Source: Chloroflexota bacterium
GTDB lineage: Bacteria > Chloroflexota > Anaerolineae > Anaerolineales > Villigracilaceae
Length of the DNA: 44,931 bases
Reading direction: 5' to 3'
Assembly (NCBI GenBank): GCA_021787595.1
Contig: JAJYLQ010000027.1
Coordinates: forward strand, 1-44,931
Below the pieces are notes generated by a model. It had not been told where the DNA came from. It worked only from the letters and a program-made list of their open reading frames with translations, and ran no database searches. Positions within the stretch are counted from its first letter, which is position 1. The number at the start of each line of letters is the position of its first letter. Position numbers and translations under genes: made by a program. Below, in pieces: positions 1-44,931 of this stretch.

Positions 1-59
1 CGCTGCATGACTTCCAGTCGTGTGAGTTCTTTAGGGCTCATAGGTAGTATGGGGTCCAT
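1..59 (-). CDS. ISNCY-like transposase, N-terminal fragment cut by the window edge
   Basis: Reading the minus strand from an ATG at 59 gives MDPILPMSPKELTRLEVMQR, open to the window edge. The segment MSPKELTRLEVMQ matches the start I know from ISNCY-type transposases, which begin with a short MSxKExxRLxV stretch leading into a helix-turn-helix that binds the element ends. Only 20 residues are visible, so nothing can be said about the DDE core or whether the gene is intact. The purine-rich bases upstream (60-110) look like the matching element end. Confidence 0.6.
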   Translation of the reverse strand, partial: MDPILPMSPKELTRLEVMQ

Positions 60-110
60 TGTGTGTCCCTTCAAAAGGGGACATTTTAACTTTGCACAAA
101 GGGGACTCTA
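1..110 (-). mobile_element. End of an insertion sequence (ISNCY-like)
   Basis: The transposase start at 59 is followed outward by a region with two copies of AGGGGAC (76-82 and 100-106) and a TTTAACTTTGCAC core, the kind of repeated motif found at the ends of this IS type. The outer boundary is estimated near 110, because the ribosomal protein promoter starts shortly after. The other end lies outside the window, so no target duplication can be checked. Confidence 0.5.
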
Positions 111-143
111 CTACTTTGCGTTAACACAGCTTCGCGGTTGCCG

Positions 144-172
144 TTGACACGAATACACCCAGCCGTTATAAT
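144..172 (+). promoter_or_regulatory. Near-consensus sigma-70 promoter for rplU operon
   Basis: TTGACA at 144-149 and TATAAT at 167-172 are both perfect hexamers with a 17-base spacer. Transcription should start near 179, leaving a leader of about 160 bases before rplU. The promoter lies just downstream of the insertion sequence end and does not depend on it. Confidence 0.88.
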
Positions 173-178
173 ACCGTC

Positions 179-341
179 CGCTTCTGCCCTGGCGGAAAGA
201 AAAGCCGGGGCGTTTGTTTGTCGAAGACGCTGGTGATCTACCAGCGCGAAGACCCAGCTTCCCCGATGGCAGGCGAAGGGTATCCTGAGCGAAGTCGAAG
301 GACCCGCAGGCTACGCGGCGAAGTGAATGACTGGAGAGAAA
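179..341 (+). other. Long rplU leader with an embedded palindromic repeat
   Basis: The stretch between the predicted transcription start and rplU holds no convincing ORF. It contains complementary segments such as CTGGTGATCTACCAG (229-243). At 275-305 it has a copy of the dispersed repeat related to CCTTCGACAGGCTCAGG, here in the form TATCCTGAGCGAAGTCGAAGG. Ribosomal protein leaders often bind their own product, so a regulatory role is possible, but I do not recognise a known L21 leader motif. Confidence 0.4.
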
Positions 342-869
342 ATGAGATACGCAATTGTGGAAAGCGGCGGCAAACAGTATAAAGCCGTCGAAGGGCAGAC
401 CATCGAAGTGGATCGTCTGTCCAATGAAGAAGGCGCCCAGGTTGATTTGAAGGCGCTGTTGATGGCCGATGGCGATGAGTTCATGGTCGGGACTCCGACC
501 GTGAGCGGCATCGAAGTCAGGGCCACCGTCGTGGATCACTTCCGCGGCGACAAAGTCTTCCGATTCAAATACAGCCCGAAGAAACGCATCCGTGTGCGCG
601 GCGGGCACCGCCAGCAATATACGCGGCTGATGGTGGATTTCATCGGCAGGCCCGGCGAGGTCCGCAAAATGGAAGAGGCCGAACCGGCGCCGGTTGTCGA
701 GGAGGAAAAGCCCGAGGCTGAGTCAGAGGTCAAAGCCGAGAAGCCTGCCAGGGCTCCCGCGAAAGAGGCGGCGAAGAAAGCGGAAAAGAAAGCGCCCGCG
801 ACATCGTCCCCGAAGGGGAAGAAACCCGCCGCAAAGAAATCAACGACGACTAAAAAGTCGAGCAAGTGA
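342..869 (+). CDS. rplU: 50S ribosomal protein L21 with Lys/Ala-rich C-terminal extension
   Basis: The protein begins MRYAIVESGGKQYKA, the hallmark L21 start, and its first ~105 residues cover the whole family domain, including the RVRGGHRQQYTRL stretch that contacts 23S rRNA. The ATG at 342 is preceded by GGAGAG (333-338), so I chose it over an upstream in-frame codon at 327. L21 is usually about 100 residues; here some 65 extra residues rich in Glu, Lys, Ala and Pro follow (PAKEAAKKAEKKAPAT), likely a disordered basic tail on the ribosome surface. First gene of an rplU-rpmA-rpmE operon. Confidence 0.96.
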   Translation: MRYAIVESGGKQYKAVEGQTIEVDRLSNEEGAQVDLKALLMADGDEFMVGTPTVSGIEVRATVVDHFRGDKVFRFKYSPKKRIRVRGGHRQQYTRLMVDFIGRPGEVRKMEEAEPAPVVEEEKPEAESEVKAEKPARAPAKEAAKKAEKKAPATSSPKGKKPAAKKSTTTKKSSK

Positions 870-883
870 AGTGAGAGGTAGAA

Positions 884-1141
884 ATGGCTCATAAAAAAGG
901 CGGCGGTTCCAGCCGCAACGGACGAGACTCGAATTCCCAGCGTCTGGGCGTCAAGCGCTATGCGGGCCAGTTTGTGCTGGCCGGAAACATTTTGGTCCGC
1001 CAGCACGGGACGAAGATCAAGCCGGGTTTGAACGTGCGCGTGGCGGGCGACGATTCCTTGTTCGCAACGATTGACGGTGTTGTGAAATTCGACGTGGTGC
1101 GCGGCCGCAAGCGCGTCAACGTTTTACCGGCGGAGAGTTAA
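884..1141 (+). CDS. rpmA: 50S ribosomal protein L27
   Basis: The 85-residue product starts [16 protein letters not shown], the standard L27 N-terminus whose flexible Lys/Gly tail reaches the peptidyl transferase centre. The rest ([22 protein letters not shown] and [10 protein letters not shown]) is typical. There is no N-terminal cleavage extension of the Firmicutes type. A GAGAGGTAG Shine-Dalgarno stretch lies just upstream, and the gene follows rplU by 14 bases, the usual L21-L27 pairing. Confidence 0.97.
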
Positions 1142-1142
1142 C

Positions 1143-1625
1143 ATGAAACCTGAAATCCATCCGAAATATTATCCGGACGCCAAAGTGGTCTGCGCCTCGT
1201 GCGGCAACACGTGGACGACCGGCTCGACCAGGAAAGAACTGCGCGTCGACATCTGCTCGAACTGCCACCCGTTCTTCACAGGCGAATCTGCGCGCATCCT
1301 GGACATCGAGGGCCAGGTGGATCGCTTCTACAAGAAGTTGAATGTCAGCCAGCAATACATCGAGACCAAGAAAGCAAAGGAGGCGGCAAAGAAATCCCCT
1401 GTGCGCCCAATTTCCGAACTCGAACTTCCGCAGCGCTCTGTGGATGCACTTGCCAAAGCCGGCATCAAAGAAGTCAATCAACTCCTGGTGAAACTGGCAG
1501 AAGGCGACGCGGCTGTCCTGGCAATCCAGGGCTTTGGCCAAAAGTCATTGATTGATGCAAAGAAGAAATTGCGCGCTCTTGGTTATGAACTGCCCGAAGC
1601 GCCCGCGCAGGAAACCTCCGCGTAG
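1143..1625 (+). CDS. rpmE: Ribosomal protein L31 fused to an RpoA C-terminal-like domain
   Basis: Residues 1-~70 are L31: [21 protein letters not shown] with the zinc-binding set Cys17, Cys20, Cys38, Cys41 (CASC and CSNC). L31 normally stops near 70 residues. Here a basic linker (75-87) leads into residues 88-150, which read like the C-terminal domain of RNA polymerase alpha: [24 protein letters not shown], then [18 protein letters not shown]. Arg98 and the Gly132/Lys134/Ser135 cluster align by eye with alpha residues R265, G296, K298 and S299, which bind UP-element DNA. The gene starts one base after the rpmA stop, with GGAGAG at 1132-1137. The fusion is read directly from one open frame; any role in nucleic-acid binding is inference. 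Confidence 0.92.
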
Positions 1626-1659
1626 GATTTGCAGGGAAAGTTTTATCAGGTAAACTTGC

Positions 1660-1690
1660 AGGCATGGCATAACGCCATGCCTGTTTTAAT
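1660..1690 (+). terminator. Intrinsic terminator after rpmE
   Basis: AGGCATGGC (1660-1668) pairs perfectly with GCCATGCCT (1674-1682) around a 5-base loop and is followed by GTTTTAAT. It ends the ribosomal protein operon. Confidence 0.85.
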
Positions 1691-1751
1691 CTCTGCCGCG
1701 AATTACACGTTTTTTTGGCTCTCTGGGACTTGCCGTGGTGCGCTGCCAGCC

Positions 1752-1790
1752 GTAGGTCAAATTGACCTACATCATGCCGCCAAATATGCT
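1752..1790 (+). promoter_or_regulatory. Palindrome overlapping a likely tdk promoter
   Basis: GTAGGTCAA (1752-1760) and TTGACCTAC (1762-1770) form a perfect 9-base inverted repeat around one central A. Its right arm holds TTGACC (1762-1767), which with TATGCT (1785-1790) and a 17-base spacer makes a plausible promoter. The palindrome could be an operator, or just one of the short dispersed palindromes common in this genome. Confidence 0.45.
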
Positions 1791-1882
1791 GGTCCATCAC
1801 GGCAATTCCCAATGAACCGTTTTTTTTCTTTTTCTTTCTCCGTGTTCTTCGTGGTAACATTCTCGAGATGTTAGGGAAAGCT

Positions 1883-2452
1883 ATGCGTCATACTCACGGC
1901 TCGATTGAAGTCATTTGTGGTTCGATGTTCAGCGGCAAGACGGACGAGTTGATCCGGCGTCTCGTGCGCGCCAAGATTGCGAAGCAAAAAGTGCAGGTCT
2001 TCAAGCCCGCCATTGACGTTCGCTATGCAGTCGAAAAAGTCACCTCTCATGCCGGCGCGGATTTTGATGCGGTCCCCATCGGGAAATCCGCGGAGATCAA
2101 ATCCAAATTGGAGCCGGACACAACCGTCGTCGGCATTGACGAGGCGCAGTTCATGGACGCGGAAATTGTGGACATAGCACAGCAATTGGCGGAGCGCGGC
2201 GTCCGCGTGCTGGTGGCTGGACTCGATATGGATTTTCGCGGCGAGCCGTTTGGACCGATGCCGATCCTGATGTCGAAGGCGGAACGCGTGGACAAGCTCC
2301 ATGCGATTTGCATGGTCTGCGGCGATGAAGCTTCACGCACGCAAAGGCTTGTCAATGGCAAGCCAGCGCGCTATGATGACCCGGTGGTGATCGTCGGCGC
2401 GTCGGAGCTGTATGAAGCGCGTTGCCGCATTCATCACGAAGTCCCGCGATAG
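1883..2452 (+). CDS. tdk: Thymidine kinase, type II
   Basis: Phosphorylates thymidine to dTMP with ATP in the salvage pathway. The P-loop is GSMFSGKT (residues 13-20 from the ATG at 1883). It is followed by the DEAQF motif with the catalytic acid and by the Cys residues of the lasso zinc site around ICMVCGDEA and the C-terminal EARCRIHH. I chose 1883 over an in-frame ATG at 1868 because the AGGG ahead of 1883 is well spaced and family members start near the HGSIEVICG strand. Length (189 residues) is normal. Next to hpt, so this is a small nucleoside salvage group. Confidence 0.95.
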
Positions 2453-2525
2453 TTGGAGTTCGGTAGTCCCATAGTTTGTCGGTCAACCATCCAACTGCCA
2501 AACTAAGAACTACGAAGCTAAATTT

Positions 2526-3083
2526 ATGCAAGGCTATAAAGAACTTTTATCCGAAATCCTGATTGACGAAGAAACTCTGCAGAAGCGCGTCGCGGAACTC
2601 GGCGCGGAGATCAGCGCGGACTATCAGGGCAACGAAAATCTTTTGCTCATCTGCATCCTGCGCGGCGGCGTACCGTTCATGGTGGACTTGAGCCGCCACA
2701 TCACCGTCCCGCACATGATGGACTTCATGGCAGTTTCATCGTATGGCGCGGGCAAACGCGAGTCGAACGGCAACGTGCGCGTCACGTTCGATCTGCAAAC
2801 CAACATCAAAGACAAGGATGTTTTGCTGGTCGAAGATATCGTGGACAGCGGCCACACGATTGCATCCGTGTTGGAAATGTTGAACACCCGCCAGCCCGCC
2901 AGCTTGAAAGTCTGCGCGCTGCTCGATAAAGCCGAACGCCGCGAGGCGGTGGTTCCCATTCATTATCGCGGCTTCACCATCCCGAATAAGTTCGTTTTTG
3001 GCTACGGCCTTGACCTCGATGAATATTATCGCAACCTTCCATTCGTCGGCGTTGTGGATTTGGAGAAATACAACTCCGATTGA
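2526..3083 (+). CDS. hpt: Hypoxanthine phosphoribosyltransferase
   Basis: Converts hypoxanthine or guanine plus PRPP to the nucleotide. The PRPP-binding loop VLLVEDIVDSGHT is canonical. The early LLLICILRGGVPF stretch with its Leu-Arg-Gly loop and the C-terminal FVFGYGLDLDEYYRNLPFVG, which closes on the purine, are also present. Its 185 residues fit the bacterial HPRT length. The stop overlaps a TTG codon of the next frame (TTGA), but the real start of the next gene is probably 24 bases further on. Confidence 0.96.
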   Translation: MQGYKELLSEILIDEETLQKRVAELGAEISADYQGNENLLLICILRGGVPFMVDLSRHITVPHMMDFMAVSSYGAGKRESNGNVRVTFDLQTNIKDKDVLLVEDIVDSGHTIASVLEMLNTRQPASLKVCALLDKAERREAVVPIHYRGFTIPNKFVFGYGLDLDEYYRNLPFVGVVDLEKYNSD

Positions 3084-3106
3084 CCTGCGCGGTCGGTGAG
3101 GGCGGC

Positions 3107-4792
3107 TTGAGCGAAAAGAAATCGCAAAGCGTTTCTCCCTACGCGGGACGCTGGGTTGCCCGTTTGCAGGGCAGGATCGTTGCTCATGGAGGCACGCCCG
3201 AACAGGCCTTGATTGCCGCGCAGACAAGCCGTCACAAGGAAAAACCCGAAATCATTTACATGCCCATCGAATCTTCCTTCGCTGTTCCGCCATTGCTCGA
3301 ACGTTTGCGCGCGGCTTTGCCCGATCAGGAAATGTACCTGGTGGGCGGCGCGGTACGTGACGCGCTGCTGGGACGCGTCTCGCACGATCTGGATCTGGCA
3401 ATTCCCAAAAATGCGATTGCCGCTGCGAGACGCGCCGCTGCGATCTTGAATGCGGACTTTTACGTGATGGACGAATCCTTCGACATCGCCCGCGTCATCG
3501 TCTCGACCGAAAACGGGTCGCGCGATATTTTGGATTTTGCGGCGTTCCGCGGCCCCGATTTGGATTCCGACTTGCGCGGCCGCGATTTCACCATCAACGC
3601 CATCGCATTCGATCCGCGCCGGCAGGCGATTCTCGATCCGCTCAACGGCGCAGCGGATTTGCGCGCCAAATTAATCCGCGCCTGCTCCGGCACTTCGCTT
3701 CAGGACGATCCGATCCGCATTTTGCGCGCGGTGCGTCTGGCTGCCGCGTTCGAGTTCAAGATCGAAGCCGGGACTCGGTCCGCGATGAAGCACGCCGCCA
3801 ATTTGCTGCCGAACATTTCTCCCGAACGCCAGCGCGACGAATTGTTCAGAATACTCGAAGGCCCGCGTCCAGACGCGTCCATCCGCGCCTTGGAGATGCT
3901 CGGCGTGTTTCCCCATTTGCTTCCCGAATTATCCGCCATGAAGGGCGTTGAACAGTCTGCGCCGCATGTAAGTGATGTTTGGGAACACACGTTGAGTGTC
4001 ATTCAGCATCTTGAGGGAATCCTTGCAGCCCTCACCCCGGCCCCTCTCCCAATTTTGGGAGAGGGGGAAGGGGATGAGGGGAAAAAACAAGATTTGTTCA
4101 CGGGCTTGCTCACTTTGCGCCTCGGACGGTATCGTGAACAATTCGCCGCGCATTTTTCCAAGCCGCTGAATCCGGATCGCTCGATGCGCGCGCTTTTGTT
4201 TTTCGTCGCGCTCTATCACGATGTCTCGAAGCCCGCCACAAAGTCCGTGGACGAAACGGGACGGATCCGTTTCTTCGATCACGATCAATTGGGCGCGAAG
4301 GCCGCGTCCAAACGCGCACACGCATTCAATCTCAGCAACGATGAAATTGACCGGTTGAAAGTCATCATTGAGAACCACATGCGCTTTCACGCTTTTTCGA
4401 GCCGCATGGAGGACGAGAAACAGGAACCGTCGCGCAGAGCCATTTATCGCTTCTTCCGCGATTCAGGCGAAGGCGGCGTGGACCTCATTCTGCTGGGCCT
4501 CGCGGATTTGCGCGGCACGCGCGGCCATACATTGACGCAGGAAACGTGGGCCGCCGCGCTCGACATTGCCCGCCTCCTTTTGGAAAATTATTGGGAGCGC
4601 CCGGAAGAAACTGTCGCGCCGCCGCGTCTTGTAAACGGACTCGATGTGATCAACGAATACAAACTTGAGCAGGGTCCGGTTATCGGTCAAGTGCTTGAAG
4701 CCATCCGTGAAGCGCAGGCAACCGGCAAAGTATCCACGCGCGAAGAAGCGCTCCTATTTGGCCGCGAGTGGTTGAAGGAAAATCCAAAGTGA
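3107..4792 (+). CDS. CCA-adding/poly(A) polymerase-type nucleotidyltransferase with DUF5678-like N-terminus and HD domain
   Basis: From a TTG at 3107, residues ~5-40 (SPYAGRWVARLQGRIVAHGGTP) resemble the small DUF5678 domain. The nucleotidyltransferase head follows: YLVGGAVRDALLG and the two metal-binding Asp of HDLDLAIP, then the RDFTINAIAFD motif and RNA-binding helices (DPIRILRAVRLAA). A C-terminal HD hydrolase region follows, with ALYHDVSKP and FFDHDQLGAKAA. Class II CCA enzymes with an HD domain repair and mature tRNA 3' ends; I infer the same here. An upstream TTG at 3080 overlaps the hpt stop but has no ribosome site; 3107 is preceded by GGTGAGGG. A palindromic repeat (4029-4083) is translated inside the gene, so roughly residues 308-326 are an insertion. 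Confidence 0.88.
   Translation: MSEKKSQSVSPYAGRWVARLQGRIVAHGGTPEQALIAAQTSRHKEKPEIIYMPIESSFAVPPLLERLRAALPDQEMYLVGGAVRDALLGRVSHDLDLAIPKNAIAAARRAAAILNADFYVMDESFDIARVIVSTENGSRDILDFAAFRGPDLDSDLRGRDFTINAIAFDPRRQAILDPLNGAADLRAKLIRACSGTSLQDDPIRILRAVRLAAAFEFKIEAGTRSAMKHAANLLPNISPERQRDELFRILEGPRPDASIRALEMLGVFPHLLPELSAMKGVEQSAPHVSDVWEHTLSVIQHLEGILAALTPAPLPILGEGEGDEGKKQDLFTGLLTLRLGRYREQFAAHFSKPLNPDRSMRALLFFVALYHDVSKPATKSVDETGRIRFFDHDQLGAKAASKRAHAFNLSNDEIDRLKVIIENHMRFHAFSSRMEDEKQEPSRRAIYRFFRDSGEGGVDLILLGLADLRGTRGHTLTQETWAAALDIARLLLENYWERPEETVAPPRLVNGLDVINEYKLEQGPVIGQVLEAIREAQATGKVSTREEALLFGREWLKENPK
4029..4083 (+). repeat. Palindromic repeat of CCCTCACCCC type inside the CCA-type gene
   Basis: CCCTCACCCCGGCCCCTCTCCC and its near inverse (GGGAGAGGGGGAAGGGGATGAGGGG) face each other around AATTTT. 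This is a widespread intergenic repeat type. Here it is in frame and translates to TPAPLPILGEGEGDEG, a stretch foreign to the enzyme family. Confidence 0.85.
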
Positions 4793-5322
4793 ACCTTGTC
4801 TTCTTCGATCTCGAAACGCAAAAGTTATTTCAGGATGTCGGCGGGCGCGATGCCAGCAAATTGCTGCTGGCTTGCGGCGTCACCTTTTCGACAGACAAAA
4901 ATGATTTCAGCGTCTATTGGGAACGCGACGCGCAGGCGCTGGTGGATGAACTCAAATTGGCGGACAAGGTGATCGGCTTCAACATCCGCGAATTCGATTA
5001 CGAAGTTTTGCGTCCGTATGTGCCATCATTCAATTTCGCATCGCTCCGGACGTTGGATTTGATGCTCGACCTCAGCCGGGCTCTCGGCTTTCGGCTTCCC
5101 CTCGACGCGCTGGCGAAGGCCTGCCTCGGCGCGACGAAAACCGCGGATGGCGTCCAGTCGGTGGAATGGTTTCGCAATGGCGAGAAGGATAAGGTCGCCG
5201 AATACTGCAAAGCCGATGTGGACATCACGCGCCGTGTTTACGAATTTGGCCGCGACAATGGCTTTGTTTATTATTACAGCAAGCTGGGAAGCAAATTAAA
5301 GGTGAATGTGAATTGGAAATGA
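4789..5322 (+). CDS. Predicted DEDD-type 3'-5' exonuclease (YprB/RNase H-like)
   Basis: The product begins with FFDLET (Asp7, Glu9), then VIGFNIREFD and ends with the YCKADVDITRRVYEFG motif. These three signatures supply the four acidic metal ligands of the DEDD exonuclease fold, in the YprB-like branch. I chose the GTG at 4789, which overlaps the previous stop (GTGA) and starts right at the first beta strand; a GTG at 4768 is also in frame. The substrate is unknown; the neighbouring tRNA enzyme suggests RNA, but DNA is equally possible. 177 residues, cytoplasmic. Confidence 0.8.
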   Translation: MNLVFFDLETQKLFQDVGGRDASKLLLACGVTFSTDKNDFSVYWERDAQALVDELKLADKVIGFNIREFDYEVLRPYVPSFNFASLRTLDLMLDLSRALGFRLPLDALAKACLGATKTADGVQSVEWFRNGEKDKVAEYCKADVDITRRVYEFGRDNGFVYYYSKLGSKLKVNVNWK

Positions 5323-5330
5323 TTTGTTCG

Positions 5331-5390
5331 GTAGGGGCACAGCGTGGTCCGATGCAACAAAGGAATGCGAAAGGCTCGCTGTGCCCCTAC
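5331..5390. repeat. Dispersed hairpin repeat GTAGGGGCACAGCG
   Basis: GTAGGGGCACAGCG (5331-5344) and its perfect inverse (5377-5390) flank a 32-base loop. This 60-bp element sits between the exonuclease and the hydrolase gene, and resembles the GTAGGGGCACG repeats common in Chloroflexota and Cyanobacteria. Confidence 0.85.
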
Positions 5391-5406
5391 ACATCGGATA
5401 ACGAAA

Positions 5407-6195
5407 ATGGAAAAAGCAAAAATTAATGGTATCCATCTTGCATACGAACGCCGCGGAAAAGGCGCGCCGCTGGTTTTGATCCACGGCTACCCGCTCGACC
5501 ACAGCGTTTGGGATGAAGTCGCTCCCTTGCTCGAAAATGATTTCGATCTCATCATTCCGGACTTGCACGGCTTCGGCCAATCCGACGTAATGGAAGCCGA
5601 TGATTCGATCATCGAATTTGCTTCGGATATCGAGGGGCTGTTGAATCACTTCAAGATCAGAAAAGCTTTCGTCGCAGGCCACTCGATGGGCGGATACGTT
5701 GCATTGGCTTTTGCGCGCGAATATCCTGACACGGTTTCCGGCCTCGGATTGATTTCATCGCAGGCGGCGGCGGATTCAGCCGGGAAAAAAGAAGGCCGTT
5801 ATGCTACCGCAAAGCAGGTCCTGGATGAGGGAGTGAAAGTTGTCGTCGAATCAATGATGCCAAAACTGTCCGCGGATGCGCGCGTCCAAACGTTTGTGCA
5901 TGAGTTGATGTCGAAGCAAAGGCCGCTGGGCGTGTGCAGCGCACTGACGGCGATGGCTGAACGTCCCGACTCGACTGAATCGCTGCAAACTTTTAGATTT
6001 CCCGTGGTCATCGTTCACGGCGATGCGGACGCATTGATCCCCGTCGAGCGCGGGCGCGAGATGAAAGCCGCGCTGCCGGCCGCGCATTATGTCGAATTGC
6101 CGGGGCTGGGCCACATGCCGATGATGGAAAATCCAAAAGCGGTGGCGGATGCGCTGAAATTTTTTTGCAGGAACCAGAGGGTAGAATCGAATTGA
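5407..6195 (+). CDS. Alpha/beta-fold hydrolase
   Basis: Typical soluble hydrolase: oxyanion strand LVLIHGYPLDHSVW, nucleophile elbow GHSMGG (Ser93), acid in VIVHGDADALIP and catalytic His in GLGHMPMMENP (His236). The family includes esterases, lactonases and haloperoxidase-like enzymes; nothing in the sequence or neighbours fixes the substrate. The ATG at 5407 is preferred because the 21 codons upstream are made of the hairpin repeat. 262 residues. It ends at a terminator shared with the convergent receiver gene. Confidence 0.88.
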   Translation: MEKAKINGIHLAYERRGKGAPLVLIHGYPLDHSVWDEVAPLLENDFDLIIPDLHGFGQSDVMEADDSIIEFASDIEGLLNHFKIRKAFVAGHSMGGYVALAFAREYPDTVSGLGLISSQAAADSAGKKEGRYATAKQVLDEGVKVVVESMMPKLSADARVQTFVHELMSKQRPLGVCSALTAMAERPDSTESLQTFRFPVVIVHGDADALIPVERGREMKAALPAAHYVELPGLGHMPMMENPKAVADALKFFCRNQRVESN

Positions 6196-6225
6196 AAACG
6201 GGATCCGTTATCGGGTCCCGTTTTC
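6194..6225. terminator. Bidirectional terminator between hydrolase and receiver genes
   Basis: GAAAACGGGA (6194-6203) pairs with TCCCGTTTTC (6216-6225) around a 12-base loop. The A-rich and T-rich flanks let it work for both convergent genes. Confidence 0.8.
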
Positions 6226-6231
6226 GATGCG

Positions 6232-6657
6232 TCACGGCGTCAGCGGGTGAGTTTGCTGGCGCCATTTCCCATCGTCGCTCGACGGATAAAGGGTGCCCGT
6301 CCGCCGGATAAGTTTATTCAGATGCGCCACCAGCACGGCGCTTGGAACCGGCTTGACGAGGTAATCGTCTGCGCCTGCGTCGAGAATGCTCGCTACAATG
6401 GATGGATCATCGAGGGCGGAAAGAATCAAAATCGGTACGTTACTGAAAGCCCGCACAGCCTTACAGATCTGCCAGCCATCCATGTGCGGCATCATCAGGT
6501 CGAGTAGGACCAATTGTGGAGTTTTTTCCTTGATGACCCGGATGGCCTCTTCGCCGCTGTTTGAAACCAGCACCTCGAAATTGTGTGTCCGCAGAATGAC
6601 CGACAGGAGCTCAGTGATCGCAGGATCGTCGTCTATGGTCAATATGTTTGTTTTCAT
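6232..6657 (-). CDS. Single-domain response regulator (CheY-like receiver)
   Basis: A receiver domain with all key residues: acidic pair Asp9/Asp10, phospho-acceptor Asp53 in LLDLMMPHMDGW, Ser80 in the ILSA switch strand and Lys102 in DDYLVKP. About 20 residues after Ile118 form a short polar tail with no DNA-binding or enzymatic output domain. The partner histidine kinase is not in the window, so the pathway is unknown. It is divergent from ppdK, sharing the ~160-base intergenic region. Confidence 0.92.
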   Translation of the reverse strand: MKTNILTIDDDPAITELLSVILRTHNFEVLVSNSGEEAIRVIKEKTPQLVLLDLMMPHMDGWQICKAVRAFSNVPILILSALDDPSIVASILDAGADDYLVKPVPSAVLVAHLNKLIRRTGTLYPSSDDGKWRQQTHPLTP

Positions 6658-6742
6658 GGATGATTGTATTATATGGATATATTGCTGTTTGAACTTTGCA
6701 GGTTATTTACAGATTGGACCTGCTGGAAGGTGATATTTGTCA

Positions 6743-6771
6743 TTGGTCAAAAGGCTTATTTTTGGTAGAAT
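6743..6771 (+). promoter_or_regulatory. Probable ppdK promoter
   Basis: TTGGTC (6743-6748) and TAGAAT (6766-6771) with a 17-base spacer. The -35 hexamer is weak, the -10 is good. The expected start is ~38 bases before the ppdK ATG. Confidence 0.5.
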
Positions 6772-6815
6772 ACTTCCCGATTTAACATGGATATCTCGAA
6801 GCTTAGGAGGCTCGA

Positions 6816-9653
6816 ATGAAAAAGTGGGTTTACTTGTTCAATGAGTTCAAGGATGTGGAAAAAGCTGCCGGCGGTGATTGGGATGATGTAAAGGCTCTTG
6901 TAGGAGGCAAAGGAGCGGGCTTATTCGATATGACGCGCGCAGGCGTGCCTGTGCCGCCATTTCTCACGGCCACGACCGAAGCGTGCAATGAATACCAGCG
7001 GTTGGGCCGGTTCCCGGCAGGGATGTGGGATCAGGAATTGAAGGCGTTGAAGGAAGTCGAGAAGAAAGCCGGTAAGAAGTTTGGCGACCCGAAGAATCCG
7101 CTGCTGGTGTCGTGCCGCTCCGGCGCGAAGTTTTCCATGCCGGGCATGATGGATACCGTCCTGAACATCGGCCTGACCGATCAAACCGCGGAGGGGTTGG
7201 CGAAGTCAACGGGCAACCCGCGCTTCGTCTACGACTCGTACCGGCGCCTGGTCGAGATGTTCGGCACGGTTGTGTTGGGAATCCCCGACGAGGCATTCGA
7301 AGAACCGCTCAAGGAATACAAAGCCAGAAAAGGCTATAAACTCGATGTCGAGATGACCGCCGATGATTGGAAGGAAATGGTTCGCGCCTTCCGTGAAGTG
7401 GTCGGGAAACAGAAGGGATTCGACTTCCCGCAGGATCCGTACAAACAGCTTGAGTTGGCGACCGAAGCGGTCTTCAAATCCTGGAATGGCAAACGCGCCA
7501 TTGATTACCGCAACCACGAACACATTCCGCATGATCTCGGCACGGCAGTCAACATCGTGACGATGGTCTTCGGCAACATGGGCGACGACTCCGGCACAGG
7601 CGTGGCGTTCACGCGCAACCCGTCCACTGGCGAGAAGAAGATGATGGGTGAGTATCTGCTCAACGCGCAGGGCGAGGATGTGGTCGCGGGCATCCGCAAC
7701 ACGGACCAGATCGAAAACCTGAAAGGCCGCATGCCCGATGTGTATGAACAATTCATGGAAATCACGTCCAGACTCGAGACGCATTACAAAGATATGCAGG
7801 ATGTGGAGTTCACCATCGAGCGCAGCAAGTTGTGGATGCTGCAAACGCGCGTTGGCAAGCGGACGGCGAAATCCGCGGTCAAGATCGCGGTGGATATGGC
7901 GAATGAGGGACTCATCACGAAAGAGCAAGCCGTCCAACGCGTCACACCGGACCAGGTGGATGCCTTGCTTCATCCGCAGTTCGATTCGCAGGCTTTGAAG
8001 GATGCCGAGAAAAAAGGCGCGCTGTTTGCCAAAGGCGTGAACGCTTCGCCTGGCGCGGCGGTCGGACAAATCTACTTCGATGCGGATACCGCCGAAAAGA
8101 TGGCGAAGGAAAACAAACAGGATGTCATCATGGTGCGTCCGTTCACCAAGCCCGATGATGTGCACGGCATGATCGCTGCCAAAGGCGTGCTGACCAGCGA
8201 AGGCGGCGCGACGTCACATGCGGCGGTCGTCGCTCGCCAATTCGGAATTCCATGCGTGGTCGGCGCTTCGATGATTGCGATTGATCTTGAAAAGCGCGTG
8301 ATGTCCGTTGCGGAAAAAACGGTCAAAGAAGGCGAGTGGATCTCAGTGGATGGCACGACGGGCAATGTGTTCATTGGCAAAATCCCGATGACCGCGCCTT
8401 CGCTGGAAGAACAAACCGAATTGATGACTCTGCTCAAATGGGCAGACGACATTTCCGCCCGCAGAGATATCCGTACCGCGCCGAAAGGCTGGCCGACGCG
8501 CGGGCTTCAAGTCTGGGCGAACGCGGATTATCCAAAGGATGCGCGCCGCGCCCGTTCGTATGGCGCGGTCGGTATCGGTCTATGTCGCACCGAGCACATG
8601 TTCTTCGAGCCGGAACGCTTACCGATTGTCCAACGCATGATCCTCGCTGAATCAAGCGCCGAGCGAACCATGGCGTTGAATGAATTGCTTCCGACTCAGC
8701 GTAAAGACTTCGATGGCTTGTTCGAAGCGATGGATGGTTATCCGGTCATCATCCGTTTGATTGACCCGCCGCTGCATGAATTCATGCCGTCCGAGGAAGC
8801 ATTGCTCGAAGAAGTGATCACGATGCGGGTGAAAGGCGACCCTTCGACAGGCTCAGGGCAAGCGGCTGGCCTCGCGGAAAAAGAAAAATTGTTGAAGTCA
8901 ATTCAAGCGATGCACGAATCGAACCCGATGATGGGTTTGCGCGGCGTGCGTTTGAGCATCGCCATGCCGGAGATCGTCGAGATGCAAGTGCGCGCCATCT
9001 TCGAAGCCGCCGCGGATTGCACCTTGCGGGGCATCGTGGTCAAGCCCGAAGTGATGATTCCCCTGACCGGCACGGTGAAGGAACTCGAATGGATCCAGCC
9101 GCGACTCGAACGTATCGCTGCAACGGTGATGGATGAAAAGAAAGTCAAGTTCCATTATAAATTTGGCACGATGATCGAAATCCCGCGCGCCGCAGTGACC
9201 GCGGCGGAGATCGCCACGCACGCGCAGTTCTTTTCGTTCGGCACGAACGACCTGACGCAGATGACCTTCGGTTATTCGCGGGATGACGCCGAACGCAACT
9301 TCCTCGTCACGTACGTGGAGCAGGGTATCCTGCCGAAGAATCCGTTCCAGACGTTGGACCGCGACGGCGTGGGACGCTTGATGAAGATGGCGATTGCCGA
9401 TGGACGCACGACCCGGCCCGAACTCGAAGTGGGCATCTGCGGCGAGCATGGCGGCGATCCCGAATCGATTGAATGGTGCCACATGATCGGCAACAACTAT
9501 GTGAGCTGCTCGCCGTTCCGTGTGCCGATTGCGCGTCTTGCTGCCGCACATGTGGCGTTGAAACATAAAACGCAAGAAGCAAAACGCAAAGTGCAACGAG
9601 CAAAGCCGAAAGCGGTAAAGAAAGCAAAAGCGAAGACGGCAAAACGCAAATAG
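6816..9653 (+). CDS. ppdK: Pyruvate, phosphate dikinase
   Basis: Interconverts pyruvate, ATP and Pi with PEP, AMP and PPi. N-terminal ATP-grasp half: LVGGKGAGLFDM, SCRSGAKFSMPGMMDTVLNIG. Swivelling phospho-His domain: GGATSHAAVVARQFGIPCVVG (His468). C-terminal TIM barrel: catalytic Cys875 in GICGEHGGDP, also GTNDLTQMTFGYSRDDAE. AGGAGG at 6806-6811 sets the start. Two oddities: the repeat-derived DPSTGSGQA (about residues 675-683), and a basic tail of ~35 residues after AHVAL (KPKAVKKAKAKTAKRK), which the ~880-residue family usually lacks. With fhs and ETF nearby this fits a fermentative or anaerobic central metabolism. Confidence 0.96.
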   Translation: MKKWVYLFNEFKDVEKAAGGDWDDVKALVGGKGAGLFDMTRAGVPVPPFLTATTEACNEYQRLGRFPAGMWDQELKALKEVEKKAGKKFGDPKNPLLVSCRSGAKFSMPGMMDTVLNIGLTDQTAEGLAKSTGNPRFVYDSYRRLVEMFGTVVLGIPDEAFEEPLKEYKARKGYKLDVEMTADDWKEMVRAFREVVGKQKGFDFPQDPYKQLELATEAVFKSWNGKRAIDYRNHEHIPHDLGTAVNIVTMVFGNMGDDSGTGVAFTRNPSTGEKKMMGEYLLNAQGEDVVAGIRNTDQIENLKGRMPDVYEQFMEITSRLETHYKDMQDVEFTIERSKLWMLQTRVGKRTAKSAVKIAVDMANEGLITKEQAVQRVTPDQVDALLHPQFDSQALKDAEKKGALFAKGVNASPGAAVGQIYFDADTAEKMAKENKQDVIMVRPFTKPDDVHGMIAAKGVLTSEGGATSHAAVVARQFGIPCVVGASMIAIDLEKRVMSVAEKTVKEGEWISVDGTTGNVFIGKIPMTAPSLEEQTELMTLLKWADDISARRDIRTAPKGWPTRGLQVWANADYPKDARRARSYGAVGIGLCRTEHMFFEPERLPIVQRMILAESSAERTMALNELLPTQRKDFDGLFEAMDGYPVIIRLIDPPLHEFMPSEEALLEEVITMRVKGDPSTGSGQAAGLAEKEKLLKSIQAMHESNPMMGLRGVRLSIAMPEIVEMQVRAIFEAAADCTLRGIVVKPEVMIPLTGTVKELEWIQPRLERIAATVMDEKKVKFHYKFGTMIEIPRAAVTAAEIATHAQFFSFGTNDLTQMTFGYSRDDAERNFLVTYVEQGILPKNPFQTLDRDGVGRLMKMAIADGRTTRPELEVGICGEHGGDPESIEWCHMIGNNYVSCSPFRVPIARLAAAHVALKHKTQEAKRKVQRAKPKAVKKAKAKTAKRK
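8840..8863 (+). repeat. Dispersed repeat inside ppdK, in frame
   Basis: CCCTTCGACAGGCTCAGGGC followed by AAGC is a common short genomic repeat. Here it is translated as PSTGSGQA between the LRVKG and LAEKEKLL segments, which in other PPDKs lie close together. Related copies are at 275-305 and 9658-9682. Confidence 0.85.
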
Positions 9654-9657
9654 TAAA

Positions 9658-9682
9658 CCCCTTCGATAAACTCAGGGCAAGC
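9658..9682 (+). repeat. Degenerate copy of the CCTTCGACAGGCTCAGGGC repeat
   Basis: CCCCTTCGATAAACTCAGGG, starting at 9658 just after the ppdK stop and followed by CAAGC, matches the repeat inside ppdK with a few changes. Confidence 0.7.
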
Positions 9683-9685
9683 GCA

Positions 9686-9725
9686 AAGACTTCCGAAGTT
9701 TCAAAACTTCGGAAGTCTTATTTAG
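9686..9725 (+). terminator. Perfect hairpin after ppdK, likely terminator
   Basis: AAGACTTCCGAAGTTT (9686-9701) pairs over 16 bases with its inverse at 9704-9719, leaving a minimal loop, then ATTTAG. It could also be a member of a dispersed palindrome family, but its place after the stop suits termination in either direction. Confidence 0.65.
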
Positions 9726-9744
9726 TCGGGTCGCGCGATAATTA

Positions 9745-9772
9745 TGCCGCCGGGATTAAAATCCCTGCTCAG
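9745..9772. repeat. Short dispersed repeat (GCGGGATTAAAATCCC type)
   Basis: GCCGCCGGGATTAAAATCCC, then TGCTCAG, resembles the segment at 41561-41586 between the two MITEs (GCCGGCGGATTGAAATCC then TGCCTCAG). No gene is seen between 9654 and 9827. Confidence 0.6.
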
Positions 9773-9827
9773 TTCGTGAAAGGGCAGTCCGCAGAATTGA
9801 GGTGTACAGTAGCGGGACGCTGATGTG

Positions 9828-10424
9828 CTACTGGCCGGGTTGCCAGTGAATCAAAGAGGTTAGCTGTATCTGTTTTGCAAGATCATAAGCAGTCGACAGA
9901 TCGCTGTCGTTCTCGACGAATACGCGGCCAACCACGAGCACCGCATTGTTCGGCGAGGATATTTGCTTCATTCCCTGTGGCACGGCTCCTTTCCATTTCG
10001 GCCCTGTAATGAGGTAATCACCAGCTTTCGTGCCCGTGGTGCGTTTGCCGACGTAGGCGAAGTTGATGTTCTTCGATGGATCGGTGAATTGCACGCTGTA
10101 GTAGCGTCCGGCCATCTCCGGCACATGCAACACCTGCGATCCTTTGCTCAAATCGAGCCAACCGACCGTGTAGAGCGTGTCGCGGTTTGTGCCGTAGCTC
10201 ATCAGCTTCGAGCTTCCCGGCGGCAGCGGCGTAAAGGGATCTGCAAAAAGTTTTTGCGGTTGCGTATAGAGCGTATTGACCGGGATGGGGCCATCGCCGA
10301 ACCCTTGAGAGAGAGCGGCTCTCTTGTATATGGACAGCATGAGGCGCGGCAACAGGTAGGTGACGAGAAGCCATGTTGCCACACAGATCGCGCTGAATAT
10401 GAGTAAGTGTTCCATAGGTATCAT
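9828..10424 (-). CDS. DUF1254 domain protein, membrane-anchored
   Basis: Starts MIPMEHLLIFSAICVATWLL, a single N-terminal membrane segment (about residues 5-27). The DUF1254 core follows: GDGPIPVNTLYTQPQ, RDTLYTVGWLDLSKG, VLHVPEMAGRYYSVQFTDP and AGDYLITGPKWKG. DUF1254 proteins usually occur with DUF1214, fused or adjacent; their biochemical role is not established. The ATG at 10424 overlaps the TGA of the preceding reading frame (ATGA), so translation is coupled to the interrupted glycosidase-like gene. A further ATG at 10415 is possible. The tail ends in LIHWQPGQ, with no second domain. Confidence 0.82.
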   Translation of the reverse strand: MIPMEHLLIFSAICVATWLLVTYLLPRLMLSIYKRAALSQGFGDGPIPVNTLYTQPQKLFADPFTPLPPGSSKLMSYGTNRDTLYTVGWLDLSKGSQVLHVPEMAGRYYSVQFTDPSKNINFAYVGKRTTGTKAGDYLITGPKWKGAVPQGMKQISSPNNAVLVVGRVFVENDSDLSTAYDLAKQIQLTSLIHWQPGQ

Positions 10425-11389
10425 TTTGTTCTGACGGCCGGCGGTAAATTGATCTCTAGGCATCCTGTGGTGAATGTGAATGGATGATACCTCCCCGCAA
10501 AAAATACCCACGCCCTGTCTCCGTTATCCTCGAATGCAAGTGAGGGCTTGAACGGGCCCCCGTGCCAACCCTTATCCTCTGCCGTCATGATCTGCACCGG
10601 TTCGCTCCAATCAGACAAAACTCCCGATGGCCTCTTCACGTGGCACCACCATAACCCCATCTCCGGAGGAGGCTCGCCCGCACCCGCATGCACGCGGGAG
10701 AAAATTGCATCGAATCCGCTGTCTCGCTCCCGCACGCAAAAATCGAACATTTTCATTGCTTCCGGAGCAAAGGGCGTATGCGCTCCCCAGTGCACTCCGT
10801 CTTAGCTTTCCGCATAGCCATGTATCAGATAGTTGTCTCGATTCGCTCCGGCGACGTACCATATCTTCCATATACCATCGTGCCAAATGAGATTCGGCTC
10901 ATAAACGCTTCCACGCTCCCACTCTTTATTTGCTGAAAAACAAGGCGTGGTCTGATCGATCCATTGTGTGCTGTCCCATTCCAAATAGCCAATCGAATAC
11001 GGCCCACTGATGGATTCTGCTGCTCCGGCATAGTAGATGCGCTCCACCCATTCCCGTTTTTTGGAATCCCATCCTTTGACATACGACGGACAGTGTCTCC
11101 CTCCTCCGCCATCCCATACGGAACTACGGCTCGCCCTTGCGAGCGGCTGTAATTCGCCATTGGTATCTCGAACCGGAGACCATCCCTGCGCAGATAGAGG
11201 CGTCCCTTGCGGCAGCGTAGCGCTGAATATGTTGGGCGCGCCCTGCCCATGCGCCTGGCCGGCGTTGAACATGCACCACTGGTAATTGCGCAGGGTCACA
11301 CTAGGGTCGAGCAGCTCGTCGCCTGTATGACCCAGTGATCCATCCTGCGGATCGAATATCTTATGTTCAATTCCTGAAATATGCTTCAA
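10421..11389 (-). pseudogene. Beta-propeller glycosidase-like gene with an in-frame stop
   Basis: Two consecutive ORFs in the same minus-strand frame (11389-10802 and 10795-10421) join across a single TAA at 10802-10804. The joined text reads HGYAES, stop, DGVHWGAHTPF, where five-bladed propeller glycosidases commonly have SxDGxxW; GAA to TAA is a one-base change. Other propeller-like segments are SVYEPNLIWHDGIWKIWYVAG and WHGGPFKPSL. The first codon is a TTG (MKHISGIEHKIF) with a stop five codons upstream, so the N-terminus may also be shortened. No signal peptide is visible. Substrate unknown. A sequencing error or stop readthrough remain possible. Confidence 0.7.
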
Positions 11390-11396
11390 TGCGTGA

Positions 11397-12065
11397 TCAT
11401 TTCACTTCGACGACCGGCGGTATTTTGTACTCGCGGTTAAGAATCGCCGCGCCGGGTATATACACGCGCAGCCAGAGTATGAAATTTCCCGTCGGTGCCG
11501 GAAGCCAGTTCGACTCATGACCTGCTGGAGCGTCGTGCTGGAGGTAAATATCTAATGAGCCGTCGGCGTTCGGCACGAGACCCGAGCGGTCGCCCACGTT
11601 GTAGCGATTGAGTGAATTCGGCACGTAGTGGTTTTTCGCATCGCCCATGGTGAGCGACCAGAACGCATCGTTGGGCGGAAACTGTCCTGCGGGGAAGTGC
11701 ATGACGTAGTCCTGCGCTCCGGAGAGCGTCCGGCCCGCGCCGTCCGCGTTCGCAAACCAATACATCGCTTCGGCAGGGACGCATATCGGGCCGACAAACA
11801 CCAACGCTTGCGCGGCCCGCAGGAACATGCCGTTGCCGGGCTCGCCGCATCCGTACATGGTGACCCAGCCATTTGTTTTCGTGCCGTTGAGCCTCCCGTA
11901 CGCCACGGCTGTGGCAACCGCGAGCCCGAAGCCAATGAGGATGCCTTGTATGACGTCGCTTTGCACGGTTCTCGAACTCAAATCGGCAAAGAAGAACAAG
12001 CGGATGAGGAACACGACGCATACCACGCCGACGATGGCTATAATGTACGTGTAGGTTTTGCTCAT
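11397..12065 (-). CDS. DUF1214 domain protein, membrane-anchored
   Basis: N-terminal hydrophobic segments at residues 5-28 (YIIAIVGVVCVVFLIRLFFF) and about 38-57 (VIQGILIGFGLAVATAVAYG). The DUF1214 signature then runs to the end: EAMYWFANADGAGRTL, DYVMHFPAGQFPPNDAFWSLTMGD, NRYNVGDRSGLVPNADGSLDIY, ESNWLPAPTGNFILWLRVY. The usual partner is DUF1254; here the upstream DUF1254 gene is only a remnant (12071-12280), while an apparently complete one lies downstream at 9828. The gene looks intact, with a stop six bases after the upstream fragment's frame ends. Function unknown. Confidence 0.85.
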   Translation of the reverse strand: MSKTYTYIIAIVGVVCVVFLIRLFFFADLSSRTVQSDVIQGILIGFGLAVATAVAYGRLNGTKTNGWVTMYGCGEPGNGMFLRAAQALVFVGPICVPAEAMYWFANADGAGRTLSGAQDYVMHFPAGQFPPNDAFWSLTMGDAKNHYVPNSLNRYNVGDRSGLVPNADGSLDIYLQHDAPAGHESNWLPAPTGNFILWLRVYIPGAAILNREYKIPPVVEVK

Positions 12066-12070
12066 ATTAT

Positions 12071-12280
12071 TTATATTATCACTTTTGGCTTAGCGGCATG
12101 TGCTGTAATTTGCTTCGCAAGGTCACAAGCAGTCAAGAGATCACTGTCGCTGTAGACGAGGATGCGGCCGAGCACCGAGTTGTTCGGCGAGGCTATCTGT
12201 GTCATGCCGCTCGGTGTCTGTCCTTTCCAGCCGGGACCGGTGATGAGGTAGTCGCCCGCCTGCGCAGGGAATTTATTCCA
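12071..12280 (-). pseudogene. C-terminal fragment of a DUF1254 gene
   Basis: One open frame on the minus strand reads AGDYLITGPGWKGQTPSGM, QIASPNNSVLGRILVY, DSDLLTACDLAKQI and stops at 12071-12073. It closely parallels the end of the intact DUF1254 gene at 9828 (AGDYLITGPKWKG, QISSPNNAVL, DSDLSTAYDLAKQI). Similarity ends abruptly near 12280, where sequence leading to the MNT gene begins. The N-terminal two thirds are missing, so this is a deletion remnant. Confidence 0.82.
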
Positions 12281-12351
12281 GCCGAGATTGAATTGATCAT
12301 ATACTCAAATGATTGTCCGCCGCAATAAATTGATATACAATACCTTATGAT

Positions 12352-12744
12352 ATGACGCTCCCAATCTCGTCCATCAAAGTAGCTGGTCTGCGCCGACCTG
12401 AAACGATCCCCGTGGGATTGAAAATGCCGGTGGGTAAATCTTTGCGTCCTGCCATACAAAAGATCGTCGAAGAATTGAATCCCGAAAAGATCATTCTATT
12501 CGGTTCTTATGCGTATGGCTCTCCGAATCCGCATAGCGATGTGGATTTATTGATTGTGATGAAAACGAGGGCGACGCTGAAAGAACGGAGTTGGGCGGTC
12601 TCGCGTTTATTATTGCCGCGTCCTTTCCCTGTGGATATTATCGTCAAGACACCGAAAGAAATTGATGATGCTTTGAAGTCAAACGATTTCTTTGTCGAAG
12701 AGATTCTCTCGCGTGGTAAGGTGCTATATGAGCGAAGCAAATGA
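12352..12744 (+). CDS. MNT-type nucleotidyltransferase (probable antitoxin of MNT/HEPN pair)
   Basis: Central motif GSYAYGSPNPHSDVDLLIV is the minimal nucleotidyltransferase signature (G-S-x10-D-x-D). Upstream is KIILF, and downstream FPVDIIVKTPKE supplies the third acidic position. In known systems the MNT protein neutralises the HEPN ribonuclease partner by adding AMP groups; the adjacent HEPN gene supports that role here. Translation may begin at 12352 or at the in-frame ATG 12424 (MPVGKSLRP), since the first 24 residues are not part of the domain. Confidence 0.85.
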   Translation: MTLPISSIKVAGLRRPETIPVGLKMPVGKSLRPAIQKIVEELNPEKIILFGSYAYGSPNPHSDVDLLIVMKTRATLKERSWAVSRLLLPRPFPVDIIVKTPKEIDDALKSNDFFVEEILSRGKVLYERSK

Positions 12745-13111
12745 TCCGCGCGCGTGGGCGAAGAAGGCGGAAGAAGATTATGAATTGGCGCGTTCCGCGT
12801 TGCTAAGAAAGAGACCTTTAACAACCGGTGCGTGTTTCCACGCCCAGCAATGCGTTGAAAAATATGTGAAGGCTATGCTGATTTCAAAAGGCGCGGAATT
12901 TCCCAAGACGCATGATCTTCTGATGCTCAACAATCTGTGTTCAAACGCCGGAATCTTTTTGGAGATCAACCCGAAACTTTTGAACACACTTACTGATTAT
13001 GCAGTGCGTACACGTTATCCTGGCGAAGAACCAACCGAAGAAGATGCAAAAGAAGCGATGCAAATTATGAAATCGGTGAGGACTTTTGCGAAAAGTTTTT
13101 TGGGAATGTAA
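12728..13111 (+). CDS. HEPN domain protein (probable toxin of MNT/HEPN pair)
   Basis: The ATG at 12728 starts inside the end of the MNT gene, overlapping by 17 bases, which implies coupled translation. The all-helical HEPN pattern is clear: DPRAWAKKAEEDYELARSAL, then ACFHAQQCVEKYVKAMLISKG, then KTHDLLML. A C-terminal helix carries the RTRYPGEEPTEEDAKEAM stretch common in this subfamily. HEPN proteins are often RNases with an R-x4-6-H site. I do not see that motif cleanly, so this may be a non-cleaving version. 127 residues. Confidence 0.84.
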   Translation: MSEANDPRAWAKKAEEDYELARSALLRKRPLTTGACFHAQQCVEKYVKAMLISKGAEFPKTHDLLMLNNLCSNAGIFLEINPKLLNTLTDYAVRTRYPGEEPTEEDAKEAMQIMKSVRTFAKSFLGM

Positions 13112-13230
13112 GACCGATCATCCTCGTTGATCTGCATACTCACCCCTCATCTCTTCTGGCGAAACTTTGATGCCTTTGAAATTCTCGAAGGTCAGGTCGC
13201 GCGATTTGCAACTTTCACCCTAAAAAACAT

Positions 13231-13253
13231 GACCCATCCTGCAAGGATGGGTC
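13231..13253 (-). terminator. Terminator for the cold shock gene
   Basis: GACCCATCCT (13231-13240) and AGGATGGGTC (13244-13253) form a 10-bp stem with a 3-base loop. On the minus strand it is followed closely by TGTTTTTTAG. The space 13112-13230 holds no recognisable gene. Confidence 0.88.
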
Positions 13254-13292
13254 ACATATTGTATTCGCAAAATGGCGCCACAGCGCCGCGTC

Positions 13293-13505
13293 TTACGAAA
13301 TCACCACCACATTCGCGGCCTGCAAACCCTTCGGGCCTTCTTCGATGGAAAATTCCACCTTCTGTTCAGGCTCGAGCTTGCGATAGCCTTCCATCTGCAA
13401 TGCGGAATAATGGACGAACACATCCTCTCCGCCTTCGCGGCCAATGAAGCCGTAGCCCTTGGTGGCATTGAACCACTTGACGGTGCCGGTATAACGTTCT
13501 GACAT
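13293..13505 (-). CDS. Cold shock protein (CspA family)
   Basis: A 70-residue single OB-fold protein that binds single-stranded RNA or DNA. RNP1 is KGYGFIG (16-22) and RNP2 is VFVHY (29-33). The opening [12 protein letters not shown] is characteristic. AGGAGAAAAG precedes the ATG. A promoter at 13586-13612 would give an ~75-base leader, in keeping with the structured leaders known for cold shock genes. Confidence 0.96.
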
Positions 13506-13585
13506 CTTACTTTTCTCCTGCCAAAAAAATTATCCCGCTGCCTGGTGTCGCTTTCGCATCAGACGATCACGGGACGTGGCACAAG

Positions 13586-13612
13586 ATTATCATGCCCGTT
13601 TTGACGTGTCAA
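13586..13612 (-). promoter_or_regulatory. Possible cold shock gene promoter
   Basis: On the minus strand, TTGACA (13612-13607) and GATAAT (13591-13586) with a 15-base spacer, slightly short. It overlaps the end of the PHP gene and leaves an untranslated leader of roughly 75 bases. Confidence 0.5.
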
Positions 13613-14282
13613 GACGGAAATTAATTTTCTTGCGGAGGGTCGCATAACGCGACGTTAAGTGGACCCACGGCGGCGACCAGCGCGTCTGGAATTTTGCATG
13701 GCGGATGACCTTCCGCATCTCATCCGGACCCTCGAACGGCTCCAGCAAAACCAGGCTTCGACCCAGCTCGAAAGCCGCGTGCGCGTCCGAACCGACGGTG
13801 CCCGCGAGATCATGCTTCCTTGCAAATTCCGCCGCACGCCGATTAAAGACCGGGCGCATACAGCGCGAGTTAAAAACTTCAATCGTATCTACGAATGGAA
13901 TGATCTCTAGCAAATCTTCTTCCTTCCATCCGCCGCTGCGCCATTCATCGAACGGATGCGATACGCTGATGAACGCTCCCTGCTCGCGCAAGCGCCGGAT
14001 CGTTTCCTGCGGCGGGAGCATCGCCGGAATCTCCGCCGTCACGAACGCGGCCAGGATTTCGCCGCGCGTGGTCATAACCTCCTCGCCGACGATCACGCGC
14101 TCCGGGTCGAGCTTTTGTGCCGCCCGCGCCCCCGCAATCGTGTTGTGGTCCGTGACGACAACGCGGTCAATTCCCTTGCGCTCGCACGCTGCAACCAAAT
14201 CCGCCGGACGGATAAGGGAGTCCTTGGAAAAAAGGGTGTGACAATGAAACTCAACGGAAAGAAATGGGGTAAATTGTGACAT
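13590..14282 (-). CDS. PHP-domain metal-dependent phosphoesterase
   Basis: Metal-binding motifs of the PHP superfamily appear in order: EFHCHTLFSKD (His13, His15), TDHNT (Asp45, His46), GEEV, SVSHPFDEW and GTVGSDAH. The compact 230-residue form resembles YciV/TrpH-like phosphoesterases, which act on 3',5'-nucleotide phosphates or short RNA; the exact substrate is unknown. The start at 14282 has only eight bases between it and the -35 box of the divergent SPFH operon, so the two genes may influence each other. Confidence 0.88.
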   Translation of the reverse strand: MSQFTPFLSVEFHCHTLFSKDSLIRPADLVAACERKGIDRVVVTDHNTIAGARAAQKLDPERVIVGEEVMTTRGEILAAFVTAEIPAMLPPQETIRRLREQGAFISVSHPFDEWRSGGWKEEDLLEIIPFVDTIEVFNSRCMRPVFNRRAAEFARKHDLAGTVGSDAHAAFELGRSLVLLEPFEGPDEMRKVIRHAKFQTRWSPPWVHLTSRYATLRKKINFRLDTSKRA

Positions 14283-14289
14283 AGGCTAC

Positions 14290-14317
14290 TTGACAAACCA
14301 GATGGGGGGAGTATACT
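14290..14317 (+). promoter_or_regulatory. Strong promoter for the SPFH gene cluster
   Basis: TTGACA (14290-14295) and TATACT (14312-14317) with a 16-base spacer. The expected start is near 14324, giving a 67-base leader. Within the leader ATTCCT (14363-14368) can pair with AGGAAT at the ribosome site and start codon, so translation might be gated. Confidence 0.75.
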
Positions 14318-14390
14318 AAATTCCAGTCAACGAAGCTGGGTTTATTCAGAATTTTGCTCACGATTCCTACGTAAAAATTGGGATAGAGGA

Positions 14391-15788
14391 ATGAGCATAC
14401 TCCAATTGATTGCTTACATCTGGAAGTTGTTTTTTCCGTGGGCTTTAGTAGTTGTTGTGATTGCCTCCACGCTATATGTTTATTTCTCAACTCACGAGAA
14501 TAGCGGCTCTAGGGGAGTGATCACCTATCTGGGTCATTTGATCGTGATAGGCCTGGGCTGGTTATTGGGGAGGTGGATTGGCCTTTTCCTAATCTCTTTA
14601 CCCATCTTGGTCTTTTATTATTATCTGTTGTTTCACCTTGCACTGGTTGTGGTACCGCTTTCTGATCCGGATAATTGGAGGGAATGGATACAGCGTTTTT
14701 TGTTACTCGTCTGGTATCAGTGGGGGGTTCAATACCCGCTCTGGATAGTGAGCGATACTGTGGGGCAGGGTGTTGAGATACGAATTCCAGGAGATCAGTT
14801 CGGATCGTTTGCACCCGGGCTTGTTTGGGCGCGCTCGCATCAAGTAGTTGGCCTGACTACGGGGTTGGCTTTTTCGGGCGTCAGACAGTCAGGGGTGGTA
14901 TTTACAAAAGCGTATGAGCGCCCGCTCGGTGTTGTAGATTTGAGAATCCAATTACGTACCTCCTGGATTGAGGTAGTGTCTAGTGATGGCATTCCCTACA
15001 AAGCCTTGCTGTTTGCGGCTTTCGCGGCCGACAGAGAGAAATGGGACCGGGATCTATATCATCAACTCGTTCGGGAAAATCCATCATTGAGAAACGCAAA
15101 AGAGCCTGACCGCACCAGCGGTACTTACCACTTTTCGCGGGCACGATTACATGCTTTGTTCAGCACAATTGGTATAAGTTCCCCCTCCGATGACTCTTCA
15201 AAGCCCAAAACCATTGAATGGGACGAGAGCGCGCTCTATCAAATCGAAAGGGCAACACGTGAGATTCTCTCTCAACGGCGCCTCGATAACCTATGGCAGC
15301 CTGAAGATGATCGCAACAGTGTCAATGCAATGGATGAAATTGCTGGTGCCATAAGGGATAGATGCTTTCTTCAACTTAAGAAACGGGGAGTTCACTTGTA
15401 TAGCTGTCGGATTGTGAACTTCGAATTTCCAAGAATGGAGGCGCGAGAGGAAAAAGACGATGAAATCAGGCAAAAGCAACTGAAAGCTTGGAGCGCCGAC
15501 TGGCAACGCGAGGCCGAACAGACGCGTGCAGAAGGCAGGGCAGAAGCCGATCTCCTGAAACAGGAGGCGCGCGCCTACGCATACACAAATCTATTGACCG
15601 CCGTGGCTGAAGGCCTGCAAGAGACCCGCCTTCTTGATCCGCATATAGCGCATTACGTTATTGCTGTACGATTTGTCAGCGCAATGGAGGGATTAATCGA
15701 AGAGCAGCCTGAAGGGGAAGAGTCCCGGGAAGCACGCACATCATTGGAGGAGGTAAAGAAAATGATCCCCTGGGCAACACGAGAGTAA
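14391..15788 (+). CDS. Membrane-anchored SPFH/band-7-like protein 1
   Basis: Not a family I can name precisely. Three hydrophobic segments (about 5-32, 44-60, 62-89) anchor the N-terminus. A beta-rich region follows with GVVDLRIQLRTSWIEVVSSDGI, matching the DLRxQ...T.DGI pattern shared with the other three large proteins of this cluster and typical of SPFH (stomatin/prohibitin/flotillin/HflKC) domains. Residues ~375-425 are charged and helical (AEQTRAEGRAEADLLKQEARAYAYT), like SPFH stalks that form the walls of cage assemblies. GC is lower than in the flanking genes. Seven bases separate it from the next gene. Likely role: a membrane scaffold or microdomain organiser (inference). Confidence 0.72.
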   Translation: MSILQLIAYIWKLFFPWALVVVVIASTLYVYFSTHENSGSRGVITYLGHLIVIGLGWLLGRWIGLFLISLPILVFYYYLLFHLALVVVPLSDPDNWREWIQRFLLLVWYQWGVQYPLWIVSDTVGQGVEIRIPGDQFGSFAPGLVWARSHQVVGLTTGLAFSGVRQSGVVFTKAYERPLGVVDLRIQLRTSWIEVVSSDGIPYKALLFAAFAADREKWDRDLYHQLVRENPSLRNAKEPDRTSGTYHFSRARLHALFSTIGISSPSDDSSKPKTIEWDESALYQIERATREILSQRRLDNLWQPEDDRNSVNAMDEIAGAIRDRCFLQLKKRGVHLYSCRIVNFEFPRMEAREEKDDEIRQKQLKAWSADWQREAEQTRAEGRAEADLLKQEARAYAYTNLLTAVAEGLQETRLLDPHIAHYVIAVRFVSAMEGLIEEQPEGEESREARTSLEEVKKMIPWATRE

Positions 15789-15795
15789 GTGCATT

Positions 15796-17142
15796 ATGGC
15801 ACCTCAGGACGCTCGTGAAAATCGAAGTAAAGGGCTGCGCCTGTATTTAGCGATTCGTTCCATGAATCGCGGCCCCAGGCAACTTCTGCTTGTGGGTGTT
15901 CCTTTTCTGTTAATTTTCCTTTGGATAGCCCTTGTCTCTCCTTTCCTGTCTTTCCACTTTGGGTACGTGAAATGGTTTGGGACGACAACCTTCTCTCTTA
16001 CACATCTACCGACCTGGCTGGCAATTTCGCTGCCCGCGATAATACTATTTTTGGCGGGTGTTCACTTTTTGCTCCATACAAGCCAGGCCTTCGTCTGTGG
16101 GCTCTATCATCCCCCCTCCGAAACCGAATCTGAAATCAAAGAAAGGATATGGCACAGGCTTTGGGGTTTACAAGGATTATCCTTCTACAACTATATAGTT
16201 ATAAAAGATACGCAACTGGCACCAAACATTCAATGGAGCACCTGGCTGGGCGGTCCTACCTATCTAATCATTAACGATGGTGCCGCTGTGTACTTGGAGC
16301 GCGGCAATCGTTTCTCGCGTGTAGTTGGCGCTGGATTCCCAGTACCACACCTTAACGCCCGAGAAACCATCAAAGCCGTGGTGGATTTACGACCTCAGAC
16401 AAGGCGTGCCAGTGTAAGCGCATGGACCAACGACGGCATCAAGGTCACCATCAAGGTACAAGTGGAATTTCAAATTGAATCAAATCCTGTTCGAGACTCC
16501 AGCAACTCGAAACTGGTTTATTCCTTCGATCCACAGGCAGTGTGTAAGGCTGTTGAATACACTGCTGTTCGAATGCGAGAAGGGAAGTTGCAAGAGGTAG
16601 ATTGGCGCGAAGGCACCATGGGAAGCGTAACAGGCCTCCTGGCTCATCATATTTCCAGTCACCGCCTAGACGAGTTATTCATCCGCAACCAAGGTGATGG
16701 CCAAATGCTATCTCTTCAAGTGATAAGTACGTTGCTTGAAAAATCAGATAAACGTCTCAGAGAAGCTATTGGAGTTCACGTTACCAGCCTGCAGATTATT
16801 GAAGTTTCGACACCTTCAGAAATACGCCACCAACGATTAAATGTATGGGGTGCCCAAAAAGACAGCCTGATCACACGGATACAAGGTGAAGCTCAGGCAT
16901 ACAAGATTCGCACTATCGAAGAGGCAAGAGCCAAGGCGCAACGCGATTTGATTGTGGCAATTACAAAGAGCCTCGGACGAGTGGATGATCCCTCCCGCTT
17001 GCCCGAACCTCTACTTTTGTCGCTATCCGGAATCCTGGACCAAGGCTTGAAAGATCCCCTCGTCCAAACGTACATGGCCAGAGAAACTCTGGACGCGTTA
17101 GCCAGACTGAAGGATTTGCTCACTACCGATTCACAGGAGTAA
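15796..17142 (+). CDS. Membrane-anchored SPFH/band-7-like protein 2
   Basis: Two membrane segments (about 29-52 and 73-95) precede an SPFH-type region starting GGPTYLIINDGAAVYLERG. It continues VVDLRPQTRRASVSAWTNDGIKVTIKVQVEFQI, which is the clearest band-7 match in the cluster, then YSFDPQAVCKAVEYTA. The C-terminal part (GEAQAYKIRTIEEARAKAQRDLIVAI) is the Ala/Glu-rich helix seen in flotillin and HflK-like proteins. Paired with the preceding gene, it could form a hetero-oligomer as HflK and HflC do. The next gene starts one base after its stop. Same low-GC codon style as gene 1. Confidence 0.78.
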   Translation: MAPQDARENRSKGLRLYLAIRSMNRGPRQLLLVGVPFLLIFLWIALVSPFLSFHFGYVKWFGTTTFSLTHLPTWLAISLPAIILFLAGVHFLLHTSQAFVCGLYHPPSETESEIKERIWHRLWGLQGLSFYNYIVIKDTQLAPNIQWSTWLGGPTYLIINDGAAVYLERGNRFSRVVGAGFPVPHLNARETIKAVVDLRPQTRRASVSAWTNDGIKVTIKVQVEFQIESNPVRDSSNSKLVYSFDPQAVCKAVEYTAVRMREGKLQEVDWREGTMGSVTGLLAHHISSHRLDELFIRNQGDGQMLSLQVISTLLEKSDKRLREAIGVHVTSLQIIEVSTPSEIRHQRLNVWGAQKDSLITRIQGEAQAYKIRTIEEARAKAQRDLIVAITKSLGRVDDPSRLPEPLLLSLSGILDQGLKDPLVQTYMARETLDALARLKDLLTTDSQE

Positions 17143-17143
17143 T

Positions 17144-18640
17144 ATGACCGACGAGATTGTTACTATTTTAAGAGATTACTTATCTTTCGATCTTCAGGAA
17201 AAAAATCCCTCATCCGAAGATGCGCTGCTCAAAAGCTGGATGTTAGAGATGTTGGCTCTGTGTCGGGATGCGGACAGTTTTGAAAAGGCCAAGGCGAAAA
17301 TAGAACCTCGGAGTAACCAATACTCCTCGACGATCGATTTCAACAAAAAAGTGCCATATTCGTCCTTGTTATTATTCTATATCTTTTACAAATGGGGAAA
17401 ATTCCACGAGGCCATAATATTTGCAAAACATGCCAACGAAGAGTTCGAACAACGTGGAATGACGCACAATCAAGCTATTGCTCTTTGGGTCGGTGCATTG
17501 GCATACAAGCAGGAGAAACGCTTCGAAGATGCACAAAAAGATATCAGCGAGGCACTCGGACTGATGGAGAAGAAATTGTCTGATTGCCGAAACTTTACAC
17601 CGATGAAGGTAAGACAAAAGAATTACGAAAATATCTGCGAAATACTGCGTCAAATCAATGATCGCTTGAAGGAGAGAATTCCAAAGACCGTCCCCCCTGG
17701 CGCCTCTGTTCGTACTCCTCCTCCCAGGCCTACGGATGAACAATCAGGTTCCCGTGGAACTTCTACTCCTAATCATCCAGAACCTCCGACAGGACAAACA
17801 GGAGGACCGGGAAATGATGAGGGCATTCCCCTTGTTACATCCCCCACGCCACGAATCGAGGTAAATATTCCAATAGATATTACATTGTCCAATTTAATGA
17901 AATCAGCGATATCTTCAGAAGTGGAGGCTCCCGTCACCCTACGTACAGTGAACTACAACGAAATCGAAGCGCCAATCGATACGAGCGCGATAAATGTGAA
18001 CGATGTCAAGTCCCTCGCTAGCGCAGATGCCGCAAGCCTGAACGTCGCACTTCCGGCAGCAAAGTCCAGTCCACACGACACAGAGCTGTCTATTCAGGAA
18101 GGAGAAATCGTCGAAGAGATATCGCTCCCCTGGCTGGACTTCATTGATGTTGCAGCGCAAGCTGATCCTGACGGCTACCATCTTCGCTTGGATTCTCCCC
18201 AAAAAGTTCCAACTGCGATCAGCCATATCATCATTGAAGATAGAGACTGTACTATCCATGCGCTGAAGAAAACCTCTGCTAGAATTGATCGAATCATCAA
18301 GCTGGTCGCATCAAGGAGATATGCTTGGATCAAGGTGGTACACGACAGCATGAAAAACTTCGACCCGCCAATCGAAGAGGGCGATTACATCCTTTACTAT
18401 GAATGTAATACCCCGCCTCCAGAAGCCAGCATCGTAGTTGTAAGCGAAACTGATGAAACCAAAGAAGAAGAGCGGATATTGGTGAAGCAGTATAGTAAGA
18501 TTGATAACTGCCTATATTCTTACAACAACGAGAAAAAGTATGCCCCCCGTCCGCCATGTGAACATTGCCGGATTGTAGGAATCGTTGTTGCTGTGGCAAA
18601 ACCCAACAACCCAGAGCGAAGGAACCGAATCGGGAGGTAA
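17144..18640 (+). CDS. TPR protein with C-terminal LexA/S24-like protease domain
   Basis: Residues ~70-175 form helical repeats of TPR type (SSLLLFYIFYKWGKFHEAIIFAKHA, AIALWVGALAYKQEKRFEDAQKDI). A Pro/Ser/Thr-rich linker spans ~180-235. Residues ~393-486 resemble the peptidase S24 domain of LexA: VVHDSM with Ser402, PPIEEGDYILYY, then ILVKQ with Lys448 at the spacing of the Ser-Lys dyad, and RIVGIVVAV closing the fold. No helix-turn-helix is present, so it is not a LexA repressor. It lies in an operon with membrane SPFH proteins, overlapping neither but spaced by 1-4 bases. A signal-responsive self-cleaving or regulatory protease role is inferred, not shown. Confidence 0.68.
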   Translation: MTDEIVTILRDYLSFDLQEKNPSSEDALLKSWMLEMLALCRDADSFEKAKAKIEPRSNQYSSTIDFNKKVPYSSLLLFYIFYKWGKFHEAIIFAKHANEEFEQRGMTHNQAIALWVGALAYKQEKRFEDAQKDISEALGLMEKKLSDCRNFTPMKVRQKNYENICEILRQINDRLKERIPKTVPPGASVRTPPPRPTDEQSGSRGTSTPNHPEPPTGQTGGPGNDEGIPLVTSPTPRIEVNIPIDITLSNLMKSAISSEVEAPVTLRTVNYNEIEAPIDTSAINVNDVKSLASADAASLNVALPAAKSSPHDTELSIQEGEIVEEISLPWLDFIDVAAQADPDGYHLRLDSPQKVPTAISHIIIEDRDCTIHALKKTSARIDRIIKLVASRRYAWIKVVHDSMKNFDPPIEEGDYILYYECNTPPPEASIVVVSETDETKEEERILVKQYSKIDNCLYSYNNEKKYAPRPPCEHCRIVGIVVAVAKPNNPERRNRIGR

Positions 18641-18644
18641 AACA

Positions 18645-19283
18645 ATGGTAATGATATTAGAGGCCTTTTCAAAAATGGCAGCAAGTGTTGTCCCGTTTGT
18701 ACCGATGATCTCAGCAATATCGGATATCTTCTTGGCTATTGCCGCAATAGTAGGTATCCAAGGCCTACACCAGTGGCGGCTTCAACTGAAATTTGGAGAT
18801 CAATATAAAACTGCTCACAGCATATGGGGATTGTCCCTTCGCTTCAAAAGGGAATTTGAGTTGATAAGGCATCAAGCGCCCTTGAGCCTTTTAACGGAAG
18901 ATGAGGCAGGAGAATCTGAGTGGATAGCGAACAGCCAGCGCCTAGTGGGTGATTTCTACGAACGCAAGCATCACATAGATATGTTATATGAAATAACCGA
19001 AAAGCTCTACAACGCGAGCATAGAAGTGGAAGGCTACCTAGGCGAAAGAGAGGCTGAAATCACGCTGCCATTTGAGGAGGCATACAAAAAGCTGTTTGAG
19101 GCTTTCGGGGATTACGAAAAACTCATTCATTCTTTGGAATCTCAAACTTGTAATCAAGAAACAATTGAGAAATTTCAAAGAAGCCGCCCTGTCCTATTTC
19201 CCGCCGATGGTGATTTGCTAGAGGCCCAAGTGCGAACCGCCGTCAGAGATACAGAAAAAAGACTCTCCAAGTACCTCAAATAG
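18645..19283 (+). CDS. Small membrane protein of the SPFH cluster, unknown function
   Basis: The ATG at 18645 has GGGAGGT upstream and follows the S24-like gene by four bases; an in-frame codon at 18585 lies inside that gene and is unlikely. Residues ~12-38 (AASVVPFVPMISAISDIFLAIAAIVGI) form a membrane hairpin or segment. The remaining ~170 residues are charged and helical (ITEKLYNASIEVEGYLGEREAEI), predicted cytoplasmic. I recognise no family. Its place suggests an accessory subunit of the cluster. Last gene of the low-GC half. Confidence 0.65.
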   Translation: MVMILEAFSKMAASVVPFVPMISAISDIFLAIAAIVGIQGLHQWRLQLKFGDQYKTAHSIWGLSLRFKREFELIRHQAPLSLLTEDEAGESEWIANSQRLVGDFYERKHHIDMLYEITEKLYNASIEVEGYLGEREAEITLPFEEAYKKLFEAFGDYEKLIHSLESQTCNQETIEKFQRSRPVLFPADGDLLEAQVRTAVRDTEKRLSKYLK

Positions 19284-19530
19284 AGGTCTGTATGAGCTTG
19301 CGGAGTGTATAAGATAAAACGAGGGATCAAGTATCAGCTATCGCCACGGCTCCTGAGAGTTTCTGCGCCCTCAGACTCTCCCACTTTACCTCGCCTAAAA
19401 GTTAGTCGTCGCACGTTCCTCTCTTTCAGAAAGTATTTGATGTGATCTGAACAAGCAAACACGCGGATGCTATCCCACACTCCTAACTTCATCCCCTGAT
19501 TTCCCTGTTTTGTTATAAAATCTTCCAGCA
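19284..19530 (+). other. Spacer between the two halves of the SPFH cluster
   Basis: No ORF of interest and no obvious terminator. CTCCTGAGAGT and ACTCTCCCAC-like segments are weakly complementary. TATAAA at 19514-19519 could be a -10 element giving a nearly leaderless transcript for the next gene, but no -35 box is visible. Confidence 0.35.
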
Positions 19531-21117
19531 ATGGAAGAGATACCGTTTTATCAAAAACCCTGGTTCCGCGGTCTGATTTTGGGATTCCTCCTGCTGGGCA
19601 TGTACGCGTACAGCGTCTGGCAGCGGGGCCTGTGGGCAAATATCCTAGGCATCGCCTTTGACGTGATCGCGCTGGTGCTGCTTTTGCAGGCCGCCGTCTA
19701 TTTCTATGCCCAGTTCATCCTGCCGATTCGGACTCTCGAAGATCGCAGGAGGATCTTTAATCGTCTCTGGCTCCACGCCACGAACGGACACGGACCAGCC
19801 ATCTTCGTCAAGAACGGGCGGCTCGTGGAACGCGAAGGCGAGAGCGAAAAGATCGGGCCGGGCGTTCTGTGGCTGGATACTGCCAGCGCGGTCGTCACCC
19901 GCACGCCGACGGCGTACAAACAGGTGCTTGGCCCCGGCGTCCATTTTATTGACCGGTGGGAACAGATCGCCAGCGTCATCAGCCTGCATGCCCAGTCCCA
20001 GACAATCGGTCCTCACCGCGACGATGCTCCATTTGCGAAGCTGAAAGAAAACGCGAGCGAAGAGGAACGCAAAAGGCACGCCGATGTCCAGGACAGACGC
20101 GAAGCGGTCAGCGCCATCACGCGCGACGGCATCGAGATCATTCCCAACATCAGCGTTACGTTTAAGATTGATGCGGGGCCCGCGTCGCCCAGTGAAGCGG
20201 GATCCCGCTTCGGGTTCGACAAAGAAGCGGTGGAGAGAGCCGCGCGGGGCGAGGGCGTCAATCCCGATTCGATATCCGAGAGCGAACATCACGTCCCGTG
20301 GAATCAACTGCCCGCCATGATCGCGGCGGACTTGTGGAGGGAATATCTCAGCAAGTTCACGTTGAACCAGCTCTTCGAAGCCAGCCTCGACCCTCTGCCC
20401 GAAGTCCCGCAGCCCGAACCGCCTGCCCCGCCGCCGGAACCGCCGCCTCCGCCCGCGCCGACAAAAATCGGACTCTTTGCAAACGTTCTCAAGCGCATCA
20501 ACAATTCGCTGGAGAAGAGCCTGCAAGAGCAGGCTGCCGCCAATGTTGACCTGACCCAATCTGAATCGCGGGTTACAGAACCAGTTTCTGCAAGCAGCCT
20601 GCCTGTGGAATTAAAAAAGCAGACCGCGTTGCAGACGATCATGCAAATGATGCGGGCACGCATGACGCAGGCAGTCGTCCCGGTGTTGGACGAGGTTGGC
20701 CGGCCCGTCGAAGGATTCATTGCCAGCGACGAATTCAAAAAATTGAAGGAACGCGGACTGGCCGTTTCAAGCGTCAGTGTGGGCGCGCTGCGGTTCAATC
20801 CAACCATCGAGGCGCAGATCGTCCAGAACTGGACGACGAACTGGCTGATCAACGCAAAGGCCGACCGCCGCCGCATCGAGCGCCTTGATCTCGTCTACGG
20901 CGAAAGCGGAAGAATAAAGGCGCTTCAAGATCATGCCTTTTTCCTGAGCCAGGCAGTGACGAGGGATAAACCGCGCGATATTTCCTCCGCAGTCAAGACG
21001 CTGCTTCAACGCACGCAGGCGGAGATCAAGACGAACGACGGCCTTCTGCGGCGCGTGACCAATGAAGCCTCGGCGCTGGACGATATCATCAATTGGATGG
21101 AGTCAAAAGAGTTATGA
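19531..21117 (+). CDS. Membrane-anchored SPFH/band-7-like protein 3
   Basis: Two membrane segments (about 12-30 and 37-62) are followed by an SPFH-like region: HGPAIFVKNGRLVEREGE, GPGVLWLDTASAVV, VLGPGVHFI, then ITRDGIEIIPNISVTFKID, which parallels the TNDGIKVTIKV pattern of protein 2. FGFDKEAVERAARGE parallels YSFDPQAVCKAVEYT. A proline tract (~289-310) separates this from a helical C-terminal half. Here VLDEVGRPVEGFIASDEFKKLKERGLAVSSVSVG looks like the end of an SPFH core. GC is high, unlike proteins 1 and 2. The stop overlaps the next start (ATGA). Confidence 0.74.
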   Translation: MEEIPFYQKPWFRGLILGFLLLGMYAYSVWQRGLWANILGIAFDVIALVLLLQAAVYFYAQFILPIRTLEDRRRIFNRLWLHATNGHGPAIFVKNGRLVEREGESEKIGPGVLWLDTASAVVTRTPTAYKQVLGPGVHFIDRWEQIASVISLHAQSQTIGPHRDDAPFAKLKENASEEERKRHADVQDRREAVSAITRDGIEIIPNISVTFKIDAGPASPSEAGSRFGFDKEAVERAARGEGVNPDSISESEHHVPWNQLPAMIAADLWREYLSKFTLNQLFEASLDPLPEVPQPEPPAPPPEPPPPPAPTKIGLFANVLKRINNSLEKSLQEQAAANVDLTQSESRVTEPVSASSLPVELKKQTALQTIMQMMRARMTQAVVPVLDEVGRPVEGFIASDEFKKLKERGLAVSSVSVGALRFNPTIEAQIVQNWTTNWLINAKADRRRIERLDLVYGESGRIKALQDHAFFLSQAVTRDKPRDISSAVKTLLQRTQAEIKTNDGLLRRVTNEASALDDIINWMESKEL

Positions 21118-22913
21118 ACGGGCAGGCGCAGATTCCATCCGCGTGGCAGATCGAGCGGGAAAGGTTCAGGAAGCTGTTCCATGAATGGCTCGAAGCGCGG
21201 TCGAGCAAATTCTTCGACTTGAGCATTCACGGCCCCGCAGATCGCCGGTTCAGGATACTGGCGTTGGGCGCGGGTTTCATCGCTTTTGGATTTATCGTTC
21301 ACATCCTGCTTTATGTGTTCCCTGTTCTCGCACCGCCGCCCGCGGTCAGCCTGCAATCCTTTCTGGCCCCATCCTTTATCATCGTTTTTCAACTGCTCCT
21401 CATTCTGCTCATTCCCGCTTCGATTGCCATCAACATGGCGGGGAATTATCTTGCGGATGTCTTCGAACTCAAGGATGCGCGCAGCGCGTGGAAATTCATC
21501 AGCGAGTTGTCGCTGGGCGGCGCGAACGAAGTGCTTCACATCCGGGATGGCAAGATCGCGGAGGCGAGCCAGGATTCGCCCATCATGCTGATCGGCGGCC
21601 CGGGACGCGTCCTCGTCGAGTTCGACAGCGCGGCCTTGTTCGAAAAAACGGACGGGACGCCGCATGTGATCGGACCCGCGTCCCTCTACGCCGACAAATT
21701 GATTCTGGATGGCTTCGAGCGCCTCCGCGAACCGATCATCAACCTGCGCGACCAGTACATCGGCAATCCTTCCGCCGAGCCGATGACCATCGTCAGCCGC
21801 AGCCTGGACGGAATCCCCGTCAGCGCAATTGATGTCCGCGCGGTTTTCAGCATCCGCCGCGATGTCAAAGATTCAGAACCGACCATCGAATCGCCTTATC
21901 CCTTCGATCCCAGGAGCGTCGAAGATTTGATCTATCGGCAGGCGGTTCCTGTCCTGATCGAAGGCCCTCACCCATCCGGGCTTCCGTCTCATTGGACGAA
22001 TGCCATGCAGGGCCTGGTGCGCGGCGCGATCAGCGAATTCATGAGTCAGCATAAACTGGCCGAATATCTTTCGAGCATCGGCAAGCCGGAGATAGAGGCC
22101 TCGGAACATCAGGAAGACGCGATCCTGCGCGAGACTCTTCAATACTCCAGCGAGCCGCCTTCCGACACACCGTCATCGGCGCAGCCGCCCAGGTTCCACC
22201 CGCGCACGGAATTGAGCGAACTTTTCAGGCGATACACCGCGGGCTTCTCGAGACGGGCGCGGGAACGCGGCGTGGAACTGCATTGGATCGGACCCGGTAC
22301 GTGGAAGATTCCCGACCAGATCGCGAACGATGCCATCAGCAATCGCCACCTGGAAGCCTGGCGGCTCAACCGCGAGAACATGGCGCGTTCCGATCCGAGC
22401 GCGTTCGAACAGGTCAAGGACGAATCCTATCTCAACGAAAAGCTCCGGCTGATTCAAAATGTCCCGTTTGCGGCGCATCAAAAGAATCAGGAAATGTATT
22501 CGGAAAAGAAAAAACGGGTCGAGGCGCTTTTGCAATCCTACCTGGAACAGATGGGCGACGCGCTCGATGTTTATTACAAGAATCAGGCCCGCTCCGCGGA
22601 AGTGGATCAGATCGAAGAGGCGGTCCTTGCAATCGAGCAACTGCTGAACATTTCCGGCGGGTCGCACACCGTTGGCGGGGCCAGCTTGAGCCGCGTCAGA
22701 CCGAGGCCGTTCTCGCACAACGACGAAAGCGTGCCTCCCGCGCCGTCCTCCGAGGCCGAGGCGGAACAATACCGCATCCTGCTGACAAAGCTCGACGGCA
22801 ACTACAAATTGATCGAGCGCATGCTCGCGAGCGAAGCGGGCCGCCATCCCGGCCTGCCGCGCATCGAGTTGATCGAACGCATCAACACCCGCATGGAACG
22901 ATATGGAAGATAG
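21114..22913 (+). CDS. Membrane-anchored SPFH/band-7-like protein 4
   Basis: Begins at 21114 in an ATGA overlap with protein 3, so the two are coupled and probably co-assemble. Two membrane segments (about 47-70 and 84-108). The region SPIMLIGGPGRVLVEFDSA, EPIINLRDQYI, VSRSLDGIPVSAIDVRAVFSI and YPFDPRSVEDLIYRQ matches the shared pattern of the four paralogues step by step. A long helical tail follows (SYLEQMGDALDVYYKNQARSAEV), ending in a charged domain. 599 residues, the largest of the four. No enzyme motif seen. A role as half of a hetero-oligomeric membrane cage is inferred from the pairing. Confidence 0.74.
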   Translation: MNGQAQIPSAWQIERERFRKLFHEWLEARSSKFFDLSIHGPADRRFRILALGAGFIAFGFIVHILLYVFPVLAPPPAVSLQSFLAPSFIIVFQLLLILLIPASIAINMAGNYLADVFELKDARSAWKFISELSLGGANEVLHIRDGKIAEASQDSPIMLIGGPGRVLVEFDSAALFEKTDGTPHVIGPASLYADKLILDGFERLREPIINLRDQYIGNPSAEPMTIVSRSLDGIPVSAIDVRAVFSIRRDVKDSEPTIESPYPFDPRSVEDLIYRQAVPVLIEGPHPSGLPSHWTNAMQGLVRGAISEFMSQHKLAEYLSSIGKPEIEASEHQEDAILRETLQYSSEPPSDTPSSAQPPRFHPRTELSELFRRYTAGFSRRARERGVELHWIGPGTWKIPDQIANDAISNRHLEAWRLNRENMARSDPSAFEQVKDESYLNEKLRLIQNVPFAAHQKNQEMYSEKKKRVEALLQSYLEQMGDALDVYYKNQARSAEVDQIEEAVLAIEQLLNISGGSHTVGGASLSRVRPRPFSHNDESVPPAPSSEAEAEQYRILLTKLDGNYKLIERMLASEAGRHPGLPRIELIERINTRMERYGR

Positions 22914-22932
22914 AATCTTTTCTTGTAAGCGC

Positions 22933-23014
22933 GTCGTTGCGAGGAGTGGCGCCAAGGCGCCACGACGAAGCAATCTCCGTTTTTGAATCAAACGGGAGAT
23001 TGCCGCGCAATGAC
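22933..23014. repeat. Dispersed repeat of the TCATTGCGAG type, copy 1
   Basis: Starts GTCGTTGCGAGGAG, contains a TGGCGCCAAGGCGCCA hairpin and ACGAAGCAATCTCC, and ends GCGCAATGACAC. It fills the gap between the SPFH cluster and psuG. Related copies are at 28549-28650, 30549-30592 and 38227-38331. Confidence 0.88.
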
Positions 23015-23043
23015 ACGATAATAAGAGTAAATGGAATTTTATT

Positions 23044-23973
23044 ATGCAGCCGAACTCTTTTTTCTCTCTCTCCTCCGAAATCAACCGCGCCTTGCAAACA
23101 GGCCTGCCCATCGTGGCGCTCGAATCCACCGTCATCACACACGGACTTCCGCAGCCGCAGAACATCCAATTGGCGCGGGATATGGAAGCGACGATCAAGC
23201 GCGAAGGCGCGACGCCTGCGACGATTGCCCTGCTCGACGGAAAAATCCGCATCGGTCTCTCGGACGAGGAACTGGCGCGGCTTGCTGGAGCCAAATCCGC
23301 ACTGAAAGTGAGTCACCGCGACTTCGCGACGGCCATCGTCAAAAAAGCCAGCGGCGGCACAACTGTTGCCGGGACAATGTTTGTTGCAAATAGCGCTGGC
23401 ATCAAAGTCTTTGCGACCGGCGGCATCGGCGGAGTCCACAAGGAAAGTTCATTCGACATTTCGACGGACTTGCGCGCGCTGGCAGAGACGCCCATGATCG
23501 TTGTGTGCGCGGGCGCCAAGGCCATTTTGGATTTGCCTGCCACGCTGGAATATCTTGAAACGATGGGCGTGCCGGTGGTTGGTTATCAAACAAATACCTT
23601 TCCGGAATTCTATTCGCGGGATGGGAATCTAAACGTCAGCGTGCGATTGGATTCGCCAAAAGATGTCGCGGACTTCGCACAGGCGCATTGGTCGCTGGGA
23701 ATGCGGAGCGCGGTGCTCGTGGCGAATCCGGTTCCCGAAACGGATGCCATTCCAAAGTCCGAGATGGAACCGATCATTGGCAAAGCGTCGAAAGAAGCGC
23801 AAGAGAAAAAGATCCACGGCCAAGCATTGACGCCATTCCTGTTAAGCCGCATCAGCGAATTGACGAATGAAAAATCCATGCGCGCAAACCTGGCGTTGTT
23901 GTTGAACAACGCGCAACTCGCCGCGCAGATTTCAAAGGCCCTCGTTGTGAACCAGAAGCGAAGGGAGATTTGA
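23044..23973 (+). CDS. psuG: Pseudouridine-5'-phosphate glycosidase
   Basis: Cleaves the C-C glycosidic bond of pseudouridine 5'-phosphate to uracil and ribose 5-phosphate. Signature stretches: IVALESTVITHGLPQPQN, KVSHRDFATAI, FATGGIGGVHKESSFDISTDL with the metal/phosphate site, VVCAGAKAILDLPATLEYLET (catalytic Lys) and VGYQTNTFPEFYSRDG. Length 309 is normal. The usual kinase partner psuK is not adjacent, so pseudouridine phosphorylation must be encoded elsewhere or the substrate comes from RNA breakdown directly. Confidence 0.93.
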   Translation: MQPNSFFSLSSEINRALQTGLPIVALESTVITHGLPQPQNIQLARDMEATIKREGATPATIALLDGKIRIGLSDEELARLAGAKSALKVSHRDFATAIVKKASGGTTVAGTMFVANSAGIKVFATGGIGGVHKESSFDISTDLRALAETPMIVVCAGAKAILDLPATLEYLETMGVPVVGYQTNTFPEFYSRDGNLNVSVRLDSPKDVADFAQAHWSLGMRSAVLVANPVPETDAIPKSEMEPIIGKASKEAQEKKIHGQALTPFLLSRISELTNEKSMRANLALLLNNAQLAAQISKALVVNQKRREI

Positions 23974-24009
23974 AGCGCGGGGGAATCTTATTTCGAGCCT
24001 ATGACCATA

Positions 24010-24076
24010 AATCGCAAAGGCGCAAAACGCAAAGGAATTTCAGCTTGCGTTTTGCGCTTTGGTTTTTCTTTTTGCG
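24010..24076. repeat. Inverted repeat of CGCAAAACGCAAAG type
   Basis: ATCGCAAAGGCGCAAAACGCAAAGG faces CTTGCGTTTTGCGCTTTGG about 15 bases later, then TTTTTCTTTTTGCG. It lies between convergent psuG and the thioesterase and may act as a terminator. The same word (AAAACGCAAAGTGCAA) is present in the 3' end of ppdK. Confidence 0.6.
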
Positions 24077-24078
24077 TC

Positions 24079-24567
24079 TTACTTCTTCGCATCCAACAAT
24101 TCCTGCACCAGCGAATCCGGAACCTGCACCGCGACGAGTTCGCCGCGCACAGTGACTTCACCATTTGCAGTAATCCATTCCTCGATCACAACTTTGCGGC
24201 CTTTGACTTCCTTGACTTTGCCGCGGATCTCGAGCAGCGGGCCAAGCGGCGTGGGCTTGAGATAATCCACGTGCAGCGATGCGGTCAGGTATCGCAGAGC
24301 CGGCTCGGAATCCATCGGGCGCGACTCGGCGCGGTAACCGGCCGCCGCGGCTGTGCCCGTGCCGTGACAGTCAATCAATGACGCCAGCAGCCCGCCGTAC
24401 ACGTAACCGGGAATCGAAATGTGATGCGACTTGGGCTGAAAATGCGCGACGGATTCATCGCCGTCCCAGTAACTTTTGATCTGATAACCGGATTCGTTCA
24501 AATGCCCGCAGCCGTAACAATGAGCCATGTGATCGGGATAGAAATCCTGGAATGCTTTGTTGGTCAT
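24079..24567 (-). CDS. PaaI-type hotdog-fold thioesterase
   Basis: 162 residues with the hotdog core: HISIPGYVYGGLLASLIDCHGTGTA is the long central helix and its preceding loop with the family's catalytic Asp/His/Gly region. LHVDYLKPTPLGPLLEIRGKV and VTVRGELVAVQV are the strands. The N-terminal HCYGCGHLNESGYQIKSYW is typical of the branch that hydrolyses acyl-CoA, and its Cys pair is characteristic. The physiological acyl-CoA is unknown; beta-oxidation genes in the window make fatty or aromatic acyl-CoA plausible. Follows the next gene at three bases. Confidence 0.86.
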   Translation of the reverse strand: MTNKAFQDFYPDHMAHCYGCGHLNESGYQIKSYWDGDESVAHFQPKSHHISIPGYVYGGLLASLIDCHGTGTAAAAGYRAESRPMDSEPALRYLTASLHVDYLKPTPLGPLLEIRGKVKEVKGRKVVIEEWITANGEVTVRGELVAVQVPDSLVQELLDAKK

Positions 24568-24570
24568 GGT

Positions 24571-25512
24571 TTATGGAGTTCCTGTTGTAGGTGGAGTTTT
24601 GGTGGGTATCGGCGTGCTCGTCGGCGCGGACGTTTTCGTCGGGCGCGGCGTTTCGGATGGAGTTGGCGTGCTGGTTAACGTGGGCGTCTCGGACGGCGTG
24701 GGAGTCGAAGTCGGCGTCCGGGTGATGGTCGGCGTTAGAGTCGGAACGGCAGTTGGCGGGCTGCCCTGCACAAGAAAACTCCCAACCACTTGCCAGGCTT
24801 CGCCGACAAAAATTTGGACCTGGTATTCTCCAGCTGTCCATCGGTCGGGCGTCGGATTCCAATCTGTATAGCCGAAGCCGCCGGTCCCGCCATCCCACGG
24901 TTTTGTTTCGTAATGAACGATCTGGCCTTCATGGACCCACAATGCTGTCCACTGCGCGCCGGGCGACATTTTATCATACGAAAAAACCGCGTACATGTGC
25001 CCGACCGGGTTTTGAAAGACCGTATTCGGATTCACGGCCTGGAAGTTGGTCATCTGCGTTGAAAAAAGAATCGGCGAAAAGATCACACCCGGATTGGGCG
25101 TGACAGAACTATTGAAAAGCGCCAGGATTGCATCCGGGATGAACGGCGTTGGCGTGATCGTTGGCGTATCCGTCACGAGCGGCGTATCGGTGATCGTTGG
25201 TGAAAGCGTGATCGTCGGCGAGAGCGTGATCGAGGGGACGATGGTGATCGTCGGGGTCAGCGAAGGTGTGGGACTGGGCGGAAAATATTCGTAAGCAATT
25301 GGTTCGCCGTAAAGTGGAATCGCGACGGCAACGAGAATCATCAGAAGTGAAATACCAATCCACCGCCATGCGCCCGCTTCGCGCTGCCGCCGCAAACGAT
25401 AAAACGTCATCTTACGCGCCGATTGCAGTGTGCGGATCCCGCCGCGTAACGCGAAGAACGCAAAGATGAGCAGCAGAATCACTATCGCGATGACGCCGGA
25501 ATGAATGTCCAT
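24571..25512 (-). CDS. Membrane protein with Thr/Pro-rich extracellular regions
   Basis: Two membrane segments (about 4-22 and 50-68) bracket a basic cytoplasmic loop (RTLQSARKMTFYRLRRQREA). After them comes PTPSLTPTITIVPSITLSPTIT, a Thr/Ser/Pro tract, then a globular section of ~120 residues (VFSYDKMSPGAQWTALWVHEGQIVH, WTAGEYQVQIFVGEAWQVVGSF), and a second long TPT/SETP tract to the end. Such tracts are typical of surface proteins in Anaerolineae and may be glycosylated. The globular part resembles Ig-like sensor modules, but I cannot name the family. Three bases from the thioesterase gene, so likely cotranscribed. Confidence 0.75.
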   Translation of the reverse strand: MDIHSGVIAIVILLLIFAFFALRGGIRTLQSARKMTFYRLRRQREAGAWRWIGISLLMILVAVAIPLYGEPIAYEYFPPSPTPSLTPTITIVPSITLSPTITLSPTITDTPLVTDTPTITPTPFIPDAILALFNSSVTPNPGVIFSPILFSTQMTNFQAVNPNTVFQNPVGHMYAVFSYDKMSPGAQWTALWVHEGQIVHYETKPWDGGTGGFGYTDWNPTPDRWTAGEYQVQIFVGEAWQVVGSFLVQGSPPTAVPTLTPTITRTPTSTPTPSETPTLTSTPTPSETPRPTKTSAPTSTPIPTKTPPTTGTP

Positions 25513-25558
25513 GTGAGGGATTATAGCATGGCATCTTTCGTCATTTCTGGTAGCGACT

Positions 25559-25627
25559 CACCACGGAGCGCACAGGGAACACGGAGTTTTTTCCATTCTT
25601 TTTCTCCACAAACTCCGTGGTGAAAAA
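25559..25627. repeat. Inverted repeat CACCACGGAG / CTCCGTGGTG
   Basis: CACCACGGAG (25559-25568) and CTCCGTGGTG (about 25612-25622) enclose GAACACGGAG and a T-rich loop. Similar words are near 1840-1857 and 42105-42137. Confidence 0.7.
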
Positions 25628-25678
25628 ATTCAAGCCCCGCAAATGAAACACGCTGACAGACAGGTGTAAAATCAGGAT

Positions 25679-26479
25679 ATGGATGAGATCATCTTTCTAA
25701 AACTTGGCGGGTCACTCATCACAGACAAGACTCAACCTTACACCGTTCGACGCGACAAATTATCGGAACTTGCAAGGGAAATCAAATCGGCTCGCGCGCG
25801 GACGCCCGGGCTGCGCCTCGTGATCGGGCACGGTTCCGGCTCCTTCGGGCATTATGCCGTTACCGAACATTATCCAAATCTCGAAATTCGAGAGAAAAAA
25901 GATTGGTTGGGATTTAACGAGGTTTGGTATCGCGCTTCGCAATTAAATCGTTATGTGGTCGAAGCATTCCATGATGCGGGCGTGCCTGCAATGGCAATCC
26001 AACCATCGGCTGCGGTCATTTCAAAAAATGGAGTAATTCGGAATTGGGAACTGGCTCCGCTTGTGTCGGCGTTGAACGCGGGGATTGTTCCCATGATTTA
26101 CGGCGACATGACGTTTGATATCACCAAAGGCGGGACGGTGCTTTCGACCGAAGCGCTGATGTTTTACCTCGCCCAGCAAATCCGTCCGCAACGGATTTTG
26201 CTCGCGGGACTCGAAGCCGCGGTCTGGGCTGATTTTCCGGCGCGCCGCCAGCGGGTCGAGAAAGTGACGCCCGGTAATTATGACGCGGTGGCTGGCAAGG
26301 TCGGCGGCTCGCACGGCACGGACGTCACCGGTGGGATGAAATCCAAAGTCGAGGAAATGCTGCGGCTGGTTCAGACAATCCCGCAGATGACCGTACAAAT
26401 TTTTTCCGGCGAAGAATCGGGAAACGTCGAGCGCGTTCTGAATGGCGCCGTCCTTGGCACATTGATTGCGCGTGATTAA
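25679..26479 (+). CDS. Isopentenyl phosphate kinase
   Basis: Amino acid kinase fold. It opens with [14 protein letters not shown] and carries GHGSGSFGH with His58, the residue that distinguishes isopentenyl phosphate kinases from other members by binding the isoprenoid phosphate. Further motifs: [24 protein letters not shown] and [13 protein letters not shown] for ATP and the phosphate loop. In archaea and some Chloroflexota it makes isopentenyl diphosphate as the last step of an alternative mevalonate route. No other mevalonate gene is in the window. 266 residues, close to the family length. Confidence 0.87.
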
Positions 26480-26496
26480 TTCGTGACGGAAAGCTA

Positions 26497-26525
26497 TTGT
26501 CAAAATCGCCGAAATTTTCGATAAT
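26497..26525 (+). promoter_or_regulatory. Promoter for fhs
   Basis: TTGTCA (26497-26502) and GATAAT (26520-26525) with a 17-base spacer, each one mismatch from consensus. A short leader of about 20 bases follows, containing AAAGGAG. Confidence 0.8.
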
Positions 26526-26553
26526 AAACCAGTGCACATTCAAAGGAGCAAAT

Positions 26554-28539
<1,986 letters not shown>

Positions 28540-28548
28540 ATCGTTAAA

Positions 28549-28650
28549 TGTCATTGCGAGACCCCGAAGGGGTTGTGGCAATCTCAAGTAACCTGCAAAG
28601 AGGAGATTGCTTCGTCGTGGCGCCAAAAGCGCCACTCCTCGCAATGACAT
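28549..28650. repeat. Dispersed repeat of the TCATTGCGAG type, copy 2
   Basis: TGTCATTGCGAGACC at the left and CTCGCAATGACAT at the right are inverse ends. Inside are AGGAGATTGCTTCGTCG and a TGGCGCC/GGCGCCA-like hairpin. Confidence 0.88.
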
Positions 28651-28660
28651 GACAAAGTTT

Positions 28661-28695
28661 GAAGGTTGGGAGGAAATCCTTCCAACCTTCTTTTT
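28661..28695 (+). terminator. Terminator downstream of fhs
   Basis: GAAGGTTGGGAGGA (28661-28674) pairs with TCCTTCCAACCTTC (28677-28690) with one G-T wobble, followed by TTTTTG. The rest of 28696-28801 shows nothing recognisable. Confidence 0.88.
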
Positions 28696-28801
28696 GTTCA
28701 GGAAGGAAACCGGAGACCCTGAAAGGGCGCAGGGCGTTGAACAAAGACAAACGTTAATCAAAAAATCTTTTCATCTCCGTCCATCCCCGGCCAAATATCT
28801 T

Positions 28802-30379
28802 TTATGGCGATTTGGCTTGAACATAATAAATCTGTCCTGTCTTGTCCTGGTAGATCAACTTCAAGTTTGCAATCGCCGCCACTTCATCCGGCGGGGCAAC
28901 GTAGTGATATTGGTTCGGCGCGAAAAAAATGATGTATCCGCTTTTCGGCGGCCAGTTGGGATAATATTTTTGCAGTCCCTCGATGCGCTGTTCGCGCGGC
29001 AGGCCGGGATTTTCCAGCGGAAGTTCCGCGACCGGGCGCTGGAAGATGAACCACACGATATTCACGTAATTGGTGTAAACCGCGGCGGAAGGATCAGATG
29101 CAAAAATCGGCTGCGCGGCTTTGATCACGCTCTTCTCGCGGAACAGCGACGAATTCGCGACGTTGTAATTGGTCGGCTCGCCCATCACAACCGCGAGACG
29201 CAAATATTCCTGTATGCTGTAAATCGGATAAACGAACCACAATGCGACGATGGCAATCAGTCCGAAAGAGACGAGGCGGCGATCAAAATGGAGATGGCTA
29301 AAAACAAGTTTATCCAACGTGATGAATAGGAATGTCAAGACAATGGGAAGAATGATCACGTAGTAACGATCGGAGGTCAGGTCGAGATGATCGGCGGTGA
29401 CAACCGCGAACGCGACTACAAAATAATAGACAACTGAAAACAAAATGGCAGGCCAAACCAGATTGTCAGAAAGTGATTTCAGCCAGTCCGCCCAATTTGC
29501 CCTTTTATTAATTAGAATCAAAATCAAGGCGAAGATACCAATAGGAATCCATGGCTGCAAGACAATCGTGTCGAGAATGCCTGCGCGCGGAATGAACCAC
29601 CACAGGATTTTCGTCAGCGAAAGGCTGATGTTTTCGAGCGGCAGCATCGCGCTCGGATCGCGCGGACCAAAAAATGTCCCGCTGACCAAATAATTGTGCA
29701 GCACCATCCACGCCAGGGTCGGCAGGATGGATGCGAGAATCGGCAACGCCGCGCGCCAAACTCCGCGCAACTGTTCCTTGTATAAAACAACCAGTCCAGC
29801 CGTGCCAATCAGCACCACACCGAGATAACGCTGGAGCGTCGCCAATCCCGCCATGATGAACATCCACCACAAAGCACGGCGCGAGGCGTCTTTCAAATAT
29901 TTCGCGGCGGCAAAGAAAAAAATCAGCATGAACGTGACGAACAAAGGCTCGGACGCGACGTTCGCATAAAGTCGCAGCGTGGAACGCGATAATAAAATCA
30001 TCAGCGCGCCCACGAACGCGTACGCTGGCTTCTCCTTGAAGATCGAAAAAAGGAACCAGCCCATGATCCAGATGTTCAGCGCGTAAAGCAGAATGTTGAG
30101 ATACCAGCCCGATTGAAAGATTGACCATTTTGTGATCAAACTTGATCCGGCCAGCAGGAGCGGATACAGCGGCGGCCAAAGCAGGAACGGCGCGCCTGTC
30201 AAATCTACGAAGCCTTTGCCCGCCAGGAGATTTTCCGCGGTCGAAAGATTCCGCACCGCGTCCGATGAAACGCCGGCGCCGTATTTCGACGTGGCGATCA
30301 AGACAAAGATGATCCCAACGATTGCAAGGATCGAAAGATAGATCTTGAATTTGGTTTCGATGGACAAGTTTTTTAGCAC
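28802..30379 (-). CDS. Polytopic membrane glycosyltransferase (GT39/ArnT-like)
   Basis: 525 residues with roughly a dozen hydrophobic segments. The first loop has an Asp in GAGVSSDAVRNLSTAENLLAGKG, the position of the metal/donor-binding acid in GT-C fold enzymes, and LLWPPLYPLLLAG follows as in PMT/ArnT-like proteins. These use polyprenyl-phosphate sugars to glycosylate proteins or lipids on the outer face. The C-terminal ~100 residues are soluble (KSGYIIFFAPNQYHYVAPP). Acceptor unknown; Thr/Ser-rich surface proteins encoded nearby are possible targets (inference). Starts divergently from the amidase, 14 bases apart. Confidence 0.75.
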   Translation of the reverse strand: MLKNLSIETKFKIYLSILAIVGIIFVLIATSKYGAGVSSDAVRNLSTAENLLAGKGFVDLTGAPFLLWPPLYPLLLAGSSLITKWSIFQSGWYLNILLYALNIWIMGWFLFSIFKEKPAYAFVGALMILLSRSTLRLYANVASEPLFVTFMLIFFFAAAKYLKDASRRALWWMFIMAGLATLQRYLGVVLIGTAGLVVLYKEQLRGVWRAALPILASILPTLAWMVLHNYLVSGTFFGPRDPSAMLPLENISLSLTKILWWFIPRAGILDTIVLQPWIPIGIFALILILINKRANWADWLKSLSDNLVWPAILFSVVYYFVVAFAVVTADHLDLTSDRYYVIILPIVLTFLFITLDKLVFSHLHFDRRLVSFGLIAIVALWFVYPIYSIQEYLRLAVVMGEPTNYNVANSSLFREKSVIKAAQPIFASDPSAAVYTNYVNIVWFIFQRPVAELPLENPGLPREQRIEGLQKYYPNWPPKSGYIIFFAPNQYHYVAPPDEVAAIANLKLIYQDKTGQIYYVQAKSP

Positions 30380-30393
30380 GATGGCACATTATA

Positions 30394-31794
30394 ATGGATT
30401 GCATGGACGCCCCCCACCTACTTTCAATCGAAGAAGCGAGCGCGGCAATCCGGGATGGAACGCTTTCGTCCCGCGCGCTGGCCGAGGCCTGCTCCCGTCA
30501 AATTGAGCGTCTCAACCCCGCGCTCAACGCGTTTATCACTGTTTGCGACAATGTCATTGCGAGTGGCGCAAAGCACCGCGTGGCAATGACACTCGAAAAT
30601 ATGCCAATTGCCATCAAGGATTTATTCGAAACAAAGGGAATCAGGACAACAGTGGGATCGTTATTTTTCAAGGATTACATTCCTGATGAAGATGCCGTCG
30701 CCGTTCAAAAGGTCAAAGCTGCGGGCGCGGTCGTGATGGGAAAAACCAACACACATGAAATTGCGCTCGGCGTGACGACGGTCAACCCGCATTTTGGAAC
30801 GTGCCATAACCCATGGGATACCGCGCGTGTCCCCGGCGGCTCATCGGGCGGGTCAGCGGTGGCGGTGGCGACCGGAATGAGTCTGGTCGCGCTTGGCACG
30901 GACACCGGCGGCTCGATTCGAATCCCGGCTTCGTTGTGCGGAGTCGTCGGCTTGAAGCCGGCCTTCGGACGAGTCAGCACGCGTGGTGTGTTTCCGCTTT
31001 CATGGAATCTCGATCATGTTGGCCCGCTGGCGCGATCCGTTAGGGACGCGGCGATCCTTTTGCAAGTCATCGCTGGTTATGATTCTGATGACCCAACGTC
31101 GGCAAACGTTCCCGTGGATGATTATCTTTCAGCCATCGAAGAGGGAGTCAAGGGCTGGCGCGTGGCTTACGCCACTGGAGGTTATTTTGACGAGGCGGAC
31201 CCTGAAGTTCTCGACACGATTCAAAATGCAATGAAAGTCTTCGAGGAACTCGGAGCCAAAATTGAAAAGGTGGACATGTCGTTTTTGCGTGAGGCTGCGC
31301 TTGCCAATAGTTTGATGACGCCCGCGGACGGCGCCGCGTTTCACCGCGAACGATTGGCCGAACATCCAGAATGGTTCGGCGCGGATGTGCGTCAAAGATT
31401 GGAAACGGGCCGCAATTTCACGTCCACGGAATATATTTTGGCGCGGCGCACGCAGACGGAAATGAAGCGCCGCCTTGGAAAATTTTTTGAGCAGTACGAT
31501 ATTTTGTTATTGCCCACGACTCCGATTCCTGCGCCGTTCATCGAAGGCAATGAAAGTACCCCGAAGGAGTACGCGGTCGAGCAAGCGCGCCGTTTGACGC
31601 GCTTTACCGCGCCGTTCAATCTAACGGGTTTGCCTGCGATTTCGATTCCATGTGGATTCAGCAAAGACGGTTTGCCAATCGGGCTGCAGATCGTCTCGTG
31701 GGAATGGGGCGAGGCGTCGGTCTTGCGCGCCGCGCGAAGCTATGAGCATGAAACCGGCTGGGGAGCGCGGCGCCCGCCCATCGTCGAGGAATGA
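30394..31794 (+). CDS. Amidase signature family enzyme (GatA-like)
   Basis: Contains the amidase Ser-cisSer-Lys triad: Lys75 in PIAIKDLFETKGI, Ser150 in PGGSSGGSAVAVA and Ser174 in GTDTGGSIRIPASLCG, with spacings equal to those in fatty acid amide hydrolase. It may be GatA of the tRNA amidotransferase or a stand-alone amidase; no gatB or gatC is adjacent, which favours a stand-alone enzyme. The ATG at 30394 overlaps a TATAAT (30390-30395) and no ribosome site is visible, so translation may start at 30403, perhaps from a leaderless transcript. A dispersed repeat is translated at about residues 52-66. Confidence 0.87.
   Translation: MDCMDAPHLLSIEEASAAIRDGTLSSRALAEACSRQIERLNPALNAFITVCDNVIASGAKHRVAMTLENMPIAIKDLFETKGIRTTVGSLFFKDYIPDEDAVAVQKVKAAGAVVMGKTNTHEIALGVTTVNPHFGTCHNPWDTARVPGGSSGGSAVAVATGMSLVALGTDTGGSIRIPASLCGVVGLKPAFGRVSTRGVFPLSWNLDHVGPLARSVRDAAILLQVIAGYDSDDPTSANVPVDDYLSAIEEGVKGWRVAYATGGYFDEADPEVLDTIQNAMKVFEELGAKIEKVDMSFLREAALANSLMTPADGAAFHRERLAEHPEWFGADVRQRLETGRNFTSTEYILARRTQTEMKRRLGKFFEQYDILLLPTTPIPAPFIEGNESTPKEYAVEQARRLTRFTAPFNLTGLPAISIPCGFSKDGLPIGLQIVSWEWGEASVLRAARSYEHETGWGARRPPIVEE
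30549..30592 (+). repeat. Dispersed repeat of the TCATTGCGAG type inside the amidase, in frame
   Basis: AATGTCATTGCGAGTGGCGC and CGCGTGGCAATGACAC are the two ends of the same repeat family as at 22933, 28549 and 38227, in shortened form. Translated as NVIASGAKHRVAMT, where related amidases have an Ala/Arg-rich helix. Confidence 0.82.
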
Positions 31795-31837
31795 ATCGGG
31801 CCTGTATCCGAGAAGATCTGACTCCCCAGAAAAGAAC

Positions 31838-31862
31838 AGCCTCCGTTGACGGGACGGAGGCT
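31838..31862. terminator. Bidirectional terminator between amidase and SUMF lipoprotein
   Basis: AGCCTCCGT (31838-31846) pairs with ACGGAGGCT (31854-31862) around a 7-base loop. T-rich sequence follows on the plus strand and on the minus strand (GTTCTTTTC). Confidence 0.8.
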
Positions 31863-31872
31863 TTGTCTTCGA

Positions 31873-33630
31873 TCATGGATTTGGCTTTATCAGGGAACAA
31901 ATATCGTGCGTTGTATCCCATGAACAGCCGGGAGTTCGTACGCAAACCGGCCCCTGGGTGATCGACTTGCAGTAATCAACCGGCTGGCTGCATTTCAAAA
32001 TGTTGACCTGAACGGTCACGCAGCCGGGCGCGTTTGCCTGCGCTTGATTCGGAACACAGGTATTTTGCTTCGAATCGAACGTGTAACCGACCGCGCAGCC
32101 CGGATAACTTCCGCCGGTATTTGCCTGGCAGCATTGATACGTCGAATCGTAGGAGTAACCCGACGCGCAGCCTTGAAATGTTTGCGATGCGAGCGCGCTG
32201 TTATCAATGCCGTAGGGCGCGTTCTGCAGGCCGGATGGCGGCACGCATGCGCCGTATTGACTGTCGAAGTAGAGTCCGGTTGGGCATTGACCGTTTTGAT
32301 TCTCGCCAATGGCGCAGATCTTTTGGTCGCCGCGTGTGATCAGGTTGTAGCCCTGCGGGCAGCCCGACACACCCGGCTGAATCGTGATCGGACGATAGGT
32401 GCACGCGCCCGTCGAGGAGTTGAGCGCATAACCGGAATCGCAGACAGGGGAAGCGCCTGTATTGCTCGGCAGGCTGCTGCAGGAAGCATTGCAGACCGTG
32501 ATCTGGCCGCTCGAATCATTTGGGCCGTTGCAGGTCAGGACGCGCTGTCCGTTGATGACGCCTGCGGTGCAACTGTATCCCTTCGTATCAACCTGGTACG
32601 TTGCGCCTTCGGAAATATTGACCGTTGCATAACCGGAACCTGCCGTACAGAAATTGCCAAGCACATTGGCGGTCGGCGACTGGCAAGTCCCAGTGCTGGG
32701 CGCTGAACCATTCGGAATGAATGAACTCATCTGGCAATAAGGCGCGTATGTTTTCGGCTGGGTCACCACGCATCGAAAACCAAGATCATAATTAGTATAG
32801 GAAGGCACACCGAAGTGACGCGTGCCGGAGGCCGTTTGTGACGCATCGCTCTCGAAGCTCGAGCCGCGGATCACGCGGTTCGTGCCGGAAGATGGCCCGG
32901 TTGGATTGGACGCGGGCATGCTGTCGTAATAGTTTTGATCGTAAAAATCATTGACCCATTGAAAGACGTTGCCAGACATATCCAACAGTCCATACGGACT
33001 GCTGCCCGCCGCATAACTGGTAACGCTCATCGTATGGCCGAAGCAGCCTGCAAAGTTGAGCAGGGTGCAGCTGGGAGCATCACTGCCCCATGGATATTTG
33101 TTTCCCTGTGAACCGCGGGCGGCTTTTTCCCATTGAGCTTCGGTCGGCAGCTGACCGCCGATCCATTTGCAATAATTGGATGCCATATCCCACGTCACGC
33201 CGACAACGGGATAATCTCCATAACTTGGATTGGTGTAAACGGGCGTGCCAAGTTCCTGCGCGGGAGGCGCGCAGCTGCCGGTCGCCACGCATTGAGCATA
33301 CATCCTGTTGGTAACGTCGGTTTTGTAAATCCAGTAGGCGTCCAGCGATACGGTTTTTTGCGGCACACCCTGCGCCCCCGTGCCCATGATGAAATCCCCG
33401 GCGGGCACGTAAACAAGCTGACCTGCATCGAGCCAATTGATTGTAGTTCCCGATTGCGGACCGGCCAGCGCGACGGGTACGAGCGTTGGAGTAGCCGTCG
33501 GGGGAGCGGAGGTCGGGGCCGGCACAAGCGTCGGTGTGGGCGGAGCCGCTGTCGGGGCCGGAGTGGAGGCGGGCGCGCACGATCCCAATATCAGCGCGGA
33601 CGCCAGCAGAATCCAGGTAATTTGTTTCAT
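31873..33630 (-). CDS. SUMF1/FGE-domain lipoprotein with Cys-rich tail (1)
   Basis: Lipoprotein signal MKQITWILLASALILGSC with the lipid-bearing Cys at 18, then a Pro/Thr/Ala spacer. The formylglycine-generating-enzyme-like (SUMF) domain follows: PAGDFIMGTG, YPVVGVTWDMASNYCKWIGGQLPTEAQWEKAARG, YGLLDMSGNVFQWVNDFY, RVIRGSSF and LGFRCV. The C-terminal ~280 residues hold repeated modules of the form GC..GY.(F/Y)DS....C, probably disulphide-rich. Secreted SUMF proteins without a sulfatase are often binding or scaffold proteins; enzymatic activity is unproven. GGAGAACAA precedes the ATG. Paralogue of the neighbouring gene. Confidence 0.83.
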   Translation of the reverse strand: MKQITWILLASALILGSCAPASTPAPTAAPPTPTLVPAPTSAPPTATPTLVPVALAGPQSGTTINWLDAGQLVYVPAGDFIMGTGAQGVPQKTVSLDAYWIYKTDVTNRMYAQCVATGSCAPPAQELGTPVYTNPSYGDYPVVGVTWDMASNYCKWIGGQLPTEAQWEKAARGSQGNKYPWGSDAPSCTLLNFAGCFGHTMSVTSYAAGSSPYGLLDMSGNVFQWVNDFYDQNYYDSMPASNPTGPSSGTNRVIRGSSFESDASQTASGTRHFGVPSYTNYDLGFRCVVTQPKTYAPYCQMSSFIPNGSAPSTGTCQSPTANVLGNFCTAGSGYATVNISEGATYQVDTKGYSCTAGVINGQRVLTCNGPNDSSGQITVCNASCSSLPSNTGASPVCDSGYALNSSTGACTYRPITIQPGVSGCPQGYNLITRGDQKICAIGENQNGQCPTGLYFDSQYGACVPPSGLQNAPYGIDNSALASQTFQGCASGYSYDSTYQCCQANTGGSYPGCAVGYTFDSKQNTCVPNQAQANAPGCVTVQVNILKCSQPVDYCKSITQGPVCVRTPGCSWDTTHDICSLIKPNP

Positions 33631-33691
33631 TTGTTCTCCTGTCACATAAAATTATACCCTGTAACAAATTGCCCCCTGACCATCCATCGCG

Positions 33692-35230
33692 TCATGGACC
33701 TATGTGTGTTGGGCATTTCACGCCAACAGAAATGCACGTGCAAAGCGTGGAGCAGAAAACCAAATTCCGCTGGCTGCAAATCTGATCATTCAAACTGCAG
33801 GTGTTCCCGCAAAACGATGGGCTTACACTCTCGATCTGCGCCGGGACGTTGACCGCGTTCGCGCTGGGCAGGCAGACATAATGCCCTTTTGCATCTTGTG
33901 TTTGAACGGTTCCGACCGGGCAGGCGGGATAATTCGGCCCGGTGCCAGACACATTGATGCAGCAATGATGAACCGGATCATAATAGTTGCCGGGGGTGCA
34001 ATCCAGGCCGGTGGTGCGGCCCCCGATCCATTGGCAAATGCCGGTGGCCGCGTCCAGCTGATAATGCGCCAGGCAGGTTGTGGCTGTGATTCCTGTATAA
34101 GTGCAGCTGGATGTCATCACCGCCGTGGAGGCGTTTGTGCATTTGAATTGCAGCGGATACGAACCCGGCGTGCCGGAAATCAATTTGCATCCGCCGATGC
34201 CGCCAAAGGAGGCGTTCGGATCATTCGGATGATCATCCTTGAACGTCACGATCGCGCCGCCGCCTGCAGGACAGCTCTGTGTGGTGGAATCAATCGAGAT
34301 GACCGGGCAATCTGTTGTAACGGATGAAAGCTGGGATGCGTCCGCTGTCGAAACGAGCTGGCAATAGGGCGCGTAATAAGTTGGATCCGTGACCACGCAG
34401 CGGAATCCAAGATCGCGGCGATGTTCGCCGGATGAGGCAAAGAAACGCGTGTAAGCCGCCACTTGTCCGGGATTGCTTCGGTAGCTGGATGAACGAATCA
34501 CGCGCGAGCCGCCGGTATCCGGGCCGGTTGGGTCTTGGGTCGGACTGCTTTTGTAATACAACGCGTCGTACCAATCCGCGACCCATTCGAAGACGTTGCC
34601 TTCCATATCGAGCGCGCCGTAATAACTTTTGCCTTTTGGATATTTTGTCACTTCGGTGGACTGCCCCACGCAATTATTGAAGTTCAAGAGATCACAGGAT
34701 GGATCATTGCTGCCCCACGGGTATTGATTTCCATCCGGTCCGCGCGCGGCTTTTTCCCATTGCGCTTCGGTCGGCAGGCTGCCGTTGACAAAATTGCAAT
34801 ACGCCGCGGCCTGGTCATACGTGACGCCGACGACGGGATCATTTCTGGATGCAAAATCGTTGTAGCCCAGATCATCAACTTGATTCGGCGGCGTGCACTG
34901 ACCTTGTGCCACACAAAGAGAATACTGTTCATTCGTAACCTTGTTGGCATAGATCCAATAAGCACTCAATGTGACAGTATGCTGGTAATTGTCCGTTCCG
35001 CTGTCGCCCATGATGAATGAACCGGATGGGACCGCAACAAGCGCCGCACCATCTGTGTACGTCATGCTCGAGCCGACCTGCATCGGCGCGGAAAGATCGA
35101 GCGGGGCGAGCGTCGGCGTGGGCGGAACACGCGTCGGCGTGGGCGGCACCGGCGTGGATGCAGGCGCGCAAGAGGCAAGAAGCAGCATAATTACCGGGAC
35201 AATCCAGCTGAGTTTTTTCATGTTTGCCAT
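33692..35230 (-). CDS. SUMF1/FGE-domain lipoprotein with Cys-rich tail (2)
   Basis: Same layout as the downstream gene: MANMKKLSWIVPVIMLLLASC signal with lipobox, PPTPTRVPPTPTL spacer, and the SUMF domain (PSGSFIMGDSG, DPVVGVTYDQAAAYCNFVNGSLPTEAQWEKAARG, ALDMEGNVFEWVADWYD, RRDLGFRCV). The tail is cysteine-containing (HHCCINVSGTGPNYPACPVG) and differs in detail from gene 1. ATGs at 35230 and 35221 are both possible; the earlier one has GAAGGT ahead. Further upstream in-frame codons would run through a palindromic repeat and are rejected. Tandem duplication is the simplest origin of the pair. Confidence 0.82.
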   Translation of the reverse strand: MANMKKLSWIVPVIMLLLASCAPASTPVPPTPTRVPPTPTLAPLDLSAPMQVGSSMTYTDGAALVAVPSGSFIMGDSGTDNYQHTVTLSAYWIYANKVTNEQYSLCVAQGQCTPPNQVDDLGYNDFASRNDPVVGVTYDQAAAYCNFVNGSLPTEAQWEKAARGPDGNQYPWGSNDPSCDLLNFNNCVGQSTEVTKYPKGKSYYGALDMEGNVFEWVADWYDALYYKSSPTQDPTGPDTGGSRVIRSSSYRSNPGQVAAYTRFFASSGEHRRDLGFRCVVTDPTYYAPYCQLVSTADASQLSSVTTDCPVISIDSTTQSCPAGGGAIVTFKDDHPNDPNASFGGIGGCKLISGTPGSYPLQFKCTNASTAVMTSSCTYTGITATTCLAHYQLDAATGICQWIGGRTTGLDCTPGNYYDPVHHCCINVSGTGPNYPACPVGTVQTQDAKGHYVCLPSANAVNVPAQIESVSPSFCGNTCSLNDQICSQRNLVFCSTLCTCISVGVKCPTHIGP

Positions 35231-35252
35231 TAACAATACCTTCGCCATTTGT

Positions 35253-35275
35253 GGGACAATTTGCCAAATTGTCCC
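35253..35275. repeat. Short palindrome GGGACAATTTG / CAAATTGTCCC
   Basis: Perfect 11-base arms around one central C, upstream of SUMF gene 2. It may be an operator for that gene or a dispersed palindrome; it recalls GTAGGTCAA/TTGACCTAC at 1752-1770. Confidence 0.7.
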
Positions 35276-35395
35276 TACGTTCGCCGCTCCAGATACCGCA
35301 TTGGCGGGGGGATTGATTAACAGAATTATATCTCTCTGGAAATCCTGTTTTTTGAAATTAAAAAAGGCTGGGAAGAAACTCTCGGCCTTTTGCTT

Positions 35396-35434
35396 ACCGC
35401 TTCCCATCCCGCGAAGCGCGGGATGGGAAGCGGT
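35396..35434 (-). terminator. 18-bp perfect hairpin downstream of etfA
   Basis: ACCGCTTCCCATCCCGCG (35396-35413) and its inverse (35417-35434) flank AAG. A second GC-rich hairpin (GCCCGCC with GGCGGG, 35435-35474) lies nearer to etfA. No T-run is obvious, so these may be repeats acting as a terminator of the etf operon. Confidence 0.55.
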
Positions 35435-35483
35435 GCCCGCCGAAGGCTCGCTGTTCTTTGCGAGCAGGGCGGGTGGGGGTCCG

Positions 35484-36512
35484 TCACTTTCCCAACTTCT
35501 TCTTGAATGCTTCCGTCAATGCAGGGACAATCGCGAATAGATCTCCGACCACGCCATAACGCGCAACTTTAAATATTGGCGCGTCGGGATCTTTGTTGAT
35601 GGCGATGACCAGTTTCGCAGAACGGATTCCGACGATGTGCTGGATCGCGCCGGAGATTCCACATGCGATATACAAATCCGGCGCGACAACTTTTCCGGTC
35701 TGGCCGACCTGATGCGAATATGGAATGTAACCGCCGTCCACCGCGGCGCGCGAAGCGCCGACCGCGCCGCCCAAAACTTTGGCGAGTTCGCCGACCAATT
35801 CAAAGCCCTGGTGCGCGCGCCAGATTTCGGCCTGCTTTTCGTCCATGCCCGCGGGTGGAGTCAGCGATGGATTATTCGAAACGCCGCGCCCGCCGGAAAC
35901 GATCACGCCCGCGTCGGTCACGCTCACAGCCTGCTCGGCCATTTCATAACCTTCGACCGTGGTTGGCGAATCCGTTTTGGCTGCGACTTTCGTCGCGGTT
36001 CCCGAACGCGATGCATCCTGCGTTGGACGCGGGAAGGCGCGTGCGCGTAACGTCGCGATGACCGGCTTGCCGGAGCAAACCACTTTTTCGTTCAGCTTGC
36101 CTTCGTAGATCGGTCGCGTCGCAATGATGTTGAGCGAAGTCGAAGCATCGCCTTCAAGAGATAATCCAATCAAATCAACCAACACGCCTGTGTTCAAGTC
36201 CACCGCGCACATGGCGGCCATCTCGCGGGTGCGCGTCGTTGTCGGTAACAGAATCAAATCCGGAGTCCCGGATGAAGCGAGCGCGGATAGCGTGGATGCA
36301 AACGATTCGGCGCGGTAATCCGTCAGCGCGGGATCGTCCACAGCGAGAACTTCGTCCGCGCCAAATTCAAACGCGGTCTTGACCAACGCGTCGAGCCCCG
36401 AACCGAAGATCAACGCGGCCGCGCTTCCAAAACTTTTTGCAACACCAAGCGCTTCCCACGAAGCGGGCTGAACCTGGCCTTTGAAGTGATCAATGTAAAC
36501 AAAGGTTTTCAT
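35484..36512 (-). CDS. etfA: Electron transfer flavoprotein alpha subunit
   Basis: Starts MKTFVYIDHFKGQVQPASWEAL; the ATG at 36512 overlaps the etfB stop, so the pair is coupled. The C-terminal FAD domain has VSGGRGV, GAVGASRAAVDGGYIPYSHQVGQTGK and LYIACGISGAIQHIVG, then AINKDPDAPIFKVARYGVVGD, which are the family hallmarks. With EtfB it forms the FAD/AMP heterodimer that takes electrons from acyl-CoA dehydrogenases and passes them to the membrane or to other flavoenzymes. An acyl-CoA dehydrogenase gene is 3 kb away. No ETF:quinone oxidoreductase is visible in the window. Confidence 0.95.
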   Translation of the reverse strand: MKTFVYIDHFKGQVQPASWEALGVAKSFGSAAALIFGSGLDALVKTAFEFGADEVLAVDDPALTDYRAESFASTLSALASSGTPDLILLPTTTRTREMAAMCAVDLNTGVLVDLIGLSLEGDASTSLNIIATRPIYEGKLNEKVVCSGKPVIATLRARAFPRPTQDASRSGTATKVAAKTDSPTTVEGYEMAEQAVSVTDAGVIVSGGRGVSNNPSLTPPAGMDEKQAEIWRAHQGFELVGELAKVLGGAVGASRAAVDGGYIPYSHQVGQTGKVVAPDLYIACGISGAIQHIVGIRSAKLVIAINKDPDAPIFKVARYGVVGDLFAIVPALTEAFKKKLGK

Positions 36513-37282
36513 AGCACCTTCTCCGCGAGAATTTTGTCGGCAAGTTGTCCGGCGATCTCCGCCGGGTCTTCGCCGCTGATGATTTCGCAGGTCACATCGC
36601 GGCTGGGCGGCGTGATGAGTTCGAGACGACTCACGATTTGCGCGGGTGCGCTGACACCGAGGTCGCTCGATGCCCAAATAGGAATATTGGCTTTGGACGC
36701 TTTGCGGATTCCCATGAACGACGGATAGCGCGGCTCGCCGATGCTTTGCACAACGCTGATGACGGCGGGCAAGTTGGCTTTGACGTTCTGCCGGCCTTCT
36801 TCGATGACGCGCGAAACCTGTACGCTTCCATCCTGGACTTTGATCTGCCCAGCCAACCCGAGCATCGGCCACCCGAGGATGCGTGCCGTTTGCGCGGCGG
36901 TGAGACCGGAACCATCGTCGAGCGTCTGGCGGCCAAACACAACCATGTCTACGCCGCCGACCTTTTGAATCGCGGCCGCGAGGACGCGCGCCGCGCCTTG
37001 CGTGTCGAGCGCGTCGAGCGCCGCGTCCGAGACCAGGATGGCATCGTCCGCGCCCATGGCGAGCGCGTGTTTGAGCGCCTCCTTCGCGGATTCAGGCCCA
37101 ATGCACAACGCGGTGACTGTAGAACCATTGACGGCTTCCTTTTGCTGAAGCGCGCCTTCGACGGCGTACTCATCGAACGGGTTGATCACCAGCGGCGATT
37201 CTCCCCATGATACTTGCCCGTTCTCGGCTTTGATCTTCGCTTCCGAGTCAGGGACTTGTTTAATGCAGGCAATGATTTTCAA
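36509..37282 (-). CDS. etfB: Electron transfer flavoprotein beta subunit
   Basis: Starts with a TTG codon at 37282 that overlaps the TGA of the preceding gene (TTGA), with AGGAGA just ahead, giving MKIIACIKQVPDSEAKI. Characteristic parts: NPFDEYAVEGALQ, ALAMGADDAILVSD, VDMVVFGRQTLDDGSGL (AMP/FAD-binding loop) and LPAVISVVQSIGEPRYPSFMGIRKA, the recognition loop facing the partner dehydrogenase. 257 residues, normal size. Whether it belongs to the bifurcating class cannot be decided by eye. Confidence 0.95.
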   Translation of the reverse strand: MKIIACIKQVPDSEAKIKAENGQVSWGESPLVINPFDEYAVEGALQQKEAVNGSTVTALCIGPESAKEALKHALAMGADDAILVSDAALDALDTQGAARVLAAAIQKVGGVDMVVFGRQTLDDGSGLTAAQTARILGWPMLGLAGQIKVQDGSVQVSRVIEEGRQNVKANLPAVISVVQSIGEPRYPSFMGIRKASKANIPIWASSDLGVSAPAQIVSRLELITPPSRDVTCEIISGEDPAEIAGQLADKILAEKVL

Positions 37283-37893
37283 GTTGTTTCTCCTGTTGAA
37301 GATTGTGGTTTGATAATTTGATCTTTTATTAATTCATTTACAAATTCTTTGATTTGAGCAGGTTCGCAAGCTTTGTTCGTTTCAGGGTCAAAGACAATCC
37401 CATGTTTATGACAATAATAGAGTTTTTCCCATCTTGCTTTGTATGTTTCCCAAAATGGTAGTTCAGTAGATTCAATCCTTGCATCACGTTTGTTAATAGC
37501 AATTATTGCAATCATACTGCCCAATGTGAAAAGAATTCCAAATGGCAAGGCGCATCCAAGAGAGTCGTAATTAGCATTGCTGAGTGAACCAATGACCATT
37601 GAAATACCGATAAGAACCAAAAACAGAAACAAGACTATTAGGATTGTACCGTTACAAGAATTTGAAAAGATTTTTTGGGGTCGCATAGGCAGGGCAAGCA
37701 TTTTTGCTAGTGCTGTGCTTGAACCTCCGCTGAGAGTGGTATATCCTCCAGCACTGCCAATCTTTCCGTCAGAATATGTTACCGCCCCTGTTGGCCCCGA
37801 AAAACTTCCTGTTGATGTTCCACCTGCGACAACCGCTGATACTCTTTGAATCGAGTTGTCATTTTCACATTGAGGGCAAACAATTGTGGGCAT
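37279..37893 (-). CDS. Zinc-ribbon membrane protein coupled to etfB, unknown function
   Basis: N-terminal MPTIVCPQCEND is half of a zinc ribbon. A Gly/Ser/Thr-rich stretch (30-60) follows, then two membrane segments (about 83-104 ILIVLFLFLVLIGISMVIG, and 112-132). A cytoplasmic tail has WEKLYYCHKHGIVFDPETN, whose Cys/His could complete the metal site or be a second one. I recognise no named family, though similar zinc-ribbon membrane proteins with YYC..HG.VF tails occur in many bacteria. Its stop overlaps the etfB start, so it is translated with the ETF genes. It is less GC-rich than etfBA. Confidence 0.7.
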   Translation of the reverse strand: MPTIVCPQCENDNSIQRVSAVVAGGTSTGSFSGPTGAVTYSDGKIGSAGGYTTLSGGSSTALAKMLALPMRPQKIFSNSCNGTILIVLFLFLVLIGISMVIGSLSNANYDSLGCALPFGILFTLGSMIAIIAINKRDARIESTELPFWETYKARWEKLYYCHKHGIVFDPETNKACEPAQIKEFVNELIKDQIIKPQSSTGETT

Positions 37894-37916
37894 TTCTCCT
37901 CCTTAGTGTTCAAATA

Positions 37917-38210
37917 CTAGCCGAAATATTCTGTGGATAAATCTTTCCACTCGGGATTTGTGCTGTTTATTAAGTCAATTTTCTTTTGTCGAGAACCGCC
38001 TTTGATTCTTTTCTCTTCAGCGATAGCCTCTTCAATTCGATTTGTTACTTCAAAGAAAACCAACTTATTTATATTATAGCGTTTTGTAAATGTGCCGCCT
38101 TTTCCATTCTTATGTTCCAGAACTCTTCGCTGCAAATCATTGGTTACACCGGTATATAAAACGGTGTTGTATGCGTTGGTCATTATGTAAACGCAGTATT
38201 GTCTTTCCAT
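37917..38210 (-). CDS. GIY-YIG nuclease-domain protein (UPF0213-like)
   Basis: 97 residues: YCVYIMTNAYNTVLYTGVTNDLQRRVLEHKNG contains the GIY-YIG core strands (VYI and LYTGVT), the catalytic Arg of QRRVLEH, and the downstream Glu of EEAIAEEKRIKG. Proteins of this short type are abundant; their cellular role is mostly unknown, with DNA repair and mobile-element origin both suggested. Low GC relative to the etf genes. Stand-alone with its own spacing, ~23 bases after the next gene's end. Confidence 0.86.
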   Translation of the reverse strand: MERQYCVYIMTNAYNTVLYTGVTNDLQRRVLEHKNGKGGTFTKRYNINKLVFFEVTNRIEEAIAEEKRIKGGSRQKKIDLINSTNPEWKDLSTEYFG

Positions 38211-38226
38211 AAAACAAAAAGTCCTC

Positions 38227-38331
38227 TGTCATTGCGAGCGAAGCGAAGCAATCTCTTCGATTGAAGTTCATTCCGTTTAATTGGGGATTGCTTCGTCGTG
38301 GCGCTTACCGCGCCACTCCTCGCAATGACAT
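38227..38331. repeat. Dispersed repeat of the TCATTGCGAG type, copy 3
   Basis: TGTCATTGCGAGCGAAGCGAAGCAATCTC at the left and GGGGATTGCTTCGTCGTGGCGC, then CTCCTCGCAATGACA, at the right. It overlaps the last codons of the DinB-like gene. Confidence 0.9.
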
Positions 38332-38892
38332 TTGTGCCTTTGCCTGCCGCATGATCTCGCTGATTTGCTCAAGATGATCGGATGCATGTTTCAATCCTGA
38401 AGCGAATCTCGAAACAGGCGTGTGGGGCAGTGCGCCCGCGATGGGAACGTAGGTGTTATCCATGTGCGGCGGGTCGGGCCACATATCCAACGCGGCGAGA
38501 CACATGCGGCGTGATTCTTCCATCCGTGTGCGGCAGAATGCAATCGTTTTCACTTCTTGAAATGGCACTTCCCAACGCGAGCGTCCGTGGAATTCCACGC
38601 CGCGGGCGAGTTCCTGTGAAATGGATGCCGACTCTTCCATTGATGCGGTCACATGCACGATCACGTGGCCGAGAGTCCATGCCAGCTCGGCTTCGCCTTC
38701 TTTGGCGAACGTGTCGTGCGCGTTCGGGTCAACGGGCTGGAAGATAACGTCCGCGTTGGTGGCGTTCTGAATACGCCGCAGAATCTCATCGCACATTTCA
38801 TTGAGTTCGCGGCGCAGATCGTCTTTGGTCAAGCCTTTGACCAGATCTTGTAAAGTGATTTTCTTTTCTCGAACCGATTGAAAATCTAACAT
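38305..38892 (-). CDS. DinB-like four-helix protein
   Basis: Starts MLDFQSVREKKITLQDL. The DinB/YfiT-type metal-binding His pattern is visible: one His in the WTLGHVIVHVTASMEES helix and others in KHASDHLEQISEIMRQ at the C-terminus. These proteins bind a divalent metal in a four-helix bundle and many are thiol-dependent transferases; the specific reaction is unknown. The last nine residues (MSLRGVAR and the preceding Gln) are encoded by the repeat at 38227-38331, so the natural C-terminus has been replaced or extended. Confidence 0.78.
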   Translation of the reverse strand: MLDFQSVREKKITLQDLVKGLTKDDLRRELNEMCDEILRRIQNATNADVIFQPVDPNAHDTFAKEGEAELAWTLGHVIVHVTASMEESASISQELARGVEFHGRSRWEVPFQEVKTIAFCRTRMEESRRMCLAALDMWPDPPHMDNTYVPIAGALPHTPVSRFASGLKHASDHLEQISEIMRQAKAQMSLRGVAR

Positions 38893-39042
38893 TTGTTTTC
38901 TCTTCGGCTTTTCACTACAACGGACACGAAGGAGCGCAAAGGAAAAGATTTAAAAACCTTTGTGTCACTTTGTGCCCTTCAGGGTTAAAGTTCTTTCACC
39001 CTTGCCAAAAAGCTTCATCATGAGACCTGCAACGGTTTGTTC
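38893..39042. other. Spacer with CACGAAG-type repeat words
   Basis: GGACACGAAGGAGCGCAAAGG and CCTTTGTGTCACTTTGTGCC form a loose inverted repeat. No gene, promoter or clear terminator seen. Confidence 0.4.
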
Positions 39043-39399
39043 CTATTCGGCCTCGCGCGGTTCCAACACCAAACTAATACCTTTGAGAATCTCGCGCATT
39101 TTTTTAGGAGAGAGCGCTCCGATATATTCTCCCAATTGAGATTTGTCTACTGTAAAGATTTGTGTTACGTTTACTACGCTTGCTTTGGGAAGATTCGCTT
39201 CGCTTTTATCAAGTAGAACATTCCCTGGTGCTTCGGCGCGTTTCAGGTTTGATGTCAGCGCACAAACAACAACGGTTCTGATTTGACTTTGGTTAAACAG
39301 GTTGTTCTGTACAACCACGTGCGGGTGACTGTAGCCCGGCTCCGAACCTGATGGCTCTTCCAATTCCACCCAATAAATATCGCCCTGATTAATTACCAT
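39043..39399 (-). CDS. mazF: PemK/MazF-type endoribonuclease toxin
   Basis: 118 residues with the PemK/MazF barrel pattern: NQGDIYWVELEEPSGSEPGYSHPHVVVQNNLFNQS, then TVVVCALTSNLKRAEAPGNVLL and SVVNVTQIFTVDKSQL. The GSEPGYSHPHVVV loop and the LTSNLKR region match the RNA-binding and catalytic surface of MazF, which cleaves mRNA at short sequence sites. It overlaps the upstream antitoxin by seven bases, so the two are made together. Confidence 0.92.
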   Translation of the reverse strand: MVINQGDIYWVELEEPSGSEPGYSHPHVVVQNNLFNQSQIRTVVVCALTSNLKRAEAPGNVLLDKSEANLPKASVVNVTQIFTVDKSQLGEYIGALSPKKMREILKGISLVLEPREAE

Positions 39400-39647
39400 T
39401 GCCCCTCCACAATACGGCGATGTGGTTTCTTCGATTTGCGGCGCAAAGTTTGTTCAACCTTATCAGGTTCATCTGCATAAGCCGCGTTGATCTTTGCCAG
39501 CAATTCCTTATTCTCATGTTCCCGAATGAAATCTTCCAATGCAAGCACGAATAAGCGACTGCGCGAGACTTTCATCTTGCGGGCAAGGATGTTGGCTTGT
39601 TCAAACAACGACTTTTGAATTGAGATGGCGGTTTTTATGTTCTCCAT
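39393..39647 (-). CDS. mazE: MazE-type antitoxin, ribbon-helix-helix
   Basis: 84 residues. The N-terminal IKTAISIQKSLFEQANILARKMKVSRSRLFVLALEDFI is a ribbon-helix-helix DNA-binding dimer motif; the C-terminal DKVEQTLRRKSKKPHRRIVEGQW is the charged toxin-binding tail. It should block the MazF partner and repress its own promoter, and inverted repeats are visible there (39663-39679). The overlap with mazF supports one operon. Confidence 0.9.
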   Translation of the reverse strand: MENIKTAISIQKSLFEQANILARKMKVSRSRLFVLALEDFIREHENKELLAKINAAYADEPDKVEQTLRRKSKKPHRRIVEGQW

Positions 39648-39662
39648 TTGTTATACCTTTCT

Positions 39663-39701
39663 TTATACCATTAGTATAACAATCGGTTGGCTACTGGTCA
39701 A
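39663..39701 (-). promoter_or_regulatory. mazEF promoter with overlapping operator
   Basis: On the minus strand TTGACC (39701-39696) and TATACT (39678-39673) have a 17-base spacer. TTATAC and GTATAA (39663-39668, 39674-39679) form a 6-5-6 inverted repeat covering the -10 box, and another TATAAC half-site lies at about 39651-39656. This is a good autoregulatory site for the RHH antitoxin. Confidence 0.82.
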
Positions 39702-39735
39702 TGCCCGAACATCAACTTTCTAACTTTCCAGCCTG

Positions 39736-40962
39736 CTAACTTTGCCATGTCTTCTCATCGTACGCGGGCAATTCGCAGCGCAAAGGTTTATCTGATCTTT
39801 CATTGAGCGCGTAGCCAGCTTGAATCAAAGTCTGAATTTCGGAACTGCCTTCGTAGATCATTGCGCCGCGTGCATTGCGCAGATAACGTTCCACATCATA
39901 TTCGTCGCTGTAACCGTACGCGCCGTGGATTTGAATCGCTTCGTTGGCCGCGCTGAAGGATGCTTCGGTTGCGAACTTTTTGGCATAGGACGTTTCCCGC
40001 GTACATCGTTTTCCCTGGTTCTTCAACCAGCCAGCTTGATAATAAAGCAATCGTGCGATCTCGTAATCCTGCGACATCTTCGCGATTTTCTCTTGAATGA
40101 GTTGGTGTTCCGCAATTGGCTTGCCAAAGGTTGTGCGCGTCTTGGCGTATTTCACGCTGGCCTCCAGCGATGCGCGAATAATTCCCGTTGCGCCGGATGC
40201 AACCGTGTAACGTCCGTTATCGAAGGCGGACATTGTGATCTTGAATCCCTCGCCTTCTTCGCCGATGCGATTTTCCACTGGAACTTTTACGTCTTGAAAT
40301 GAAACCCAACCCGTCGAACCCGCGCGCACGCCGAGCTTGCCATGAATGTCGCCGCGCGTCACGCCCGGCGAGGAAAGGTCAACGACGAAAGATGAAAGTC
40401 CCTCGGATGGTTTCTTCGCCTTCGTGTCGGTCTTGACCGTGACCATCACATAATCCGCTTTGGACGCCAGCGAAATCCACATCTTCTCGCCGTTCAGGAT
40501 GTAGAAGTCGTCGTGCCCCTTCGGGGTACTTTCACGTTTTGCGGATGTTCGCATCGCAGCCACATCGGACCCCATGCCGGATTCCGTAAAAGCGCCGCAC
40601 CCGATCTTTTCGCCTCTTGCCAGCGGCACGAGGAACTTCTGCTTTTGCGCCTCCGAGCCCCATTGAAACAGAGTCATGGCACAAAGTCCGGTATGAACCG
40701 ACATGACGACGCGCAGGTGCGTGTCCACAGCCTCGAGCTCTTCGCAGGCCAGTCCAAGCGAAAGATAATCCATGCCTTGGCCGCCATACCGGACGGGGAA
40801 GGGCAGACCGAGGATGCCAAGTTCGCCCATGCGTTTGGTCACCCACGGAATTGGCTCCTGTTTGCGGTCGTGTTCTTTGATAACCGGCGCGACTTCCTTT
40901 TGCGAAAAGCCGCGCACCATCTTTTGGGTCATCTGATGTTCGGGCGAAAGGTCGAAGTCCAT
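39736..40962 (-). CDS. Acyl-CoA dehydrogenase
   Basis: FAD-dependent alpha,beta-dehydrogenation of acyl-CoA, electrons going to ETF. Starts MDFDLSPEHQMTQKMVRGF at 40962, where family members start; an in-frame codon at 41004 lies in the promoter. FAD/substrate motifs: GCGAFTESGMGSDVAAM, WISLASKADYVMV, RTTFGKPIAEHQLIQEKIAKM and QIHGAYGYSDEYDVERYLRNARG. The catalytic base is Glu371 in MIYEGSSEIQ. Chain-length preference cannot be read. It fits with etfBA and the thioesterase in a fatty or branched acyl-CoA pathway. Confidence 0.95.
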   Translation of the reverse strand: MDFDLSPEHQMTQKMVRGFSQKEVAPVIKEHDRKQEPIPWVTKRMGELGILGLPFPVRYGGQGMDYLSLGLACEELEAVDTHLRVVMSVHTGLCAMTLFQWGSEAQKQKFLVPLARGEKIGCGAFTESGMGSDVAAMRTSAKRESTPKGHDDFYILNGEKMWISLASKADYVMVTVKTDTKAKKPSEGLSSFVVDLSSPGVTRGDIHGKLGVRAGSTGWVSFQDVKVPVENRIGEEGEGFKITMSAFDNGRYTVASGATGIIRASLEASVKYAKTRTTFGKPIAEHQLIQEKIAKMSQDYEIARLLYYQAGWLKNQGKRCTRETSYAKKFATEASFSAANEAIQIHGAYGYSDEYDVERYLRNARGAMIYEGSSEIQTLIQAGYALNERSDKPLRCELPAYDEKTWQS

Positions 40963-40987
40963 GCGATGCTCCGAAAAAGTTTCCGGT

Positions 40988-41028
40988 ATTATATCCCAAA
41001 TCAACCAATTCTACCGACCGTTCGGTAG
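40988..41028 (-). promoter_or_regulatory. Acyl-CoA dehydrogenase promoter with TetR-type operator
   Basis: On the minus strand TATAAT is at 40993-40988. At the -35 position lies CTACCGACCGTTCGGTAG (41011-41028), a palindrome with 7-base arms and 4-base centre, in the style of TetR/AcrR-family sites that control fatty acid breakdown genes. There is no good -35 hexamer. No regulator gene is nearby. Confidence 0.7.
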
Positions 41029-41042
41029 GCATCTTGGAGAAT

Positions 41043-41081
41043 AAAAAATGCCCGTTAGATGCAGCGTGCCATCCAACGGGC
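41043..41081 (-). terminator. Terminator of the 40-residue membrane protein gene
   Basis: GCCCGTTAGAT (41050-41060) and ATCCAACGGGC (41071-41081) pair with one mismatch. Read on the minus strand it is followed by ATTTTTTAT. Confidence 0.85.
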
Positions 41082-41103
41082 TAGGGAAGGTGGATGTCGT
41101 CAA

Positions 41104-41226
41104 TCATGATTTCTTCTCGACACCCATGTTGCTCAACTCGTCGGGGTTGATGTTCTCGACGAGCAGGTCCGCGCCGGAGAGGGCGAGGAACAAGAGCAAG
41201 CAGACGATGATCGCCAGCATAAACAT
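41104..41226 (-). CDS. 40-residue single-span membrane protein
   Basis: Not a long ORF, but convincing: AGGAGG (about 41238-41233) stands seven bases ahead of the ATG at 41226, and a strong terminator follows the TGA at 41104-41106. The product starts MFMLAIIVCLLLFLALSGAD, a membrane helix (residues 3-18), followed by a short charged tail (VENINPDELSNMGVEKKS). It may be a regulatory or stabilising subunit of a membrane complex; I know no homologue. A TATAGT (41252-41247) is a possible -10 box. Confidence 0.68.
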   Translation of the reverse strand: MFMLAIIVCLLLFLALSGADLLVENINPDELSNMGVEKKS

Positions 41227-41440
41227 AGCTCCTCCTTTTCCTGACTACTATAACGATTCTCGATGCCAAAAGATACATCCCCCATCAGTACTGCTATGAA
41301 TTTGCTATACAGTAACGACCGGGGAGAACCAGCAACGAGGAGATGACAGTTTTTGTCCCTCATGACTGATTCGATTTTATGATGCGAACATTTCGAACAG
41401 ATGAAAAAGATATGTATGGATTGTTGGCCTGGGGAGTGCT
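41227..41440. other. Intergenic stretch without recognisable gene
   Basis: Apart from the Shine-Dalgarno and a possible -10 of the small membrane protein gene (41247-41252), I see only scattered short ORFs with no family signature. Confidence 0.5.
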
Positions 41441-41545
41441 CAAAGTTTGATACTGTTGGCGAATTCATTTTTCGCCTGTAAATGTGCGGCTGGAAACAGT
41501 TATACAAGCGCAATTTCTCGATTTCGCCAACAGTATCAAAGTTTG
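41441..41545. mobile_element. MITE copy 1 with 9-bp target duplication
   Basis: An 87-bp element (41450-41536) begins ATACTGTTGGCGAA and ends TTCGCCAACAGTAT, perfect 14-base inverted termini. It is flanked by CAAAGTTTG at 41441-41449 and again at 41537-41545, a 9-bp direct repeat. No ORF inside. Confidence 0.88.
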
Positions 41546-41560
41546 TTAGCCTGCAACTAT

Positions 41561-41698
41561 GCCGGCGGATTGAAATCCTGCCTCAGCCCATGGAAGTGGC
41601 GCCTTGGCGCCACTCAGGAGGCTAATCCGAAGGCGTCGCCGTGGCGCCGTGGCGACAATTTCCATGTACTGAGCAGGTGGCTTTAGCCCTGCGCATCA
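41561..41698. repeat. Palindrome-rich repeat between the two MITEs
   Basis: GCCGGCGGATTGAAATCC at the left and GGCTTTAGCCCTGCGC at the right, with GTGGCGCCTTGGCGCCAC and further GGCGCC-type inverted repeats between. Part of it matches 9745-9772. No gene. Confidence 0.7.
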
Positions 41699-41709
41699 AA
41701 ATACGCTTA

Positions 41710-41814
41710 CAACCTTTGATACTGTTGGCGAAATCGGGAATTGCGCCTGCTTACCCGTTTAGCAGGCACACATTTACGGATGGAAAATGAATTCGCCAAC
41801 AGTATCAACCTTTG
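41710..41814. mobile_element. MITE copy 2, opposite orientation, with 9-bp target duplication
   Basis: Again exactly 87 bp (41719-41805) with the same 14-base termini. It is inverted relative to copy 1: its reverse complement lines up along the whole element. It is flanked by CAACCTTTG at 41710-41718 and 41806-41814. Confidence 0.88.
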
Positions 41815-41839
41815 AGCGCACCCTTGGCCTGCGTTCAGG

Positions 41840-41867
41840 TTGACAAAGAAATTGTTTAGGATAAAAT
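41840..41867 (+). promoter_or_regulatory. tRNA-Leu promoter
   Basis: TTGACA (41840-41845) and TAAAAT (41862-41867) with a 16-base spacer, starting ~7 bases before the tRNA. MITE copy 2 ends 26 bases upstream. Confidence 0.8.
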
Positions 41868-41881
41868 TGGCGTGCATTTGG

Positions 41882-41965
<84 letters not shown>

Positions 41966-41975
41966 CACAGAATGG

Positions 41976-41999
41976 ACTCGCTGAAAGGCGAGTTTTTTG
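41976..41999 (+). terminator. Terminator after tRNA-Leu
   Basis: ACTCGC (41976-41981) pairs with GCGAGT (41988-41993), followed by TTTTTG. Confidence 0.88.
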
Positions 42000-42063
42000 T
42001 TTGTCATTCCATTGGATTTATGAAATTATGGCGCAAGCTGAATGATGATAAACAAGAGCGCGG

Positions 42064-42072
42064 TGGTATAAT
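42064..42072 (+). promoter_or_regulatory. Extended -10 promoter for gyrA
   Basis: TGGTATAAT: a perfect TATAAT at 42067-42072 with the TGN extension. The -35 region is poor, as allowed for extended -10 promoters. Leader ~85 bases. Confidence 0.75.
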
Positions 42073-42104
42073 TAGCCTAACTAACACAAGCACTTCATCT
42101 AATG

Positions 42105-42142
42105 GACACGAAGTCAAAACATTGCCGTCTTCGTGTCTTTTT
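42105..42142 (+). terminator. Terminator-like hairpin in the gyrA leader
   Basis: GACACGAAG (42105-42113) pairs perfectly with CTTCGTGTC (42129-42137), then TTTTT. It lies between the promoter and the ribosome site, so it could attenuate transcription, or be a repeat of the CACGAAG type. Confidence 0.65.
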
Positions 42143-42163
42143 ATGCCATTTTAGGAAGCCTCC

Positions 42164-44677
42164 ATGGACATCGGAACCATCCAGCAAGTTGACATTGACG
42201 CCCAAATGCGTACGGCTTATCTCGATTACGCCATGAGCGTGATCGTTGCGCGCGCCCTGCCGGATGCCCGCGATGGGCTCAAGCCCGTTCATCGCCGCAT
42301 CTTGTTCGCCATGCAGGATATGGGCATACGTTCTAATTCTGCATATAAAAAGTCCGCCCGTATCGTTGGGGAAGTGCTGGGCAAATATCATCCGCACGGC
42401 GACGCGGCGGTCTATGAAAGTATGGCGCGCATGGCGCAGGACTTCTCCATGCGCTATCTGTTGGTGGATGGCCAGGGCAACTTCGGCTCGATTGACGGCG
42501 ACGCGCCGGCAGCCATGCGTTACACGGAAGCCCGCCTGCATCGTCTGGCCGAGGAAATGCTGGCCGACATTGACAGGGACACCGTTGATTTCGGCCCGAA
42601 CTTCGACGATTCACTCGAAGAACCGCTGGTTCTTCCGTCTCGAATCCCGAACCTTTTGATGAACGGCGCGTCGGGCATCGCGGTGGGCATGGCGACGAAT
42701 ATCCCGCCGCATAATCTGCGCGAACTGGCTGACGCCATCAACTTTCTGATTGATAAATATGATGAGATCGAGGATGTTAGCGTTGACGAATTGATGAAAT
42801 TCGTTCCCGGCCCGGATTTCCCGACGGGCGGCATCATCGTCGGCCGCGAGGGGATCGAATCGGCTTTTGCCACCGGGCATGGACGCCTGGTTGTGCGCGG
42901 CGCGGCGCACATCGAGGAGGGAAAGGGCGGCAAGTTCGAGATCATCATCACCGAAATTCCATACCAGGTCAACAAGACGACCCTGATCGAGCGAATCGCG
43001 GAACTGGTGCGCGAGGACAAGCTCGATCAAATCTCGGACTTGCGCGACGAGTCCGACCAGCGCGGCATGAGCATCGTCATCGAACTCAAGCGCGGCGCGC
43101 AGCCCAAGAAGGTTCTCAACCAGCTTTACAAATACACGGCATTGCAATCCACGTTCGGCGTGCAGATGCTGGCGCTCGTGGGCGGCGAACCGCGTACGCT
43201 TCCGCTCAAACGCGCTCTTCAAATTTTCATTGAGCATCGCCAGACGGTCATCGTCCGCCGTTCGAACTTTGACCTGGCGAAAGCGCGGGCGCGCCAGCAC
43301 ATCCTCGATGGTTATCTGATCGCGCTGAACAATCTCGACGCGGTCATCAAGACCATTCGTGAATCGCAGGACGCTGATGTTGCGAAGACCAACTTGATGA
43401 AGCGCTTCAAGTTGAGCGACCTTCAAGCGCAGGCCATCCTCGATATGCAGCTTCGCCGTTTGGCCGCGTTGGAACGCAAGAAGATCGAAGATGAACACAA
43501 GCAGGTCGCGGATCAGATCGCGTACCTTGAAGATTTATTGGCGCACCCGAAGAAAATCCTGGCGCTGATCCAGACCGACATGAAGGAACTCGCTGAGAAA
43601 TATGGCGATGACCGCCGCACGCGTATCGCCTCGGATGCAAAAGAAGAACTGACCGAAGAAGACCTGGTCCAGGACGAGGCAGTGTTGATCAGTCTCACCG
43701 AACGCGGCTACGTCAAGCGCGTGGCAGCCTCCGCGTTTCGATTGCAGAGCCGCGGCGGGCGCGGCGTGATGGGACACACGACCAAGGAGGAAGACGAGGT
43801 CATGATGCTCATCCCCGCTCGCAGCCTGGACTCGATGCTGTTCTTCTCCGACCGCGGCAAAGTCTACAGCGAAAAGGTCTATCAAATCCCGGATGCGGAC
43901 CGCACGGCCAAAGGCATCCCGCTGGTGAATGTTCTGGCGCTTGAGCCGGATGAGCGCGTCACGGCTGCCATCGCGGTTTCGGATTTTTCCGCGCATGGAT
44001 ATTGCATGTTGGCAACGTCGCGCGGCAAGGTGAAGCGCGTGGACATGGAGGAGTTCGCGTCGGTGCGGCCTTCCGGTTTGATCGCCATGAATTTGGAGGA
44101 CGGCGACACCCTCGGCTGGGCGCGTCCGACCTCCGGCAGGGACGAGGTTATCTTCGTGACCGAACGCGGACAAGCTTTGAGATTCGGTGAAGAAAAAGTC
44201 CGTTCGATGGGACGGCAGGCCGCGGGCGTGCAGGGCATTCGCCTCGCGAAGGAGGATGCCGTCACCAGCATGGATGTTGTGGACAAAGACAGCTCGCTGC
44301 TTGTCATCACGACCGGGGGCTTTGGCAAACAGACACTGTTGAAGGAATATACGCCCAAAGGACGCGCCACGCACGGCATTGCGACGATAGATCAAAAGGT
44401 GCTGCCCGAAATTGGAAAGGTCGCCGCGGCGCGCGTGGTGCATAAAGACGATGACCTGACCATCATCACGGCGAATGGCGTGGCGCTGCGTTTGAAAGTC
44501 AAAGCCGTCAAACAATCGGGACGCGCCACGAAAGGCGTGCATCTGATCAAGCCGCAGGAAGGCGATTATGTGGCGTCTGTGGCTCGCATCGCCGCTGAAG
44601 ATTTAAAGCGCGCCGGGGCGCAGGTGAATGAGGAAGAGAAGATCGAAGAGAAAGAAGAACAACTGAAGGCAGAATAA
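42164..44677 (+). CDS. gyrA: DNA gyrase subunit A
   Basis: Cleavage-religation subunit of gyrase. N-terminal: [43 protein letters not shown] and the catalytic Tyr120 in [10 protein letters not shown]. Middle: FPTGGIIVG and the coiled coil around [26 protein letters not shown]. The C-terminal pinwheel has a GyrA-box-like [11 protein letters not shown], which favours gyrase over topoisomerase IV. In the quinolone-resistance region the usual Ser is Ala81 and the usual Asp is Glu85. The acidic tail ([16 protein letters not shown]) is typical. GAAGCC precedes the ATG. 837 residues. gyrB is not in the window. Confidence 0.95.
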
Positions 44678-44683
44678 AAAACT

Positions 44684-44712
44684 GGCCGGGATTTCTCCCG
44701 GCCGATTTATTT
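44684..44712 (+). terminator. gyrA terminator
   Basis: GGCCGGGA (44684-44691) pairs with TCCCGGCC (44696-44703) around TTTC, then GATTTATTT. Confidence 0.87.
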
Positions 44713-44931
44713 AGGAACTACTCGAACGATGCTCCAGCCGCCATCTCGAAGATCCCGCGCAGCGGGACCGGCGGCGCTGGGAGCATGTAGCTGGCCAGGC
44801 TTAGAACTCGACTTTTGCACCTTGAAAATTGAATAAACAAACGGTGATACAAGGCGACTTTGTGGGCCGCATCTCTGGGATTGGGCAACAGCCATCTACC
44901 TCACCGAGGAACTCTGGGTGAGACCGCAACG
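44713..44931. other. Unassigned region, possibly part of a structured RNA
   Basis: No convincing gene. There are several local palindromes (GATCCCGCGCAGCGGGACC; ACCTCACCGAGG; CTCACCGAGGAACTCTGGGTGAG) and an AT-rich TTGAAAATTGAATAAACAAAC segment. A 62-codon minus-strand frame lacks family features. The density of potential pairing suggests an RNA continuing past the window, for example a group II intron or another ribozyme-like element, but I cannot identify it. Confidence 0.3.

What the first reader, a model, noticed from the sequence alone, without database searches (positions are those of the whole stretch)
14290..22913. Candidate novel system: four paralogous membrane SPFH-like proteins around a TPR-S24 protease protein
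Read directly: four large proteins, each with 2-3 N-terminal membrane segments, then the shared order G-P-G region, DLRxQ-like strand, T/S-x-DGI strand, (Y)xFD/PxAV helix and a helical tail. They are arranged as two pairs (14391/15796 and 19531/21114). A TPR-linker-S24-like protein and a small membrane protein lie between. Known SPFH pairs (HflKC, prohibitins) build hetero-oligomeric membrane cages that gate proteases. A cluster of four with a LexA-like protease is not something I recognise. It may be a membrane stress, protein-quality or defence system (inference).
Basis: partly seen in the sequence, partly recalled or inferred. Interest (0 to 1): 0.88.

Follow-up and report, generated by a model that had tools for sequence, protein, structure and literature searches.

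The report
Membrane SPFH pairs with LexA-like protease
Bacteria of the Anaerolineae carry paired membrane scaffold proteins next to a protease of the self-cutting LexA type, a partnership not met in the papers searched here, which looks like a membrane-linked switch of still untested function.

Summary
All four large proteins are SPFH (Band_7) proteins: B and C by Pfam, A and D by profile comparison and predicted structure. They form two paralogous pairs; in a tree one branch (99/96) parts all first genes (A, C, E) from all second genes (B, D, F), so the pair duplicated as a unit. The middle protein X has weak TPR helices and a LexA-like S24 domain with Ser and Lys in place. X goes with A-B, not C-D (0 of 108 C-D loci have it downstream). 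The order A-B-X-C-D occurs in 7 genomes. A search with X alone led to an SPFH gene near X in 9 of 13 fetched loci and to one gene that fuses SPFH with S24. Over 32 S24-bearing proteins the cleavage-site Ala, Ser and Lys are each kept in 31; the exception lost all three. Two congeneric genomes differ completely in A-B-X while flanks stay 83-92% identical. Some variant loci add KAP, NACHT or AAA NTPases or type I restriction genes. Best reading: an SPFH platform holding a LexA-like self-cleaving switch. Defence is plausible, unproven. Known theme (SPFH plus protease), new protease type.

The parts
13590..14282 (-). PHP-domain gene, upstream flank of the slot
   Evidence: Pfam PHP_C 5e-12, PHP 1.4e-7; PHP gene found in 61 of 108 loci with D, many loci being cut short
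14290..14317 (+). sigma-70-like promoter match TTGACA-16-TATACT before A (11 of 12)
   Evidence: 10 sites found in the region against a mean of 7.2 in shuffles, so only suggestive
14391..15788 (+). A: first SPFH protein of pair 1 (465 aa)
   Evidence: Band_7 in 11 of 15 members of its alignment; model matches SPFH structures
15796..17142 (+). B: second SPFH protein of pair 1 (448 aa)
   Evidence: Band_7 2.6e-5; profile finds stomatin 1.4e-4 and HflC 0.0034
17144..18640 (+). X: TPR-like N-terminus, long linker, LexA-like S24 domain (498 aa); no TM stretch
18161..18166 (+). X residues Ala340-Asp341, aligned to the Ala-Gly of LexA-like proteins (P1 Ala kept, P1' is Asp here)
18347..18349 (+). X Ser402, aligned to the Ser of the G-x-S-M motif
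18485..18487 (+). X Lys448, aligned to the Lys of the dyad
18645..19283 (+). M: 212-aa protein, N-terminal TM stretch then hydrophilic; not conserved in this position
   Evidence: no Pfam match (longer frame)
19531..21117 (+). C: first SPFH protein of pair 2 (528 aa)
   Evidence: Band_7 1.3e-7; profile A~C E=1.7e-26
21114..22913 (+). D: second SPFH protein of pair 2 (599 aa from ATG 21114; overlaps the end of C)
   Evidence: profile B~D E=2.1e-22; model whose 29 matches at E<=0.001 are all SPFH-family or vault chains
23044..23973 (+). psuG, pseudouridine-5'-phosphate glycosidase, downstream flank
   Evidence: Pfam Indigoidine_A 1.7e-121; PsuG on the same strand in 102 of 108 loci with D, some genomes counted twice

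Best explanation
A-B-X is a membrane-linked proteolytic switch. A and B, a paralogous pair found together, co-assemble (inferred from SPFH structures) into a ring or dome whose SPFH domains lie on the cytoplasmic face. X, a soluble protein, docks there through its TPR-like helices. Its S24 domain is a LexA-type Ser-Lys protease that cuts its own linker after a conserved Ala when the platform changes state, so that the two halves part and a signal is passed on. C-D is a sister pair that has no protease gene downstream, probably a housekeeping copy. Shown: SPFH identity of all four, pairing, catalytic residues, gene coupling of SPFH with S24 including one fusion, difference of the cassette between close relatives. 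Inferred: oligomer, docking, self-cleavage, trigger and output.
For: SPFH identity. Pair duplication: in an unrooted tree of 60 proteins one branch (99/96) parts all 30 first-position from all 30 second-position proteins; C joins eight E rows (99/95) and D joins the eight matching F rows (99/92), with A and B apart. SPFH-S24 coupling: of 17 A-B genomes not cut by a contig end 13 have an S24-bearing X downstream of B, while 0 of 108 D loci have one downstream within 3 kb. A search with X alone in 298 genomes of the class led to 13 fetched loci from 12 genomes; 9 have an SPFH gene near X and one (L251, G588) has SPFH (Band_7 1e-14) and S24 (1.6e-8) in one 635-aa protein. Protease competence: P1 Ala, Ser and Lys each 31 of 32, P1' Gly 25 of 32; the exception L066 lost Ala, Ser and Lys together. 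Cytoplasmic SPFH side: X has no TM stretch, and L209 and L210 carry LVIVD repeats between an N-terminal TM stretch and the TM stretch before SPFH (L248 looks alike by eye), as expected of an outside sensor.
Against: The window's own X has Asp, not Gly, after the conserved Ala, so cleavage there may be poor. Three EF-type X proteins (L176, L209, L204) lack the S24 domain; L064 has a shortened X without it, L068 a TPR protein without S24, and A-B in L072 and L078 has no X found, so the pair can stand without the protease. In L246 X and SPFH lie on opposite strands, in L247 they are 1.2 kb apart, and in L066 an ATPase gene on the other strand lies between B and X. The fusion is seen in one genome only, of 6% contamination. 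No complex was modelled and nothing was tested in the laboratory.
Confidence: 0.5

Rival explanations
1. Anti-phage or other conflict system: the SPFH pair senses membrane attack, X is the protease switch and a variable NTPase or membrane protein is the effector.
For: Patchy presence and cassette difference: window and G004 share 83-92% DNA identity in the flanks and 89.6% over C-D, but blastn (E<=1e-5) finds no match over 14299-19503 (protein identity A 38%, B 39%, X 35% against PHP 80%, C 89%, D 92%, PsuG 95%). Variant neighbours: KAP NTPase upstream of E in L165, L162, L212 (PADLOC hits PDC-S20, QatA, PifA for the first two); NACHT-HEAT protein after X in L202, with a like gene in L203; AAA proteins resembling IetA beside L064 and L204; type I restriction genes directly upstream of SPFH-SPFH-X in L242 and about 1 kb upstream of A-B-X in L063, there with a TIR fragment between; a DDE transposase fragment on one side of A-B-X and a gene with transposase-type HTH domains on the other in L071.
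Against: PADLOC gives no usable match for the six window proteins. In the slot the module lies between PHP and psuG, not in a visible defence island. C-D is in 34 of 61 family genomes with steady neighbours. NTPase partners are seen in a minority of loci and are of different families. The difference between window and G004 could also come from loss of one of two older cassettes. No enrichment test against a genome background was run.
Confidence: 0.3
2. Housekeeping membrane quality control: the pairs act like HflKC, prohibitins or QmcA, and X is a regulator of turnover, with no role in conflict.
For: SPFH proteins with protease partners are an established theme: SPFH1b/SPFH5 with ClpP-type NfeD, HflKC with FtsH (PMC2636767, passages and section 13; PMC13086221, passages). 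C-D is common and syntenic.
Against: A-B-X is patchy (A-B in 19 of 61 family genomes) and differs wholly between close relatives; a core quality-control factor should be steady. S24 proteases of known function act mainly on themselves (general knowledge), not on bulk substrates.
Confidence: 0.3
3. The pairs belong to pseudouridine or nucleoside catabolism, since they sit beside psuG and often a psuK-like gene.
For: PsuG on the same strand in 102 of 108 loci with D. A cluster of 27 ORFs from gaps beside PsuG (some genomes counted twice) has a PfkB kinase as its scanned representative (2.8e-54). By sequence, X is followed by a psuG-like gene also in another family of the class (L243, L247, L249).
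Against: Displaced copies (L063, L064, L071, L242) show no PsuG in the fetched stretch; SPFH and S24 have no known part in this pathway; the link may be only an old, stable chromosomal site.
Confidence: 0.05

Closest known systems
SPFH1b/SPFH5 with ClpP-type NfeD (PH1511-PH1510, YqfA-YqeZ)
   Same: SPFH membrane protein in an operon with a serine protease; PH1510 cleaves the C-terminus of PH1511 (PMC13086221, passage; PMC2636767 uses the two names the other way round)
   Different: there one SPFH protein and a membrane ClpP-like NfeD; here two paralogous SPFH proteins and a soluble LexA-type S24 protein; no NfeD match in the cluster
HflK-HflC with FtsH
   Same: two paralogous SPFH proteins in one operon, linked to a protease; structure matches include HflK/C
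   Different: not members of the HflK/C families (B: TIGR01933 17.8 bits against a cut-off of 159.4); the gene beside them is S24, not an AAA metalloprotease
SPFH11a/b (PMC2636767, passages)
   Same: two subgroups always adjacent in one operon, thought to come from a gene duplication; the part of the table seen counts 4 for Chloroflexi and 1 for Acidobacteria
   Different: no sequences could be compared; SPFH11b is said to lack a coiled coil; no S24 or TPR neighbour is mentioned in the passages read. Our profile A9 finds no member outside the class in 301 phylum genomes at E<=1e-15
LexA / IrvR type S24 proteins
   Same: Ser-Lys dyad, G-x-S-M and Ala-Gly region align with two LexA-like proteins of the same class (L238, L239; so named by me from sequence); IrvR is reported as an exception to the RecA rule (PMC7101444, abstract)
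   Different: TPR-like helices in place of the DNA-binding domain; gene sits with SPFH pairs; window copy has Ala-Asp
KAP NTPase systems (QatA, PifA) and NACHT/STAND systems
   Same: NTPases of these families lie in the same gene row as SPFH-SPFH-X in L165, L162, L212 and in L202 (like gene in L203)
   Different: no such gene was seen between PHP and psuG in the window; the SPFH and X proteins match no model of these systems

Membership tests
SPFH / Band_7 superfamily | SPFH fold | tested here: met
   B, C by Pfam; A by 11 of 15 alignment members and model; D by model and profile, though 0 of 23 D proteins match the Pfam model
SPFH / Band_7 superfamily | N-terminal membrane anchor and helical C-terminal tail | tested here: met
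   hydropathy of A-D; long helices after the SPFH part in the A (353-415) and D (408-517) models; B and C tails not modelled
SPFH / Band_7 superfamily | oligomeric ring or cage | not testable with these tools
   no complex prediction available
HflK/HflC | match to the HflK or HflC equivalog models | tested here: not met
   TIGR01933 17.8 bits against 159.4 for B; no such match for A, C, D; TIGR01932 12 bits against 134.4 for M
SPFH-NfeD operons | NfeD partner gene | tested here: not met
   no NfeD match for X or M
S24 / LexA-type peptidase | Ser-Lys dyad | tested here: met
   window Ser402, Lys448; 31 of 32 S24-bearing proteins
S24 / LexA-type peptidase | Ala-Gly (or Cys-Gly) cleavage site | tested here: inconclusive
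   P1 Ala 31 of 32, P1' Gly 25 of 32; window has Ala-Asp
S24 / LexA-type peptidase | self-cleavage | not testable with these tools
   needs protein
LexA repressor | N-terminal winged-helix DNA-binding domain | tested here: not met
   no HTH match in the window's X; a TPR hit at chance level there (0.32) and a clear one in L249 (2.4e-7)
SPFH11a/b | score against the published subgroup models | not testable with these tools
Known anti-phage systems | match to a PADLOC model | tested here: not met
   only A (E 0.049) and D (E 0.036) have a hit, both weak; none for B, X, M, C

The most novel reading that the evidence does not exclude
An outside-in bacterial alarm: SPFH pairs, some with beta-propeller ectodomains, form membrane platforms that trigger self-cleavage of a TPR-LexA-type protease, which releases an NTPase or membrane effector (KAP, NACHT, AAA, M) against phage or rival attack; the cassette differs between close relatives because it diversifies under conflict.
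Probability: 0.25. Interest if true: 0.88.

Novelty: new variant of a known kind. Interest (0 to 1): 0.72.

Why it matters
SPFH proteins are known to work with FtsH and ClpP-type proteases. A LexA-type, self-cutting partner would give these membrane scaffolds a one-way switch and would take the S24 fold out of DNA-damage repression into membrane signalling. The fused SPFH-S24 gene, the paired trees and the joint loss of site and catalytic residues make the link directly testable with two or three proteins.

Tried and rejected
Chance open frames: rejected for A, B, X, C and D, which have relatives in other genomes; M has one distant hit. One four-part complex: not favoured, because A-B-X and C-D are mostly found apart. 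HflKC orthologues: rejected. A PADLOC-known system: not found. Spread by plasmids: tblastn of M, the SPFH-S24 fusion and B against 72,556 plasmid records gave no match; X of L165 matched 49 records, none over 80% of the query; the 20 rows shown cover 36-42%, its S24 part, and most are annotated LexA. Members outside the class: none among the matches in one draw of 301 phylum genomes with A4 (16 genomes, E<=1e-10), A2 (15, E<=1e-10) or A9 (23, E<=1e-15). PDB sequence search: A and D nothing relevant, B stomatin 1.4e-4 and HflC 0.0034, C weak HflC 0.09. Of the VIA-align second looks I used only rows above the ribosomal-protein background, which reaches Z 7.5 for D and 9.3 for A. In alignment A3 row L068 is a different TPR protein and L064 is truncated; both were left out of A8 and of the counts, as were L176, L209 and L204, which have no S24 domain. 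The HMMs were built from members of these families, so hits to those members are by construction; the SPFH hits in L241-L251 are not. L250 (859 aa, S24-like), L252 and L253 have no SPFH gene beside the hit; L253 may be the other half of the cut L067 contig. Of the 57 genomes about 39 have hits only over the S24 part in mostly short frames, which I took for LexA and did not fetch, among them one in G413 with a 362-aa frame. Literature: ten searches; no row shown links SPFH with an S24 or LexA-like protease, but most lists were cut (10-20 rows shown), the one paper with SPFH, LexA and stomatin (PMC6052134, listing) is on a plant flotillin, and subscription papers are not held. PMC7159879 holds SPFH only in its reference list (passages).
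Full report
What is there. Six genes on the + strand lie between a PHP-domain gene (13590-14282, -) and psuG (23044-23973, +): A 14391-15788, B 15796-17142, X 17144-18640, M 18645-19283, C 19531-21117, D 21114-22913. A, B, X and M are 7, 1 and 4 bases apart and C overlaps D; 247 bases part M from C, so two operons are likely (inference). A good promoter match lies at 14290-14317. The genome is an unnamed assembly of 4.08 Mb in 63 contigs.

SPFH identity. Pfam Band_7 accepts B (2.6e-5) and C (1.3e-7), is below cut-off for A (0.019) and silent for D. In the alignments 11 of 15 A proteins match and 0 of 23 D proteins. Profile comparison joins all four: A~B 4.6e-29, A~C 1.7e-26, B~D 2.1e-22, B~C 2.4e-22, A~D 8.4e-11, C~D 5.2e-11. 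AlphaFold2 models of D (60 sequences, pLDDT 81.8) and A (6 sequences, pLDDT 66.7) find HflK/C, stomatin, prohibitins, flotillin, QmcA and vault protein, D also erlins at the top. The second look gives D a Z of 11.5 to the stomatin SPFH domain at 2.2 A over 109 residues and A a Z of 13.9 at 1.7 A over 108; ribosomal-protein rows follow at Z 7.5 and 9.3. So D is an SPFH protein that the Pfam model does not see.

Two modules in one slot. I scanned the window and 140 fetched loci, several genomes being there twice, once unnamed and once named. The same slot recurs: PHP (-), SPFH genes, PsuG (+). Of 108 loci with a D gene 102 have PsuG on the same strand and 61 a PHP gene, many contigs ending early. 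Most of these loci hold C-D only. A-B is in 22 loci of 20 genomes; seven of these genomes hold A-B-X-C-D in this order: the window, L069/L103, L075/L149, L151, L164, L166 and L199, with PsuG after D in all seven and PHP before A in six. A third pair, E-F, followed by an X-like gene, occurs in L101/L165, L148, L162, L176, L209, L212 and L213, in L204 and, cut by the contig end, in L107. In a hand-made table of 61 family genomes A-B is in 19, C-D in 34 and both in 5, against 10.6 expected (Fisher P=0.0025, not corrected for kinship). In an unrooted tree of 60 proteins one branch (99/96) parts the 30 first genes from the 30 second genes. Within the halves C joins eight E rows (99/95) and D the eight matching F rows (99/92), with A and B apart. 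The rows of L242, L249 and L251, which I had labelled E and F, fall outside these groups and several are long: the first gene of L251 joins A (100/98), the others are unsettled. The pair therefore duplicated as a unit. X stays with A-B and E-F: of 17 A-B genomes not cut by a contig end (L067, L070, L077 are cut) 13 have an S24-bearing X downstream of B; L064 has a shortened X, L068 a TPR protein without S24, L072 and L078 none. Of 108 D loci 0 have one downstream within 3 kb.

The protease. X has no membrane stretch, weak TPR signs and a C-terminal S24 domain (22.2 bits in the window, just under the cut-off; 56.2 bits in L165). In an alignment with two LexA-like proteins of the class (L238, L239; so named by me) the Ala-Gly site, the Ser and the Lys fall in place. 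Of 35 proteins aligned 32 have the domain; in these Ala is kept in 31, Ser in 31, Lys in 31 and Gly in 25. The one protein without Ser has also lost Lys and Ala (L066). The window has Ala-Asp. Catalytic residues kept together with their substrate residue are what self-cleavage would leave; this is inference, since no protein was tested.

SPFH and S24 belong together. A profile of X alone, run over 298 genomes of the class, gave 57 genomes with a match, most of them over the S24 part only, probably LexA. I fetched 13 loci with longer or doubtful hits. Nine (L241-L249, two of them from one genome) have an SPFH gene near X, in L246 on the other strand and in L247 1.2 kb away; in L251 SPFH and S24 are one 635-aa protein (Band_7 1e-14, S24 1.6e-8, with A-A-G, GDSM and LKR); L250, L252 and L253 have none. 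In L202 and L203, found through SPFH, an S24 protein follows the pair (8.5e-9 in L202; L203 aligned).

Turnover and neighbours. The window and G004 share 83-92% DNA identity outside the cassette and 89.6% over C-D, but blastn finds nothing between 14299 and 19503; at protein level A, B and X are 35-39% identical while PHP is 80% and C, D and PsuG are 89-95%. The window's A-B is nearer to the copy of G005 (about 65% DNA identity; A and B 59%, X 28% protein identity), which lies outside the slot, about 1 kb from HsdM-HsdS-HsdR with a TIR fragment between. In L242, from another family, a type I restriction set lies directly upstream of SPFH-SPFH-X. KAP NTPases stand upstream of E in L165, L162 and L212, a NACHT-HEAT protein follows X in L202, with a like gene in L203, AAA proteins resembling IetA lie beside L064 and L204, an ORC-CDC6-like ATPase in L066 with a counterpart in L072, and a transposase fragment and a gene with transposase-type HTH domains frame A-B-X in L071. 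These are leads to a conflict role, not proof: PADLOC gives no usable match for the six proteins, in the slot the flanks are PHP and psuG, and I ran no enrichment test.

How it may work. [quoted passage not shown] flotillins likewise, PMC11260169, listing). The simplest reading is a mixed A-B platform with its SPFH side in the cytoplasm. That side follows from the soluble X, the C-terminal fusion, and the beta-propeller parts placed between two TM stretches in L209 and L210 (LVIVD repeats) and, by eye, L248 (WD40-like). X docks and is held uncut; a change in the platform lets S24 cut the linker. IrvR is reported as a LexA-like protein outside the RecA rule (PMC7101444, abstract and outline). 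Output is unknown; M or an NTPase may be partners.

Compared with what is known. SPFH-protease operons are an old theme (PMC2636767, passages and section 13). Pairs called SPFH11a/b, always adjacent in one operon, were counted in Chloroflexi in 2009; these may be relatives, but their sequences could not be compared. In the rows shown by ten searches of the held library I saw no paper that pairs SPFH with S24; most lists were cut. Hence: new variant of a known kind.

Noticed in passing
L209:9352-12090, L210:2135-6682, L248:1182-4751: SPFH proteins with large N-terminal beta-propeller parts (LVIVD repeats in two, WD40-like by eye in the third) ahead of the TM and SPFH part; possible outside sensors.
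   Followed up: partly
L159:6186-7490, also L181 and L207: A single Band_7 protein (3.9e-26 in L159; like ORFs in L181 and L207) with a weak winged-helix hit sits in the PHP-C gap, a different SPFH type in the same slot.
   Followed up: no
L064:10384-15015 and L204:1110-5194: A protein with two AAA stretches and a 460-503 aa partner lie beside SPFH-SPFH-X in two distant lineages; in L064 a radical-SAM gene joins them.
   Followed up: partly
window:4027-4085: A stretch of about 55-60 bases that matches several places in both orientations in a congeneric genome (L084), perhaps a dispersed palindromic repeat.
   Followed up: no
window:18645-19283 and L148:7206-7670: Small proteins with an N-terminal TM stretch and a hydrophilic rest take variable places beside the SPFH modules; possible effectors.
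   Followed up: partly
L243, L247, L249: X is followed by a psuG-like gene (by sequence) in another family of the class too, so the link with psuG seems old.
   Followed up: no
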